Source: Piscinibacter sp. XHJ-5
GTDB taxonomy: Bacteria > Pseudomonadota > Gammaproteobacteria > Burkholderiales > Burkholderiaceae_C
Reading direction: 5' to 3'
DNA: 64,000 nucleotides
Assembly: GCF_029855045.1 (NCBI RefSeq)
Contig: NZ_CP123228.1
Location: 3,596,001-3,660,000 of the forward strand
Positions 1 through 64,000 of the stretch are shown piece by piece. The notes beneath the pieces were generated by a model that was not told the origin of the DNA, ran no database searches, and saw nothing but the letters and a program-made list of their open reading frames with translations. The translations under genes and the position numbers were made by a program. How positions within the stretch are numbered: the first letter of the stretch is position 1; each line of letters opens with the position of its first letter.

Positions 1-11
1 GTGAACCACAT
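1..11 (-). CDS. RND efflux pump inner-membrane permease, first codons only
   Basis: Only the first codons of this gene lie in the window, reading ATG TGG TTC AC (Met-Trp-Phe-Thr) on the minus strand. Many inner-membrane RND permeases begin with this MWFT start. A strong ribosome binding site (GGAGG) sits just before the ATG and overlaps the stop codon of the upstream adaptor gene (TAGGAGG), so the two are translationally linked. The identification rests on the start peptide and the adaptor neighbour alone. Confidence 0.6.
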
Positions 12-21
12 GGCGCGCCTC

Positions 22-1194
22 CTACAGCCGCGCCGCGGAAGGGGCCGCTGCCGAGGCGCCCGACCCGGCGCGCTGAGACACGACCTTGGCCGGCGCGCCC
101 TCCTTGAGGTTGTCGAAGCGCGCGGCCAGCACCTGCGAATCGGCGGCCAGGCCTTGTGTCACTTCGACGCGGCCATGCGCCGGATCCCGGCGGCCCGTGA
201 TGACGATGCGCCTGACCAGCGCGCCGTTCTCCACCGTCCACACGAAGTCCTGTCCCGAGGCCTGGCCCAGCGCGCTCTGCGGCAGGTTGAGCCGCCGGGT
301 GTCGTCCTTCAGCTCGACGCTGGCCTGCGCGTACTGGCCTGCGCGAAAGCGTTCGCCGCGGTTGTCGAGCACGACCACGACGCCGATTGCGCGCGTGCCC
401 GCCTCGGCGGCCGGCGCGATGCGGTCGATGCGGCCGGTGACCGTCTCGCCCTGCCCCTCGACGCGCACCTGCACCGCCTGGCCCGGCGCCAGCCGCGAGA
501 CCTCGTGGGTGCCGACGCTGCCGGCGAGCTCCAGCGTGGCCAGATCGACGACGGTGATCAGCGGTTGCTCGGCGCTGACCTTCTCGCCCGGGACCACATG
601 GCGCTTGCCGACGATGCCCGCGATGGGCGCCACCAGCGCGGCCTCGCGAATGCCGACCCGCGAGCTGGCGAGCTGCGCCTGCGCCGACTTGAGCTGCGCA
701 CGCGCGGCATCGAGCTTCGCCTGCGACGATTGCAGCGCCGTCGGCGAGATGAAGTTCTGGCTGGCGAGCCCTGCGTTGGCGGCGTGCTGGCGCTCCGCGT
801 CGACCAGCGCGACCTGCGCCGCCTCGACTGCCGCCGCGCGATCGGCGACGCGCGACTGAAGCTCGGCGAGGTCGATGTCGCCCAAGGGTTGCCCGGCCCT
901 GACCCGCGTGCCTTCCGCCACGGTCAACGCGAGCAGCGTGCCGGGCGCCTTGGCACGCACGGTGGCCGTTCGCGGTGCCACCAGCGGCCCCGAGAACTCG
1001 ACGACCAGCGGCATGGCGGCGAGCGCCGGCTTCACCACTTCGGATGGCAGGAACTCCAGCGGCACCGGCGGCTTGTGGCCGTCACGCGGCCCCTTGGCGC
1101 TGTTTCCGAGCCGTGGTGCCAGCGCCAGCGCAAGGCCGGCGATCACCAGGGCCGCGATCGTCCCACCCACCCAAAGCTTGTGCGTTCCGAGCAT
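22..1194 (-). CDS. RND efflux periplasmic adaptor (membrane fusion) protein
   Basis: This 390-residue protein is an HlyD/AcrA-type adaptor that bridges an inner-membrane RND pump to an outer-membrane channel. A single N-terminal hydrophobic segment (about residues 7-27) anchors or exports it. A lipoyl/barrel-sandwich half follows at about 75-110 (AKAPGTLLALTVAEGTRVRAG), then an alanine-rich coiled-coil hairpin at about 110-180, then the second lipoyl half (APIAGIVGKRHVVPGEKV). A beta-barrel and membrane-proximal domain end the protein, and the tail is Ala/Ser-rich. The pump gene starts 10 bp downstream. The substrate cannot be told from sequence. Confidence 0.9.
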   Translation of the reverse strand: MLGTHKLWVGGTIAALVIAGLALALAPRLGNSAKGPRDGHKPPVPLEFLPSEVVKPALAAMPLVVEFSGPLVAPRTATVRAKAPGTLLALTVAEGTRVRAGQPLGDIDLAELQSRVADRAAAVEAAQVALVDAERQHAANAGLASQNFISPTALQSSQAKLDAARAQLKSAQAQLASSRVGIREAALVAPIAGIVGKRHVVPGEKVSAEQPLITVVDLATLELAGSVGTHEVSRLAPGQAVQVRVEGQGETVTGRIDRIAPAAEAGTRAIGVVVVLDNRGERFRAGQYAQASVELKDDTRRLNLPQSALGQASGQDFVWTVENGALVRRIVITGRRDPAHGRVEVTQGLAADSQVLAARFDNLKEGAPAKVVSQRAGSGASAAAPSAARL

Positions 1195-1300
1195 GCAGCC
1201 AGTGTAGGCAGGGCCCCCCGGGGTGCTTCAAGCGTGCGACGGACTGCAGATTGGGGGGCACGGGCCGCGTCGACAAGCGACGAGGCGGGGCGCCGTGGGC

Positions 1301-2320
1301 CTACACGTGCCCGATCACCGGATGAGGTTCGTATCCCTGCTCGAGCTGCGCGATGTCCTGCGCGCTCAAGGTCAGCTGCGGCGCCGCTGCTGCTTCATCG
1401 ATCTGGTGCAGCTTGCTCGCCCCGACGATGGGCGCGGTGACACCCTTGTGGAGCAGCCAGGCGTAGGCGAGCGTCGCGTTGCTGACCCCCTTCTGCCGCG
1501 CCAGGGCGGTGAGGCGCTCGACGGTGGCGAAGTCGCTGGCGCGGTAGTAATAGCGCTGCGCGATGTCGTCGGTCTGTGCCCGCGACGTGGCGCCGGACTG
1601 GCTGTCGGCGCTCTGGCGGTTGCCCGCGAGAAACCCACGCGCCAGCGGGCTCCACGGCACCATGGCGACGCCGAGGTCGCGGCAGAGCGGAATCATCTCG
1701 CGCTCCTCCTCGCGGTAGGCGAGGTTGTAGTGGTTCTGCATGCTGACGAATGGGGTCCAGCCGCGCTCACGCGCGACCTGCTGCGCGCGAGCGAATTGCC
1801 ACGCCCACATCGAGCTCGCGCCGATGTAGCGCGCCTTGCCGGCCTTGACCACGTCGTGCAGCGCTTCCATCGTCTCCTCGATCGGCGTGTGCGGATCCCA
1901 GCGGTGGATCTGGTAGAGGTCGATGTAGTCCGTGCCCAGGCGCGACAGGCTCGCGTCGATCGCATGGAAGATGCGCTTGCGCGACAGGCCGCTGCGATTG
2001 GGCCGCTCCTCCCCGCCGATCGCGATGCCGCCCTTGAAGGCCAGGTCCACCGGGAAGAAGACCTTGGTCGCGATGACGACCTCGTCGCGCTGGCAGAACT
2101 CGCGCAGGAACTTGCCGGTCAGCACTTCGCACTCGCCGCCGGAATACATGTCGGCGGTGTCGAAGAACGTGATGCCCTGCTCGACCGCGTGCCGCACCAG
2201 CGGGCGGCTCGCCGCCTCGTCGAGGATCCAGGGCCGCCACTGCGGCGTGCCGTAGGTCATCATGCCGAGGCAGATGCGCGACACCGTGAGGCCGGTGGAG
2301 CCGAGGCGTGTGTATTGCAT
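1301..2320 (-). CDS. Aldo/keto reductase
   Basis: This 339-residue cytoplasmic NADPH-dependent oxidoreductase belongs to the aldo/keto reductase superfamily, in the YajO/Tas-like group. The classic tetrad is visible: Asp and Tyr in FFDTADMYSGG (about 51-61), Lys in VIATKVFFP (about 83), and His in LYQIHRWDPHTP (about 137). The C-terminal cofactor-binding segment (APIVGASKLHQIDEA) is also present. The start MQYTRLGSTGLTVS is the standard beginning of the family. The gene stands alone between the efflux genes and aroC. The physiological substrate is unknown. Confidence 0.9.
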   Translation of the reverse strand: MQYTRLGSTGLTVSRICLGMMTYGTPQWRPWILDEAASRPLVRHAVEQGITFFDTADMYSGGECEVLTGKFLREFCQRDEVVIATKVFFPVDLAFKGGIAIGGEERPNRSGLSRKRIFHAIDASLSRLGTDYIDLYQIHRWDPHTPIEETMEALHDVVKAGKARYIGASSMWAWQFARAQQVARERGWTPFVSMQNHYNLAYREEEREMIPLCRDLGVAMVPWSPLARGFLAGNRQSADSQSGATSRAQTDDIAQRYYYRASDFATVERLTALARQKGVSNATLAYAWLLHKGVTAPIVGASKLHQIDEAAAAPQLTLSAQDIAQLEQGYEPHPVIGHV

Positions 2321-2418
2321 GGGGACCCTTCGCCGTGTGGTTCGAAAGGGCGCGGATTATCGGCGCGCGAAGCGCCCGCGCTCGCCAGTGCGGTCTTTGT
2401 GCGGGACCGGCGCGTGCC

Positions 2419-3519
2419 TCAGGGCCGCGACGCGGCGATGCGCGGCGTGTCCACGCGGACGTCGGCGCACTGGGCGCGGTGCAGCAGCGCATGGTCCATC
2501 AGCACCAGCGCGAGCATCGCCTCGGCGATCGGCGTGGCGCGAATGCCGACGCAAGGATCGTGACGGCCGAAGGTCTCCACGGTCGCGGGCTGCCCTTGCA
2601 GGTCGATCGACTGTCGCGGGCTGCGGATGGAGCTGGTCGGCTTGATCGCGATCGAGACGGTGATGTCCTGCCCGGTGGAGATGCCGCCGAGCACGCCGCC
2701 GGCGTTGTTGCCGGCGAAGCCTTCGGGCGTGAGCTCGTCGCCGTGCGTCGTGCCGCGCTGCGACACGCTGGCAAAGCCGGCGCCGATCTCGACGCCCTTG
2801 ACGGCATTGATGCCCATCATGGCGTAGGCGATGTCGGCATCGAGCTTGTCGAACAGCGGCGCGCCCAGCCCCACCGGCACATGGTGCGCGACGACGTTGA
2901 TGCGCGCGCCGCAGCTGTCGCCCGCCTTGCGCAGCTCGTCCATGTAGGCCTCGAGGCGCGCGATGTCGCTGGCATTGGGTGCGAAGAACGGGTTGTTCGG
3001 CACATGCTCCAGCGATTCGAACGGGATGGCGATGTCGCCGAGCTGAGCCATGTAGCCGCTGAAGGTGGTGCCGTATTGCTCCCTCAGCCATTTGCGCGCC
3101 ACGGCGCCGGCGCCCACCATCGGCGCGGTCAGGCGGGCGGAGGAGCGACCGCCGCCACGCGGGTCGCGGATGCCGTACTTGTGCCAGTAGGTGTAGTCGG
3201 CGTGGCCGGGGCGGAAGGTCTGGGCGATGTTGCCGTAGTCCTTGCTGCGCTGGTCGGTGTTGCGGATCAGCAGGCAGATCGGCGTCCCGGTGGTCTTGCC
3301 CTCGTGCACGCCGGAAAGAATCTCGACCGCATCCGGCTCGTTTCGCTGCGTGACATGGCGCGAGGTGCCGGGGCGGCGCCGATCCAGCTCGGGCTGGATG
3401 TCGGCCTCGGACAGCGCCATGCCGGGCGGGCAGCCGTCGATCACGCAGCCGATGGCCGGTCCGTGCGATTCGCCGAAGTTGGTGACCTGGAACAGGTGGC
3501 CGAAGGTGCTGCCGGACAT
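2419..3519 (-). CDS. aroC: Chorismate synthase
   Basis: AroC converts 5-enolpyruvylshikimate 3-phosphate to chorismate using reduced FMN, the last step of the shikimate pathway. The 366 residues match the family length. The N-terminal signature [18 protein letters not shown] (about 17-34), the [10 protein letters not shown] segment, the Arg/Gly-rich [11 protein letters not shown] segment and the C-terminal [17 protein letters not shown] signature are all intact. Transcription is probably separate from the downstream aldo/keto reductase, which starts 98 bp further on. No other aromatic pathway gene is adjacent. Confidence 0.97.
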
Positions 3520-3648
3520 GGGAGGCCTTGGAAGGGGAGGCCTCGATTTTATGGGGGGCTGTGCGATGCCCCATCAAGCGGCCACCGCGGATCCGGCTGC
3601 GCCGGTTCGCCAGTGGCTCCCCTCGAGGGGGTCACGCGCTGCGGTGGG
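3520..3648. repeat. Intergenic GC-rich palindromes
   Basis: The gap between aroC and the CBS-domain gene holds several inverted repeats: CCGGCTGCGCCGG near 3593-3605 and a perfect 12-bp palindrome CCCCTCGAGGGG at 3619-3630. No ORF or T-tract was seen. It may be a copy of a dispersed intergenic repeat of the kind found in Burkholderiales, but that needs a genome-wide comparison. Confidence 0.35.
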
Positions 3649-4116
3649 CTAGTTCGCGGAGGTCTGCTCGTCTCGCGGCTCGTCGACCGGCCAGTCCCGG
3701 ATGTACGCCTTCAGCATGCGGTTTTCGAAGTCCTGGCTGTCCACCACCGCCTTCGCGACGTCGTAGAAGGAGATCACGCCCATCAGCGTGCGCTGGCTCA
3801 TCACGGGCATGTAGCGGGCGTGCCGCCCGAGCATCATGCGCCGCACCTCGTCGATCTCGGTCTCCGGGGTGGCCGTGAGCGGATGGTCGTCCATCACTGT
3901 GCGCACGATCGTGTTGCCGACGCTGCCGCCATTGCGCACCACCGACTGGATGACCTCGCGGAAGGTCAGCATGCCGACCAGGTCGCCGTGGTCCATGACG
4001 ACCAGCGAGCCGATGTCGTTCTCGGCCATCGTGGTCACGGCCCTGGACAGCGCTTCCTCCGGCGAGACGGTGTACAGCGTGCCGCCCTTGACGCGCAGGA
4101 TGTCACTGACTTTCAT
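3649..4116 (-). CDS. CBS-domain pair protein
   Basis: This 155-residue soluble protein consists almost entirely of two tandem CBS motifs (about residues 5-60 and 70-130), which form a Bateman module that usually binds adenine nucleotides. The typical pattern is visible in VTTMAENDIGSLVVMDHGDL and again in MLGRHARYMPVMSQRTLMGV. There is no fused enzymatic or channel domain, so it probably acts as a nucleotide-responsive sensor or partner. It is divergent from the metY-type gene, sharing a 106-bp intergenic region. The specific role is unknown. Confidence 0.88.
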   Translation of the reverse strand: MKVSDILRVKGGTLYTVSPEEALSRAVTTMAENDIGSLVVMDHGDLVGMLTFREVIQSVVRNGGSVGNTIVRTVMDDHPLTATPETEIDEVRRMMLGRHARYMPVMSQRTLMGVISFYDVAKAVVDSQDFENRMLKAYIRDWPVDEPRDEQTSAN

Positions 4117-4222
4117 GGGTCGCTCCTCTGGCCGGTGGACGGTTCAATATAGCCCACAATGCCCGGGAGCAACACCCTGGAATCTGTCGGCACGACAGAT
4201 TCGCTGCCTCGAGGAATCCCCC

Positions 4223-5527
4223 ATGGCCGGCGCCTCCGACCCCGCATTCGACACCCTCGCGCTGCATGCCGGCGCGGCTCCCGACCCGGCCACCGGCGCG
4301 CGCGCCGTGCCCATCCACCTCACGACTTCGTTCGTGTTCGAGAACAGCGAGCACGCGGCGTCCCTGTTCAACATGGAGCGCTCGGGTCACGTCTACAGCC
4401 GCATCTCGAATCCCACCAACGCGGTGCTCGAAGAGCGGGTGGCCGCACTCGAAGGCGGCGCCGGCAGCATCGCCACGGCCAGCGGCCAGGCGGCGCTGCA
4501 CCTTGCGATCTGCACGCTGGCCGGCGCCGGCTCGCACATCGTCTCCAGCGCGGCGCTCTACGGCGGTTCGCACAACCTGTTGCACTACACGCTGGCGCGC
4601 TTCGGCATCGAGACCACCTTCGTGCAGCCCGGCGACATCGACGGCTGGCGCGCCGCGATCCGGCCGAACACGCGGCTGCTCTTCGGCGAGACGCTCGGCA
4701 ATCCGGGTCTCGACGTGCTCGACATCCCCACGGTAGCAGCGCTCGCCCACGAGCACCGGCTGCCGCTGCTGGTCGACTCGACCTTCACCACGCCATTCCT
4801 GATGAAGCCCTTCGACTGGGGCGCCGATCTGGTCTATCACTCGGCCACCAAGTTCCTCTCCGGCCACGGCACGGTCATCGGCGGCGTGCTGGTCGACAGC
4901 GGCCGATTCGACTGGGACGCCTCGGGCCGCTTCCCGGAGCTGAGCGAGCCGTACGAAGGCTTCCACGGCATGGTGTTCAGCGAGGAGAGCACGGTGGGCG
5001 CCTTCCTGCTGCGCGCGCGGCGCGAGGGATTGCGTGACTTCGGCGCCTGCATGAGCCCGCACACCGCGTGGCTCATCCTGCAGGGCATAGAGACGCTGCC
5101 GCTGCGCATGGCGCGCCACGTGGAGAACACGCGCAAGGTGGTGGGCTTCCTGGCCTCGCACGCGATGGTCGAGCGCGTGGGCTATCCGGAGCTCGAAGGC
5201 CATCCCAGCCATGCGCTGGCCCGGCGGCTGCTGCCGCGCGGCTGCGGCTCGGTGTTCAGCTTCGACCTCAAGGGCAGCCGCGAGCAAGGCAAGGCCTTCA
5301 TCGAGGCGCTGCGCCTGTTCTCGCACCTGGCCAACGTCGGCGACTGCCGCTCGCTGGTGATCCATCCGGCGTCGACCACGCACTTCCGCATGGACGATGC
5401 CGCCCTCGCGCAGGCGGGCATCACACCGGGGACGATCCGCCTGTCGATAGGCCTGGAGGATGCCGACGACCTCGTCGACGACCTGAAGCGGGCCCTGCGG
5501 GCGGCCGAGAAGGCGGGGCGCCGATGA
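4223..5527 (+). CDS. metY: O-acetylhomoserine sulfhydrylase (MetY type)
   Basis: This 434-residue PLP enzyme of the Cys/Met metabolism family most likely condenses O-acetylhomoserine with sulfide to give homocysteine. The family fold is clear: TTSFVFENSEHAASLF near the N-terminus, YSRISNPTNAVLEERVAALEGG, and the PLP lysine at about residue 210 in HSATKFLSGHG. The C-terminal GTIRLSIGLEDADDLVDDL is typical of the family. The ATG at 4223 follows GAGGAA and removes a spurious upstream extension. The next gene overlaps it by ATGA. A cystathionine synthase or O-succinylhomoserine activity is a weaker alternative. Confidence 0.9.
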   Translation: MAGASDPAFDTLALHAGAAPDPATGARAVPIHLTTSFVFENSEHAASLFNMERSGHVYSRISNPTNAVLEERVAALEGGAGSIATASGQAALHLAICTLAGAGSHIVSSAALYGGSHNLLHYTLARFGIETTFVQPGDIDGWRAAIRPNTRLLFGETLGNPGLDVLDIPTVAALAHEHRLPLLVDSTFTTPFLMKPFDWGADLVYHSATKFLSGHGTVIGGVLVDSGRFDWDASGRFPELSEPYEGFHGMVFSEESTVGAFLLRARREGLRDFGACMSPHTAWLILQGIETLPLRMARHVENTRKVVGFLASHAMVERVGYPELEGHPSHALARRLLPRGCGSVFSFDLKGSREQGKAFIEALRLFSHLANVGDCRSLVIHPASTTHFRMDDAALAQAGITPGTIRLSIGLEDADDLVDDLKRALRAAEKAGRR

Positions 5528-6339
5528 AGGTCGACGTCGCGGGCCGCAGCGCCTATGCCTACACGGGCGGCAAGCCGTTCGACCCCACGCTGCCGTGCAT
5601 CGTCTTCCTGCATGGCGCGCTGCACGACCACAGCGCGTGGACCCTGCTGGCGCGCTGGGCGGCGCACCACGGCCACGCCGTGCTCGCCGTCGACGAGCCG
5701 GGCCATGGCCGCAGCGAAGGACCGCCGCTGGCCGACGTCGAGGCGCTGGCGCACTGGACCCTCGCGCTGCTGGACGCCGCCGATGTGCGCCAGGCCGCGC
5801 TGGTGGGCCACAGCATGGGCTCGCTGATCGCACTGGAAGCCGCCGCACGCGCGCCCGAGCGGATCACGCGCCTGGTGATGATCGGCACGGCGTATCCGAT
5901 GAAGGTTTCCGACGCCCTGCTGGCCACCGCCCGCGAAGCGCCGCTGAAGGCGATCGACATGGTCAATGCGCTTTCGTTCTCGAGCACCGCCGCCAAGCCG
6001 TCCTACCCCGGACCCGGCGCTTGGCTGCAAGGCGCCAACCGCACGCTGATGCGACGCATCCAGGCGGCCAATCCCGAGATCAACCTGTTCCTGCACGACT
6101 TCGGTGTCTGCGACCGCTATGCGCACGGCTTCGAGGCGGCGTCGCAGGTGCGCTGCCCGGTGCAGCTCATCGTCGGCGAGCGCGACCAGATGACTTCGCC
6201 CCAGGCCGCGCGGGAGCTCGCGGCCGCGCTTTCCGCACGGGTGGCGACGCTGCCCTGTGGGCATTCCCTGATGCTGGAGTCACCCGACGCGGTGTTGAAT
6301 GCCCTGCGCGACGCGCTGAAGCAGGAGCAGTCCGGATGA
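5524..6339 (+). CDS. Alpha/beta hydrolase
   Basis: This 271-residue alpha/beta hydrolase has a complete apparent triad: nucleophile Ser97 in GHSMGS, Asp221 in GERDQM and His247 in CGHSLM. The oxyanion HG pair is in FLHGALHDH near residue 30. The start overlaps the metY stop codon (ATGA), so translation is coupled. Its own stop overlaps the start of the DUF962 gene in the same way. The substrate is unknown. Coupling to homocysteine synthesis might suggest acyl-transfer or ester chemistry (some homoserine O-acetyltransferases share the fold), but the sequence resembles general hydrolases. Confidence 0.85.
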   Translation: MKVDVAGRSAYAYTGGKPFDPTLPCIVFLHGALHDHSAWTLLARWAAHHGHAVLAVDEPGHGRSEGPPLADVEALAHWTLALLDAADVRQAALVGHSMGSLIALEAAARAPERITRLVMIGTAYPMKVSDALLATAREAPLKAIDMVNALSFSSTAAKPSYPGPGAWLQGANRTLMRRIQAANPEINLFLHDFGVCDRYAHGFEAASQVRCPVQLIVGERDQMTSPQAARELAAALSARVATLPCGHSLMLESPDAVLNALRDALKQEQSG

Positions 6340-6665
6340 GCACGGTCACCGCAGAAAACGATCCCAAGGCGTTCAAGACCTTCGCCGAGTTCTATCCCTT
6401 CTACCTCGGGGAGCACCGAAACCGGACCTGCCGGCGGCTGCACTTCGTCGGCTCCACGCTCGCGCTTGCGTGCCTGGCGATGCTCGTGGTCACCGGGCGG
6501 CCGCAATACCTGCTGTACGGGCTCCTGTGCGGCTACGGCTTCGCCTGGATCGGCCACTTCGCCTTCGAGAAGAACAAGCCGGCGTCGTTCAAGCGCCCGC
6601 TGTACAGCTTCATGGGCGACTGGGTCATGTACAAGGACATCTGGACCGGCAAGATTCCGTTCTGA
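6336..6665 (+). CDS. DUF962 / Mpo1-like membrane protein
   Basis: This 109-residue protein belongs to the DUF962 family, whose yeast member Mpo1 is an iron-dependent dioxygenase of fatty-acid alpha-oxidation. Conserved histidines typical of the family are His27 (YLGEHRNRTCRR), His36 (LHFVGS) and His74 (WIGHFAFEKNKPASF). Two hydrophobic segments (about 38-52 and 57-72) indicate membrane insertion. The ATG overlaps the hydrolase stop (ATGA). The enzymatic role is inferred from the eukaryotic homologue and not shown for bacteria here. Confidence 0.85.
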   Translation: MSTVTAENDPKAFKTFAEFYPFYLGEHRNRTCRRLHFVGSTLALACLAMLVVTGRPQYLLYGLLCGYGFAWIGHFAFEKNKPASFKRPLYSFMGDWVMYKDIWTGKIPF

Positions 6666-6681
6666 GCAGCGCCACCACCCG

Positions 6682-7965
6682 ATGTCCGCCGGCGACTCTC
6701 TCCTCACCCACCGGCTCTTGCACATCGAGCGCCTGGTCGACGCGATCGACCTGCCGATCGGCCGCTGGGACCGCGAGGCCCGCCTGGTCTTCTGCAACAA
6801 CCCCTACCTCGGCTGGGCGGAGCGATCGCGCGAAGAGCTGATCGGCCGCACGCTGCACGAGCTCTACGGAGAAGACGCATGGCGGCGCGCCGAGCCGGCG
6901 TTCGCCGAGGCGTTCTGCGGCCGCACCGTCAACTACGAGCGGCGGTTGACGCACGGCCACCAGTCGGCGCGCTGGGCCCGCATCCAGGTGTTTCCGGACC
7001 TCGATCCTCAGGGGCGCGTGGAAGCCGTCTTCACGATCGCCTTCGACATCCACGAGGACGTGCTGGCGCGCGAGGCACTGGAAGCGGCGCGCGAGCGCCT
7101 CGATCGCTTCACCGAAAACATCCCCTACCCGCTCACCTACGTCGACCGAGGCTTCGTGCTGCGCTTCGTCAACAAGGCGTATTGCGAAGCGACCGGCATG
7201 CGCGCCGCCGATCTGCTCGGGCGCCACATCGGCGAAGTGCGCGGCGCCAGGCGCTGGTCGGAGCACGCGCCCTTCTTCGAGCGGGCGCTCAAGGGCCAGA
7301 CGGTGCAATACACGCGCCTGGTCGACCGGCTGCCGCAGGGACCGCGCTGGCTGCGCACCAGCTACGTGCCCGATTTCGACGCCCGGCGACACGTGCGCGG
7401 CCTGTACACGGTGACGATCGACGTGCACGAGCTGACGATGGCGCAGGAAAAGCTCAAGCGCAGTGTCGAGCGCGACTCGCTGACCGACGTGCTGAGCCGG
7501 CGAACGATGATGGATCGCATCGAGGCCGCCATGCTGGAGGCGGCGGAGCGCCCGGTGGCGCTGTTCTTCGTCGACCTCGACGGCTTCAAGGGCGTCAACG
7601 ACCGCCTGGGCCACCAGGCGGGCGACCAGCTGCTGGTCGACGTGGGCGCCGCGCTGCAGTCGGCGGTGCGCATCGAGGATGCCGTCGGCCGCTTCGGCGG
7701 CGACGAGTTCCTGGTGCTGGCGGCAGTGCGTGACAGCGCGGGCGCGGAGGCCCTCGCGCTGCACATGCTCGACGCGGTCCGCCAGATGTCGTCGATCATC
7801 AGCGCGAGCATCGGCTATGCGCTGGCGCCGTCCGATGCGCAGCATCCCATGAAGCTGCTGCAGCTGGCCGACGACGCGATGTACGCCGCCAAGCGGCTCG
7901 GCAAGAACCGGGTGATGCACCACAGGGAAGCGCCGTGCGTGCCGCTGGATGGCTCGTCGCGCTGA
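6682..7965 (+). CDS. PAS-PAS-GGDEF diguanylate cyclase
   Basis: This 427-residue protein probably makes cyclic di-GMP. Two PAS domains (about 18-125 and 137-255) precede a GGDEF domain (about 258-420). The active-site motif GGDEF is intact at 339-343. The product-inhibition I-site RxxD (RIED, 330-333) lies at the canonical five-residue spacing before it, so feedback control is likely. No transmembrane segment is present, so it senses a cytoplasmic signal. The ATG at 6682 is 16 bp after the DUF962 gene. The next CDS starts inside its last 31 bp. Confidence 0.93.
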   Translation: MSAGDSLLTHRLLHIERLVDAIDLPIGRWDREARLVFCNNPYLGWAERSREELIGRTLHELYGEDAWRRAEPAFAEAFCGRTVNYERRLTHGHQSARWARIQVFPDLDPQGRVEAVFTIAFDIHEDVLAREALEAARERLDRFTENIPYPLTYVDRGFVLRFVNKAYCEATGMRAADLLGRHIGEVRGARRWSEHAPFFERALKGQTVQYTRLVDRLPQGPRWLRTSYVPDFDARRHVRGLYTVTIDVHELTMAQEKLKRSVERDSLTDVLSRRTMMDRIEAAMLEAAERPVALFFVDLDGFKGVNDRLGHQAGDQLLVDVGAALQSAVRIEDAVGRFGGDEFLVLAAVRDSAGAEALALHMLDAVRQMSSIISASIGYALAPSDAQHPMKLLQLADDAMYAAKRLGKNRVMHHREAPCVPLDGSSR

Positions 7966-9455
7966 GTCTTGCGCTGCCGCAGCCCGCCGCGGCGGTCGAC
8001 CGGCCCTGGCCCACCGTCGACTGGCCGGTTTCCGCCCCTGAAGCAGAGGGCGTCGATTCCACCGCCCTCGCCTCGCTGATCGATTTCGGCGCAGCGAGCG
8101 AGATGGACAGTCTGCTCGTCGCCCGCCACGGCAGCATCGTGCTCGAGGCGCACTACGCGCCGTTTCGCGCCGGGATGCGGCACGCCGTCCATTCGGCCAC
8201 CAAGGGGGTGATCGGCACGCTGGCCGGGATCGCGCTGCACCAGGGGCTTCTGCCGCGCCTCGACCAGCCCATCGTGGAGCTGTTCGGCGACCGCCGCATC
8301 GCGTCGCTGGACGAGCGCAAGAAGGCAATCACGGTGCAGCACCTGCTCGACATGACCTCCGGCATCGACTGGCAGGAGCCGTTGTCAGGCGCGCCGAGAA
8401 CCGCCATCGAGATGGAGCGCAGCGCTGACTGGCAGCAGTTCGTGCTCGACCGGCCGATGGCGCGCGCGCCGGGCGAGGCCTTCGACTACAACAGCGGCAA
8501 CTCCCAACTGCTGTCCGCGCTGGTCGGCCGCGTCGCCGGTCGCAGCGCACGTGGCTACGCCGAGGAAGCGCTCTTCAAGCCGCTCGGCATCCGCGATCTC
8601 GCCTGGCGACAGGATCCGCAGGGCGTTTCCACCGGCGGCTACGGCCTGTACCTGCAGCCGCGCGACATGGCGAAGATCGGCCATCTGTACCTGCGCGATG
8701 GCGTGTGGGACGGCCGGCGCCTGCTGCCGCGCGGCTGGGTCGATTCGATCCGCGGCAGCCTCATCGACATGCGGCTCGGCGGCGTCACGCCGTTTCGCTA
8801 CGCCAACGGATGGTGGGTGCTGCCCGAATACGGCGCCTACATGGCCGCGGGCTACCACCGGCAGCTCATCGTCGTGATGCCGGCCCTGGACGCCGTCGCC
8901 GTGACCACCGGACGCGGCAACTTCTCGTTCGTCGAGCTGATGAAGGGCTTGCGCGCCGCGATGAGGTCGGACAGCCCGCTGCCAGCGAATCCGAAGGGCG
9001 AGGCTCTTCTGGCGCGGCATGTCGAGGAAGCCACGGCGGAGCGGCGATCGCCGGTGCGGCCAGCACCGGACCTTGGTCGCGCGGTGTCGCGACGATGGTT
9101 CCGCTTCGAGCCCAATGCGCTGGGCGTGCAGTCGCTGCAGCTCGACCTGGAGGCGGCGGAGGGGTCTTACCAGATCGAGCTCGAGCCGCTCCGGCCGGGC
9201 CTGCCGCCGCGACGCCTGCGCGGGGCGATCGGCCTCGACGGCCTGTTCCGCGTAGGCGAGGCGTCGAGCGGCTACACCGCCGTCAAGGGGACATGGACCG
9301 GCGACGACACCTTCGTGCTGCTGTTCCGCTTCGTCGTCGAGGGCGGCTCGTCGAGCTACCTGCTGCGTTTCGGAGATCCGCGCTCCGTGGAAGTGCAATT
9401 CGAAAACGCATGGGGGGAGCGAACGGTGCTTCGCGGGGTCGGCGAGGGGCCGTGA
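7935..9455 (+). CDS. Serine hydrolase, beta-lactamase/esterase fold, exported
   Basis: This 506-residue protein has an N-terminal signal peptide (about 1-20, ending PAAA) and a class C beta-lactamase-like domain. The catalytic SxxK is Ser87-Ala-Thr-Lys90, followed by the Tyr motif at 185 (FDYNSGNS). The last ~150 residues form an extra domain without a recognised name. The GTG start lies inside the end of the cyclase gene, preceded by AGGGAA. Relatives include esterases and 6-aminohexanoate-dimer hydrolases. Antibiotic hydrolysis is not implied. Confidence 0.87.
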   Translation: MRAAGWLVALSLALPQPAAAVDRPWPTVDWPVSAPEAEGVDSTALASLIDFGAASEMDSLLVARHGSIVLEAHYAPFRAGMRHAVHSATKGVIGTLAGIALHQGLLPRLDQPIVELFGDRRIASLDERKKAITVQHLLDMTSGIDWQEPLSGAPRTAIEMERSADWQQFVLDRPMARAPGEAFDYNSGNSQLLSALVGRVAGRSARGYAEEALFKPLGIRDLAWRQDPQGVSTGGYGLYLQPRDMAKIGHLYLRDGVWDGRRLLPRGWVDSIRGSLIDMRLGGVTPFRYANGWWVLPEYGAYMAAGYHRQLIVVMPALDAVAVTTGRGNFSFVELMKGLRAAMRSDSPLPANPKGEALLARHVEEATAERRSPVRPAPDLGRAVSRRWFRFEPNALGVQSLQLDLEAAEGSYQIELEPLRPGLPPRRLRGAIGLDGLFRVGEASSGYTAVKGTWTGDDTFVLLFRFVVEGGSSSYLLRFGDPRSVEVQFENAWGERTVLRGVGEGP

Positions 9456-9774
9456 GCATCTTTCGAGCGCACTCTAACCTCGCGAAGTGTATGCCACGGT
9501 TAAGCCAGTCCCGGAGCACTTGTCAGTCAACCCGTAACGCCTTCTTTTTCTGCAAATTCAATGACTTATGCTATCTATCTAGAGTAATTCATCAAGCGTA
9601 TCCCACAGGGAAACCACCCGATTGACGAAGAGGTCGTACATCTCGACCATCCACATTGGCCTGACCACTTGGCCATTGCCGTCGGCCGTCTCATGCCCAT
9701 CCATGCCAACGATCCGGCAGCAGGCGGTCGCCGAGCTTCCGGCCGGAAGCCGACAGACTGACACCAAGCCATCC
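9456..9774. other. Intergenic region upstream of the TRAP operon
   Basis: This 319-bp gap carries an unusually AT-rich patch for this genome (about 9540-9600, with CTATCTATCT and GTAATTC). It is the likely promoter region for the TRAP operon. No convincing pair of -35 and -10 boxes was found. The segment TGGCCTGACCACTTGGCCA near 9657-9675 has a partial inverted repeat and might be an operator. An open frame runs from 9622 into the DctQ gene but its early part is not family-like. Confidence 0.4.
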
Positions 9775-10359
9775 ATGGACGACACCCTGAGCCGCGACAC
9801 CGCGACGCCCGAGGCGCATCTCATCAACGAGGCGGGCGAGTTCGAGATCCACGACGAGGCCATCGACCTCGCTCGTTATCGGGCGGAAGACTGGCTGGCC
9901 CTGGCGCTGTTCTGGCTGCTCGGGCTCACGGTCTTCTACCAGTTCTTCACCCGCTACGCGCTGAACGATTCGGCCGCATGGACCGAGGAGATCGCTCGCT
10001 ACCTGCTGGTCACGACCGTGTTCGTCGGCGCCGCCATGTGCGTGCGCAAGAACAACCACATCCAGGTCGACTTCTTCTACCACCTGCTGCCCGCGCGGCT
10101 GATGCGGGTGATGTCGACACTGGTCGACCTGGTGCGCATCGTCTTCTTCGCTGCCTGCATCGGCCTCACCTGGCAGCTCATGCAGCGCATAGGCTCGAGC
10201 CGCATGGCGGTGGTCGATCTGCCCATGGGGCTCGTCTACGGCGCGGTGCTGGTCGGATTCGGGTTGATGACGTGGCGCTCGATCGGTGTCGCCGTCGCCA
10301 ACTGGAAGCGCGGCGCCTCCGTGCTCGAGAAGCCGGAGCTGGCGGAGATGCAGCCATGA
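9775..10359 (+). CDS. TRAP transporter small permease (DctQ type)
   Basis: This 194-residue inner-membrane protein is the small subunit of a tripartite ATP-independent periplasmic transporter. Four membrane segments are evident after a charged N-terminus. The family motif is clear: a Phe-rich helix ending FFTRYAL, then AWTEEIARYLLV, then VRKNNHIQVDFF. The ATG at 9775 begins the protein; an in-frame ATG at 9622 exists, but the extra 51 residues are not family-like. The stop overlaps the large permease start (ATGA), so the subunits are coupled. Confidence 0.92.
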   Translation: MDDTLSRDTATPEAHLINEAGEFEIHDEAIDLARYRAEDWLALALFWLLGLTVFYQFFTRYALNDSAAWTEEIARYLLVTTVFVGAAMCVRKNNHIQVDFFYHLLPARLMRVMSTLVDLVRIVFFAACIGLTWQLMQRIGSSRMAVVDLPMGLVYGAVLVGFGLMTWRSIGVAVANWKRGASVLEKPELAEMQP

Positions 10360-11759
10360 GCCCGGGCGCGTTCAAGCTGCTGTTCCTGGCAATGATGGGC
10401 GCCGGCATCCCGGTGGCCATCGCCATGGCCGGCGCATCCCTGGTCTACGTGCTGATCGCCGGCAACCCGCCGCCCTTCGTCGTGATCCATCGCATGGTCG
10501 GTGGCATCGACAGCTTCCCGCTTCTCGCGGTGCCGTTCTTCATCCTTGCCGGCAACCTGATGAACGTCGGCGGCATCACCACGCGCATCTACAACTTCGC
10601 GCTATCGCTGGTGGGCTGGCTCAAGGGCGGCCTGGGACACGTGAACATCGTCGGCTCGGTGGTGTTCGCCGGCATGAGCGGCACGGCCATCGCCGACGCA
10701 GCCGGGCTCGGCACGATCGAGATCAAGGCGATGCGCGAGCAAGGCTATGCGCCGGAGTTCGCGGTTGGCGTGACGGCCGCCTCGGCGACCCTCGGTCCCA
10801 TCATTCCGCCTTCGCTGCCCTTCGTCATCTACGGCATGTTCGCCAACGTGTCGGTCGGCGCGCTGTTCCTCGCCGGCCTGATGCCGGGCGCGGTGATGAC
10901 GCTGCTGATGATGCTCACGGTCGCGTGGTTCGCCCATCGCAACGGCTGGGGCCGCGACACCAAGCTGGAGTGGCACCGGGTGCGCAAGGCCTTCGCCGAG
11001 CTGGCCGTCGTGGTCGTGTTCCCGCTGGGCTTGTGGCTCGCGGCCCAGGCAGGCGCGAGCATGACGGTGGCGTTCCCCTTGGCGATGGCGCTGCTGCTCG
11101 GCGCGGATCGCTACTTCGGCTTCAGCGCCGTGCTGCCGATCATGACGCCGGTGCTGCTGATCGGCGGCATGACCACGGGCGTGTTCACCGCCACCGAAGG
11201 CGCGATCGCGGCCTCGGTGTGGGCGCTGTTCCTGGGTGTCGTGTGGTACCGCACCTTGAGCTGGAGGATGTTCGTCAAGGCCTCGATGGACACGGTGGAG
11301 ACGACGGCCACCGTGCTCCTCATCGTTGCCGCGGCGTCCATCTTCGGCTGGATGCTCACCGCCACCCGCACCACCGAGATGATCGCGCAGTGGATCCTGA
11401 CCTTCGCCAACGAGCCATGGGAGTTCCTCCTTCTGGCCAACGCGCTGATGCTCTTCGTCGGCTGCTTCCTCGAGCCCACGGCGGCCATCACCATCCTCGT
11501 GCCCATCCTGCTGCCCATCGTGCATCAGCTCGGCATCGATCCGATCCACTTCGGCCTGGTGATGGTGCTCAACCTGATGATCGGCCTGCTGCATCCGCCG
11601 ATGGGCCTGGTGCTGTTCGTCCTGGCGCGCGTCGCGCGGCTGTCGGTCGAGCGCACGACGATGGCCATCCTGCCGTGGCTCGTCCCGCTGCTGGCGTCGC
11701 TGGCGCTGGTCACCTTCATTCCTTCGATTTCACTGTGGCTGCCCAAGGCTCTCGGGTGA
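10356..11759 (+). CDS. TRAP transporter large permease (DctM type)
   Basis: This 467-residue, highly hydrophobic protein with about 12 membrane segments is the transport channel of the TRAP system and is driven by a sodium or proton gradient. Family hallmarks are AVPFFILAGNLMNVGGIT, GHVNIVGSVVFAGMSGTAIAD, the proline-rich GPIIPPSLPFVIYG and the C-terminal GLLHPPMGLVLF. The ATG at 10356 overlaps the DctQ stop. The binding-protein gene follows 43 bp later. The substrate class (C4-dicarboxylate or another organic acid) cannot be assigned. Confidence 0.95.
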   Translation: MSPGAFKLLFLAMMGAGIPVAIAMAGASLVYVLIAGNPPPFVVIHRMVGGIDSFPLLAVPFFILAGNLMNVGGITTRIYNFALSLVGWLKGGLGHVNIVGSVVFAGMSGTAIADAAGLGTIEIKAMREQGYAPEFAVGVTAASATLGPIIPPSLPFVIYGMFANVSVGALFLAGLMPGAVMTLLMMLTVAWFAHRNGWGRDTKLEWHRVRKAFAELAVVVVFPLGLWLAAQAGASMTVAFPLAMALLLGADRYFGFSAVLPIMTPVLLIGGMTTGVFTATEGAIAASVWALFLGVVWYRTLSWRMFVKASMDTVETTATVLLIVAAASIFGWMLTATRTTEMIAQWILTFANEPWEFLLLANALMLFVGCFLEPTAAITILVPILLPIVHQLGIDPIHFGLVMVLNLMIGLLHPPMGLVLFVLARVARLSVERTTMAILPWLVPLLASLALVTFIPSISLWLPKALG

Positions 11760-11802
11760 GGCAGCCGTCCCGCCCGCTCTCTCAACAAGACAGGAGACTC
11801 CG

Positions 11803-12786
11803 ATGAAACGCAACACGCTCAAGCGGCTCGGCGGCCTCGCACTGCTGGCCGCCCTCGGCCTCGCCGGCGCCGCGCAGGCCCAGACGAAGCTCAAGTGGGC
11901 TCACGTGTACGAAGTCAGCGAGGCGTACCACAAGCAGGCGCTTTGGGCGGCCGAGGAGATCAAGAAGCGCACCAACGGCAAGTACCAGATCGAGGTGTTT
12001 CCGGCGTCGACGCTGGGCAAGGAGACCGACATCAACCAGGGTCTCACGCTCGGAACGGTGGACATCATCTACACCGGCATGGCCTTCGCGGGCCGCACGT
12101 ATCCGCCGATGTCGATTGCCTCGGGTCCGTTCATCTTCCGCGACTTCAGCCATTGGCAGGCCTTTCGCAACGGCCCGATCTTCAAGGAGCTCGCCCAGCA
12201 GTACGAGGTGAAAAGCGGCGGCCACCACATCGCCGGCTACACCTACTACGGCCAGCGCCACCTGACGGCCAACAAGATCGTGCAGAAGCCCGACGACATG
12301 AAGGGCATGAAGCTGCGGGTGCCCGACGCGCCGCTGATGATGATGTTCCCCAAGGCGGTCGGCGCGAACCCGACCCCCATCGCCTTCGCCGAGGTCTACC
12401 TGGCGCTGCAGAACGGCACCGTCGACGCCCAGGAGAACCCGCTGCCCACCATCGACGCGAAGAAGTTCTACGAGGTGCAGAAGTACATCGTGCTCACCGG
12501 GCACATCACCGAGTCGCTGGTGACCATCGTCGGCTCGGGCACCTGGAGCAAGCTCTCGGCCGACGAGAAGAAGGTCTTCGGCGACGTCCTCTGGGAGGCT
12601 TCGAACACCGCCACGCAGGAGATCGTCGCGGCCGAGAACGCCCTGGTCGGCGAGTTCGAGAAGCGCGGCAAGACGGTGGTCAAGGTCGACCGCGGGCCGT
12701 TCATCCAGGCGGTGCAGAAGGCGGTGACGGCGCCCGACGCACCGTGGCCGAAGGAGCTGTACGACCGGGTGCAGGCGGTGAAGTGA
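11803..12786 (+). CDS. TRAP transporter solute-binding protein (DctP type)
   Basis: This 327-residue periplasmic binding protein has a signal peptide (about 1-26, ending AAQAQ). The DctP-family core includes LKWAHVYEVSEAYHKQA near the N-terminus, the substrate-pocket region MKLRVPDAPLMMMFPKAVG with its conserved Arg, and NGTVDAQENPLPTID. It follows the large permease with an AGGAGA ribosome binding site. A hairpin at 12797-12832 closes the operon. The pocket suggests a carboxylate ligand, as in most of the family, but the specific compound is unknown. Confidence 0.94.
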   Translation: MKRNTLKRLGGLALLAALGLAGAAQAQTKLKWAHVYEVSEAYHKQALWAAEEIKKRTNGKYQIEVFPASTLGKETDINQGLTLGTVDIIYTGMAFAGRTYPPMSIASGPFIFRDFSHWQAFRNGPIFKELAQQYEVKSGGHHIAGYTYYGQRHLTANKIVQKPDDMKGMKLRVPDAPLMMMFPKAVGANPTPIAFAEVYLALQNGTVDAQENPLPTIDAKKFYEVQKYIVLTGHITESLVTIVGSGTWSKLSADEKKVFGDVLWEASNTATQEIVAAENALVGEFEKRGKTVVKVDRGPFIQAVQKAVTAPDAPWPKELYDRVQAVK

Positions 12787-12796
12787 GGCAATGAAG

Positions 12797-12832
12797 CCTG
12801 TCGGGGGTGAAGCGCAGCGCAGCCCCGACGGG
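12797..12832. terminator. Hairpin between convergent genes
   Basis: A 10-bp stem (CCTGTCGGGG against CCCCGACGGG, one G-T wobble) with a 16-nt loop lies between dctP and the convergent yihY gene. There is no T-tract on either side, so it may be a weak bidirectional terminator or a dispersed repeat. It shares GTCGGGGGTG with the hairpin at 15884-15903. Confidence 0.5.
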
Positions 12833-12837
12833 CCGGC

Positions 12838-14076
12838 TCAATCCTCGATCAGCTCGCGAAGCGTCATCTCGCCGAGCCCTGCCCGCTGCCAGAACTTGCG
12901 CAGGGCCAGCCCCGGCTCCAGCAGCAGCTGCGACAGCAGCGGTGCGGCCTTGGTCGTCGCGGGATCGCAGAGCAGCACGTAACGCTGCGCCCCCGATTCG
13001 TCCAGCCGGCCGGCCCAATCGATGGCCACCAGCGTCTCGAGGATCGGCTCGATCTGCAGCGGATCGGTGCGCAGCGCTTGCGACAGCTCGGCCAGGGCGA
13101 GGCCATGGCTCGACATCTGACGCGCGCGCGCCAGCGCACGCAGGATGGTCACCGCGAGGTGCAGACGCGAGCCCGGGATGTCGGGCAGGCGCACGACGCG
13201 CATCTGCAGGCTTGGGGCGTAGGCCGCGATCACCGCGCCGAGCAGCACGATGACCCAGCCGAGATAGATCCACACGAGGAAGATCGGCACGGTGGCAAAG
13301 GCGCCGTACACCATCGCGTATCCAGGCACCTGTCGCAGGTACCAGCCCAGCACCCGCTTGGCGATCTCGAAGCCGAGGGCGACGAAGAAGCCGCCGGCAA
13401 AGGCATGCGTCCAGCGCACGGTGGTGTTCGGCACGTAATGGAAAAGTCCCGCCATGCCGATGGCGATGAGCACGAACACCAGCGAGTCCAGCAGCAAGGT
13501 GACGCCTCCCGGCGGCGTGCCGACGATGCCCTGGGATGCAGACAGCGCGTACGACGTGACCGTCAGGCTGGCTCCGAGCAGCAGCGGGCCCAGCGTCACG
13601 GCGGCCCAGTACACCAGCACACGTTGGGTGATCGGCCGAGGCGTGCGCACGCGCCAGATCGCGTTCAGCGTGCGGTCTATCGTCAGCATCAGCGCGATCG
13701 CCGTGAAGACGAGGAACACCAGGCCGACGGTGCCCAGGCGGTTGGCCTTGCTGGCGAATTGCGTGAGCGCCGACAGCACCGGCTTGGCGATCGTCGGAGG
13801 CACGAGCGACTGCAGGAAGTACTTCTCGACGTTGCTCTGGAAGGTGGCGAACATCGGAAAGGCGGAGAAGATCGCCAGCATCACGGTGACCAGCGGGACC
13901 AGCGAGATCAGCGTGGTGAAGGTGAGGCTGCTGGCAGTGATGCCGAGCCTGTCCTCGCGAAAGCGCTGGCGCAGCGTCTTCATCGTGTCCAGCCACGGCC
14001 AGGTCTGCAGCGTCTGCACCAGGCGCGCGAGCTGTCCACGCCAGCTCGCACTGAACGTCGTCGTCGGGGAATTCAT
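12838..14076 (-). CDS. YihY/BrkB family inner-membrane protein
   Basis: This 412-residue protein belongs to the YihY/virulence factor BrkB family, which has six predicted membrane segments. The family region covers about residues 30-300 and includes REDRLGITASSLTFTTLISLVPLVTV, the RVLVYWAAVTLGPLLLG helix and YLGWVIVLLGAVIAAY. The roughly 110-residue cytoplasmic C-terminus looks like a winged-helix-type domain (ALAELSQALRTDPLQIEPILETLVAIDWAG), as in the longer family members. Despite older names it is not a ribonuclease. The function is not established. Confidence 0.88.
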   Translation of the reverse strand: MNSPTTTFSASWRGQLARLVQTLQTWPWLDTMKTLRQRFREDRLGITASSLTFTTLISLVPLVTVMLAIFSAFPMFATFQSNVEKYFLQSLVPPTIAKPVLSALTQFASKANRLGTVGLVFLVFTAIALMLTIDRTLNAIWRVRTPRPITQRVLVYWAAVTLGPLLLGASLTVTSYALSASQGIVGTPPGGVTLLLDSLVFVLIAIGMAGLFHYVPNTTVRWTHAFAGGFFVALGFEIAKRVLGWYLRQVPGYAMVYGAFATVPIFLVWIYLGWVIVLLGAVIAAYAPSLQMRVVRLPDIPGSRLHLAVTILRALARARQMSSHGLALAELSQALRTDPLQIEPILETLVAIDWAGRLDESGAQRYVLLCDPATTKAAPLLSQLLLEPGLALRKFWQRAGLGEMTLRELIED

Positions 14077-14095
14077 CGCTGGCTATGATGCCTCA

Positions 14096-14473
14096 ATGCC
14101 CCCGCTGCCCCCTCTGCCGTCCACCGTCGCACGCACCCGTGCAGCAGCCGTGGCGAGCCTGCTCGGGCTGATCGTGCTGGGCCTCGCGTGGGAGCTCTGG
14201 CTGGCGCCGACCGGACAGAAGCTGCTCGCGTGGAAGGTGCTGCCGCTCACGATCCCGCTGGCCGGCTTGCTGAAGAACCGCATGTACACGTACCGCTGGG
14301 TCAGCCTGCTGGTGTGGGTCTACTTCACCGAGGGGGTCGTACGCGCGACCAGCGATCACGGTCCCGGCGTGCCGCTGGCGGTCATCGAGGTGGTGCTGTG
14401 CCTGGTGCTGTTCGCTGCCTGCGCGACGCATGTGCGCTGGCGGCTGCAGCAGGCAAAGGATGGTCATGCATGA
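14096..14473 (+). CDS. DUF2069 membrane protein
   Basis: This 125-residue protein matches the DUF2069 family of small inner-membrane proteins. It has four hydrophobic segments, and the central KNRMYTYRWVSLLVWVYFTEG is characteristic. The ATG at 14096 is only 19 bp from the divergent yihY start. A -10-like TATGAT at 14085-14090 lies six bases before the ATG, so any transcript from it would be almost leaderless. The stop overlaps the start of the FAD dehydrogenase gene (ATGA). Function unknown. Confidence 0.85.
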   Translation: MPPLPPLPSTVARTRAAAVASLLGLIVLGLAWELWLAPTGQKLLAWKVLPLTIPLAGLLKNRMYTYRWVSLLVWVYFTEGVVRATSDHGPGVPLAVIEVVLCLVLFAACATHVRWRLQQAKDGHA

Positions 14474-15873
14474 ATGAGCTCCTGGACGACTTGCGTGCCG
14501 CCGTCGGCGAGCGCCACGTGCTGCACGACGGCGACCTGTCGGCGTGGGAGATCGACTGGCGCAAGCGCTACCGCGGCCGGGCGCTGGCCGTGGTCCGCCC
14601 GGGATCGACCGCCGAAGTCGCCGCCGCCATGGCCGCCTGCGCGGCGCACGGCGCGAGCGTGGTGCCGCAAGGCGGCAATACCGGCCTGGTGGGCGGCTCG
14701 GTGCCCGATGCGAGCGGCTCGCAAGTGTTGCTCAGCCTGACCCGGCTCAACCGCATTCGGGAGCTCGACACCGCCAACCTCACGATGACGGTCGACGCCG
14801 GCTGCGTGCTGCAGACGGTGCAGGAACACGCGCAGGCCAATGGCCTGCTGTTTCCGCTCAGCCTGGCCGCCGAAGGAAGCTGCACCATCGGCGGCAACCT
14901 CGCGACCAACGCCGGGGGCACGCAGGTGCTGCGCTACGGCAACGCACGCGAGCTGTGCCTCGGGCTCGAGGTGGTCACGGCCGCCGGCGAGGTCTGGGAC
15001 GGCCTGAGCGGATTGCGCAAGGACAACACCGGCTACGACCTGCGCGATCTGTTCATCGGCAGCGAGGGCACGCTGGGCATCATCACCGGCGCGACGCTCA
15101 AGCTCTTCCCGCAGCCAGCCGCGGTCACCACGGCCCTCGCCGCGGTGGCGTCCATGGAGCTCGCGGTGCAGCTGCTGCAGCGCGCCCAGGCGCGTCTCGG
15201 GGCGGGCCTCACCGGCTTCGAGGTGATGGGCGAGTTCGCGCTGACGCTCGTGCGGCGGCACTTCCCCCAGCTCGCGCAACCGCTGCCGCCGTCTCCGTGG
15301 ATGGTGCTGCTGGAGCAGTCGGACACGGAAGGCGAGGTGCACGCACGCTCGCTGTTCGAGTCGCTGCTCGAATCGGCGCTCGAAGACGGCCTCATCGCCG
15401 ACGCGGCGATCGCCGAAAGCCTGGAGCAGTCGCATGCCATGTGGCACCTGCGCGAATCCATCCCGCTGGCGCAAGCCGAGGAAGGGCTCAACGTCAAGCA
15501 CGACATCTCGCTGCCCGTGTCGCGCATCCCGGCCTTCGTCGCGAGCACCGACGCCGCGCTGTCGAAAGCCTTCCCCGGCGCGCGCCTGGTGGACTTCGGA
15601 CATCTCGGCGACGGCAACCTGCACTACAACGTGCAGGCGCCTGAAGGGGGGTCGGAAGCGGAGTTCCTGCGCGAGAACGAGGCAGCAGTCAACTCGCTGG
15701 TCTACGACGCAGTGGTCGCGCATGGCGGGTCGATCTCGGCGGAGCACGGCATCGGCGAATTGAAGCGCGAGGAGCTCAAGGTGCGCAAGGCGCCGGTGGC
15801 GCTGGCGCTGATGCGGGCGATCAAGCAGGCGCTCGATCCGCACGGGGTGCTGAATCCAGGGCGGGTGTTGTAG
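14470..15873 (+). CDS. FAD-binding dehydrogenase, GlcD / D-2-hydroxyacid type
   Basis: This 467-residue flavoprotein of the FAD_binding_4 plus FAD-oxidase C-terminal family probably oxidises a D-2-hydroxyacid such as D-lactate, glycolate or D-2-hydroxyglutarate. The FAD PP-loop PQGGNTGLVGGSVPD is at about 64-78 and a second FAD segment GGNLATNAGG at about 142. In the C-terminal half, VKHDISLPVSRIP, DFGHLGDGNLHYN and SAEHGIGELKREEL carry the metal and substrate histidines. The ATG overlaps the DUF2069 stop. No GlcE/GlcF subunits are adjacent, which suggests a stand-alone D-2-hydroxyglutarate or D-lactate dehydrogenase. Confidence 0.9.
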   Translation: MNELLDDLRAAVGERHVLHDGDLSAWEIDWRKRYRGRALAVVRPGSTAEVAAAMAACAAHGASVVPQGGNTGLVGGSVPDASGSQVLLSLTRLNRIRELDTANLTMTVDAGCVLQTVQEHAQANGLLFPLSLAAEGSCTIGGNLATNAGGTQVLRYGNARELCLGLEVVTAAGEVWDGLSGLRKDNTGYDLRDLFIGSEGTLGIITGATLKLFPQPAAVTTALAAVASMELAVQLLQRAQARLGAGLTGFEVMGEFALTLVRRHFPQLAQPLPPSPWMVLLEQSDTEGEVHARSLFESLLESALEDGLIADAAIAESLEQSHAMWHLRESIPLAQAEEGLNVKHDISLPVSRIPAFVASTDAALSKAFPGARLVDFGHLGDGNLHYNVQAPEGGSEAEFLRENEAAVNSLVYDAVVAHGGSISAEHGIGELKREELKVRKAPVALALMRAIKQALDPHGVLNPGRVL

Positions 15874-15883
15874 GCGCCACGCT

Positions 15884-15903
15884 GGTCGGGGGTGCCCCCG
15901 ACC
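15884..15903. terminator. Perfect hairpin between convergent genes
   Basis: GGTCGGGG-GTGC-CCCCGACC forms an 8-bp stem with a tetraloop, placed 11 bp after the FAD dehydrogenase stop and 4 bp from the convergent DUF1178 stop. It has no T-tract but is well placed to act on both strands. Confidence 0.55.
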
Positions 15904-15906
15904 GAC

Positions 15907-16359
15907 CTACTGGACAGTGCCCTTGATCGCGGCCGGGATGGGCAGTGACATGACCTCGATGCCCTCTTCCTTCAGCGCCTGCGCTTCTTCGCGCGTGGCG
16001 CGACCGCGGATGGCACGCTCGTCGACTTCGCCGTAGTGGATGCGGCGCGCCTCTTCGGCGAAACGGTCGCCGACGTCGACGGTGTTGGAGATGACGTGCT
16101 GCACCGCCTGCAGCCAGGCAGCCTGCATCGTCATGTCGATGGGCGCCTCGCCGACGCCCCGCTGGGCCGCAGCCGGCATGGGTTCGCGCGCGCCGGACAC
16201 GTTGAGCCGCGGGGCGGAAGGCAACCGCGTGATGGCGGCGTCGCCGCACAGCGGGCAGGCGACCAGCCCGCGTTCGCGCTGGGACTCGAAATCGTCGTCG
16301 GAGGCGAACCAGCCCTCGAAGCGGTGTTCGTGCGTGCAGCGCAGATCGAGGACCTTCAT
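15907..16359 (-). CDS. DUF1178 family protein
   Basis: This 150-residue protein is a DUF1178 family member. The N-terminal MKVLDLRCTHEHRFEGWF and the CPLCG pair (about 36-39) with Cys8 suggest a small zinc-ribbon-like head. A helical region follows (EAPIDMTMQAAWLQAVQHVI), then a conserved tail that includes DVGDRFAEEARRIHYGEVDERAIRG. It is the last gene of the nuo-DUF2818-Nudix series, 24 bp after the Nudix gene. Function unknown. Confidence 0.87.
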   Translation of the reverse strand: MKVLDLRCTHEHRFEGWFASDDDFESQRERGLVACPLCGDAAITRLPSAPRLNVSGAREPMPAAAQRGVGEAPIDMTMQAAWLQAVQHVISNTVDVGDRFAEEARRIHYGEVDERAIRGRATREEAQALKEEGIEVMSLPIPAAIKGTVQ

Positions 16360-16383
16360 GAAGGGATTATGACGACCCGCCGC

Positions 16384-16962
16384 TCAGGTCGGCGCAAACC
16401 AGCTCAGCGGCCAGCGGCCCGCCTGCCAATTCTGCAACCAGAGCAGCGCGATCAGCGTCTTGGCGTCGGTCAGCTCGCCATGCCGTGCGCGCTCGAGCAG
16501 CTCCTCCAGCGTGGCGGTGGACACGTCGAGGAACTCGCCGTCATCGAGGCCTCGCTCCCCAAGCGTCAGGCCACGAGCGAACCAGATCTCGATGCCTTCG
16601 TTGGAGTAGCCGATGGCGTTGTGCAGGACGCCGGCCTGGGCCCATTCCCGCGCCCGGTAGCCGGTTTCCTCGGCCAGCTCGCGCACCGCGCAGGTGAAGC
16701 CCGGCTCGCCTTCATCGATCTTGCCGGCGGGAAACTCGAGCATCACGCGCTGCAGCGGATGGCGGTACTGCCGCTCGATCACCAGGCGGCCGTCCTCGAG
16801 CATGGGCACGACCATCACCGCGCCCGGGTGCACCACGTATTCGCGGGTCGCCGTACGTCCATTGGGCAGGCGCACAGTGTCGCAGCGCACGTCGAGCAGG
16901 CGTCCCCGGTACACCTGCTCCGAAGAGACGGTGGTCTCGCGCAGATGGTCGTCGTCGGTCAT
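16384..16962 (-). CDS. Nudix hydrolase, ADP-ribose pyrophosphatase type
   Basis: This 192-residue protein probably cleaves ADP-ribose or a related nucleoside diphosphate sugar. A complete Nudix box is visible at about 90-112: Gly-x5-Glu-x7-REL-x-EE-x-GY. The flanks fit ADP-ribose pyrophosphatases (GAVMVVPMLEDGRLVIERQYRHP before, RAREWAQAGVLHNAIGYSNE after). It lies 35 bp downstream of the DUF2818 gene, in the tail of the nuo operon, so production may follow respiratory NAD turnover. Confidence 0.92.
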   Translation of the reverse strand: MTDDDHLRETTVSSEQVYRGRLLDVRCDTVRLPNGRTATREYVVHPGAVMVVPMLEDGRLVIERQYRHPLQRVMLEFPAGKIDEGEPGFTCAVRELAEETGYRAREWAQAGVLHNAIGYSNEGIEIWFARGLTLGERGLDDGEFLDVSTATLEELLERARHGELTDAKTLIALLWLQNWQAGRWPLSWFAPT

Positions 16963-16997
16963 CTCAGTCCTTCATCGCGGGCAGGCACGAAGTGGGT

Positions 16998-17294
16998 TCA
17001 GTGCCGCCGCAGGTAACGCCAGACGAAGCCCGGAAAGGCCAACGTGAGGAACAGGCACGCGAAGGCTGCATAGAACTCCCAGCCCTGCGGCTGGCGCTGC
17101 CCCAGATGCGCTTCGAGAGCAAATCCGATGCCGAGCGTGAGGCCCCACAGCACGATGAGTTCCAGGGCCCGCCACGCGAGCGCCTTGGGCGAGCGCTTCG
17201 GACCCACCGCGAACACGCGCTCGTTGACGAATGGCAGGTTGGCCGCGACGACGGCAATGAGGACGACCAGCCAGACCGCGGCTGAAGAGAACAT
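16998..17294 (-). CDS. DUF2818 membrane protein, nuo-linked
   Basis: This 98-residue protein is a DUF2818 family member with three hydrophobic segments (about 5-25, 45-62, 72-90) and the conserved ANLPFVNERVFAVGP. It begins 4 bp after nuoN stops, so it is co-transcribed with complex I. This family is typically found after nuoN in betaproteobacteria. A role in complex I assembly or as an accessory subunit is conjecture. Confidence 0.85.
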   Translation of the reverse strand: MFSSAAVWLVVLIAVVAANLPFVNERVFAVGPKRSPKALAWRALELIVLWGLTLGIGFALEAHLGQRQPQGWEFYAAFACLFLTLAFPGFVWRYLRRH

Positions 17295-17298
17295 CGGA

Positions 17299-18771
17299 TC
17301 AGGTCGCCAAGGCCTTGACGATCGCCTCGGCGCACAGCGCCATCAGCCCGCCGGGCAGCACGCCGAACAGCAGCACCGCCGCGCCGTTGAGCGACAGGAG
17401 CGCGCGCACGTCGCCGGTGGCCACGATGGTGGCCGTGTCGGTCGGCTCGTCGAAGTACATGATCTTCACGAGGCGGATGTAGTAGAAGGCGCCCACCAGC
17501 GACAGCAAGACGGCGATCACCGCGAGCCAGATGAAGCCTTCGACGTTGGTCGACACCAGCGCCTGCAGCACTGCCAGCTTGGCGTAGAAGCCGACCGTCG
17601 GCGGCACCCCGGCCAGCGAGAACATGAAGATCGCCATCACGCCGGCATACCACGGGCTGCGCCGCGCCAGGCCCTTGAAGTCGTCGATCTGCTCCGCCTC
17701 GAAGCCCTGGCGGGCCAACAGCATGATCACGCCGAAAGTACCCAGCGTCGTGAGCACGTAGGTGACGATGTAGAACATCGCGGAGCTGTAGGCATTGGCG
17801 GCCGACAGCGTGTTGCCGTTGACCACGCCCGAGCACAGGCCCAGCAGCATGAATCCCATCTGGCCGATGGTCGAGTAGGCCAGCATGCGCTTCAGGTTGG
17901 TCTGCGCGATGGCGACGAGGTTGCCCAGAATCAGCGAGCCGATCGACAGCACGACGAGCATCTGCTGCCAGTCGACGGCCAGGCCCAGCATGCCCTCGAC
18001 GAGCAGCCGGATGGTGATCGCGAAGGCAGCGAACTCCGGTGCGCCGCCGATCATCAGGGTGATGGCGGTGGGCGCGCCGTGGTAGACGTCGGGCACCCAC
18101 ATGTGGAAGGGCACCACGCCCAGCTTGAACCCGAGGCCGGCGACGATGAAGACCACGCCGAAGGTCAGCACCGATTTGTTGATCTGCCCGGTGCCGATGG
18201 CCTTGAAGACCTCGCCTATCTCCAGCGAGCCGGTGGCACCGTACATCATCGACATGCCGTACAGCAGGAAGCCGCTGGCCAGCGCGCCGAGCACGAAGTA
18301 CTTCATCGCGGCCTCGGTGGCGTTGAGGTGCTCGCGGCGCATCGCGGTCAGCGCATACAGCGACAGGCTCATCAACTCGAGGCCGAGGTAGATGACGAGA
18401 AAGTTGTTCGCCGACAGCATCACGCAGATGCCCAGCAGCGAGAACATTGCCAGCGTGAACAGCTCGCCCTTGAGCATCTCGCGGTCGGCGGCATAGGGGC
18501 GCGCATAGGCGAGCGTGACGATCATCGCCAGCGTGGCGAAGAAGCCCAGCAGATGGCCCATCGGGTCTGCCACCACCATGCGCTGCATCGCGTAGGTCGT
18601 GAGCCCCTGGTCGAAGAACCACAGGTGCATGCCGGCGACGACGACGAGCGAGGCCTGGGCGAGCAGGTAGGTGGGCGTGCGCCGCGGGTGCTCCACCCAC
18701 AGGTCGACCATGGCCACCACGCAGGCCATGGTCAGCAGCACGATCTCGGGAAGGACGGCGAGCCAGTTCAT
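17299..18771 (-). CDS. nuoN: NADH-quinone oxidoreductase subunit N
   Basis: NuoN is one of the three antiporter-like proton-pumping subunits in the membrane arm of complex I. The 490 residues contain about 14 membrane helices. The proton-channel lysines and glutamate fall in the usual places (LGLELMSLSLYAL near 117-129; GVVPFHMWVPDVYHGAPT near 225-242; AQTNLKRMLAYSTIGQMGF near 290). The gene follows nuoM by 7 bp and is the last nuo gene before DUF2818. Confidence 0.97.
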   Translation of the reverse strand: MNWLAVLPEIVLLTMACVVAMVDLWVEHPRRTPTYLLAQASLVVVAGMHLWFFDQGLTTYAMQRMVVADPMGHLLGFFATLAMIVTLAYARPYAADREMLKGELFTLAMFSLLGICVMLSANNFLVIYLGLELMSLSLYALTAMRREHLNATEAAMKYFVLGALASGFLLYGMSMMYGATGSLEIGEVFKAIGTGQINKSVLTFGVVFIVAGLGFKLGVVPFHMWVPDVYHGAPTAITLMIGGAPEFAAFAITIRLLVEGMLGLAVDWQQMLVVLSIGSLILGNLVAIAQTNLKRMLAYSTIGQMGFMLLGLCSGVVNGNTLSAANAYSSAMFYIVTYVLTTLGTFGVIMLLARQGFEAEQIDDFKGLARRSPWYAGVMAIFMFSLAGVPPTVGFYAKLAVLQALVSTNVEGFIWLAVIAVLLSLVGAFYYIRLVKIMYFDEPTDTATIVATGDVRALLSLNGAAVLLFGVLPGGLMALCAEAIVKALAT

Positions 18772-18778
18772 CTTGTTC

Positions 18779-20254
18779 TCAATTCAGCTTGGACACCGAC
18801 ACGTGCTTCAGCAGCTGGGTGACCGAGGCGTGCATCGGGTCGGTGAAGGGCTTGGGGTACACGCCCATCCACAGCACGGCGGCGGCCAGCAGCGACAGCA
18901 TCAGGAACTCGCGCGCGTTCACGTCGGCCAGCGCGCGCACGTTGTCGTTGGCGACCGGGCCGAAGTACACCCGCTTGACCATCCACAGCGTGTAGGCCGC
19001 GCCGAACACCAGCGTGGTCGCCGCCAGCAGCGCGAGCCAGAAGTCGACCTTCACCGTGCCGAGAATGACCATCCATTCGCCGACGAACCCGCTGGTGGCC
19101 GGCAGCCCGCAGTTGGCCATGCCGAAGAACACCGCCAGCGCGGCGAACTTGGGCATGGTGTTGACCACGCCCCCGTAGGCTGCGATCTCGCGCGAATGCA
19201 CGCGGTCGTAGAGCACGCCGATGCACAGGAACATGGCGCCGGAGATGAAGCCGTGCGAGACCATCTGCACGATGCCGCCGGCCACGCCGAGCTCGTTGAA
19301 GATGAAGAAGCCCAGCGTCACGAAGCCCATGTGCGCAACCGACGAGTACGCGATCAGCTTCTTCATGTCCGACTGCACCAGCGCGACCAGGCCGATGTAC
19401 AGCACGGCGATCAGCGACAGGCCGATGACGAACCAGGCGTATTCCCTCGACGCATCCGGCGTGATGGGCAGCGAGAAGCGCAGGAAGCCATAGGCACCCA
19501 GCTTCAGCATGATGGCGGCCAGCACGACCGAGCCGCCCGTGGGCGCCTCGACGTGGGCGTCGGGCAGCCAGGTGTGCACCGGCCACATCGGCACCTTGAC
19601 CGAGAAGGCGGCAAAGAAGGCGAAGAACAGCAGCACCTGGGCCGGCATCGGCAGCGGCAGCTTGTGCCACTGGAGGATGTCGAAGCTGCCGCCCGACTTG
19701 TAGTACAGGTAGATCAGCGCCACCAGCATCAGCAGCGAGCCGGCCAGCGTGTACAGGAAGAACTTGAAGGCCGCGTAGACGCGCCGCGGCCCGCCCCACA
19801 CGCCGATGATGATGTACATCGGGATCAGCGTGGCCTCGAAGAAGACATAGAACAGCAGCCCGTCGAGGGCGGTGAAGACGCCCACCATCAGGCCCGACAG
19901 CACCAGGAACGCGCCCATGTACTGATTGACGCGCTCCTCGATCACCTCCCACGCCGAGATGACGACGATCACGGTGATGAAGGCCGTCAGCGGCACGAAC
20001 CACAGCGACAGCCCGTCGACGCCGAGGCGGTAGCGCACGTTGAAGCGGTCGATCCACGCCAGGTTCTCCTGGAACTGCATGGCGGCGCTGGACACGTCGA
20101 AGCCGGTGATCAGCGGAACGGTGACGAGAAAGCTCGCCAGCGCGGCGATCAGCGCCATCCAGCGCACGCTGCGAGCGTGTTCGTCGCGCCCGATGGCCAG
20201 CAGCACCGTGCCGGCGACGATCGGCATCCAAATGGCAAGGCTCAGCAAACCCAT
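18779..20254 (-). CDS. nuoM: NADH-quinone oxidoreductase subunit M
   Basis: NuoM is a proton-pumping membrane subunit of complex I. It has 491 residues with about 14 helices. Recognisable elements are VDGLSLWFVPLTAF (about 75-88), FFEATLIPMYIIIGVWGG with the key Glu, VPMWPVHTWLPDAHVEAPTGG, and QSDMKKLIAYSSVAHMGF with its lysines. It lies between nuoL and nuoN with short gaps of 22 and 7 bp. Confidence 0.97.
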   Translation of the reverse strand: MGLLSLAIWMPIVAGTVLLAIGRDEHARSVRWMALIAALASFLVTVPLITGFDVSSAAMQFQENLAWIDRFNVRYRLGVDGLSLWFVPLTAFITVIVVISAWEVIEERVNQYMGAFLVLSGLMVGVFTALDGLLFYVFFEATLIPMYIIIGVWGGPRRVYAAFKFFLYTLAGSLLMLVALIYLYYKSGGSFDILQWHKLPLPMPAQVLLFFAFFAAFSVKVPMWPVHTWLPDAHVEAPTGGSVVLAAIMLKLGAYGFLRFSLPITPDASREYAWFVIGLSLIAVLYIGLVALVQSDMKKLIAYSSVAHMGFVTLGFFIFNELGVAGGIVQMVSHGFISGAMFLCIGVLYDRVHSREIAAYGGVVNTMPKFAALAVFFGMANCGLPATSGFVGEWMVILGTVKVDFWLALLAATTLVFGAAYTLWMVKRVYFGPVANDNVRALADVNAREFLMLSLLAAAVLWMGVYPKPFTDPMHASVTQLLKHVSVSKLN

Positions 20255-20276
20255 CTTGTCGTTCTCCGAGCCCGTG

Positions 20277-22310
20277 TCAGATGCCCTTGAGGGCGGCTTG
20301 CAGCGAAGGCCAGAGCTGCCAGGTCATCAGGCCCACCACGCCGAGGATCATCACCAGCGCGTACCAGTACAGAAAGCCGGTCTGGACCAGCCGCACGACG
20401 GAGGCGGCGCCGCCGATGGCGCGCGCCGAACCGTTGATCACCACGCCGTCGATCAGGCCCTGGTCCCCGCCCTTCCACAGCCCGTGTCCCAGCAACCGGG
20501 CCGCGCGGGCGAAGACGTTCTCGTTGATCCAGTCCATGTAGTACTTGTTGTCGAGCAAGCGGTAGACGAAGCCGAAGCGCGCCTTGATGGCCGCCGGGAT
20601 CTCGGGCTTCACCAGGTAGAAGACGTAGGCAGTCACGACGCCGGCGAGTGCCAGGAAAAACGGCAGCGTCGTCAATCCGTGCAACGCCATCGCGACGGCA
20701 CCGTGGAATTCCTTGGCCATCTCTTCCATCGCCGGGTGACGCTCGGCGATCACCGCGATCGAATCCCTGAAGAACCCGCCGTACAGCATGGGGCCGATGG
20801 TCATGAACCCAATGACCACGGACGGCACCGCCAGCAGCACGAGCGGCGCGGTGACCACCCAAGGCGACTCGTGCGGGTTGCCCTCTTCGTCACCGTGCGC
20901 CGCGTGGTGCGGATCGTCGTCCTCGGGCGGGGCCGGCTTGTGGTGGAAGCGCTCCTCGCCATGGAAGACGAGGAAGTACATGCGGAACGAATAGAACGCG
21001 GTGACGAAGACACCGGCGGCCACGGCGAAGTAGGCGAAGCCCGCGCCGGGAAGGTGGCTGGCGTGCACCGCCTCGATGATGCTGTCCTTGGAGTAGAAGC
21101 CCGCGAAGAACGGCGTGCCGATCAGCGCCAGCGAGCCCAGCAGCGAGGTCAGCCAGGTGATGGGCATGTACTTGCGCAGGCCGCCCATGTTGCGGATGTC
21201 CTGGTCGTGGTGCATGCCGATGATCACCGAGCCCGCGGCCAGGAACAGCAGCGCCTTGAAGAACGCGTGGGTCATGAGGTGGAACACGGCCACCGAGTAC
21301 GCCGAAGCGCCCAGCGCCACCGTCATGTAGCCCAGCTGCGACAGCGTGGAATACGCGACCACGCGCTTGATGTCGTTCTGGATGATGCCCAGGAAGCCCA
21401 TGAACAGCGCGGTGATGGCGCCGATGACCATCACGAAGCTGAGCGCCGTGTCGGACAGTTCGAACAGCGGCGACATGCGCGCCACCATGAAGATGCCGGC
21501 CGTCACCATGGTCGCCGCGTGGATCAGTGCCGAGATCGGCGTGGGGCCTTCCATCGAGTCGGGCAGCCACACGTGGAGCGGGAACTGCGCGCTCTTGCCC
21601 ATCGCGCCGATGAACAGGCAGATGCAGATGACGGTGATCAGCATCCAGTCGGTACCCGGAAACTTGAGCTGCGCGAGCTCGCCGCTCTTTGCGAAGGCGT
21701 CGGCGTAGTTCAGCGTGCCGGCGTACGCGACGATGAGGCCGATGCCGAGGATGAAGCCGAAGTCTCCCACCCGGTTCACCAGGAAGGCCTTCATGTTGGC
21801 GAAGATCGCGCTCGGCTTGGTGTACCAGAAGCCGATCAGCAGGTAGGACACGAGGCCCACCGCCTCCCATCCGAAGAAGAGCTGCAGCAAGTTGTTGCTC
21901 ATCACGAGCATCAACATCGAGAACGTGAACAGCGAGATGTAGGAGAAGAAGCGCTGATAGCCCGGGTCCTCCTCCATGTAGCCGATGGTGTAGATGTGCA
22001 CCATCAGCGAGACGAAGCTCACGACCGCCATCATCATCGCGGTGAGGCCGTCGACGAGGAATCCGACTTCCATCTTGAGGTCGCCGAGCACCATCCACTC
22101 GTAGACCGTGGCGTTGAAGCGCGCCCCGTCGAGGGCGACCGACTTGAGCACCATCGCCGACAGGATGAACGAGATGAGGACGCCGAGGATGGTGACGGTG
22201 TGGGCGCCGCGCCGGCCGATGGTCTTGCCGAAGAAGCCGGCGATCACGGCGCCGGCCAGGGGCGCGAGCGGAACCCACAGCAGCGTGGTGGAGGACAGTT
22301 GTGCAGCCAT
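20277..22310 (-). CDS. nuoL: NADH-quinone oxidoreductase subunit L
   Basis: NuoL is the distal pumping subunit of complex I, with a long C-terminal lateral helix running along the membrane arm. It has 677 residues, slightly more than the E. coli protein. Core motifs are FLVDGLTAMMMAVV, FFGWEAVGLVSYLLIGFW, GKSAQFPLHVWLPDSMEGPT, and QNDIKRVVAYSTLSQLGY. A histidine-rich loop between late helices (KPAPPEDDDPHHAAHGDEE, about 460-480) is a lineage feature. It is 16 bp downstream of nuoK. Confidence 0.97.
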   Translation of the reverse strand: MAAQLSSTTLLWVPLAPLAGAVIAGFFGKTIGRRGAHTVTILGVLISFILSAMVLKSVALDGARFNATVYEWMVLGDLKMEVGFLVDGLTAMMMAVVSFVSLMVHIYTIGYMEEDPGYQRFFSYISLFTFSMLMLVMSNNLLQLFFGWEAVGLVSYLLIGFWYTKPSAIFANMKAFLVNRVGDFGFILGIGLIVAYAGTLNYADAFAKSGELAQLKFPGTDWMLITVICICLFIGAMGKSAQFPLHVWLPDSMEGPTPISALIHAATMVTAGIFMVARMSPLFELSDTALSFVMVIGAITALFMGFLGIIQNDIKRVVAYSTLSQLGYMTVALGASAYSVAVFHLMTHAFFKALLFLAAGSVIIGMHHDQDIRNMGGLRKYMPITWLTSLLGSLALIGTPFFAGFYSKDSIIEAVHASHLPGAGFAYFAVAAGVFVTAFYSFRMYFLVFHGEERFHHKPAPPEDDDPHHAAHGDEEGNPHESPWVVTAPLVLLAVPSVVIGFMTIGPMLYGGFFRDSIAVIAERHPAMEEMAKEFHGAVAMALHGLTTLPFFLALAGVVTAYVFYLVKPEIPAAIKARFGFVYRLLDNKYYMDWINENVFARAARLLGHGLWKGGDQGLIDGVVINGSARAIGGAASVVRLVQTGFLYWYALVMILGVVGLMTWQLWPSLQAALKGI

Positions 22311-22326
22311 GTTGTTGTTCTCTTCT

Positions 22327-22635
22327 TCAGCCCTTCAGCGCATCGAGCTCGTCGACGTTGATCGTGGCGCGGTTGCGGAACAGCACCACGAGGATCGCAA
22401 GGCCGATCGCCGATTCGGCGGCGGCAACGGTGAGGATGAAGAACACGAACACCTGTCCCTGCATGTCGCCGAGGTAGTGCGAGAACGCGACGAAGTTGAG
22501 GTTGACCGCGAGCAGCATCAGCTCGATGCACATCAGCAACACGATCAGATTCTTGCGGTTGAGGAAGATGCCGATCACCGACAGCGCGAACAGCACAGCG
22601 CCGAGCGACAGGTAGTGGCCCAGGCCGATGCTCAT
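22327..22635 (-). CDS. nuoK: NADH-quinone oxidoreductase subunit K
   Basis: NuoK is a small three-helix subunit of the complex I membrane arm with two buried glutamates important for proton translocation. The 102-residue product starts [12 protein letters not shown]. The glutamate-bearing helices are [20 protein letters not shown] and [18 protein letters not shown]. The ATG overlaps the nuoJ stop by 4 bp. A longer upstream frame exists but belongs to the nuoJ region. Confidence 0.97.
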
Positions 22636-23270
22636 TTCTGCTCTCCCGCGGCGGCGGCCGGCTGCGGCGGCAGCTCGATGGTCGGCGGCATCTTCACGAT
22701 GCGCACGCGGCCGGCCTTCTTCGCCTTGACCTGCTCGGACGGATCGATGTACTTGGAATCCTTGCGCTTGCGCAAGGTGAGCGCAATGGCCGCGATGATG
22801 GCCACCAGCAGCAGCACCGCGGCAATCTGCAGCGGGTACAGGTACTTCGTGTAGATCTCGATGCCCAGCAGCTTGCTGTTGCCGAGCTTCAGCGCGGCCG
22901 CGTCGGGCGCCGGCGCGCTGCGCACGTCGAAGCCGGGCATCAGCACCAGCGCCATTTCCAGCACGATGACCACGCCGACCAGCAGCGCCACCGGGAAGTG
23001 CTTCCAGAAGCCTTCGCGCAGGGTGTCGGTGTTGATGTCGAGCATCATCACGACGAACAGGAACAGCACCATCACCGCTCCCACGTAGACCAGCACGAGC
23101 GAGATGGCGAGGAATTCGGCGCGCAGCAGCATCCAGACGCATGCCGCAGAGAAGAACGCCAGCACCAGGTACAGCGCCGCGTAGACCGGGCTGCGTGCGG
23201 TGATCACCCGGAACGAGGCGAGCAGCAGCACGGCCGAGAAGATGTAGAAGAGCGCGGTGATGGTTTGCAT
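22632..23270 (-). CDS. nuoJ: NADH-quinone oxidoreductase subunit J
   Basis: NuoJ is a five-helix membrane subunit next to the quinone-site end of the complex I membrane arm. The 212-residue form begins [17 protein letters not shown]; an in-frame ATG 45 bp upstream would add an Arg-rich leader that is not family-like. The conserved third helix [17 protein letters not shown] contains the pi-bulge region. The charged C-terminal tail ([20 protein letters not shown], then Pro/Ala) is longer than in E. coli. Confidence 0.95.
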
Positions 23271-23330
23271 GGTTATGAAGCGCCTGGGCCCGCGACGTGT
23301 TCGCCGGGCCGGCACGCGAGGCGCGTGACC

Positions 23331-23822
23331 TCAGCGGTAGCGGGCGTCAGCCTCCTTGTTGGCCGCGATTTCCTTTTCGTAGCGGTCGCCGACCGCGAGC
23401 AGCATGTCCTTCGTGAAGTACAGGTCGCCGCGCTTCTCGCCGTGGTATTCGAGGATGTGCGTCTCGACGATGGAGTCGACCGGGCAGCTTTCCTCGCAGA
23501 AGCCGCAGAAGATGCACTTGGTCAGGTCGATGTCGTAGCGCGTGGTGCGGCGGGTGCCGTCGTCGCGGATGTCCGACTCGATCGTGATCGCCAGCGCCGG
23601 GCAGACGGCCTCGCACAGCTTGCAGGCGATGCAGCGCTCCTCGCCGTTCTCGTAGCGGCGCAGCGCGTGCAGGCCGCGAAAGCGCGGGCTGAGGGGCGTC
23701 TTCTCTTCCGGAAACTGGATCGTGATCTTGCGCGACAGGAAATGGCGGCCGGTCAGGGCCATGCCCTTGAACAGCTCGGTGAGCATGAAGCTCGAGAAGA
23801 GGTCTTTGATTGCTGTGGCCAT
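23331..23822 (-). CDS. nuoI: NADH-quinone oxidoreductase subunit I
   Basis: NuoI carries iron-sulfur clusters N6a and N6b in the peripheral arm of complex I. The 163-residue protein has two 4Fe-4S motifs, [12 protein letters not shown] (about 64-75) and [12 protein letters not shown] (about 103-114). These follow an N-terminal amphipathic helix that docks it to the membrane arm. It lies between nuoH and nuoJ; the gap to nuoJ (60 bp) is the largest within this part of the operon. Confidence 0.97.
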
Positions 23823-23837
23823 TGGGGCACCTATGGC

Positions 23838-24905
23838 TTACTTCCAGATGTTCCAGGGAGACTGGATCCACGCACCGACGACCACCAGCCAGACGAGCGT
23901 GACCGGAATGAAGATCTTCCAGCCCAGGCGCATGATCTGGTCGTAGCGAAAGCGCGGGAAGGTGGCGCGGACCCAGAGGAACAGCGTGCAGATGACGAAC
24001 ACCTTGATGCCGAGCCAGATCCAGCCCGGAATCCAGTTGAGCAGCGCGGCGTCGACCGGCGGCAGCCAGCCGCCGAGGAACATCACCGTTGCCAGCATCG
24101 ACACCAGGATGATGTTGGCGTACTCGGCCAGGAAGAACATGGCGAAGGCCATGCCGGAATACTCGACCATGTGGCCAGCGACGATCTCGGACTCGCCTTC
24201 GACCACGTCGAACGGATGGCGGTTGGTCTCGGCGATGCCCGCGATGATGTACACGACGAAGATGGGCAGCAGCGGCAGCCAGTTCCAGCTCAGGAAGGTC
24301 AGCCCGATGCGATCGGCGAAATAGCCGCGGCCCTGCGCCATCACGATGTCGGTCAGGTTGAGGCTGCCCGACACCATCAGCACGACGACCAGCGCGAAGC
24401 CCATCGCGATCTCGTAGCTCACCATCTGAGCCGACGCGCGCAGCGCGCCGAGGAAGGCGTACTTCGAATTCGACGCCCAGCCGGCAATGATGACGCCGTA
24501 CACCTCCATCGAGGTGATCGCCATCACGAACAGCAGGCCGGCGTTGATGTTGGCCAGCGCCACCTCGGGGCCGAAGGGGATCACCGCCCACGCCGCGAGC
24601 GCCGGCATGATGGTCATCACCGGCCCGAGCAGGAACAGGCCCTTGTTGGCCGCCGTCGGCAGGATGATCTCCTTGAAGATCAGCTTCACCGCATCGGCAA
24701 TGGGCTGCAGCAGCCCCAGCGGACCGACCCGGTTGGGGCCGGGGCGGATCTGCGACCAGCCGATCGCCTTGCGCTCCCACAGGGTGAGGTAGGCCACGCA
24801 CAGCAGCAGCGGAAGCACCACCGCCACGATCTTGATGAGCGTCCAGGTCACCGGCCAGGCACCGCCCAGCATCGAGTGGCCGAAGGTCTGGAAGGATTCG
24901 AGCAT
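23838..24905 (-). CDS. nuoH: NADH-quinone oxidoreductase subunit H
   Basis: NuoH is the eight-helix membrane subunit that forms the quinone chamber and links the peripheral and membrane arms. It has 355 residues. The signature [22 protein letters not shown] (shown here in part) occurs at about 42-63 and [16 protein letters not shown] at about 255-270. The acidic loop [17 protein letters not shown] is intact. It lies 16 bp downstream of nuoG and 15 bp upstream of nuoI. Confidence 0.97.
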
Positions 24906-24921
24906 CGCGGTTCTCGCCTTC

Positions 24922-27228
24922 TTATGCCTTGGCGACGCTGATCGCGCCGAACATCGCGCCCAGCGAAGCCGTTGCCGGATGGCCGGCCGGCACGCGCACG
25001 GCGCTGTCGGCGAGCGTGGTGTCCAGGCGCACCGGCAGCACCGCTTCGACGCCGTCCTGGATCACGCGCACGCGGTCGCCGGCGGCCAGACCGAGTCGCG
25101 ACCAGACCGCGTGCGACACGCTCGCCACCGGGGGTGCGGCATCGGCCGTGAGCTGCAGCGAAGTCGCGCGCCGCACCAGCGAGTCGGTGCAGTAGATCGG
25201 CACGTCGGCCACGCGCTCGAGATCCTGCGAGGACGGGGCGAGCGAGACCGCCGCGGACGACCGGTTGTTCAGGCGGGCGGCGATGTCGCCCGCGAGCGCT
25301 TCGGCCTTGACATCTTCCGAGGTCTCGAATTCGAAGCCCGGCAGGCCGAGCATGTTGCCGAGCACGCGCAGCACCTTCCACGCCGGACGGGTGTCGGCGC
25401 GCGGCCGCACGACGCCGTGGAAGCTTTGCACGCGGCCTTCGGCGTTGACGAAGGTGCCCGAGGTCTCGGCGAACGGCGCGATCGGCAGCAGGACGTCGGC
25501 GCACTCGACCGCCGCGTTCTTGAACGGCGTCAGCGCGACCACCATCTCGGCCGTCCGCAGCGCCGCGACAGCGGCGTTGGGTCGCGCCGCATCGAAGGCG
25601 GGTTCGACGTTGAGCAGCAGGCACGCCTGAAGGTCGCCGGCGAGCATCTGCCCGGCGTCGCGGCCGCCCTGTCCGGGAAGCGCGTTGACCAGCTGCGCGC
25701 CGACCGTGTTGGCGTCTTCCGTGAGGTAGCCGACCGCGGCGCCGGTTTGCTCGCCGATCCAGTTGGCCAGTGACAGCAGCGCCGATGCCTGCGGATGCTG
25801 GGCGGCGGCGTTGCCGAGCAGCACCGCCTTGCGCTCACCGGACAGCAGCGAGTCGGCGACCGCCTGGGCGTCGTTGCCGACCTCGGCATCCACCGGCGGC
25901 TTCACGCCCTTGGCGGCGCCCACGGCGGCAGCGACCGACGCGAGCGCATTCACCCATGCACCGGGCGGCGCCGTCATCGTGCCGGCCAGCGGCATCGCCC
26001 AGTCGTCGTGCACGGCATGCAAGCTGTGGATTCGCCCGCCCTTCTTCGCCGCCTGGCGCAGCCGCTGCGCGAACAACGGATGATCCTTGCGCAGGAACGA
26101 TCCGACGACCAGCACGCGCTGCAGGCTGGACAGCGCCGAGATGGGCATGCCGAGCCAGCGCACACCCTCGGGTTGCGTGAAGTCGGCGTGCCGGGTGCGG
26201 TAGTCGATGTTCTCGCTGCCCAGGCCACGCACCAGCTTGGCCAGCAGGTGCAGCTCCTCGACGGTGCTGTGCGCCGAGCCCAGCGCGCCGATCGCCTGCG
26301 GTCCGTGATCGGCCTTGATCTGCGTGAGGCCGCGCACCACGTAGTCGAGGGCAGTCGTCCAGTCGACCGTCTTCCACTCGCCGCCCTGCTTGAGCATGGG
26401 CGCCGTAAGGCGGTCGTCGCTGTTCAGCGCCTCGTAGGAGAAGCGATCGCGATCGGCCAGCCAGCACTCGTTGACCTCTTCGTTCTCCAGCGGTACGACG
26501 CGCAACACCTTGCCCTGCCTGATCTGCACGATCAGGTTGGCGCCGGTGCTGTCGTGCGGGCTCACGCTCTTGCGCCGCGAAAGCTCCCAGGTGCGCGCCT
26601 GGTAGCGGAAAGGCTTGCTGGTGATCGCCCCGACCGGGCACAGGTCGATCATGTTGCCCGACAGCTCGGAGTCGACAGTGTCGCCGGCGATGGTGGTGAT
26701 CTCCGAATGCTCGCCGCGATGGATCATGCCGAGCTCCATCACGCCGGCCACTTCCTGGCCGAACCGGACGCAGCGCGTGCAGTGGATGCAGCGCGTCATC
26801 TCTTCCATCGACAGCAGCGGCCCGACTTCCTTGTGGAAGACCACGCGCTTTTCTTCTTCGTAGCGCGACGACGAGCCGCCATAGCCCACCGCCAAGTCCT
26901 GCAGCTGGCATTCGCCGCCTTGATCGCAGATGGGGCAGTCGAGCGGATGGTTGATCAGCAGGAACTCCATGACGCTCTGCTGCGCCTTGACCGCCTTGTC
27001 GCTCTTGGTGCGGACGATCATTCCCTGCGTGACCGGCGTGGCGCAGGCCGGCATGGGCTTGGGCGCCTTCTCGACGTCGACCAGGCACATGCGGCAGTTG
27101 GCCGCGATCGAGAGCTTCTTGTGATAGCAGAAGTGAGGGATGTAGGTACCTGCCTTGTCGGCGGCATGCATGACCATGCTGCCCTCGGGCACCTGAACCT
27201 TCTTCCCGTCGAGTTCGATTTCGATCAT
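24922..27228 (-). CDS. nuoG: NADH-quinone oxidoreductase subunit G
   Basis: NuoG is the largest peripheral subunit and carries several iron-sulfur clusters that pass electrons from NuoF/NuoE. The N-terminal [2Fe-2S] domain has [15 protein letters not shown] and a later CATP. The His/Cys 4Fe-4S region includes [14 protein letters not shown], followed by [13 protein letters not shown] and the molybdopterin-like domain. At 768 residues it is shorter than the E. coli protein, as is usual in betaproteobacteria. The ATG at 27228 begins [13 protein letters not shown], two bases after the nuoF stop. Confidence 0.96.
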
Positions 27229-27230
27229 GT

Positions 27231-28574
27231 TCAGACGTAGGCCGGCACGACGCAGGTCTTGTGTTCGATGTGGTGGACGAACTCGTCCCGGAAGTGCTTG
27301 ATCATGGCGCGCACCGGCATCGCCGCCGCGTCGCCCAGCGCGCAGATGGTGCGACCCTGGATGTTGTCGGCCACCGAGTTGAGCAGGTCGATGTCGGCCA
27401 TCCTGCCGTGCCCGTGCTCGATGCGGTCCACCATCCGCCACAACCAGCCCGTGCCTTCGCGGCAAGGCGTGCACTGGCCGCAACTTTCATGCTGGTAGAA
27501 GTAGGACAGTCGCAGCAGGCTCTTCACCATGCAGCGTGAGTCGTCCATCACGATGACCGCGCCCGAGCCCAGCATGGAACCGGCCTTCGCGATGGCGTCG
27601 TAGTCCATCGTCAGGTCCATCATGATGCTCGCGGGCAGCACCGGCGCGGACGATCCGCCCGGAATCACCGCCTTCAGCTGGCGACCCTTGCGCACGCCGC
27701 CGGCAAGCTCGAGCAGCCTGGAGAACGGCGTGCCGAGCGGCACCTCGAAGTTGCCGGGCTTCTCGACATCACCCACCACCGAGAAGATCTTGGTCCCGCC
27801 GTTGTTCGGCTTGCCGATCTCGAGATAGGGCTGGCCGCCGTTGACGATGATCCACGGCACCGCGGCGAAGGTCTCGGTGTTGTTGATCGTCGTCGGCTTG
27901 CCGTAGAGGCCGTAGCTGGCCGGGAAAGGCGGCTTGAAGCGCGGCTGGCCCTTCTTGCCTTCGAGCGATTCGAGCAGCGCGGTTTCCTCGCCGCAGATGT
28001 AGGCGCCGAAGCCGTGCGAGGCATGCAGCTGGAAGTTGAACCCCGAGCCGAGGATCTCGTTGCCGAGGTAGCCGGCGCGGCGCGCTTCCTCGAGCGCCTC
28101 TTCGAAGCGCTCGTACACCTCGAAGATTTCGCCGTGGATGTAGTTGTAGCCGACCGCGATGCCCATCGCGTACGCCGCGATCGCCATGCCTTCGATGACG
28201 ATGTGCGGGTTGAACATCAGGATGTCGCGGTCCTTGCAGGTGCCGGGCTCGCCTTCGTCGGAGTTGCAGACGAGGTACTTCGCGCCGGGGAACTGCCGCG
28301 GCATGAAGCTCCACTTGAGGCCGGTGGGGAAGCCCGCGCCACCGCGGCCGCGCAGGCCCGAGGCCTTGACCTCGGCGACCACCTGCTCGGGCGTCATGCC
28401 TTCGCCGCCGTCCTTGCCCAGGATCTTGCGCAGCGCCTTGTAGCCGCCCCGGGCTTCGTAGTCGGCAAGGCGCCAGTTGCGGCCGTCGAGGCCCGCGTAG
28501 ATCTGCGGATCGATGTGCCGCCCGTGGAAGCAGGTCTCGTTGCCGGTGGCCTGGAATCTGGAGAGATCGAGCAT
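27231..28574 (-). CDS. nuoF: NADH-quinone oxidoreductase subunit F
   Basis: NuoF binds NADH and FMN and holds cluster N3. It has 447 residues from the ATG at 28574. The NADH/FMN-binding glycine-rich segment [15 protein letters not shown] is at about 70-85, followed by [14 protein letters not shown] and [14 protein letters not shown]. The 4Fe-4S motif is [15 protein letters not shown] with the fourth Cys in [18 protein letters not shown] four codons earlier (28586) would give MPTD in front and is a possible alternative start. Confidence 0.96.
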
Positions 28575-28588
28575 GTCGGTGGGCACTC

Positions 28589-29083
28589 TTACTTCGCGCC
28601 TTGCGCGGCCGTGGCGAGGGTGTCGATCAGCGCATCGATGCGGTCGTCGGTCATGAAGCTGACCATCTGCCGGTCGTTGACCAGCAGGACGGGGGCATCC
28701 GCGCACGCGCCCAGACATTCGCTCTTCTGCACGGTGAACAGGCCGTCGGCTGTCGTGCCGCCCTCCTCCACGTGCAATCGCGAGCACAGGTGCTGCAGCG
28801 CCTGCTGGCCGTCGCGCAGCTGGCACGGCAGGTTGGTGCAGACATTCAGCTTGAAGCGGCCGAGCGGCTGCTGGTTGTACATGTTGTAGAAGGTGGTCAC
28901 CTCGTGCACGGCGATGGCGGGCATGCCGAGGTACTCCGCGACGGCGAGCTCGCTCTCCTGCGAGACGTGGCCGAACGCCTCCTGCACGATGGCCAGGCAG
29001 GCCATCACCGCCGATTGGCGCTGATCCGGCGGGTACTTGGCGACCTCCCGCGCGAAGCGCTCCTTCATCGCGTCCGAAATCAT
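28589..29083 (-). CDS. nuoE: NADH-quinone oxidoreductase subunit E
   Basis: NuoE is a thioredoxin-like [2Fe-2S] subunit that partners NuoF at the NADH-oxidising tip of complex I. The 164-residue protein has its cluster ligands in [13 protein letters not shown] (about 90-100) and [17 protein letters not shown] (about 130-146). The N-terminal helical domain ([22 protein letters not shown], quoted to its first part) is typical. Its ATG overlaps the nuoD stop by 4 bp. Confidence 0.96.
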
Positions 29084-30333
29084 CGGTCGATCTCCCCAAA
29101 CACAATGTCCATCGTGCCGATGACGGCGACCGCGTCGGCGATCATGTGGCCGCGGGACATCTCGTCGAGGGCCGCCAGGTGCGGGAATCCAGGCGCGCGA
29201 ATCTTCAGGCGGTACGGCTTGTTGGCACCGTCGCTGACGAGGTAGATGCCGAACTCGCCCTTGGGATGCTCCACCGCGGCATACGCTTCGCCCTCGGGCA
29301 CGTGGAAGCCTTCGGTGAAGAGCTTGAAGTGGTGGATCAGCTCTTCCATGCTGGTCTTCATCTCCACCCGCGACGGCGGAGCGACCTTGTGGTTGGCGGT
29401 GATCACCGGGCCCGGGTTGTTGCGCAGCCACTCGACGCACTGCTGGATGATGCGGTTGGACTGGCGCATCTCCTCGATGCGCACCAGATAGCGGTCGTAG
29501 GTGTCGCCGTTGACGCCGACCGGGATGTCGAAGTCGAGCTTGTCGTAGACCTCGTAGGGCTGCTTCTTGCGCAGGTCCCACTCGATGCCGGAGCCGCGCA
29601 GCATCGGTCCGGTGAAGCCCAGGTTCAGCGCACGTTCCGGCGACACGACGCCGATGCCCACGGTGCGCTGCTTCCAGATGCGGTTGTCGGTGAGCAGCGT
29701 CTCGTACTCGTCGACATACTTCGGAAAGCGCCGGGTGAAATCGTCGATGAAGTCCAGCAGCGAACCCTGCCGGTTCTCGTTCATCTTGGCGAGCGCCTTC
29801 GCGTTGCGGATCTTCGAGACCCGGTATTGCGGCATCTCGTCGGGCAGGTCCCGGTACACGCCACCGGGGCGGTAGTAGGCCGCATGCATGCGCGCGCCGG
29901 AGACCGCCTCGTACATGTCGAACATGTCCTCGCGCTCGCGGAAGCAGTAGATGAAGATGTTCATCGCACCACAGTCGAGCCCGTGCGCGCCAAGCCACAG
30001 CGTGTGATTCAGCAGGCGCGTGATCTCGTCGAACATGACGCGGATGTACTGCGCGCGGATGGGCACGTCGACGCCGAGCAGCTTTTCGATTGCCAGGCAG
30101 TAGGCGTGCTCGTTGGACATCATCGACACGTAGTCGAGGCGGTCCATGTAGGGCAGCGACTGGATGAAGGTGCGCGTCTCGGCGAGCTTCTCGGTCGCGC
30201 GGTGCAGCAGGCCGATGTGCGGGTCGGCGCGCTGGATGACTTCGCCGTCGAGCTCGAGCACCAGGCGAAGCACTCCGTGCGCCGCGGGGTGCTGCGGGCC
30301 GAAGTTGAGCGTGTAGTTCTTGATCTCAGCCAT
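29080..30333 (-). CDS. nuoD: NADH-quinone oxidoreductase subunit D
   Basis: NuoD is the 49-kDa-type subunit that lines the quinone-reduction site with NuoB. It has 417 residues and is not fused to NuoC, unlike in E. coli. Signatures are [20 protein letters not shown] (about 10-29), [14 protein letters not shown] and the C-terminal [20 protein letters not shown]. The quinone-site histidine and tyrosine are in the expected conserved segments. It follows nuoC by only 6 bp. Confidence 0.97.
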
Positions 30334-30339
30334 GGTGGT

Positions 30340-30936
30340 TCACTGCAGGCCGCCGTAGTTGTCTTCGCGCACGACGCGCGGCACGAGCTCGCGCGGCTCG
30401 ATCGTCACCGGCTGGTAGATGACGCGCTTCTGGTCGGGGTCGTAGCGCATCTCGACATGCCCCGAGACCGGGAAGTCCTTGCGGAACGGATGACCGATGA
30501 AGCCGTAGTCGGTGAGGATGCGGCGCAAGTCGAGGTGGCCATCGAAGATGATGCCGAACAGGTCGAACGCCTCGCGCTCGAACCAGTTGGCGCTGCTCCA
30601 CACGTCGACCAGCGAGGCGACCGTCGGCACGTCATCGTCGGGCGCGAACACCTTGAGTCGCACGCGCCAGTTGTTCGTGATCGACAGCAGATGGCTCACG
30701 ACACAGAATCGCGGCCCCTCCCATGGCTGGTCCTTGTAGTTGGCGTAGTCGACGCCGCACAAGTCGATGAGCTGCTCGAACTTCAGCGACGGGTCGTCGC
30801 GCAGCTTCAGCGCCGCTTCGAGGTAGTCGGCCGCGCCGACCGCGACCGTGATCTCGCCGCGCTCTCGCACCAGCTTCTTGATCTGCGCGCCGAGGACCGA
30901 TTCGAGCGCTGCCTGCAGGGTGTCCAGTCGTGTCAT
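30340..30936 (-). CDS. nuoC: NADH-quinone oxidoreductase subunit C
   Basis: NuoC is the 30-kDa-type peripheral subunit of complex I. The 198-residue protein carries the 30-kDa signature [20 protein letters not shown] (about 121-140) and the nearby [14 protein letters not shown]. The start at 30936 ([13 protein letters not shown]) sits 4 bp after nuoB; an upstream in-frame extension has no family similarity. It is separate from nuoD, as in mitochondria and betaproteobacteria. Confidence 0.96.
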
Positions 30937-30940
30937 CGGC

Positions 30941-31417
30941 TCACCGTGCGATGGTGTTCTCGCGGCGAATCTTCGCCTGCAGTTGCATGATCCCGTAGAG
31001 CAGCGCTTCCGCGGTGGGCGGACAGCCGGGCACGTAGACGTCGACCGGCACGATGCGGTCGCAGCCGCGCACCACCGAATAGCTGTAGTGGTAGTAGCCG
31101 CCGCCATTGGCGCACGAGCCCATGCTCAGCACCCAGCGCGGCTCGGCCATCTGGTCGTAGACCTTGCGCAAGGCCGGCGCCATCTTGTTGCACAGCGTGC
31201 CGGCCACGATCATCAGGTCGGACTGCCGCGGGCTGGGCCGGAACAGCATGCCGAAGCGGTCGATGTCGTAGCGCGCCGCACCGGCATGCATCATCTCGAC
31301 GGCGCAGCAGGCCAGCCCGAAGGTCATCGGCCATAGCGAGCCGGTCTTCGACCAGTTGATCACCGTGTCCAGGCTGGTGGTGACGAAACCCTCTTTCAGA
31401 ACGCCTTCGATTCCCAT
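30941..31417 (-). CDS. nuoB: NADH-quinone oxidoreductase subunit B
   Basis: NuoB (PSST-type) binds cluster N2, the immediate electron donor to quinone. The 158-residue protein has the adjacent cysteine pair in [13 protein letters not shown] (about 36-37), then [17 protein letters not shown] with Cys101 and the last ligand in [14 protein letters not shown] (about 131). The amphipathic N-terminal [13 protein letters not shown] is intact. It lies 12 bp after nuoA. Confidence 0.97.
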
Positions 31418-31429
31418 GTGGCTACTCCG

Positions 31430-31789
31430 TCATTCCCAGTCGAGGGCGCCCTTTTTCCACTCGTAGGCAAAGCCGACGACGAGGATGGCCAGGAAGATCA
31501 TCATGGCCCAGAAGCCCACCGCGCCGATTTCCTTCAGCGCCACGGCCCAGGGGAAGAGGAACGCGATCTCGAGGTCGAACAGGATGAAGAGGATGGCCAC
31601 CAGGTAGTAGCGCACATCGAACTTCATGCGCGCGTCTTCAAAGGCTTCGAAGCCGCACTCGTAGGGGGAATTCTTCGCCGTGTCGGGACGGCGTGGGCCG
31701 AGAAGAAAGCCGAGCACCTGGGGGGCTACGCCGACTGCCACCCCCACCAAGATGAAGAGGATGACCGGCAGATAGGGTTCCAGGTTCAT
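31430..31789 (-). CDS. nuoA: NADH-quinone oxidoreductase subunit A
   Basis: NuoA is a small three-helix membrane subunit at the junction of the two arms of complex I. The 119-residue form starts [16 protein letters not shown]. The quinone-site loop between helices 1 and 2 is present ([20 protein letters not shown]), followed by [20 protein letters not shown] with the conserved acidic residues. It is the first nuo gene, 56 bp downstream of the tRNA-Leu gene, and probably shares its transcript. Confidence 0.96.
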
Positions 31790-31845
31790 GGCTTCGGCGG
31801 CTTTGCGATCGAACGGGGCTACAAGAGCCCCGTTCTTCAATGTGC

Positions 31846-31930
31846 TGGTGCCGACGGCGAGACTCGAACTCGCACAGCTTTCGCCACTACCCCCTCAAGA
31901 TAGCGTGTCTACCAATTTCACCACGTCGGC
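31846..31930 (-). tRNA. tRNA-Leu (anticodon GAG)
   Basis: This 85-nt cloverleaf lies on the minus strand with the CCA end encoded. The acceptor stem pairs GCCGACG with CGTCGGC. The D-arm is GTGGTGAAATTGGTAGACAC. The anticodon stem-loop is CTATC-TTGAGGG-GGTAG with one T-G pair, giving anticodon GAG. A variable arm and the GTTCGAGTC T-loop follow, as expected for a class II leucine tRNA. It lies between secG and nuoA. Confidence 0.96.
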
Positions 31931-32007
31931 CAAGGGTCCCGACTGACTGCTCAGGACTGATTCAAGGGCGTCGGATTGCATGAGGATGGCTCTCCGAACA
32001 GCCTTGA

Positions 32008-32037
32008 ATTCTAACCTCAAAGAAGGTGCTCTCTCAA
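32008..32037 (-). promoter_or_regulatory. Sigma-70-type promoter upstream of tRNA-Leu and nuo
   Basis: On the minus strand TTGAGA (32037-32032, five of six to TTGACA) and TAGAAT (32013-32008, five of six to TATAAT) are separated by 18 bp. They lie about 78 bp upstream of the tRNA, in the secG-tRNA gap. This is the best promoter-like pair seen near the nuo operon, so it may drive the tRNA and nuo genes together. Confidence 0.6.
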
Positions 32038-32084
32038 TGAAGCGGGCTGCTTGCCGCAGCGGCAGACGAGCCTCTTGACCTGCA

Positions 32085-32495
32085 TCACTTCGTCGGGATC
32101 GCGGCGGCGCCGGATGCGGCAGGCGCGGGCACCGCCACCGCGGCGCTGGCCGGCGTACCCTGACCGGCCGGGATCTGCGCCGCACCGCTCGCTGCCGGCG
32201 CTGTCGCCGGCGCGGCGGGACGGTCGAGGACGCTGCTGGGGACGGCGCCGCGCGAGCGGTCGTTGGACAGGTAGGCCAGCGACAGTGTGCAGACGAAGAA
32301 CAGGGCCGCGCACACCGCGGTCGAGCGCGACAGGAAGTTCGCGCTGCCGGTGGCGCCGAACAGGCTGCCGGAGGCTCCGCTGCCGAACGACGCGCCCATG
32401 TCGGCGCCCTTGCCGTGCTGGACCAGGACCAGGCCGATCATCGCGAGCGCCGCGAGGATCTGGATCATCACCACCACATTCAGCAACCAGTTCAT
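32085..32495 (-). CDS. secG: Preprotein translocase subunit SecG
   Basis: SecG is the small auxiliary subunit of the SecYEG channel. The N-terminal ~75 residues are canonical: a first helix VVMIQILAALAMIGLVLVQ, the cytoplasmic loop HGKGADMGASFGSGASGSLFG and a second helix AVCAALFFVCTLSLAYL. A low-complexity Ala/Pro/Ser tail of about 55 residues extends it to 136 residues, as is common in betaproteobacteria. It lies 39 bp after tpiA and before tRNA-Leu. Confidence 0.95.
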   Translation of the reverse strand: MNWLLNVVVMIQILAALAMIGLVLVQHGKGADMGASFGSGASGSLFGATGSANFLSRSTAVCAALFFVCTLSLAYLSNDRSRGAVPSSVLDRPAAPATAPAASGAAQIPAGQGTPASAAVAVPAPAASGAAAIPTK

Positions 32496-32534
32496 TTTTG
32501 TGTCAGCTCCAGGACATTCGAAGGCGCGCGCGGA

Positions 32535-33275
32535 TCAGCGCGCCGCCCGACAGATCGCGACGAAGTCCGCCGCCTTGAGGGAAGCCCCCCCGATGAGCCC
32601 GCCATCGATGTCGGGCTGCGAAAAAAGCGCAGCGGCGTTGTCGGGCTTGACGCTGCCGCCGTAGAGGATCTGCATCTGGTCGGACTTCGGCGTGGCCGCG
32701 TGCAGCTGCACACGCAGCAACGCGTGCACCGCCTGTGCCTGCTCGGGCGTGGCGGTGAGGCCGGTGCCTATCGCCCACACCGGCTCGTAGGCCACGACGA
32801 TCTGCGAGATGCAATGACCCAGCGTGTGGATCACCGCCGACATCTGTCGCTTGACGATGGCGTCGGTCTGGTTCGCCTCGCGCTCCGCCAGCGTCTCGCC
32901 GACGCAGACGATGGGTGTGAGGTTGTGCTTGAGCGCGATCTTGGCCTTGTCGGCCACCAGCTGGTCGCTCTCGGCGTGATAGGCCCGACGCTCGGAATGA
33001 CCGACGATGACGAAGCGGCAACCGAACTCCGCAAGCATCTCGGCCGACACCTCCCCGGTGTAGGCGCCGCTTTCATGCGCCGAGCAATCCTGGGCGCCCC
33101 AGCCGATTCGCTTGGCCTGCAGCGACAGCGCCACTTCCGACAGGTACGGAAACGGCGCGCAGACGGCGACGTCGGCGGTGTACGGCCCGGCTTCCTCGAC
33201 ACCGGCCAGAAGCTCGGTGTTGGTCAGCCGATTGCCGTTCATTTTCCAGTTGCCCACCACCAGCTTGCGACGCAT
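32535..33275 (-). CDS. tpiA: Triosephosphate isomerase
   Basis: TpiA interconverts dihydroxyacetone phosphate and glyceraldehyde 3-phosphate in glycolysis and gluconeogenesis. The 246-residue protein has the catalytic Lys in GNWKMNG (about 12), His in VGHSERR (about 95), Glu in [11 protein letters not shown] (about 166) and the phosphate loop in LYGGSVKP. The ATG at 33275 is preceded by GGGAGA at good spacing. An ATG at 33299 that overlaps the upstream gene lacks such a site. Confidence 0.97.
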
Positions 33276-33292
33276 CCGTGTCTCTCCCGCGT

Positions 33293-34279
33293 TCACCATT
33301 GCAGAACCAGCTTGCCGATGTGCTGGTTCGACTCCATCAGGGCATGCGCTTGCGCGGCCTGGTCCGCCGGGAACACCTGGTGGATCACCGGCTTGACCTT
33401 GCCGCTTTCGATCCAGGGCCAGACCTTGTCGCGCAGCGATCGCGCGATCGCGCTCTTGAACGGGACCGAGCGCGGCCGGAGGGTCGAGCCCGTGATCGTG
33501 AGGCGGCGACGCAGCACAGCGCCCGCGTCGATCTGCGCCTTGACGCCACCCTGCACCGCGATGATCACCAGCCGTCCGTCCTCGGCCAGGCAGCCGACCT
33601 CGCGCGCCACGTAATCACCGGCCACCATGTCGAGGATGACATTGCAGCCCCGACCCGCGGTGAGCCGCTGCACCTCGGCCGCGAAGTCGTGGGTGTTGTA
33701 GTTGATGGCCTCGTCGGCCCCCAGTGCGATGCAGGCCGAAGCCTTCGCATCGGAGCCCGCCGTCACGATGACCTTGGCGTTGGCGGCTTTGGCGAGCTGG
33801 ATCGCCGTCACGCCGATGCCGCTGGTGCCGCCCTGCACCAGCAGCGTCTCACCGGCCTGCAGATGTCCGCGGTCGAACACGTTGGACCAGACGGTGAAGA
33901 AGGTCTCCGGCAGGCTGGCCGCCGCGACATCGTCGAGCCCGGCCGGCGCCGGCAGGCACTGCCCCACCGGCGCGACGCACAACTCGGCGTAGCCGCCGCC
34001 GGCCACCAGTGCGCAGACACGGTCGCCAAGCTTCAGTCCCGCTTCGGCCAGCGCCGCGGCATCGCCGGCGACGATGGTGCCCGCCACTTCGAGCCCGGGA
34101 ATGTCGGAGGCGCCGGGGGGCACCGGATAGTGGCCCTTTCGCTGCAGCACGTCCGGGCGATTGACCCCGGACGCGGCCACCCGGATGAGTGCCTCGCCGG
34201 CACCGGCGACAGGGTCGGGCCGCTCGGCGGCACGAAGCACCTCCGGCGCGCCGTACGACGTGATTTCGATCGCTTTCAT
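33293..34279 (-). CDS. NAD(P)H:quinone oxidoreductase, zinc-free MDR family
   Basis: This 328-residue medium-chain dehydrogenase/reductase lacks the zinc ligands, like QOR and human PIG3. The N-terminal [15 protein letters not shown], the [20 protein letters not shown] region and the Rossmann glycine motif in [18 protein letters not shown] (about 142-159) are characteristic. It probably reduces quinones or enones with NADPH. It lies between pnp and tpiA in a minus-strand series, with tpiA starting 17 bp after its stop. Confidence 0.92.
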
Positions 34280-34294
34280 CGCGTTCAGGACCCC

Positions 34295-34330
34295 GGCCGG
34301 CTGGCGGACGCTCGCGCGCCGCAGCCGGCC
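34295..34330 (-). other. Hairpin between pnp and the quinone oxidoreductase gene
   Basis: GGCCGGCTG (34295-34303) and CAGCCGGCC (34322-34330) form a perfect 9-bp stem with an 18-nt loop in the 61-bp gap after pnp. No T-tract follows on the minus strand, so it is more likely an RNA processing or stability element than a terminator. Confidence 0.5.
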
Positions 34331-34340
34331 TGCAGGCTCG

Positions 34341-36470
<2,130 letters not shown>

Positions 36471-36542
36471 GGCGTTCTCCGGTTTTCTTGGCGGGCACCG
36501 TATCGGGTGGTGCTCGGGCCCCGAAGCGCGGGCATCCTGGCG

Positions 36543-36594
36543 CGATGCCATTCCAGCGACGTTCCGCCTCGAACGTCAGTGGAATGACACATCG
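36543..36594 (-). promoter_or_regulatory. Long imperfect RNA stem in the pnp leader
   Basis: The pnp leader can fold into a 38-nt core hairpin: CATTCCA (36549-36555) with TGGAATG (36580-36586), and GACGTTC (36558-36564) with GAACGTC (36571-36577), separated by a 2x2 internal loop. CGATG (36543-36547) and CATCG (36590-36594) extend it. In E. coli an RNase III stem at the same place controls pnp autoregulation by PNPase. A similar role here is inference. Confidence 0.6.
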
Positions 36595-36614
36595 TCATCG
36601 ATGGCTGCCCTGCT

Positions 36615-36656
36615 CCAAACACAAAGAGCCTGTACTGGAGGATCCAGACAGGCTCT
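36615..36656 (-). terminator. rpsO: Terminator hairpin downstream of rpsO
   Basis: AGAGCCTGT (36625-36633) pairs perfectly with ACAGGCTCT (36648-36656), with an inner CTGGA/TCCAG stem and a GGA loop. On the minus strand it is followed by TTTGTGTTTGG. It starts about 18 bases after the rpsO stop and so resembles the E. coli rpsO terminator that sits before pnp. Partial read-through into pnp is expected. Confidence 0.8.
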
Positions 36657-36673
36657 CGCTTCTCATCGGCGGC

Positions 36674-36937
<264 letters not shown>

Positions 36938-36940
36938 CGT

Positions 36941-37001
36941 GTTTCCTGTGTGGCGGAAATGCCGTGCGGCCCGCGCAGTGGGCGGCAGCGGTTTCCTGTG
37001 T
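36941..37001 (-). repeat. Direct repeat of the rpsO ribosome-binding segment
   Basis: The 11-base segment ACACAGGAAAC, which holds the rpsO ribosome binding site (36951-36941 on the minus strand), occurs again exactly 50 bp upstream (37001-36991). The upstream copy is not followed by a start codon of any plausible gene. It might be a decoy entry site or a remnant duplication in the S15 leader. Confidence 0.45.
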
Positions 37002-37094
37002 TGAACTTGCGGTCGCCGGTGAAACCGACCAGCGCCGTGCCTGCTTTGCCCGCGGTTTGCATCACTGGATCGCTCCAGGAGCAAAGCCCGTCGA

Positions 37095-38255
37095 TTATAG
37101 GCCAAGTGCGCGGATCGCCCGGGCCAGCCGCTCCACGCCGAGCGTGAGGCGACCCGGGTCGCGCGACGCAAAGCACCAGCGCAGCCAGCCCTCGGCCTCG
37201 TCGCCGAACGCCGCTCCCGGCGCCAGGCCGATGCCGTGGTCAGCCACCAGGCGCTTGGCCAGTGCCAACGAGTCGTCCTGGCCTTCGATGCGGAAGAAGG
37301 CGTATATGCCACCTTGCGGCGTCGCGACGGTGACGCCCGGCAGATGCGCAAGGTGCGGCAGGAGCGTGTCGCGGCAGACGCGCAGGCGCTCGACCAGTGC
37401 GGGCACGAACGTGTCGGCTTGCGCGAGCGCCGCCAGCCCCGCGTGTTGCACGAAGGCCGGCGCGCAGGAGGTGTTGAACTCAATCAGCTTGCCCATGGCG
37501 GCCACCAGCGCAGGCGGAGCGACGAGCCAGCCCAGGCGCCAGCCCGTCATCAGGAAGCTCTTGGAAAAGCTGTGCACGACCACCAGGCGGTCCTCGGCCT
37601 CGGCGATGTCCAGGAAGCTTGGCGCCGCGCACGTGTCGTCGGCGAAGTACAGCCGTTCGTACACCTCGTCGGCGACGATCCAGGTCCCGGTGCGCCGGCA
37701 GTGGTCCAGGATGGCCTGCTGTTCTGCGCGACCGAGCACCCAGCCGGTCGGGTTGTTGGGCGCGTTGACCAGGAGCATGGCGGTGCGCGGCGTCACCGCG
37801 GCGAGCAGCGCGTCCAGGTCGAGCACCCAAGCGCCGTCACGCACCTCGAGCGGCACACGACGGACCTTCGCGCCGAGGATCGCCGGCTGCGCCGTCAGGT
37901 TCGGCCACACCGGAACAACGGCGACCACTTCGTCCCCCTGCCCGACGAGCGCCTGGGTCGCCAGCATCAGCGCATTGACGCCCGACGACGTCACCGCGAT
38001 GCGTTCGGCCGGGACGGCGGGATGCAGCGCCGAGGTGTAGGCCGACAACGCCTCGCGCAAGGGCGGCAGCCCGAGGTTCTGTGCGTAGAAGGTCTCGCCG
38101 CGGTGCAGGGACTCGATCGCCGCATCACGGACGAACGACGGCGTCACTTCGTCGCTCTCGCCGAACCAGAACGCCAGCACGTCGGTCCGCCCCATGCCGG
38201 CGTTGGCCACCTCGCGGATCTTCGACGCGGGCAGACGCTCGATGACCGTTCTCAC
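37095..38255 (-). CDS. Class I/II pyridoxal-phosphate aminotransferase
   Basis: This 386-residue fold-type I aminotransferase has the cofactor-binding elements [12 protein letters not shown] (about 162-173), [11 protein letters not shown] with the Asp and Tyr ligands, and the Schiff-base Lys in [17 protein letters not shown] (about 228). The start is a GTG at 38255 that overlaps the stop of the binding-protein gene (GTGA), with GGAG six bases before it; longer upstream frames are not family-like. The amino-acid specificity is unknown. Coupling to a LivK-like protein suggests branched-chain or related amino acids. Confidence 0.87.
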
Positions 38256-39526
38256 GGACGCTCCATGCGGCAGGTGGACGGCTGCTCGGTCGCTTTGGGC
38301 TCCACGTATCGCAGCGTGCGAAAGCCGTAGCCCGAGCCTTCGTTGTCGAAGCGCACGCCTGCGTCTCCTGCGCGCTGCATGCCGCTCACGTACAGCGGCT
38401 GGATGAACTGGTGGTCGGCGGCGCGCATGACGCCCTGGTGGAAGGCGCTCAGCGCCGGCGCCTCGAGCCGAAGCCCTTCCAGCGCCTTGGCGACGGCGAC
38501 CGCGTCGGTGCTGCGCGCCTTCTCGATCGCAGCGGCCAGCATCTCGACCATGGCATGCATGCGCGCATGCACGTAGTCGTCCTGCGGCTTGGGGAAACGC
38601 TCGCGAAAGGCGGCATAGAACTGGTCGGACGCACGCGTGCCGACGTTGGGATGCCACTCGGCGACCGCGATGACGCGACCCACGCCGGCGTCGCCGATCG
38701 CCGCCGGGACGCCGAGCGCGTTGCCGTAGAACGTGTAGAAGCGTGCCTCGACGCCGGCATCGCGCGCCGCCTTGATCAGCAGCGTGAGGTCGTTGCCCCA
38801 GTTGCCGGTGAGCACCGCCTGCGCGCCGCTGGCCTTGATCTTGGCGGCGTACGGCGCGAAATCCTTGATGCGGCCCAGCGGATGCAACTCGTCGCCCACG
38901 ATGTCGATATCGGGCCGCTTGGCCGCCACCATCGCGCGGCCCTGGCGCAGCACATGCTGGCCGAAGCTGTAGTCCTGCCCGATGAGGTACAGCTTCTTGA
39001 CTTGCGCGTCATCGCGCAGCACGTCGGTGAGTGCCGCCAGCCGCATGTCGGCGTGCGCATCGAAGCGAAAGTGCCAGAAGCTGCACTTTTCGTTGGTCAG
39101 CGCAGGATCCACCGCCGAATAGTTGAGGAACAGCACGCGACGGCCGGGCTCGCGCTGGTTGTGCTTGTTCAGCGCATCGACGAGCACGGCGGCGGTCGAC
39201 GAGCTGTTGCCCTGCATGACGAAAGTGGTCCGGTGGTCGATGGCCGAGCGCAGCATCGCGAGCGCTTCTTCGTTGTTGCCCTTGCTGTCGTAGCGCACCA
39301 GTTCCAGCGGACGCGAACCGCCGGGCAGCCGCACCCCGCCGCGTGAGTTGATTCGCTCGACCGCGAGCGTCAGGTTGCGACTGACCGCCTCTCCGGCGTT
39401 GGCGAAGCTGCCCGAAAGCCCTTCGATCAACGCCACCCTGATCGGCTGGCCGTCGTCGCCTCTTGCCCCGGCCGCTGCGGTTGCCAGTGCCAGCACGATG
39501 CCGGCAAGCCTCGTCGATTTATGCAT
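38252..39526 (-). CDS. ABC transporter substrate-binding protein, LivK/amide type
   Basis: This 424-residue exported protein is a type I periplasmic binding protein of the branched-chain amino acid family. Residues 1-23 form a signal peptide. The fold shows RVALIEGLSGSFANAGEAV near the N-terminus, MLRSAIDHRTTFVMQGNSSS with the ligand-serine region, and KLYLIGQDYSFGQHV. No permease or ATPase gene is adjacent, so it is an orphan or acts as a sensor. The downstream aminotransferase overlaps it by 4 bp. Confidence 0.88.
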   Translation of the reverse strand: MHKSTRLAGIVLALATAAAGARGDDGQPIRVALIEGLSGSFANAGEAVSRNLTLAVERINSRGGVRLPGGSRPLELVRYDSKGNNEEALAMLRSAIDHRTTFVMQGNSSSTAAVLVDALNKHNQREPGRRVLFLNYSAVDPALTNEKCSFWHFRFDAHADMRLAALTDVLRDDAQVKKLYLIGQDYSFGQHVLRQGRAMVAAKRPDIDIVGDELHPLGRIKDFAPYAAKIKASGAQAVLTGNWGNDLTLLIKAARDAGVEARFYTFYGNALGVPAAIGDAGVGRVIAVAEWHPNVGTRASDQFYAAFRERFPKPQDDYVHARMHAMVEMLAAAIEKARSTDAVAVAKALEGLRLEAPALSAFHQGVMRAADHQFIQPLYVSGMQRAGDAGVRFDNEGSGYGFRTLRYVEPKATEQPSTCRMERP

Positions 39527-39533
39527 GGATGCG

Positions 39534-39562
39534 CCCTTGAAAACAAAAATGCCGCTCCAAAT
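39534..39562 (+). promoter_or_regulatory. Sigma-32-type heat-shock promoter for hsp20
   Basis: CCCTTGAA (39534-39541) matches the -35 element of sigma-32 promoters exactly. After a 13-bp spacer, CTCCAAAT (39555-39562) matches six of eight positions of the -10 element CCCCATTT. Predicted transcription starts near 39569, about 49 bases before the hsp20 ATG. It is upstream of a heat-shock gene, which supports the reading. Confidence 0.7.
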
Positions 39563-39572
39563 TCAGCGGCAT
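39540..39572 (-). terminator. Intrinsic terminator on the strand antisense to hsp20
   Basis: ATGCCGCT (39549-39556) and AGCGGCAT (39565-39572) form an 8-bp stem with an 8-nt loop. Read on the minus strand the stem is followed by TTTTTGTTTTC, a good U-tract. The only minus-strand gene upstream is tsaD, so this would end tsaD transcripts after they cross hsp20. The palindrome overlaps the hsp20 promoter. Confidence 0.7.
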
Positions 39573-39573
39573 G

Positions 39574-39594
39574 GTTGCTGCACGGAGCAGCAAC
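39574..39594 (+). promoter_or_regulatory. Leader hairpin of hsp20
   Basis: GTTGCTGC (39574-39581) and GCAGCAAC (39587-39594) form a perfect 8-bp stem with the loop ACGGA in the hsp20 5' leader. It lies 13 bases before the TAGGAG ribosome binding site at 39607-39612. It could affect translation or mRNA stability. The stem does not itself cover the ribosome binding site. Confidence 0.5.
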
Positions 39595-39617
39595 GAAACC
39601 CAATTGTAGGAGTCTTC

Positions 39618-40061
39618 ATGTTCGTTCTGCCCCTCACCCATCACGTGTCGCGCCGTGCATCGACCGCCCGCGCGCTCGACCGCCTGTTCGACGAATCGTT
39701 CGATCGCTTCTTCGGCGGTTCGTCCGCGCCTTCCTCGCGCACCCCCGCGTTGGACGTCGTCGAAAGCGACGCCGCCTACACGCTCAAGCTGGATGTCCCC
39801 GGCGCAACCAAGGACCAGCTGAAGGTCACGGTCGAAGGCCGCCGCGTCATCATCGAGACCGCCGAGGCGGCGGCTGCCGACAGCAAGGACGGCGAGCGCG
39901 TGCTGTACCGCGAGCGCGGTGCGGCTCGCTATGCGCGCACCGTGGTGCTGCCTGTAGAAGTGGACCAGGCCGCGTCGCAAGCGCGGGTCGACAACGGCGT
40001 GCTGACGCTGACGCTTGCGAAGAGCGTGCCCACCGGAGCGCAGCGCATCAGCGTCAACTGA
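39618..40061 (+). CDS. Small heat-shock protein, Hsp20/alpha-crystallin family
   Basis: This 147-residue ATP-independent holdase chaperone has an N-terminal arm ([20 protein letters not shown]), then an alpha-crystallin domain from about 43 ([19 protein letters not shown]) to about 135 ([14 protein letters not shown]). The C-terminal tail holds an I-x-V element (RISV). The ATG at 39618 follows TAGGAG; upstream in-frame codons belong to non-coding sequence. The promoter and leader suggest heat induction. The 3' end overlaps the convergent tsaD by 8 bp. Confidence 0.95.
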
Positions 40062-41097
40062 CGCTCAGCGACTGCAACGGCCAGCGCGGCATCACGTTGA
40101 ACGCGTAGTCGCGCCGCGGCCGGGCCAGGCCGCGCTGCCAGCGCATGGCCGCGGCCAGCGCAATCATCGCGCCGTTGTCGGTGCAAAGCGCCAGTTCCGG
40201 ATAGTGCACCCGGACCTGGCGCTTTTTGCATTCGGCGTCGAGCTGCCCGCGCAGTCGCGCGTTCGCGCCGACGCCGCCGGCGACCACCAGGCGCTTCAGC
40301 TGCGTCTGCTTCAGGGCCGCGAGCGACTTCGCGCACAGCACGTCGACGATGGCCTGCTGTGTCGAGGCCGCCAGATGGGCCCGGTCCTGCTCGCACACAT
40401 TGCTGCCCAGCTTGTGCAATTGCGTTCGCACCGCCGTCTTCAATCCGGCGAAGGAGAAGTCGAGGTTGGCGCTGTGCAGCAGCGGCCGCGGCAGCGCGAA
40501 GGTGTCCGCATCGCCGAATTCGGCCAGGCGCGCGAGCGCGGGGCCGCCTGGATAGCCCAGGCCCATCAGCTTGGCCGACTTGTCGAACGCCTCCCCAGCC
40601 GCATCGTCGATCGTCTCTCCCAGCAGCTCATAACTGCCGACGTCGTCCACGCGCATGAGCTGCGTGTGGCCGCCCGACACCAGCAGCGCAACGAAAGGGA
40701 ACTCCGGCGGATCGGCCGACAGAAACGGGGACAGCAGGTGGCCTTCGAGGTGGTGCACGCCGACGACGGGGCGCGCAAGCGCCGCACCCAACGCACATGC
40801 GACTCCCGCGCCGACCAGCAGCGCACCGGCCAGACCCGGGCCTTGCGTGAACGCGACCGCATCGACGTCGGCAAGCGTCGCACCAGCGTCGGCGAGCACC
40901 CTGCGTGTGAGAGGCAGCACACGCCGGATGTGGTCACGCGACGCCAGCTCGGGGACCACGCCGCCGTAGTCCTGGTGCATGTCGACCTGGCTGTGCAGCG
41001 CCTGAGCACGAAGCCGGGGCACGGCGAGGCCAGGCTCGAGTTGCACCAGCGCCACGCCGGTTTCATCGCACGAAGACTCCACCCCGAGAATGTTCAT
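40054..41097 (-). CDS. tsaD: tRNA N6-adenosine threonylcarbamoyltransferase
   Basis: TsaD transfers the threonylcarbamoyl group onto A37 of ANN-decoding tRNAs with TsaB, TsaE and TsaC. The 347-residue protein starts [17 protein letters not shown]. The metal-binding histidines lie in [13 protein letters not shown] (about 110-115). The nucleotide-binding elements [12 protein letters not shown] and [16 protein letters not shown] are intact. It is normally next to rpsU in many genomes, but here its upstream neighbour is a small unknown gene and its downstream end overlaps hsp20. Confidence 0.97.
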
Positions 41098-41186
41098 CGC
41101 GCGAGTTTACGAGCCGGCTTTCCGCTGACAGCCCGATGACAGCTCGCTGCGCCCGTGCCGCAAACACAACTCGAAACAGCCGTCTT

Positions 41187-41204
41187 CCTAGGGAATTCCC
41201 TAGG
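41187..41204. promoter_or_regulatory. Perfect 18-bp palindrome, candidate operator
   Basis: CCTAGGGAATTCCCTAGG is a perfect 18-bp palindrome in the 215-bp region between tsaD (divergent, start 41097) and the small gene at 41313. Its dyad symmetry with no loop suits a dimeric DNA-binding protein rather than an RNA hairpin. The regulator is not identified. Confidence 0.55.
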
Positions 41205-41312
41205 CCGGTAAGATTTCCCTTCACGTTTTCACGGACACGGACTACTCTGCGTTTCCCAGATGAGCGATTGCCCCCGATGCAGTTGCCGACAACACTGAAA
41301 GTCGTTGGAGCC

Positions 41313-41600
41313 ATGAAAGAGTACCGCCTCACCGCCTGGCCCGAACTGGCCCCGCCGTTCCACCGAACTGCATACCGTCGCCTGCTGAGCGACATGTCGC
41401 ACCGCTTCGTGACCCTGGCGCAGCTGGCCGACACGAGTGGGCTCAAGCGACATGAGGTGCGTCACTTCGTCGAAATGCTCGAGGGCCGTCAGCTGGTCGT
41501 CGAGCGAGAATGCATGGCGCCCGATTCGCAGTTCTGGTCGCTGCGCCCGCTGGGGGGCTGGATCCGCCGAGCGATTTCGTCGGCACCGTCCGGTCGCTGA
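41313..41600 (+). CDS. Small protein, winged-helix-like, unknown function
   Basis: This 95-residue product starts MKEYRLTAWPELAPPFHRTA and includes a helical stretch that resembles a helix-turn-helix (RFVTLAQLADTSGLKRHEVR, about 31-50), followed by a wing-like VEMLEGRQLVVERE. The ATG at 41313 is preceded by TTGGAGCC, a good ribosome binding site; an in-frame ATG at 41277 is an alternative. A terminator follows at 41625. The reading as a DNA-binding protein is inference from the local pattern. Confidence 0.65.
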   Translation: MKEYRLTAWPELAPPFHRTAYRRLLSDMSHRFVTLAQLADTSGLKRHEVRHFVEMLEGRQLVVERECMAPDSQFWSLRPLGGWIRRAISSAPSGR

Positions 41601-41624
41601 AGTCCCCTACACCGACAACGACGG

Positions 41625-41646
41625 CCCGCCTCGTGCGGGCTTTTTC
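41625..41646 (+). terminator. Intrinsic terminator after the small gene
   Basis: GCCCGC-CTCGT-GCGGGC (41625-41641) is followed directly by TTTTT. It separates the small unknown gene from the ANTAR regulator gene, so the latter probably has its own promoter or depends on read-through. Confidence 0.85.
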
Positions 41647-41692
41647 ATGGCGCCAGCCGCACGGATGGCGCGGATGTTGCAACGGGCGTCAC

Positions 41693-42325
41693 ATGTCTTC
41701 GCCCCAGGCCCTGCGCATCGTCATCGTCGCGCCCGACACGCTCGCGGCGGACGCCGCCGATCCGCAGGCGGCGGTGGAAGCGGAGCGCTCGCGCAGCCTG
41801 CGCATCGGCATGCTGCAGAACGGCTACAACATCGTCGCAGTGCTCCCCGCCGATGTGTTCCTGCCGGACCGCCTTGCGCAGATCAGTCCCGACATGATCA
41901 TCGTCGACGCCGAGAGCCAGGCGCGCGACACGTTGGAGCACGTCGTCGTGGCCACTCGCGACGCACGCCGCCCCATCGTGCTGTTCACCAACGATGACGA
42001 CACATCGCACGTGCGTGACGCCATCGCCGCCGGCGTCACCGCTTATGTGGTGGCGGGACTCGCGGCCGAGCGGGTCAAGCCGGTGCTGGAGGTTGCGATG
42101 GCGCGCTTCCAGCACGAGGAAGCATTGCGGCGCGAGCTCGCCGACGCGCGCACGCAGCTGTCCGAGCGCAAGTTGATCGACCGCGCGAAGGGACTGCTGA
42201 TGACGCGCCATTCGCTGAGCGAGGACGAGGCCTACGCGCGACTTCGCAAGACGGCGATGGACAAGGGACTGCGGCTCGCCGACGTGGCGCAGCGCATCCT
42301 CGACGTCGCCGATCTGCTGGGCTGA
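41693..42325 (+). CDS. nasT: ANTAR-domain antiterminator, NasT type
   Basis: This 210-residue protein has an N-terminal response-regulator-like domain (about 8-140) and a C-terminal ANTAR RNA-binding domain (about 149-205). The ANTAR helices are SERKLIDRAKGLLMTRHSLS, EDEAYARLRKTAMDKGL and LADVAQRILDVADLL, with the conserved A-K-G-L-L-M and Arg/Thr positions. NasT proteins bind a two-hairpin leader RNA and prevent termination of nitrate-assimilation genes. Exactly such a leader follows this gene. The usual partner, the nitrate sensor NasS, is not in the window. Confidence 0.88.
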   Translation: MSSPQALRIVIVAPDTLAADAADPQAAVEAERSRSLRIGMLQNGYNIVAVLPADVFLPDRLAQISPDMIIVDAESQARDTLEHVVVATRDARRPIVLFTNDDDTSHVRDAIAAGVTAYVVAGLAAERVKPVLEVAMARFQHEEALRRELADARTQLSERKLIDRAKGLLMTRHSLSEDEAYARLRKTAMDKGLRLADVAQRILDVADLLG

Positions 42326-42440
42326 TCGCGCACAAGCCTTGTGCGCGGACCGCCACGCTTGGTGCGCGGCGGGGCGAAATTTGCTGGCACACCGCTTGCG
42401 TAATGACGGCAGGAAGGTCAACGGCGATCTTCCTCAGACA

Positions 42441-42531
42441 TCGATGCGCACCAAGGACGGTGCGCGTCGACAGGACGATGGCGTCCCCACTGAACCGGTT
42501 CGACCGGCGATGTGCGGACGCCTTTTTGTTT
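42441..42531 (+). promoter_or_regulatory. ANTAR-target leader with P1, P2 and overlapping terminator
   Basis: P1 is a 12-bp stem (42441-42452 with 42459-42470, one T-G pair) closed by the hexaloop AAGGAC, with A at position 1 and G at position 4 as in ANTAR targets. Two bases later P2 is GGAC-GATGGC-GTCC (42473-42486). The 3' arm of P2 is shared with GGCGTCC (42480-42486), which pairs with GGACGCC (42516-42522) before TTTTTGTTT to form a terminator. P2 and the terminator are mutually exclusive. The leader ends 36 bp before the transporter start. Confidence 0.85.
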
Positions 42532-42566
42532 GCCTTTCGCTCATTGCACGCCCCGAGACAACCGTC

Positions 42567-43829
42567 ATGAACACACCTCTTCATCGAAAGTTCGACATGA
42601 GCCGCCGTCACCTCATCAAGGCCGCAGCCGCCACTGGCGCCGCTTCGCTCGTCCCCGGCCTGCAGAGTGCCGTGTACGCGGCGGGCTCGGACAAGCCCGA
42701 AAAGGAAGAGGTCAGGATCGGCTTCATCCCGCTCACCGACTGTGCATCCGTCGTGATGGCCTCCGTGCTCGGCTTCGACAAGAAGTACGGCGTGAAGCTC
42801 ATCCCGACCAAGGAAGCCTCGTGGGCCGGCGTCCGCGACAAGCTGGTCAACGGTGAGCTCGACATGGCGCATGTGCTATGGGGCCTGGTCTACGGCGTGC
42901 ACCTGGGCGTCAGCGGTCCGAAGAAGGACATGGCGATCCTGATGAACCTCAACCACAACGGCCAGGCCATCACGTTGTCGAAGAAGCTGGCCGACAAGGG
43001 TGCGATCGACGGTCCGTCGCTCGCCAAGCTGATGCAGGCCGACAAGCGCGAATACACCTTCGCGCAGACCTTCCCCACCGGCACGCACGCGATGTGGCTG
43101 TACTACTGGCTCGCGACCTACGGCATCAATCCGATGAAGGACGCGAAGATCATCACCGTCCCGCCCCCGCAAATGGTCGCCAACATGCGCGTGGGCAACA
43201 TGGACGGCTATTGCGTCGGCGAACCGTGGGGGCACCGAGCCATCATGGACGGCATCGGCGTCACCGGTGTCACCACGCAGGACATCTGGAAGGATCATCC
43301 CGAGAAGGCGCTCGGCACGACAAGCGACTTCGCCAAGAAATACCCCAACACTTGTCGCGCCGTGATCGCGGCGGTGGTCGAGGCCGGCAAGTGGATCGAC
43401 GCCAGCCTTCAGAACAAGTTGAAGATGGCCGAGACGGTGGCCGACAAGAGCTACGTCAACACCGGCGTCGACGCGATCAATCAGCGCATCCTGGGCCGCT
43501 ACCAGAACGGCTTGGGCAAGACCTGGGACGACCCGAACCACATGAAGTTCTACAACGACGGCGCGGTCTCCTTCCCGTACCTGTCCGACGGCATGTGGTT
43601 CCTGACGCAGCACAAGCGCTGGGGCCTGCTCAAGGACCACCCCGACTACCTGGCCGTGGCCAAGCAGGTCAACCAGATCGATCTCTACAAGGAAGGTGCC
43701 GCGCTCGCCAAGGCCAGCGTGCCCAAGGAGCTCATGCGCACGAGCAAGCTCGTCGACGGCACCGTGTGGGACGGCAAGGACCCGAAGAAGTACGCCGACA
43801 GCTTCGCGATCAAGGCGTCGGCCGTCTGA
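42567..43829 (+). CDS. nrtA: ABC transporter substrate-binding protein, NrtA/CmpA family
   Basis: This 420-residue periplasmic binding protein of the nitrate/bicarbonate family probably binds nitrate or nitrite. The N-terminus has a Tat-type signal (MSRRHLIKAAAATGAASLVP at 11-30, twin Arg at 13-14). The mature part shows VRIGFIPLTDCASVVMASVL and the family segments FPTGTHAMWLYYWLATYG and VGNMDGYCVGEPWGHRAI. Its ATG is at 42567; MSRRHL at 42597 is a possible shorter start. The leader indicates control by the ANTAR protein. Confidence 0.93.
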   Translation: MNTPLHRKFDMSRRHLIKAAAATGAASLVPGLQSAVYAAGSDKPEKEEVRIGFIPLTDCASVVMASVLGFDKKYGVKLIPTKEASWAGVRDKLVNGELDMAHVLWGLVYGVHLGVSGPKKDMAILMNLNHNGQAITLSKKLADKGAIDGPSLAKLMQADKREYTFAQTFPTGTHAMWLYYWLATYGINPMKDAKIITVPPPQMVANMRVGNMDGYCVGEPWGHRAIMDGIGVTGVTTQDIWKDHPEKALGTTSDFAKKYPNTCRAVIAAVVEAGKWIDASLQNKLKMAETVADKSYVNTGVDAINQRILGRYQNGLGKTWDDPNHMKFYNDGAVSFPYLSDGMWFLTQHKRWGLLKDHPDYLAVAKQVNQIDLYKEGAALAKASVPKELMRTSKLVDGTVWDGKDPKKYADSFAIKASAV

Positions 43830-43852
43830 GTTTGCAGCGAGAGGAGTCCACC

Positions 43853-44758
43853 ATGGTCAGTGCAGTGTTCCATTCACCGCTGGAGGCGGCCGCAGATGCC
43901 AAGGCGGCCGAGCCGGCCAAGCCGGCGCGCGTTTCGATCGCGACTCCCGCCGTCGCCGCTCCTGCGCCGGCGAAGTCGCCGGTCGACTGGAGTGGTCTCG
44001 CGCTCAAGGTCTTGGCGCCGATCGCCGGCATCGCGCTGCTGGTCGGCGTGTGGGCCTTGTTGACGATGAAATCCACTTCGTTTCCCACGCCGATGGCCAC
44101 TTTCGAGGAGGCGCTGAAGGTCTTCTCCGATCCGTTCTACAGCAAGGGGCCGAACGACCAGGGCATCGGCTGGAACATCCTGTTCTCGCTCAAGCGCGTG
44201 GCCATCGGCTTCGGGATGGCGGCGGCGGTCGGCATTCCGCTGGGCTTCATGATCGGCCGCTTCGACGTGCTCGACCGCATGGCGTCGCCGCTGATCAGCC
44301 TGCTGCGCCCGGTGTCTCCGCTGGCCTGGCTGCCGATCGGGCTGCTGGTCTTCAAGGCCGCCAACCCGGCGGCGATCTGGACGATCTTCATCTGCTCGAT
44401 CTGGCCGATGATCATCAACACCGCTGTCGGCGTGCAGCGCGTGCCTGACGACTACATGAACGTCGCCAAGGTGCTGAACCTGTCGGAGTGGAAGATCATC
44501 ACGCGCATCCTGTTCCCCGCCGTGCTGCCCTATATGCTGACGGGCGTGCGGCTGTCGGTGGGCACCGCCTGGCTGGTGATCGTCGCGGCAGAGATGCTGA
44601 CGGGCGGTGTGGGCATCGGCTTCTGGGTGTGGGACGAGTGGAACAACCTCAACGTCACGCACATCCTGATCGCGATCTTCGTGATCGGCACGGTGGGCCT
44701 GCTGCTCGAGTGGATGCTGATCGGCATCGCCAAGCGCTTCAGCTACGACAACGCCTGA
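43853..44758 (+). CDS. nrtB: ABC transporter permease, NrtB family
   Basis: This 301-residue inner-membrane permease belongs to the nitrate/sulfonate/taurine group. After a 45-residue Ala/Pro-rich cytoplasmic N-terminus come six membrane segments. The EAA loop that contacts the ATPase is NVAKVLNLSEWKIITRILFP (about 201-220). LRPVSPLAWLPIGLLVF is characteristic of the NrtB group. The ATG at 43853 follows GAGGAG, 24 bp after nrtA. Confidence 0.94.
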   Translation: MVSAVFHSPLEAAADAKAAEPAKPARVSIATPAVAAPAPAKSPVDWSGLALKVLAPIAGIALLVGVWALLTMKSTSFPTPMATFEEALKVFSDPFYSKGPNDQGIGWNILFSLKRVAIGFGMAAAVGIPLGFMIGRFDVLDRMASPLISLLRPVSPLAWLPIGLLVFKAANPAAIWTIFICSIWPMIINTAVGVQRVPDDYMNVAKVLNLSEWKIITRILFPAVLPYMLTGVRLSVGTAWLVIVAAEMLTGGVGIGFWVWDEWNNLNVTHILIAIFVIGTVGLLLEWMLIGIAKRFSYDNA

Positions 44759-44771
44759 GCCGGAGAACATC

Positions 44772-45572
44772 ATGAAGAACTTCATCGATGTGCACGACGC
44801 CGAGATGGTGTTCAGCACGAAGAAGGGGCGCTTTCACGCGCTGCGCGACATCAACCTGACGGTGGCCAAGGGCGAGTTCGTCACGCTGATCGGCCACTCC
44901 GGATGCGGCAAGTCGACGCTGCTCAACCTCATCGCGGGCCTGCTCACGCCGACGCAAGGTGCGCTGCTGTGCGACAACCGGGAAATCGCCGCTCCGGGGC
45001 CCGAGCGTGCGGTGGTGTTCCAGAACCACTCTCTCCTGCCATGGCTCACCTGCTTCGAGAACGTCCACCTGGCCGTCGAGCGGGTGTTCGGTGCCAGCGA
45101 AGGCAAGCCGCAGCTCAAGAAGCGCACGCAGCAGGCGCTTGAGCTGGTCGGGATGGGCCATGCGATGGGCAAGCGGCCGCACGAGGTGTCCGGCGGCATG
45201 AAGCAGCGCGTCGGCATTGCCCGAGCGCTGGCAATGGAGCCCAAGGTGCTACTGCTGGACGAGCCCTTCGGAGCGCTCGACGCCTTGACGCGGGCCCATC
45301 TGCAGGACGAGCTGCTGAAGATCGTGGCCCGCACGCGCAGCACGGTCGTGATGGTCACGCACGACGTGGACGAAGCTGTGCTGCTGTCGGACCGCATCGT
45401 GATGATGACCAACGGCCCCGCCGCCACGATCGGCGAGATCCTCGCCGTGGAGCTGGAGCGCCCTCGCAATCGCGTGGAACTCGCCGAGGACGGTCGCTAC
45501 GTGCACTACCGCAAGGAGGTGCTGGACTTTCTCTACACCCGCCACGGACATCACACGCTCGCCGCGGCCTGA
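44772..45572 (+). CDS. nrtD: ABC transporter ATP-binding protein, NrtD/CmpD family
   Basis: This 266-residue ATPase energises the transporter. Walker A is GHSGCGKST (about 39-47), the signature is VSGGMKQRVGIARALAM (about 139), and Walker B is VLLLDEPFGALD (about 160). The H-loop is MVTHDVDEAVLLSDR. It contains a single ATPase domain without the NrtA-like fusion of cyanobacterial NrtC. It lies 14 bp after nrtB and ends the operon before a strong terminator. Confidence 0.94.
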   Translation: MKNFIDVHDAEMVFSTKKGRFHALRDINLTVAKGEFVTLIGHSGCGKSTLLNLIAGLLTPTQGALLCDNREIAAPGPERAVVFQNHSLLPWLTCFENVHLAVERVFGASEGKPQLKKRTQQALELVGMGHAMGKRPHEVSGGMKQRVGIARALAMEPKVLLLDEPFGALDALTRAHLQDELLKIVARTRSTVVMVTHDVDEAVLLSDRIVMMTNGPAATIGEILAVELERPRNRVELAEDGRYVHYRKEVLDFLYTRHGHHTLAAA

Positions 45573-45663
45573 GATCCGGCACGGCCCTTGCGAGCGAGAC
45601 CATCGGCAAGCGTCTGCGCGCTTGTCTTTCTATCTCCTCAGTAGGGCCCTGCCCTTTCGTCCA

Positions 45664-45696
45664 CCTCCTGGTCTTCGCGATCAGGAGGTTTTTTTT
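45664..45696 (+). terminator. Intrinsic terminator of the nrt operon
   Basis: CCTCCTGGTC (45664-45673) and GATCAGGAGG (45679-45688) form a 10-bp stem (one G-T pair) with the loop TTCGC. Eight T residues follow directly (45689-45696). It lies 91 bp after the ATPase gene, before the convergent fdx gene. Confidence 0.92.
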
Positions 45697-45730
45697 CGCC
45701 CGCCCCGCCGCGGTGCGGCCGCACACCGGC

Positions 45731-46069
45731 TCAGTGCGTTTCCTTGGCGTGGTTGATCGAGTACTTGGGGATCTCGATGGTCACGTCCTGCTGCGACAGG
45801 ATGGCCTGGCACGACAGCCGCGACGTGGGCTCCAGGCCCCAGGCGCGATCGAGCAGGTCCTCCTCGGCCTCGTCCATCTCGCCGAGCGAGTTGAAGCCTT
45901 CGCGCACGATGACATGGCAGGTGGTGCAGGCGCAGCTCATCTCGCAGGCGTGCTCGATGTCGATGTCGTGCTCGAGCATCGCCTCGCACAGCGACGTGCC
46001 CGCGTCGGCCCGGATCTCGGCGCCGTTCGGCGCGTATTCGGGATGGGGAAGGATCTTGATGGTCGGCAT
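45731..46069 (-). CDS. fdx: ISC-type [2Fe-2S] ferredoxin
   Basis: This 112-residue adrenodoxin-type ferredoxin supplies electrons for Fe-S cluster assembly. The cluster ligands are Cys42, Cys48 and Cys51 (HACEMSCACTTCHVIV) plus Cys87 (SRLSCQAIL). The start chosen, MPTIKILPHPEYAPNGAEI, matches the family. A GTG at 46078 overlaps the hscA stop (GTGA) and has the closer ribosome-binding-site spacing, so it could be used instead. It is the last gene of the isc series. Confidence 0.94.
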   Translation of the reverse strand: MPTIKILPHPEYAPNGAEIRADAGTSLCEAMLEHDIDIEHACEMSCACTTCHVIVREGFNSLGEMDEAEEDLLDRAWGLEPTSRLSCQAILSQQDVTIEIPKYSINHAKETH

Positions 46070-46074
46070 GCGGG

Positions 46075-47931
<1,857 letters not shown>

Positions 47932-47935
47932 GTCG

Positions 47936-48454
47936 TTATTGTCCCAGCGCCTCGAGGCGGTGATCGATGTCTTCGGCAAAGCGCTCAACGAACATGAGGG
48001 CTCTGACCTGCTCCGCGGCGGCCGCAGTGTCGTGCTGCTCGTCGAGCGTGCGCTGCAGGTTTGCGAAGCCGGACTTCTTGCGTGCAGCGACTTCGTCGGC
48101 GAGCGCCTCCACGTCGTCGACGGAGTGCGCTTCGTCCAGCGCCTCGCGCCACTCCATCTGCTGCATCAGAAACTCCGGTGGCATGGCCGTGTTGTTCTCG
48201 ATGTCGACCGGCGCACCCTGCAGTTCGCACAGGTAGGCGGCGCGCTTGAGCGGGTCCTTCAGGCGCTGGTAGGCCTCGTTGACGCGCACGGCCCACTGCA
48301 TTGCAACGCGCTGGGCGGCAGCACCCCCGGCGGCGAAGCGGTCCGGATGCACCTCGGCCTGCAACGCCCGCCAACGCGCATCGAGCACGGCGCGGTCCTG
48401 CTCGAAGCGTCGGGGCACGCCGAACAGTTCGAAGTCGTCGCTGTCGAGCTTCAT
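47936..48454 (-). CDS. hscB: Fe-S assembly co-chaperone HscB (J-domain)
   Basis: HscB is a J-protein that stimulates HscA and delivers IscU. The 172-residue protein has an N-terminal J-domain with the HPD triad at about 36-38 ([11 protein letters not shown]). A C-terminal three-helix bundle follows and includes [15 protein letters not shown], the family IscU-binding segment. The gene starts 66 bp after iscA, and a terminator hairpin in that gap may lower its expression. Confidence 0.95.
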
Positions 48455-48475
48455 GGCGTTTTGGAGAACACAATG

Positions 48476-48499
48476 AAAAAGCGCGGCTTGCGGCCGCGC
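48476..48499 (-). terminator. Intrinsic terminator between iscA and hscB
   Basis: GCGCGGC (48481-48487) and GCCGCGC (48493-48499) form a perfect 7-bp stem with a 5-nt loop. On the minus strand TTTTT follows the stem. It lies 21 bp after the iscA stop and would uncouple hscBA-fdx from iscRSUA in part or wholly. Confidence 0.8.
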
Positions 48500-48520
48500 C
48501 TCACCATCGGCCGCGTGTGG

Positions 48521-48844
48521 TCACACGCGGAACGACTCGCCGCATCCGCAGCGGTCCTTCTCGCGCGGGTTGCGGAACTTGAACCCTTCGTTGAGGCCCT
48601 CGCGCACGAAATCGAGCTCGGTGCCATCGATGTACGGGAGGCTCTTCGGGTCGACCAGCACCTTGACGCCATGGCCTTCGAACACCACATCCTCGGGCGC
48701 GATGTCGTCGGCGTACTCGAGCTTGTAGGCCAGCCCCGAACAACCGGTGGTCTTCACGCCGAGCCGCACCCCCACGCCCTTGCCGCGCCTGGTGATGTAG
48801 CGGGCGACGTGGCGGGCTGCCGCCTCGGTCAGGGTCACGGCCAT
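48521..48844 (-). CDS. iscA: A-type Fe-S carrier protein IscA
   Basis: IscA is an A-type carrier that receives or delivers iron or Fe-S clusters. The 107-residue protein has the three conserved cysteines: Cys35 ([14 protein letters not shown]), and Cys99 and Cys101 ([11 protein letters not shown]). The start [13 protein letters not shown] is at 48844, and a longer frame upstream is in iscU. It lies 4 bp after iscU. Confidence 0.95.
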
Positions 48845-48848
48845 CGGA

Positions 48849-49262
48849 TCAGGCCGCCTTCGCTTCGGTTTCGGCGCCACTGGCCGTCTTGGCCTTGTAG
48901 TCCTGTACGGCGGCCTTGATCGCGTCCTCGGCAAGGATCGAGCAATGGATCTTCACCGGCGGCAGCGCCAGCTCTTCGGCGATGTGCGTGTTCTTGATGG
49001 TGAGCGCCTCGTCGAGCGACTTGCCCTTCACCCACTCGGTCACGAGCGAGCTCGAGGCGATGGCCGATCCGCAGCCATAAGTCTTGAACTTCGCGTCCTC
49101 GATCTTTCCGGTGCGCGGGTTCACCTTGATCTGCAACTTCATCACGTCGCCGCAGGCCGGAGCACCGACCATGCCGGTGCCAACCGTATCGTCGCCCTTG
49201 GCGAACGAGCCGACGTTGCGGGGGTTTTCGTAGTGGTCCACGACCTTGTCGCTGTATGCCAT
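48849..49262 (-). CDS. iscU: Fe-S cluster scaffold protein IscU
   Basis: IscU is the scaffold on which [2Fe-2S] clusters are built with sulfur from IscS. The 137-residue protein has the three ligand cysteines in [13 protein letters not shown] (about 37), [13 protein letters not shown] (about 63) and [13 protein letters not shown] (about 106). It also has the LPPVK motif recognised by HscA ([11 protein letters not shown]). The Asp that tunes cluster release is in the first motif. It follows iscS by 22 bp. Confidence 0.97.
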
Positions 49263-49284
49263 GTCAGTTCTCCAACAACTTCCT

Positions 49285-50505
49285 TCAGTGCGCGGTCCAC
49301 TGGATCGCGCTGATGTCGACGCCGTCCTTGTACATCTCCCACAGCGGCGACAGTTCTCTCAGTTTGGCCACGCGATCCTTCAGCGTGGCCACCGTGTAGT
49401 CGATCTCCTCGATCGTCGTGAAGCGCCCGATCGTCATGCGCAGCGACGAGTGCGCCAGCTCGTCGCTGCGGCCGAGCGCGCGAAGCACGTAGCTCGGCTC
49501 CAGGCTCGCCGAGGTGCAGGCGGATCCCGATGACACCGCGATGCCCTTGATCCCCATGATCAACGACTCGCCTTCCACATAGTTGAACGACATGTTCACG
49601 TTGTGGGGCACGCGCTTCTCGGGATGTCCGTTGAGGAAGGTCTGCTCGATGTCGGCGAGGCCGTCGATCAGCCGCCGATGCAGCATGTGAATGCGTTCCT
49701 GCTCCTCGCCCATTTCGAGGCGGGCCAGGCGGAAGGCCTCGCCCATCCCGACGATCTGGTGCGTGGGCAGCGTGCCCGAACGCATGCCGCGCTCGTGCCC
49801 GCCGCCGTGCATCTGCGCCTCGATGCGCACGCGCGGCTTGCGCCGCACGTAGAGCGCGCCTATGCCCTTGGGGCCATAGGTCTTGTGCGATGCCAGGCTC
49901 ATCAGGTCGACGGGCAGCTTGGCAAGGTCGATATCGACCTTGCCGGTGGCCTGCGCCGCATCGACATGGAAGATGATTCCGCGCTCGCGGCACATGGCCC
50001 CTATCGCCGGAATGTCCTGGATGACGCCGATTTCGTTGTTCACGAACATCACCGACACCAGGATGGTGTCGGGACGCATCGTGTCTTTGAGCAGGTTCAG
50101 GTCGAGCAGGCCGTCTTCCTGCACCGGCAGGTAGGTGACCTCGAAGCCCTGGCGCTCCAGCTCGCGCATCGTGTCGAGCACTGCCTTGTGCTCGGTCTTC
50201 ACGGTGATCAGATGCTTGCCGCGCGTCTTGTAGAACTGCGCGGCGCCCTTCAGCGCCAGGTTGTTGGACTCGGTCGCACCCGAGGTCCAGATGATTTCGC
50301 GCGGGTCGGCTCCGACCAGCTGGGCGACTTCCTCCCGTGCGCCCTCCACCGCCGCTTCGGCTTCCCAGCCCCATGCATGACTGCGTGAGGCGGGATTGCC
50401 GAAGTGCTCGCGCAGCCACGGGATCATCTTGTCGACGACGCGCTGGTCCACCGGCGTGGTCGCGCCATAGTCCATGTAGATGGGGAAGTGCGGGGTCATG
50501 TCCAT
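49285..50505 (-). CDS. iscS: Cysteine desulfurase IscS
   Basis: IscS is a PLP enzyme that converts cysteine to alanine and provides persulfide sulfur for Fe-S clusters, thio-tRNAs and cofactors. It has 406 residues. Key features are [12 protein letters not shown] near the N-terminus, TEHKAVLD with the PLP-stacking His, the Schiff-base Lys in [13 protein letters not shown] (about 208), and the mobile catalytic Cys in [17 protein letters not shown] (about 330). A second start at 50499 would remove MD. Confidence 0.97.
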
Positions 50506-50559
50506 GGGGGGCGAGTGTGCTCAATGCGGCGGCGCCACGGCGCCGCCGGGGTCAAACTG

Positions 50560-51093
50560 CTACTTCGAAAAGGCGTTGCCGAGCGCAAAGACGGAGTTGG
50601 GTGCGGTCACCTTGATGGGCTTGACCACCGGCTGCGTCGAGATCGCCCGCTTGACCGGGTGCTCCTCGATCGACACGCCCTTCGCGAGCTGCTCGTCGAC
50701 CAGTGACTTGAGAGAGATCGAGTCGAGGTACTCGATCATCTTCGTGTTGAGGCTGGCCCACAGGTCGTGCGTCATGCAGCGGCCGGTGTCCTCGCCCATG
50801 CAGTTTTCCTTGCCGCCGCAACCGGTGGCATCGATCGGCTCGTCGACGGCGACGATGATGTCGGCGACGGTGATCTCCTCGGACTTACGGCCCAGCGAAT
50901 AGCCGCCGCCGGGGCCGCGCGTGCTCTCGACCAGCTCATGGCGACGCAGCTTGCCGAACAGCTGTTCGAGATAGGACAGGGAAATCTGCTGCCGAGCAGA
51001 GATGGCAGCCAAAGCCACTGGACCGGAGTGCTCGCGCAGAGCCAGATCGATCATTGCAGTGACGGCGAAACGGCCTTTGGTGGTTAAACGCAT
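50560..51093 (-). CDS. iscR: Fe-S regulator IscR (Rrf2 family)
   Basis: IscR is a [2Fe-2S] winged-helix repressor that senses cluster status and controls the isc operon. The 177-residue protein starts MRLTTKGRFAVTAMIDLAL and has the recognition helix ISLSYLEQLFGKLRRHELV. Cluster ligands are Cys92, Cys98 and Cys106 with His109. The spacing is C-x5-C-x7-C, two residues longer between the last two than in E. coli. iscS begins 54 bp downstream. Confidence 0.95.
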   Translation of the reverse strand: MRLTTKGRFAVTAMIDLALREHSGPVALAAISARQQISLSYLEQLFGKLRRHELVESTRGPGGGYSLGRKSEEITVADIIVAVDEPIDATGCGGKENCMGEDTGRCMTHDLWASLNTKMIEYLDSISLKSLVDEQLAKGVSIEEHPVKRAISTQPVVKPIKVTAPNSVFALGNAFSK

Positions 51094-51203
51094 TGAATCT
51101 CTCCTGAAGCCTTGCGGCGCAACGAAACGAACGACTTGTCTGGCGGCTCCCAATGCCGACTCACCGCAGGACCGGGATTACCCTTTCTGGGAAACCCTTG
51201 CTT

Positions 51204-51229
51204 TATTCCGAGTGGATTTGTCGAGTATA
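51204..51229 (-). promoter_or_regulatory. Candidate IscR operator at the iscR promoter
   Basis: The minus strand has TATACTCGACAAATCCACTC followed by GGAATA, which resembles a type 1 IscR site (ATAc/tYYGAC...rGTCRRgTAT) in both halves, with mismatches. It includes a -10-like TATACT. The position, 110-140 bp upstream of the iscR ATG, fits autoregulation. Confidence 0.5.
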
Positions 51230-51303
51230 CCTGAAGCCGAGTTTTTTGGTCGGCATTCGGCTGCCGAAGTTCCCGAGACTTGCTGCGGCGCAGCGCGCTC
51301 GTC

Positions 51304-51780
51304 TCAGTTGGCCTTCAGGTGATCGACCAGGCCCTCGCAGGCGTCCTCGATCAGGTCGAGCACGCGCTCGAACCCTTCCGCACCGCTGTAGTACGGATCC
51401 GGGACCACCGGGCTGTCGTGGCGGCGGGCGAATTCGCTCAGCCGACGGAGCTTGGCGCGGTGCGGGGCCGGACACTGCTCTTCCAGGAGGGCGTAGTTGT
51501 CCCAGTCCATCGCCAGGATGAGGTCGAAAGTCTCGAAGTCGCCGTCGCCGACACGACGGGCCCGCAGGCCGCCAAGGTCGTAACCCCGCCGCTTGGCATG
51601 CTTGATCGATCGCGGGTCCGGCGGCTCGCCGACGTGGTACGCATGCGTACCCGCCGAATCGACGATCACCAGCTCATGCAGCCCGGCCTGACGCAGCTTG
51701 TAGCGAAGCACTCCCTCGGCTGTCGGGGAACGGCAGATGTTCCCCATGCAGACCATCAACACCTTGCGTGGCCGCGTCAC
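51304..51780 (-). CDS. Low-molecular-weight protein-tyrosine phosphatase
   Basis: This 158-residue LMW-PTP removes phosphate from protein tyrosines (or arginines in some relatives). The P-loop is Cys11-MGNIC-Arg17-Ser in [17 protein letters not shown]. The general acid is the Asp of [15 protein letters not shown] near 127. In bacteria such enzymes often act with tyrosine kinases of capsule or exopolysaccharide systems, but no kinase is present here. The start overlaps the uvrB stop by 4 bp, so it is coupled to uvrB. Confidence 0.94.
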
Positions 51781-53888
51781 GTGCCGGACCCCGTCGAAGT
51801 GGGAGGGATGTGGTCGCCACCGGGCGCGCCGAAGGCCTGCTCGCGCAGCAAGGCGAGCTGGTCCCGAACGCGAGCGGCCTTCTCGAACTCGAGGTTGCGG
51901 GCGTGCTCCAGCATCTGCCGCTCCAGCATCTTGATGCGCTTGCCGAGATCCTTCTCCGACAAGGCTTCCACCTCAGCGGCATCGTGCGCCCTCTTGAGGT
52001 CGTCCTTGCCCGACTTCTCGGAATACACGCCGTCGATCATCTCCTTGACCAGCTTGCTGATGCTGCGCGGCGTGATGCCCATCGCCTCGTTGTGGGTGAC
52101 CTGCCTGGCGCGGCGGCGCTCGGTCTCGTCGAGCGCCCGCCGCATCGAATCGGTGATCCTGTCCGCATACAGGATGGCCCTGCCGTTGATGTTGCGCGCC
52201 GCGCGACCGATGGTCTGGATCAGCGAGCGTTCGGCGCGCAGGAAGCCCTCCTTGTCGGCGTCGAGGATGGCGACCAGCGACACCTCCGGAATGTCGAGCC
52301 CCTCGCGCAGGAGGTTGATGCCCACCAGCACGTCGAAGCTGCCGAGCCGCAAATCGCGAATGATCTCGACACGCTCCACTGTGTCGATGTCGCTGTGCAG
52401 GTAGCGAACCTTGACGCCGTTGTCGGCCAGGTAGTCGGTGAGCTGTTCCGCCATGCGCTTGGTCAGTGTGGTAATCAGCACGCGCTCGTTCTTCTGCACC
52501 CGCTCGCGGATCTCCTGCAGCACGTCGTCGACCTGGTGGGTCGCCGGTCGCACCTCGACGGTGGGATCGACCAAGCCCGTCGGACGCACCAGCTGTTCGA
52601 CGACCTGGCCGGTGTTCTGCTGTTCATAGGCGGCCGGCGTGGCCGACACGAACACCGCCTGGCGCATCTTGCGTTCGAACTCCTCGAACTTCAGCGGGCG
52701 GTTGTCGAGCGCGCTCGGAAGCCGGAAGCCGTATTCGACCAGCGTTGTCTTGCGGGCACGGTCGCCGTTGAACATGCCGCCCAGCTGGCCGATCAGCACG
52801 TGGCTCTCGTCGAGGAACATCAGCGCGTCGCGCGGCAGGTAGTCGACCAGCGTCGGCGGCGGGTCGCCCGGCTTGGCGCCCGACAGGTGCCGCGTGTAGT
52901 TCTCGATGCCCTTGCAGTGACCGACCTCCTGCAGCATCTCGAGGTCGAAGCGAGTGCGCTGCTCCAGCCGTTGCGCCTCCACCAGCTTGCCCGCCTTGAC
53001 CAGCTCGTCGAGCCGCCAGCGAAGCTCCTCCTTGATGCCCTCGATCGCGTTGAGCACCTGCTCGCGGGGCGTCACATAGTGGCTCGACGGGTAGACGACG
53101 AAGCGCGGCACCTTCTGCCGTATCCGGCCGGTGAGAGGATCCAGTAGCGCCAGCGACTCGATCTCGTCGTCGAAGAGCTCGAAGCGCACCGCCAGCTCGG
53201 AGTGCTCCGCGGGAAACACGTCGATCGTGTCGCCGCGAACGCGGAAGGTGCCGCGCGCGAAGTCCGTCTCGTTGCGCGTGTACTGCATGCGGATCAGCTG
53301 CGCGATCAGGTCGCGCTGACCGACCTTGTCGCCGACGCGCGCGATGAGCCGCATCTGCGTGTAGTCCTCCGGCTTGCCGATGCCGTAGATCGCACTGACA
53401 GTCGCGACGATGATCACGTCGCGCCGCTCGAGGATGCTCTTGGTCGCCGACAGCCGCATCTGCTCGATGTGCTCGTTGATCGAGCTGTCCTTCTCGATGA
53501 ACAAGTCGCGTTGCGGAACGTAGGCCTCGGGTTGGTAGTAGTCGTAGTAGCTGACGAAGTACTCGACCGCGTTCTTCGGGAAGAACTCACGGAACTCGCT
53601 GTAGAGCTGCGCGGCCAGCGTCTTGTTGGGCGCGAAGACGATTGCCGGACGGCCCAGACGCGCGATGACGTTGGCCATCGTGAAGGTCTTGCCCGAGCCG
53701 GTGACGCCCAGCAAGGTCTGGAAGCTCAGGCCGTCCTCGATGCCGTCGACGAGCTGCTCGATCGCCGTGGGCTGGTCACCTGCCGGCGCATATGGCTGGA
53801 AGAGCTGGAAAGGCGAACCGGGAAAGCTGATGAGCTCTCCTTTCGGCTCGACGTGCGCGTCGGTCGTCACTGCGGATAGATCGGCCAT
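51777..53888 (-). CDS. uvrB: Excinuclease ABC subunit B
   Basis: UvrB is the damage-verifying helicase of nucleotide excision repair and works with UvrA and UvrC. It has 703 residues. Walker A is [16 protein letters not shown] (about 57-72) and the beta-hairpin lies in [20 protein letters not shown]. The helicase motif [13 protein letters not shown] and the C-terminal UVR motif ([20 protein letters not shown]) are present. No LexA-like box (CTGT-N8-ACAG) was seen upstream. Confidence 0.97.
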
Positions 53889-54019
53889 TGATGAGGTCCA
53901 CGTAAAATCCGGGGGTTTCCCCGTAGCGGGCGAACCCAGGGCAATCGACGAGCGTAGCCCAAATCACCACCCCGCTCTACTGACATTGCGCGTCAACCCA
54001 CACACTTCCAAGGACTGAC

Positions 54020-55219
54020 ATGGCTTCGTTGTTCGCCGCCGTCGAAATGGCGCCCCGGGACCCCATCCTCGGCCTCAATGAGCAGTTCAACGCCGATCCG
54101 AATCCGGCCAAGGTGAACCTCGGCGTCGGGGTCTACTACGACGAAGACGGCAAGCTGCCGCTGCTGAAGTGCGTGGCCCAGGCGGAACGGCAGATGGTCG
54201 AGGCACCCAAGGCGCGCGGCTACCTGCCCATCGACGGCATCGCGGCGTACGACAAGGCGGTGCAAGGCCTCGTATTTGGGGCCGACAGCCAGGCCGTCAA
54301 GGGCGGCCGCATCGCCACCGTACAGGCGGTCGGCGGGACTGGCGGGCTGAAGGTCGGCGCCGACTTCCTGAAGCGCGTCAATCCCGCCGCGAGGGTCCTC
54401 ATCAGCGACCCGAGCTGGGAGAACCACCGGGCGCTGTTCGAAGGTGCGGGTTTCGTGGTCGAGAGCTATCCGTACTACGACGCCGCGCGCCAGGGCGTCG
54501 ACTTCGACGGGATGCTGGGCGCGCTGAACGTTGCTGCGATCGGCAGCATCGTCGTGCTGCATGCGTGCTGCCACAACCCCACGGGCTACGACATCACGCC
54601 GGCGCAGTGGCAGCAGGTCATCGCTGCCCTCAAGTCGCGGGGCCTCGTGCCATTCCTCGACATGGCCTACCAGGGCTTCGGGGAAGGCATTGCGGAAGAC
54701 GGCGCGGTGGTGGCGATGTTCCTTGCCGCCGGGATCGACTTCTTCGTCTCGACCAGCTTCTCCAAGAGCTTCTCTCTATACGGCGAGCGCGTGGGTGCGC
54801 TGAGCGTCGTCTGCGAGTCGAAGGACGAGGCCGATCGTGTGCTGAGCCAGCTCAAGCGCGTCATTCGCACCAACTACTCCAATCCGCCCACTCACGGCGC
54901 GCAAGTGGTCGCCACCGTGCTCACCACCCCGGCGCTGCGCGCGCTCTGGGAGGAGGAGCTCGCCGGCATGCGCCTGCGCATCAAGCAGATGCGCAGCGCC
55001 CTGCAGGACAAACTCAAGGCCGCCGGCGCGGCTCGCGACATGAGCTTCATCACGCAGCAAAAGGGCATGTTCAGCTATTCGGGTCTCGGCAAGGAGCAAA
55101 TGCACCGGCTGCGCAACGAGTTCGGCATCTACGGCGTGGACTCCGGACGCATCTGCGTCGCGGCGCTGAACAGCAAGAACATCGATGCCGTGGTCAGCGC
55201 CATCGCGAAAGTGCTCTGA
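54020..55219 (+). CDS. Aromatic amino acid / aspartate aminotransferase
   Basis: This 399-residue class I aminotransferase of the AspC/TyrB subgroup transfers amino groups between aromatic amino acids or aspartate and 2-oxoglutarate. The start MASLFAAVEMAPRDPILGLN is the classic beginning of this group. Features are LSDPSW-like VLISDPSWENHRALFEGAGF, CCHNPTGYDITPAQW, and the PLP Lys in STSFSKSFSLYGERVGAL (about 246). The Arg of the C-terminal substrate site is in GVDSGRICVAALN. It is divergent from uvrB across 131 bp. Confidence 0.93.
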   Translation: MASLFAAVEMAPRDPILGLNEQFNADPNPAKVNLGVGVYYDEDGKLPLLKCVAQAERQMVEAPKARGYLPIDGIAAYDKAVQGLVFGADSQAVKGGRIATVQAVGGTGGLKVGADFLKRVNPAARVLISDPSWENHRALFEGAGFVVESYPYYDAARQGVDFDGMLGALNVAAIGSIVVLHACCHNPTGYDITPAQWQQVIAALKSRGLVPFLDMAYQGFGEGIAEDGAVVAMFLAAGIDFFVSTSFSKSFSLYGERVGALSVVCESKDEADRVLSQLKRVIRTNYSNPPTHGAQVVATVLTTPALRALWEEELAGMRLRIKQMRSALQDKLKAAGAARDMSFITQQKGMFSYSGLGKEQMHRLRNEFGIYGVDSGRICVAALNSKNIDAVVSAIAKVL

Positions 55220-55386
55220 TCGCAGATCGCACATCGTCCGAACGCACCGCCCGGCCTGGATCCGGGCCGGCGTTTGCGAGCCGGGCCGCAGTCTGCGGCC
55301 GCCGGCCGTCGCGAGACACCGCGTCAACCGCCCTCTTTTCGAGCATTGCAAGGGCGCCCAAACCCCGCAAGATGACCCGAAAAACC

Positions 55387-55406
55387 TAGAATGCTGCAAC
55401 GCACAA
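55387..55406 (+). promoter_or_regulatory. Possible phaZ promoter with PhaR-like box
   Basis: TAGAAT (55387-55392) is a five-of-six -10 element and directly abuts TGCTGCAACGCACAA (55392-55406). The latter resembles the TGC/GCA-rich operators of PhaR, the PHB-sensing repressor of betaproteobacteria. No good -35 was found. It lies about 105 bp upstream of phaZ. Confidence 0.4.
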
Positions 55407-55510
55407 GGCCGTGGTTTCTGCTTACCTGGCGAAGCCTGCTTTGCCTCGATACTCGAAGGGTTTTGCAAGCACGTCCACGTGCCTGATCCGACTCGAAAAA
55501 AGGAACGTCG

Positions 55511-56821
55511 ATGCTGTACCAGCTCTATGAAGCTCAGCGTGCGCTGCTGAGCCCCTTCGCGGAATTCGCGAGTGCGTCGTCCAAGCTGTACAACCATCCG
55601 CTCTCGCCGTTCACCCACACGCCGATGGCGCACCGCGTATCGGCGGGCCTCGACCTGATGCACCGGCTGTCCAAGGAGTACGAGAAGCCGGAGTTCAACA
55701 TCACCTCGGTCAACGTCGGCGGCGTCGATGTGGCGGTGCAGGAGCAGGTGGCGATCAACAAGCCGTTCTGCCGGCTGCTTCGCTTCAAGCGCTTCACCGA
55801 CAACCTGCCGATGCTGACGTTGATGAAGGACCAGCCCACTGTGCTGATCATCGCGCCGCTGTCGGGCCATCACGCCACGCTGCTGCGCGACACCGTGCGC
55901 TCCCTTCTGCAGGACCACAAGGTCTACATCACCGACTGGACCGATGCACGCATGGTGCCGGTGGAGGCGGGTCCCTTCCATCTCGACGACTACGTCGCCT
56001 ACGTGCAGGAGTTCATCCGCCACGTCGGCCCCGAAGTCAACGTCATCTCGGTGTGCCAACCGACCGTGCCCGTGCTGGCCGCGATCTCGCTGATGGCGAG
56101 CAACGACGAGCCCACACCGCGCACCATGACCATGATGGGCGGCCCGATCGATGCGCGCCGCTCGCCGACCGCCGTCAACAACCTGGCGATGAACAAGAGT
56201 CACGAGTGGTTCGAGCACAACGTCATCTATCGTGTGCCGGTCAACTATCCCGGCGCAGGCCGTCGCGTCTACCCCGGTTTCCTGCAGCACACCGGCTTCG
56301 TCGCGATGAACCCGGATCGCCACCTGAGCTCGCACTACGACTACTTCCTCGACCTGGTGCGCGGCGACGACGAGAGCGCCGATGCCCACCGCAAGTTCTA
56401 CGACGAGTACAACGCAGTGCTCGACATGCCGGCCGAGTACTACCTCGACACCATCAAGGTAGTCTTCCAGGACTTCGCGCTGGTCAACGGCACCTGGGAG
56501 GTCAATGGCCAGCTGGTCCGTCCGCAGGACATCACCACATCCGCTCTGCTGACCATCGAAGGCGAGCTCGACGACATCTCCGGCGCCGGCCAGACCAAGG
56601 CGGCGCACGAGCTGTGCACCGGCATTCCGAAGGAGCGGCAGTTCCACTACGACGTCGAAGGCGCCGGCCACTACGGCATCTTCTCCGGGCGCCGCTGGCG
56701 TGAGGCGGTGTACCTGCAGGTGCGCAGCTTCATCGCCGCCCACCAGGACGACGTCGGCGCAGGTGGCCGGCGCAACAGCCGCAACGGATCGGCGCGCCGC
56801 AAGGCCAACGCGGGAGCGTAG
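55511..56821 (+). CDS. phaZ: Intracellular polyhydroxybutyrate depolymerase
   Basis: PhaZ hydrolyses stored PHB granules inside the cell. The 436-residue protein lacks a signal peptide. The active-site cysteine is Cys182 in [17 protein letters not shown], matching the Cys-type nucleophile of the Ralstonia eutropha enzyme (Cys183), instead of the usual lipase-box serine. N-terminal [16 protein letters not shown] and the [14 protein letters not shown] segment are typical. The last ~25 residues are Arg/Asn-rich and might help binding to granules. The ribosome binding site is AAGGA. Confidence 0.95.
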
Positions 56822-56834
56822 CCATAATCGGGCG

Positions 56835-57500
56835 GTGACGCCCACCGCCCGCCTTGCCGAAGCCATCGACGCCGCGCTGCCGCAGACTCAATGCACGCGC
56901 TGCGGCTTTCCGGACTGCCGTGCATATGCCCAGGCGATCGCCGAAGACGGCGCCGCCATCAATCAGTGCCCCCCGGGCGGCGCGCAGGGCATCGTCCGGC
57001 TGGCACGCCTGACGGGCCGCCCTGTCGCCCCGCTCAATCCTGCCAACGGATTTGAAGGCCCCCGCCAGCTCGCCGTCATCGACGAGGCCTGGTGCATAGG
57101 CTGCACGCTCTGCCTGAAGGCTTGCCCCGTCGACTGCATCGTGGGCGGCCCGAAGCAGATGCACACCGTGATCGACGAGCAATGCACCGGCTGCGAGCTG
57201 TGCATCCCCGTCTGCCCCGTCGACTGCATCTCGCTCGTCGGCGTGACGGGCACGCGCACCGGCTGGGACGCGTGGAGCGAAAAAGACGCCGCGGCGGCGC
57301 GCGGCCGCTACGCGTTTCACCGCATGAGGCTCGAGCGCGATCAGGTCGAAAGCGAAGAGCGCCTGGCGGCGAAGGCGCAAGCCGCGCTCGAGGACCTGCC
57401 CGGCACGTCCAGGCTCACCGATCCGCAGGCGCTCGATCACAAGCGCGCCGTCATCGAAGCCGCGCTTGCGCGCTCACGCGAGCGCAAGTCCGCTCGATGA
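56835..57500 (+). CDS. RnfB-like polyferredoxin lacking the membrane anchor
   Basis: This 221-residue protein starts at a GTG ([20 protein letters not shown]). It has the RnfB 4Fe-4S domain with Cys20, Cys23, Cys28 and Cys45, then two 4Fe-4S ferredoxin motifs ([15 protein letters not shown] at 87-101 and [15 protein letters not shown] at 117-131). A helical tail rich in charged residues ends it. RnfB proteins of complete Rnf/Rsx complexes begin with a membrane helix, which is missing here, and no other rnf gene is adjacent. nth lies about 660 bp downstream, a linkage also seen for the rsx operon of E. coli. Confidence 0.88.
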
Positions 57501-57658
57501 AATTCGTCAGGGCCACCGTGAACGTGCCGGTCGTCGTCGTGTCGGCCGCCTCCTACAGGCGTTTCGGCGGGCTCCGACCGGTGGTGCGCAGCAGCAACCT
57601 CTAGTCTTGTGGCAGTGTGCCGCGCGGCTTTCGCCGCGGGCATCCGCAAGGAGCTGCG

Positions 57659-57850
57659 ATGAACCGTGATCGGATTGGGGGCCACTGGAAGCAGATGAAG
57701 GGACGCGCGCGCAAAGCCTCGGGCCGATGGTCGGACAGCGATCGCGACGGCGGGGAGCGTCCGCAGGCCCAGACGAGGACGCACAAGGCCTGGGGGGCGC
57801 GCGAAGACGAAGCGCGGCGCGAGATCCGCGGCCTGCCGACACGGTACTAG
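57659..57850 (+). CDS. CsbD-like small stress protein
   Basis: This 63-residue hydrophilic protein begins MNRDRIGGHWKQMKGRARKA, matching the start of CsbD family general-stress proteins. The second half is divergent and Arg-rich (THKAWGAREDEARREIRG). The ATG at 57659 has a strong ribosome binding site (AAGGAGCTGCG). CsbD proteins are induced by stress in several bacteria, but their molecular role is unknown. Confidence 0.75.
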   Translation: MNRDRIGGHWKQMKGRARKASGRWSDSDRDGGERPQAQTRTHKAWGAREDEARREIRGLPTRY

Positions 57851-57911
57851 GACGGGTTGACGAAGACGGGTGCGCCGGCCCGCTTCCGGCGCGACAGCTT
57901 TGGAGATCGGC

Positions 57912-58121
57912 ATGAAACGCATGCTCTGGGCTGCAGCGATCGGCGCGATTGCCTTGGCGGGGTGCGAGCCCAAGAAGCCGCCGAACCCGCCGGCGCCGAA
58001 GACCTCCGCCGACTCCGCGATGCAGGCAGTGGCCGCCGCGACCCCGGCGTCCGATCCTTCGCTGCCGTCGGCCGACGCCGTGCTGGCGGCGCAGACCGCC
58101 GCCGAGGCCACGGTGCGCTGA
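57912..58121 (+). CDS. Small putative lipoprotein
   Basis: This 69-residue product has a lipoprotein signal: MKRMLWAAAIGAIALAGCEP with the lipobox LAGC and the lipidation Cys at about residue 18. The mature part is a short Pro/Ala/Lys-rich linker (KKPPNPPAPKTS) and an alanine-rich helix. The ATG follows TGGAG. No family is recognised. It lies 61 bp after the CsbD-like gene and 36 bp before nth. Confidence 0.7.
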   Translation: MKRMLWAAAIGAIALAGCEPKKPPNPPAPKTSADSAMQAVAAATPASDPSLPSADAVLAAQTAAEATVR

Positions 58122-58157
58122 AGGCCTGCACGCCGGGCTGCTTCACAATCGAGGTCG

Positions 58158-58829
58158 ATGAAGACCTCGCAGATCGAGCCCTTTTTCGCGGTCCTGAAGG
58201 CCGCCAATCCGCAACCGGCCAGCGAGCTCGAATACAGCAATGTGTTCGAGCTGCTGGCCGCCGTGCTGCTGTCGGCGCAGGCCACCGACGCCGGCGTCAA
58301 CAAGGCCACGCGACATTTGTTCGCGGTTGCCAACACGCCGGCACGCATGCATGCACTCGGCGTGGAGGCCATCACTCAATACATCAAGTCGATCGGCCTT
58401 TACCGCAACAAGGCACGCAATCTTCACGAGACGAGCCGGATCCTTGTCGAACAGCATGACGGCGCCGTGCCGCGCACCCGCGAGGCGCTGGAGGCGCTGC
58501 CGGGCGTCGGACGCAAGACGGCCAACGTCGTGCTCAATGTCGCCTTCGGCGAACCCACCATGGCGGTGGATACGCATGTCTTTCGCGTCAGCAACCGCAC
58601 AGGGCTCGCCCCCGGCGAAACCCCGCTGGAAGTCGAGTTGAAGCTGCTCGAGCGGGTTCCGACGGCTTACCTGCCGGACGCTCACCATTGGCTGATCCTG
58701 CACGGGCGCTACGTGTGCCTGGCACGCCGCCCGTTGTGCGAAGAGTGCGCCGTGGCCCACTTCTGCGATTCGCGGCCGCTGTTCATCGGAAAGCCGCCTC
58801 GACAGCGCGAGGCGCTCGCCGATGCGTGA
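58158..58829 (+). CDS. nth: Endonuclease III
   Basis: Nth is a DNA glycosylase/AP lyase that removes oxidised pyrimidines in base excision repair. The 223-residue protein has the helix-hairpin-helix EALPGVGRKTANVVL (catalytic Lys at about 120) and the catalytic Asp in TMAVDTHVFRVSNR (about 138). The 4Fe-4S cluster loop is C-x6-C-x2-C-x5-C (VCLARRPLCEECAVAHFC). It is the third gene after the RnfB-like protein. Confidence 0.97.
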   Translation: MKTSQIEPFFAVLKAANPQPASELEYSNVFELLAAVLLSAQATDAGVNKATRHLFAVANTPARMHALGVEAITQYIKSIGLYRNKARNLHETSRILVEQHDGAVPRTREALEALPGVGRKTANVVLNVAFGEPTMAVDTHVFRVSNRTGLAPGETPLEVELKLLERVPTAYLPDAHHWLILHGRYVCLARRPLCEECAVAHFCDSRPLFIGKPPRQREALADA

Positions 58830-58903
58830 ACAAGCCAACGAAATCGCATGACCTGCAAAGGTTTGCAGTATCGGCAGGCGCGCCCGCCGACCACAATGCG
58901 CTC

Positions 58904-59512
58904 ATGCCCGACTTGACGGCAGTGCAGCGTATTTGCGGCCTCCTGGACCGAGGTGAAATCGACCGTGTCCAATTCCTGGAGCAGCTGACTCGGCAGATGG
59001 CCGAGGAGATCGGCTGCGAGCGTGCGGCCGTTCGCATGATGATCAATTCGCCCGAAGGCGCTGCGCTGCGCAGCATGGCGATGTTCGACGCGGTTCGTGG
59101 CGAGCTGGTGCGCGTGCCGGACATGACCGGCCACGACAGCGACGCCTATTTCGACACCCTGCTGCGGGAGGGCTGCGTCGTCGCGCCGGATTGCCGCAGT
59201 CATCCGGCGACGCTGCCTTTCCTGGCCGGCTACTTCGAGCTGCAAGGCGTGCAGTCGCTGCTCGATGTCGCGTTCTCGGTCAACGGCGTGCTGTACGGCA
59301 GCTTCAGTTGCGAGCAGCGCAGCGCCACCATGGGCTGGACGCCGCAGCAGCTCAAGATGCTGCGACAGATGGCATCGCGCGCCAGCCTCACGCTGATGCA
59401 CGCCATCACCGCCCAGATCGACACGACGCCCGGCGCATTGTGGGAGCCGAGCACGCCCAATCGCCTGATGACCATGCCGATGCCCCTCGACGTCGGCAAG
59501 ACGGACGAATAG
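58904..59512 (+). CDS. GAF-domain protein, unknown function
   Basis: This 202-residue soluble protein starts MPDLTAVQRICGLLDRGEID. Most of it fits a GAF sensor domain (EEIGCERAAVRMMIN near 33-47, SVNGVLYGSFSCEQRSA near 128, QLKMLRQMASRASLTLMHAI near 148-167). No output domain follows; the tail is Pro/Met-rich. It may sense a small ligand or redox state in partnership with a protein encoded elsewhere. The ATG at 58904 is 74 bp after nth. Confidence 0.7.
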   Translation: MPDLTAVQRICGLLDRGEIDRVQFLEQLTRQMAEEIGCERAAVRMMINSPEGAALRSMAMFDAVRGELVRVPDMTGHDSDAYFDTLLREGCVVAPDCRSHPATLPFLAGYFELQGVQSLLDVAFSVNGVLYGSFSCEQRSATMGWTPQQLKMLRQMASRASLTLMHAITAQIDTTPGALWEPSTPNRLMTMPMPLDVGKTDE

Positions 59513-59554
59513 AGCTGCGCGCTTCCTCCCGACAGCGGGCGGGGTCCCAAGCAA

Positions 59555-60454
59555 CTACCGTCCGCGTTCGCGACGCACTTCGTCCAGCGCCGCGCACACG
59601 GCCCGAACGCCGTCGACGATGCGGGGCCCCTGTCGCGTGATGAGATCACCCGGCACCGAGTACATCCAGCCACGCCGCACCGCGGTGAGCCGGGGAAATG
59701 CCTGCCACGTCGCGAACGCTTGGCGCTTGGGCTCGCGCCGCCAGGCCAGGCCCTCGTCGGCCGACTCGCGTGCGGTGAGCAGAACTTCCGGATCCGCGGC
59801 CACCACCGACTCCAGCGACACCTGCGGCGCCAGCGCGGGCAGGCTCGCGAAGACGTTGCGACCTCCGCAAAGCGCAAGGATGTCGCTGGTGAGGTGCTGG
59901 CCATTGAGCGTCATCAGCGGCTGCGACCACACCTGGAAGAACACCGATACCGGCGAGGAGGCTGCGTGTCGCTCGCGCAGGGCATCGAGGTCGCGTTGCA
60001 GTGCGGTGGCTTGCTGCCGCGCCTGTCCTTCGCGACCGAGCAGCGCCCCCACCCGCGACAAGGCGCGCGGCACGTCATCGATGCGCTTGGGTTCGAGATA
60101 GAACAGCCGCAGCCCCGCCGCCTCGAGCTGGCCCAGCTCGCGACCCTGGTTGCCGTGGTGCCAGACCAGGATCAGCTCAGGCCTCAGCGACAGGATGCGC
60201 TCCACGTCGAGCCGCTGGTAGTCGCCGATGCGCGTCACCCGCTTGGCCGCCTCGGGGTAGTTGCTGGTGTCCATCGTGCCGACCAGCGTGTCGCCCGCTC
60301 CTGCGGCGTAGACGAACTCCGTCAGGTTCGGCGCGAGCGTGATGACACGCTGCGGGACGGACGGCAGGTCGACCACGCGGCCGGCGTCGTCGACATGCGT
60401 CGCCGCCCGGGCAGCCAGGGCGATGCACAGCACGATCGCCGCCAGCCACCTCAT
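59555..60454 (-). CDS. btuF: Vitamin B12 ABC transporter substrate-binding protein
   Basis: BtuF is the periplasmic cobalamin-binding protein of the BtuFCD importer. The 299-residue protein begins with a signal peptide (MRWLAAIVLCIALAARA). The fold segments are VITLAPNLTEFVYAAGAGD, IGDYQRLDVERILSLRPELI and LTLNGQHLTSD-like PLMTLNGQHLTSDILALCGG. The ATG overlaps the btuD stop by 4 bp. Its role is supported by btuB, btuC and btuD upstream. Confidence 0.9.
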   Translation of the reverse strand: MRWLAAIVLCIALAARAATHVDDAGRVVDLPSVPQRVITLAPNLTEFVYAAGAGDTLVGTMDTSNYPEAAKRVTRIGDYQRLDVERILSLRPELILVWHHGNQGRELGQLEAAGLRLFYLEPKRIDDVPRALSRVGALLGREGQARQQATALQRDLDALRERHAASSPVSVFFQVWSQPLMTLNGQHLTSDILALCGGRNVFASLPALAPQVSLESVVAADPEVLLTARESADEGLAWRREPKRQAFATWQAFPRLTAVRRGWMYSVPGDLITRQGPRIVDGVRAVCAALDEVRRERGR

Positions 60455-61248
60455 GGCACCGGCTCCTTCTGTCCGACCCAGAAGCGCGTCTGGCCGCAGA
60501 CCTCGACCCGGTCGACTGCGACGTCGAACGCGCTCGACAGGAGCGCGGGTGTCATCACCTCCTCGCGGCTGCCCGCCACTGCCGCGCCGCGGCCGTCCAG
60601 CAGCACGGCGTGCGTCGCCATGTCCCATGCCAGATTGATGTCGTGCATGCTGGCCACGGCCGCGCCATCCCGCGCCGACCAGCGCATCAGAACGCCGCGC
60701 AGGAGCTGCTGGTGGGCGAGGTCCAGGTGCGAGGCCGGCTCGTCCAGCAGCACCAGGGGCGCGCCTTGCAGCAGCGCGGTCGCAACCGCCACGCGCTGGC
60801 GCTCGCCGCCGGAGAGCTCCCGCACGTCGGCCTGGCTCAGCACGGCCAGATCCAGCTCGGCGAGCACACGATCGATCTCGGCGTCGTCGTCGCCGTTGGT
60901 CCGCCACCAGGCACCGCGGCGCCGCGCGATGGCGGCCGTCTCGGCCACCGTCGCCGGGAAGGGGTCGAGCCAGAACTGCGGGCACCAGGCGCGCCAATCG
61001 GCCAGCGCCTCGGGTCGCCACTGGGCCAGCGGACATCCTTGCAGCAGCACGCGGCCCGCATCGCTGGGAAACACGCCGGCCATCGCGGCGAGCAGCGACG
61101 ACTTGCCGGCGCCGTTGGGCCCCAGCACGACCCAGCGCTCACCGGCACGCACGCCAAAGCGCAGATTCTCGAACAGCAGGCGGCCGCGTTCGCGGCCGCC
61201 TGCGCGTAGCGCCAGGCCCTCCACGTCGAAGCGCAGCGCTTCGCTCAT
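60451..61248 (-). CDS. btuD: Vitamin B12 ABC transporter ATP-binding protein
   Basis: BtuD energises cobalamin import. The 265-residue protein has Walker A GPNGAGKSS (about 43-51), signature ELSGGERQRVAVA (about 144), Walker B LVLLDEPASHLDL (about 166) and H-loop SMHDINLAWDMA. The start MSEALRFDVEG is at 61248 and overlaps the btuC stop by 4 bp. The family also includes heme and siderophore ATPases, but the btuB context favours B12. Confidence 0.9.
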   Translation of the reverse strand: MSEALRFDVEGLALRAGGRERGRLLFENLRFGVRAGERWVVLGPNGAGKSSLLAAMAGVFPSDAGRVLLQGCPLAQWRPEALADWRAWCPQFWLDPFPATVAETAAIARRRGAWWRTNGDDDAEIDRVLAELDLAVLSQADVRELSGGERQRVAVATALLQGAPLVLLDEPASHLDLAHQQLLRGVLMRWSARDGAAVASMHDINLAWDMATHAVLLDGRGAAVAGSREEVMTPALLSSAFDVAVDRVEVCGQTRFWVGQKEPVP

Positions 61249-62237
61249 CGCGGACCACCTCTCGGGCCCCGCAGCAGAAGTGCGAGAAAGGACGGAACGC
61301 CGACCATCGCGGCGATGACGCCCACCGGCAGCTGCACGGGCGCGACGGCGGTCCGCGCCGCCGCATCGGCCAGCACGACGAAGCTGCCGCCGGCCAGGGC
61401 GCTGGCCGGCAGCAGCCACGCCGCCTGGCGGACGCCGATCAGCCGAAGAGCATGCGGAGCGACCAGCCCTACGAAGCCGACTGCGCCGGCCGCGGCCACC
61501 GCGCCGCCCGTGGCCAGCGCAGAGGCGATCAGCACCTGCCGCCGGCGCCTCACCACCGGCACGCCGAGCGTCGCCGCCCACGCATCGCCGCGCGCCAGCC
61601 AGTCGAGCTGATGGGCCCAGGGCCAGGTGGCCAGCAGCGTGACGAGCAGAGCCGCCCAGACCGCGCTCCAGTGCGTCGCGCCGTTCAGGTCGCCCAGCAG
61701 CCAGAACACCATGCCGCGCAGCTGCGCCTCCGGCGCGAAGGTGAGCAGCAGCGTGACGACGGCCGAGCCGGCCGCGCCGATCATCACGCCGATCAGCAAC
61801 AGCGACACGGGCGCCTCCTGCGCGCCGGAGATGCCCGAGCGCGCCAGCACGCGCCAGGACAGCGCGAGCAGCAGTGCTGTCGCGGCGAATGCACCGATCG
61901 CGGCGCCGGCGGCAATCCCCCACTCCGCCCCCGCCGCGCCGCCGACCAGCATCGCGGACAGCGCGCCCACCGAGGCGCCGCTGGACACGCCGAGCACGTA
62001 GGGATCGGCCAACGCATTGCGGGTGAGCAGCTGCATCAGCGCGCCGGCCAGCGCCAGCGCGGCACCGGCACCGAAGCCGGCCAGCACGCGCGGGGCGCGG
62101 ATCTGCCAGACGATGTCCGAGGCCGCGAAGCCGAACCCGGAGCTGCCCGCTGCCAGCCCGACCAGCACCGCCAGACCGGCTGCGGGCAGCAGGGTCCAGA
62201 CCACGGCGGAGGAGCGACGTGCGGCGGGCATCGGCAT
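61245..62237 (-). CDS. btuC: Vitamin B12 ABC transporter permease
   Basis: BtuC is the FecCD-family permease of the importer. The 330-residue protein has about ten membrane helices and the hallmarks IRAPRVLAGFGAGAALALAG (about 46-65), NALADPYVLGVSSGASVGAL and the cytoplasmic coupling region VGFVGLVAPHALRLIGVRQ. The ATG overlaps the last base of the btuB stop (TGATG). A second ATG two codons later is an alternative. Confidence 0.9.
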   Translation of the reverse strand: MPMPAARRSSAVVWTLLPAAGLAVLVGLAAGSSGFGFAASDIVWQIRAPRVLAGFGAGAALALAGALMQLLTRNALADPYVLGVSSGASVGALSAMLVGGAAGAEWGIAAGAAIGAFAATALLLALSWRVLARSGISGAQEAPVSLLLIGVMIGAAGSAVVTLLLTFAPEAQLRGMVFWLLGDLNGATHWSAVWAALLVTLLATWPWAHQLDWLARGDAWAATLGVPVVRRRRQVLIASALATGGAVAAAGAVGFVGLVAPHALRLIGVRQAAWLLPASALAGGSFVVLADAAARTAVAPVQLPVGVIAAMVGVPSFLALLLRGPRGGPR

Positions 62238-64000
62238 CAGCGCTTGGGCGACCAGCTCACACCGACGAACACGGTGCGCGGGCGGCCGTTGTAGCCGATC
62301 GTCGGTTGATAGTGCCGGTCGAACAGATTGTCGACCACCGCGGACAGCGTCCAATCGTTGGTCAGGATCCAGTGAGCGGATGCATCGACGATGGAGTACG
62401 AGCCGAGCGTGGCCGTGGTGTCGCGCCGGTCGCCGATGGTGCGCAGGCCGGCACCGGCGTGCCAGCGCGCCTGCTGGTAGTCGGCGCGAAGCGCGACCTG
62501 CTGGCGCGTGCGGCGCAGCAGCCGCTCGTCCTTGTCGACATCCTTCGGATCCTGGAACGTCGCCTCGGCCAGCAAGGTCCACGGGCCGAGGGCATGGCGC
62601 GCCGAGAGTTCCAGCCCCTGGTTCTTCGCACGCCCGATGTTCTGCGGGACGAAGTTGGCGTCGTTGGCGATCTTGTCCCTGTAGCGCGCGCCGAACAGCG
62701 TGGCCCGCAGCAGCGTTCGCTCGTCCTGCCATTGCAAGCCAGCTTCGATGTTGCGGGCCTTCTCCGGCCGCAGGTCGGGGTTGCTGCAAGGAAAGCTGCC
62801 GCAGTCGAAGAAGAGGAAATCGAACGTGGGGGGCGTGAAGCTGGTGGACGCACTGCCGATCAGGCTCAGCCCACTGACCAGGTTGAAGCTGCCGCCGAGC
62901 AGCCATGTCGTCGCGTCGCCGAAGTCGGATGTCTTGTCGCGCCGCAGATTGGCTTGCAGAGATCCCCATTCGGCGTCGTAGTTGATGCCCGAGCGCAGCA
63001 CGTCGGTATCGCGCCGCTGTCGACTGTGCAATGCGCTGTCCGTCGACTGCTCCAGCCGCTCCACTGCGGCGCGCGCCACGAGGCCCTTTGCCACCGCGCC
63101 GGCGAGCTCGACGACCCGCAGGGCGTTGCGCGTCATGTTGTGCCGCACGCCGCCGAACTGGCTGACCTCGGTGTTCGTGCGCTTGTCCCGCGAGTCGCCG
63201 ACGCGCCAGCCGAGGGTCCACTCCTTGGACAGCGCGTGGCTGCCGCGCAGCGCCGCGCCGGTCTGCACCATGTGCTCCTCATGCGTATCGGTGGGCATGC
63301 CGAACTGCGGCGAGTCGTACCGGACGGTGCCATCGATCTGCCGCAGGTCCAGACCGAGGCTGTGTCCTGCCGCCAGCTGCGCATCGGCGGCCACCGTGGC
63401 GTAGCGGCGCTTGTTGCCGTCGTTGTCCGGGTTTGCGTTAACGGTGTTGCCGGCGCTGAAACCGTCGGTGCGCTCGGTGCCGGCGCCCACGCGCAAGCCC
63501 CAGGTCTGGCTGCCCGCGCCGACGCTGGCAGCCAGCGATCGGGTGTTGCGGCTGCCGATGCCGGCCGACACCTGCGGCGTGAATCCGCCGGCAGAGCCGC
63601 GCCGCGTGAAGATCTGGACCACGCCGCCGGTGGCGTTCGCGCCGTAGAGCGCGGACAGATTGCCGCGCACGACTTCCACACGCTCGATGATGTCGGCAGG
63701 GATCTGCTGGATCAGCGCCTGGCCGCTGGTCAGGTCGGTGAGCGGAACACCATCGACCAGCACCAGCGTGTCGCGTGTGTCCGCGCCGCGGATGCGCACC
63801 GATGCCAGCGTGCCGGTGCCGCCTTGCTGCTCGACCAGCCCGGTGCCCAGCAGATTGAGCACCGACACGGCGTCGCGGGCGCCGGCGCGCTCGATGTCGC
63901 CGCGCGTGAGAACGCTGGTCGCAGCGATCTCGCTGCCGAGCGAGCGGGGCGCGCCGCTGCCGGTGACGGTCACCGGTTCCAGTTCGAATGCCGGCACTTG
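62237..64000 (-). CDS. btuB: TonB-dependent vitamin B12 receptor (N-terminus outside window)
   Basis: This BtuB-like outer-membrane receptor imports cobalamin using TonB energy. The window contains 586 codons and the C-terminus, but the signal peptide and first residues lie beyond 64000. A TonB box (EPVTVTGSG) is close to the visible N-terminus. The plug domain follows (LNLLGTGLVEQQGGTGTLAS, IRGADTRDTLVLVDGVPLTD, RVEVVRGNLSALYGANATGG). The last strand is TVFVGVSWSPKR. A cobalamin riboswitch would be expected upstream, outside the window. Confidence 0.9.
   Translation of the reverse strand, partial: QVPAFELEPVTVTGSGAPRSLGSEIAATSVLTRGDIERAGARDAVSVLNLLGTGLVEQQGGTGTLASVRIRGADTRDTLVLVDGVPLTDLTSGQALIQQIPADIIERVEVVRGNLSALYGANATGGVVQIFTRRGSAGGFTPQVSAGIGSRNTRSLAASVGAGSQTWGLRVGAGTERTDGFSAGNTVNANPDNDGNKRRYATVAADAQLAAGHSLGLDLRQIDGTVRYDSPQFGMPTDTHEEHMVQTGAALRGSHALSKEWTLGWRVGDSRDKRTNTEVSQFGGVRHNMTRNALRVVELAGAVAKGLVARAAVERLEQSTDSALHSRQRRDTDVLRSGINYDAEWGSLQANLRRDKTSDFGDATTWLLGGSFNLVSGLSLIGSASTSFTPPTFDFLFFDCGSFPCSNPDLRPEKARNIEAGLQWQDERTLLRATLFGARYRDKIANDANFVPQNIGRAKNQGLELSARHALGPWTLLAEATFQDPKDVDKDERLLRRTRQQVALRADYQQARWHAGAGLRTIGDRRDTTATLGSYSIVDASAHWILTNDWTLSAVVDNLFDRHYQPTIGYNGRPRTVFVGVSWSPKR

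Follow-up and report, generated by a model that had tools for sequence, protein, structure and literature searches.

The leader that precedes the nrtA-ntrB-ntrCD nitrate-uptake operon of Piscinibacter sp. XHJ-5 is very probably an antitermination leader driven by an ANTAR protein. It represents a known kind of ANTAR switch in a conserved and slightly atypical form. This account is built on what was observed, that is, the parts of the leader, their conservation and covariation, the overlap between the last hairpin (H3) and an intrinsic terminator, and an ANTAR gene that recurs as a neighbour. From these we infer promoter use, protein binding, a nitrate signal and antitermination itself. The whole stretch of DNA analysed, 64,000 nucleotides and hereafter called the window, contains the following features at this locus.

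41693..42325, + strand: NasT-like ANTAR gene, 210 aa (degenerate receiver-like part and ANTAR domain; PF03861 at 77.7 bits, cut-off 27.3), the likely regulator
42330..42344, + strand: NtrC-like palindrome GCACAAGCCTTGTGC, recognised by its spacing pattern; a second copy with one mismatch lies at 42353-42365
42385..42399, + strand: sigma-54-type promoter TGGCACACCGCTTGC, recognised by its sequence pattern and missed by the earlier note
42411..42434, + strand: hairpin H1, AGGAAGGTC[AACGGC]GATCTTCCT, A1/G4 hexaloop (sequence, folding, covariation)
42441..42470, + strand: hairpin H2, TCGATGCGCACC[AAGGAC]GGTGCGCGTCGA, 12 pairs, A1/G4 hexaloop; the middle, optional hairpin (sequence, folding, covariation)
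42473..42486, + strand: hairpin H3, GGAC[GATGGC]GTCC, G1/G4 loop; the antiterminator hairpin (sequence, folding, covariation)
42480..42527, + strand: intrinsic terminator, GGCGTCC ... CCGGTTCGACCGG ... GGACGCC followed by T5, which excludes H3 (sequence, folding, energy, relatives)
42567..43829, + strand: nrtA-like gene for a nitrate-binding protein with a Tat signal (PF13379 at 335.2 bits; TAT_signal 25.3 bits; NrtA 2g29 at E 7.3e-76)
43853..44758, + strand: ntrB, nitrate ABC transporter permease (TIGR01183 at 244 bits, cut-off 209.05)
44772..45572, + strand: ntrCD-type nitrate ABC transporter ATPase (TIGR01184 at 340 bits, cut-off 291.8)

The genes of the NrtA, ntrB and ntrCD types thus form a nitrate ABC transporter operon. 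The ANTAR gene that the earlier note had claimed beside the leader is present, and leader and neighbour recur in most of the relatives examined. Its product has PDB relatives in Rv1626 (1s8n), EutV (6wsh), NasR (4akk) and AmiR (1qo0), and combines a receiver-like part with an ANTAR domain, as expected of a NasS-NasT type regulator. The receiver part was recognised by alignment to Rv1626 and EutV and by weak NCBIfam hits, with no Pfam receiver at E 0.001; Pfam shows ANTAR alone, and no NIT domain. The usual receiver Lys is replaced by Ala. Among 84 NasT-like relatives, this position holds Ala in 73, Asp in 7 and Lys in 1, the remaining 3 being other residues or unread. Comparing the receiver residues of NasS-partnered and orphan NasT proteins gave no signal, Asp being present in both.

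The leader consists of three hairpins, the last of which overlaps the terminator. H1 (AACGGC) and H2 (AAGGAC) are tandem hairpins with A1/G4 hexaloops, as in ANTAR targets; the terminator-overlapping H3, with its GATGGC loop, lacks A1. H3 may alternatively close as GGACG[ATGG]CGTCC, with a tetraloop. It follows H2 by 2 nt, and its 3' side is the 5' arm of the terminator (GGCGTCC, 42480-42486), which pairs with the 3' arm (GGACGCC, 42516-42522) ahead of T5 (42523-42527), so that the two structures are mutually exclusive. The 12-bp AAGGAC hairpin, the hairpin 2 nt further on and the terminator sharing GGCGTCC, all previously claimed from the sequence, were found at the expected positions. What did not stand is the description of the target as "two-hairpin": three hairpins are present, H1 lies upstream of the interval then reported (42441..42531), and the hairpin then taken as P1 is the middle, optional one.

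Folding supported this layout. Compared with 200 dinucleotide shuffles, z values were -4.75 for 42437-42488 (H2 and H3) and -4.07 for 42470-42531 (the terminator region). The shuffle folding test also gave -4.22 for 42405-42468 (H1 and H2), -3.70 for 42405-42500 and -4.84 for 42405-42531. The terminator, including its inner stem, was computed at -20.5 kcal/mol, and H3 at -7.0 kcal/mol as a tetraloop or -5.0 kcal/mol as a hexaloop. Since the terminator is far stabler than H3, termination should be the default. A simple terminator scan, which admits loops of 3-8 nt only, did not return the 42480-42527 terminator, and the promoter and terminator scan of the window was uninformative.

By the sigma-54 consensus, the element at 42385-42399 is a putative promoter of that class, with a predicted start near 42411; the palindrome at 42330-42344 is likewise a candidate NtrC site by the NtrC consensus. 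Both patterns recurred in the family. Of 113 family leaders, 110 have a sigma-54-type site, 31-173 nt 5' of the H3 core, and 55 of 110 carry an exact GCAC-N5-7-GTGC in the 140 nt that precede the promoter, as against 71 of 2200 shuffles.

The family survey started from nrtA, which matched at E 1e-80 in 135 of 200 family genomes (136 matches). We used 130 of the 136 loci (30 loci and 100 stretches), leaving out two close to the end of a contig (G068, G083), two incomplete matches (G104, G141), one second copy (G170) and one distant match (G198). The H3 core GAC[R..G.C]GTC was found in 113 of the 130 loci, with a promoter-like site before it in 110, and was not found in the other 17. Core loops were AAAGGC in 56, AACGGC in 32, GACGGC in 8, GATGGC (that of the window) in 5, GAAGGC in 4 and others in 8; the search pattern itself imposes G4, C6 and a purine at position 1, so that the sole finding here is how often that purine is A or G. 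G-first cores numbered 18 of 113, all of them among the 19 close relatives aligned below, the other cores being A1. The departure of the second loop from the A1 rule, pointed out in the earlier note, is usual among close relatives: of the 21 loci ranking highest by nrtA score (L004, L031-L050), 16 have a G-first core. Overlap between a terminator arm and the H3 core was seen in 110 of the 113 leaders, whereas shuffling in 2-base blocks, a rough control, gave it in 220 of 2260. Conservation of this pairing in relatives had been named beforehand as a test, and the proposed exclusion of the last hairpin by a terminator ahead of a nitrate ABC transporter operon is borne out by the overlap seen here and by its recurrence in these leaders.

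An ANTAR gene was seen upstream, within the 1.5 kb fetched, in 113 of the 130 family loci and not in the other 17. In 84 it was NasT-like, that is, above 130 bits to the ANTAR protein of the window, and in 29 of another type, read by eye, where long enough, as having a NIT N-terminal part (NasR-like). The core loop tracked the regulator: AACGGC was present in 25 of 28 NasR-like cores and in 1 of 72 NasT-like ones (Fisher p 3e-19, a value that ignores kinship). Loci picked by the ANTAR protein alone gave a consistent picture. In 80 of 122 such loci, from named genomes (Methylibium, Rhizobacter, Azohydromonas, Acidovorax, Polaromonas and others), we found an NrtA-like gene in 74, promoter and core in 63 and a T tract in 62; among the 63 cores, 24 were G-first and 29 had at least two A1/G4 hairpins before H3. 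The nrtA-, model- and ANTAR-picked sets share taxa. One locus, L281, an ANTAR-nrtA locus in a MAG labelled Chitinophaga pinensis, stands near Burkholderiales ones and is probably mislabelled or contaminated.

Covariation was evaluated on alignment A2, which holds 19 of the 107 family leaders with promoter and terminator, hand-picked as close by nrtA or ANTAR and including the window; L037 and L046 (without the core pattern), L042 and L047 were not taken. Across H1, H2 and H3, 83% of cells were paired, and 0 of 500 shuffles reached as much. Pairs changed on both sides amounted to 17 of 26, a level reached by 1 of 500 shuffles, and the further pair types by 4 of 500; this control ignores kinship. 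By helix, pairing was 82.5% for H1, 60.0, 75.5 and 84.7% for H2, and 97.9% for H3. The terminator arms were paired in 97.7% of cells and nearly invariant, and their covariation was not above that of shuffles (481 of 500 as high) because the arms hardly vary. A1/G4 loops occurred in 18 of 19 leaders for H1, 13 of 19 for H2 and 1 of 19 for H3. The H3 loop starts with G in 18 of these 19 leaders, and with A in most other leaders; its G4 is kept in 19 of 19, which counts for little because the selecting pattern demands G4.

The number of hairpins varied. We considered 133 leaders, 110 from the family and 23 from other families; these 23 were recruited with RF03032, a model biased towards an AACGGC hairpin. 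Upstream of H3, 116 of 147 hexaloop hairpins (stem of at least 5) were A1/G4, and 30 of the 133 leaders had at least two such hairpins, as against 119 of 5850 shuffled remainders in which the best hairpin had been masked. None of the 28 family leaders with a NasR-like regulator was among those 30. Short relatives (for example, L052, L055 and L071) have only one first hairpin and H3, and in many leaders the middle hairpin is missing or non-canonical. The constant parts in relatives are thus the first hairpin and the terminator-overlapping H3, H2 being optional. The reading of H2 and H3 as the sole ANTAR pair was rejected, because the H1 loop is more constant and leaders without H2 retain the first hairpin and H3.

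Which two hairpins the protein would use is a matter on which these data bear in different ways. It is quite possible, if short of probable, that the working pair is H1 and H3, as in two-hairpin relatives, and that H2 is a mere structured spacer with a canonical loop by descent or chance. The short leaders point this way, as do the H1 loop, the most constantly canonical among close relatives, and the many leaders in which H2 is absent or has a non-ANTAR loop. The hairpin of RF03032, a model that does not include the window, also aligns to H1 (28.2 bits) in preference to H2 (15.4 bits). Yet in close relatives H2 pairs in 60 to 85% of cells by helix, covaries and has an A1/G4 loop in two-thirds of the leaders aligned (13/19), and an extra A1/G4 hairpin is commoner in the 133 leaders than in the shuffled trials; in addition, alignment A3 and model R1, described below, place window H2 opposite P1, the window being part of A3. 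We regard as rather doubtful the other reading, namely that in the window and its close relatives the protein binds H1 and H2, H3, with G1 and a possible tetraloop, being an antiterminator stem no longer contacted by protein. The distribution of A1/G4 loops over H1, H2 and H3 fits it, and Met172 of EutV may exclude smaller loops such as tetraloops (PMC8934654). However, A1 is not contacted by EutV according to the same source, and G1 may therefore be tolerated.

Two further explanations do away with the neighbouring gene or with regulation altogether. Control by the genome's second strongly matching ANTAR protein, which has receiver-like, ANTAR and PilJ parts and is encoded beside narK-nirB-nasA, is very unlikely. 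It would bring a plausible nitrate-sensing domain (PF13675), which has no recognised equivalent in the ANTAR protein of the window, but that gene adjoins a leader-like region of its own with different loops, a NasT-like gene adjoins the leader in 84 of 130 relatives, and some leader-bearing relatives (for example, G129, G044 and G014) have a single ANTAR match. Plain constitutive attenuation, in which the terminator merely lowers basal expression and the hairpins are incidental, can hardly be credited in view of the loop constraint, the covariation and the co-occurrence with ANTAR genes.

We thus favour antitermination by the adjacent ANTAR protein, which would operate as follows. In nitrogen shortage, RNA polymerase would initiate at the sigma-54-type promoter under the control of NtrC. 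The RNA would fold H1, then H2, then the terminator, with a stop as the default. In the presence of nitrate, the ANTAR protein encoded just upstream would be activated, contact G4 of the hexaloops, first of H1 and/or H2, and keep H3 folded. Folded H3 would consume the 5' arm of the terminator, and transcription would therefore continue into nrtA.

We compared the leader with RF03032, the Rfam motif narK RNA. The window scored 28.2 bits over H1 and 15.4 bits over H2-H3, as against a gathering score of 43.2, and was rejected as a member by score. The RF03032 consensus comprises a sigma-54-type promoter, a hairpin with the loop AACGGC and a further hairpin, ACGAC[AAAGAC]GUCGC, that Rfam does not model, and reads as P1 and P2 of such a leader, like the window; its structure line has one hairpin and no terminator, in contrast with the three hairpins and terminator of the window. 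At E 0.001, RF03032 matched in 17 of 150 family genomes, 0 of them over the cut-off, and all 17 loci had ANTAR upstream and an NrtA-like gene downstream. Among 250 order-level genomes, 28 matched, 3 over the cut-off. Of the 27 new loci, promoter and core were found in 23 by script and in L179 and L182 by eye, and L168 and L186 did not show the leader; by eye, 19 of the 27 had an ANTAR gene within the sequence fetched, and in 23 of the 27 the leader was followed by a gene of the NrtA, NarK or NirB type. Alignment A3 holds 16 hand-picked loci of the 27 and the window, others being omitted as near-duplicates, longer or unclear. In it, P1 and P2 were 97.8% paired with covariation and the terminator 96.1%. 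The counterpart of P1 is window H2 in A3 and in the model R1 built on it, and window H1 in RF03032. On the consensus, the loci and the pairing in A3, narK RNA therefore appears to be the promoter-plus-P1 fragment of an ANTAR leader. This would give a likely function to narK RNA, for which none was found in the literature searched; the phrase "narK RNA" itself had no match in that literature, which did not include the original motif paper.

Model R1 has 17 rows. In the whole genome it found one copy, that of the window, and no second; its 53 bits are not independent because the window is one of the 17 rows. In a class-wide sample, 28 of 229 genomes matched R1, the window's genome (G000) included, and all 28 were among the 73 with an ANTAR domain (p 2e-16, ignoring kinship). 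By eye, an ANTAR gene lay within 1 kb of the match in 20 of 28. In three loci from other families (L178, L181, L185), the same leader stands before narK-like genes and after an NrtA-like gene; in L181 and L185, that preceding gene encodes a NasS-like protein without an evident signal peptide and adjoins a NasT-like gene.

How nitrate would reach the regulator was approached with a NasS query, the 381-aa protein of L185, in which no signal peptide was seen by eye. The 43 genomes chosen for this query comprised 41 from the family, mostly with NasT-like neighbours, and 2 others known to hold a NasS-like gene. At E 1e-15 it matched NrtA alone (53%) in the window's genome, so that no NasS was found there, a very distant one being still possible; the next PF13379 match in that genome had 74 bits as against 337 for NrtA. 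The absence of NasS from the window, claimed in the earlier note, thus holds and, within the reach of these searches, applies to the whole genome. A single match was obtained in 25 of the 41 family genomes, and 15 gave extra matches only at 31-37%, where a distant NasS is possible; G170 gave two matches above 50%, consistent with NasS. By contrast, genes nasS and nasT are named in Acidovorax citrulli (PMC10052978), where the protein called NasS may be an NrtA. Many NasT-like regulators of this group seem to lack a recognisable NasS, to judge from these searches; where that is so, nitrate has to be signalled to the regulator by a different route. One proposal is a three-hairpin leader in which recruitment (H1, H2) is split from antitermination (H3, with G1 and able to form a tetraloop), served by a NasS-less NasT that receives the nitrate signal from the folded, unexported Tat precursor of NrtA. 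We consider this combination improbable, and NrtA as its own sensor is a guess. By a loose pattern, the Tat motif was present in 46 of 72 NasT-like, 20 of 28 NasR-like and 8 of 13 loci with no regulator; as it occurs with both regulator classes, it does not single out the idea.

The genome holds further ANTAR genes. The second (L030:8722-10026, - strand) encodes receiver-like, ANTAR and PilJ (PF13675) parts and is divergent from a narK-nirB-nasA operon. Between them (L030 10055-10330, + strand) lie a sigma-54-like site and hexaloop hairpins [GACGCT], [AACGCC] and [AATGGC], with no obvious terminator; this stretch may be another ANTAR leader, one that works by some means other than termination. 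These features sit 3.7-5.3 kb past the right end of the window, and [GACGCT] recurs in L191. A search with the ANTAR-PilJ protein (L002:790-2091, - strand) gave 2571 relatives at E 1e-40 or better among 8000 scored, and both domains were present in all 120 of those listed; the protein is likely a one-component nitrate regulator of a design other than NasR. The third ANTAR match (L003, G000:C1:4213070-4216198) was weak, at 27.6 bits. It is a response regulator that retains the usual receiver Lys and adjoins, by eye, an apparent histidine kinase, in a PdtaS-PdtaR-like arrangement.

The ANTAR dual-hexaloop targets already described (EutV eut, NasR nasF, AmiR amiE) share with the window A1/G4 hairpins before a nitrogen operon, a last hairpin overlapping an intrinsic terminator and an ANTAR gene in the genome. 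Ramesh 2012 (PMC3369931) defined the dual A1/G4 hairpins and gave terminator-overlapping candidates before nitrogen genes, including nitrate/nitrite transporters, with Burkholderia named; its main text, the sole one checked for these phrases, contains neither "three hairpins" nor "third hairpin". In contrast to these targets, the window and part of its relatives have three hairpins, and the terminator-overlapping loop is G-first in the window and its close relatives. NasS-NasT of Paracoccus denitrificans has a receiver-like and ANTAR protein beside nitrate genes and a hairpin leader, as in the window; NasT binds the nasA leader, which has a series of hairpins (PMC3795266). The window differs in that no NasS was found in its genome and that its leader precedes a gene for an NrtA with a Tat signal. 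NasR is listed as a NIT-ANTAR protein (PMC8199190). In 29 of 130 family loci, the position ahead of a leader of this kind is held by a NasR-like type, assigned by eye, whereas the regulator of the window has no NIT domain in Pfam and the NasR-like leaders have AACGGC in H3 (25/28 cores).

In the structure of EutV, G4 stacks on Tyr164, A1 is left uncontacted and the dimer is unable to hold both loops together (PMC8934654). How an ANTAR dimer passes from the recruitment hairpin to the antiterminator is left open by that structure, and the natural two- and three-hairpin versions of this leader offer a test case for it. With NasT-type regulators that have no recognisable NasS, the identity of the nitrate sensor becomes a testable question.
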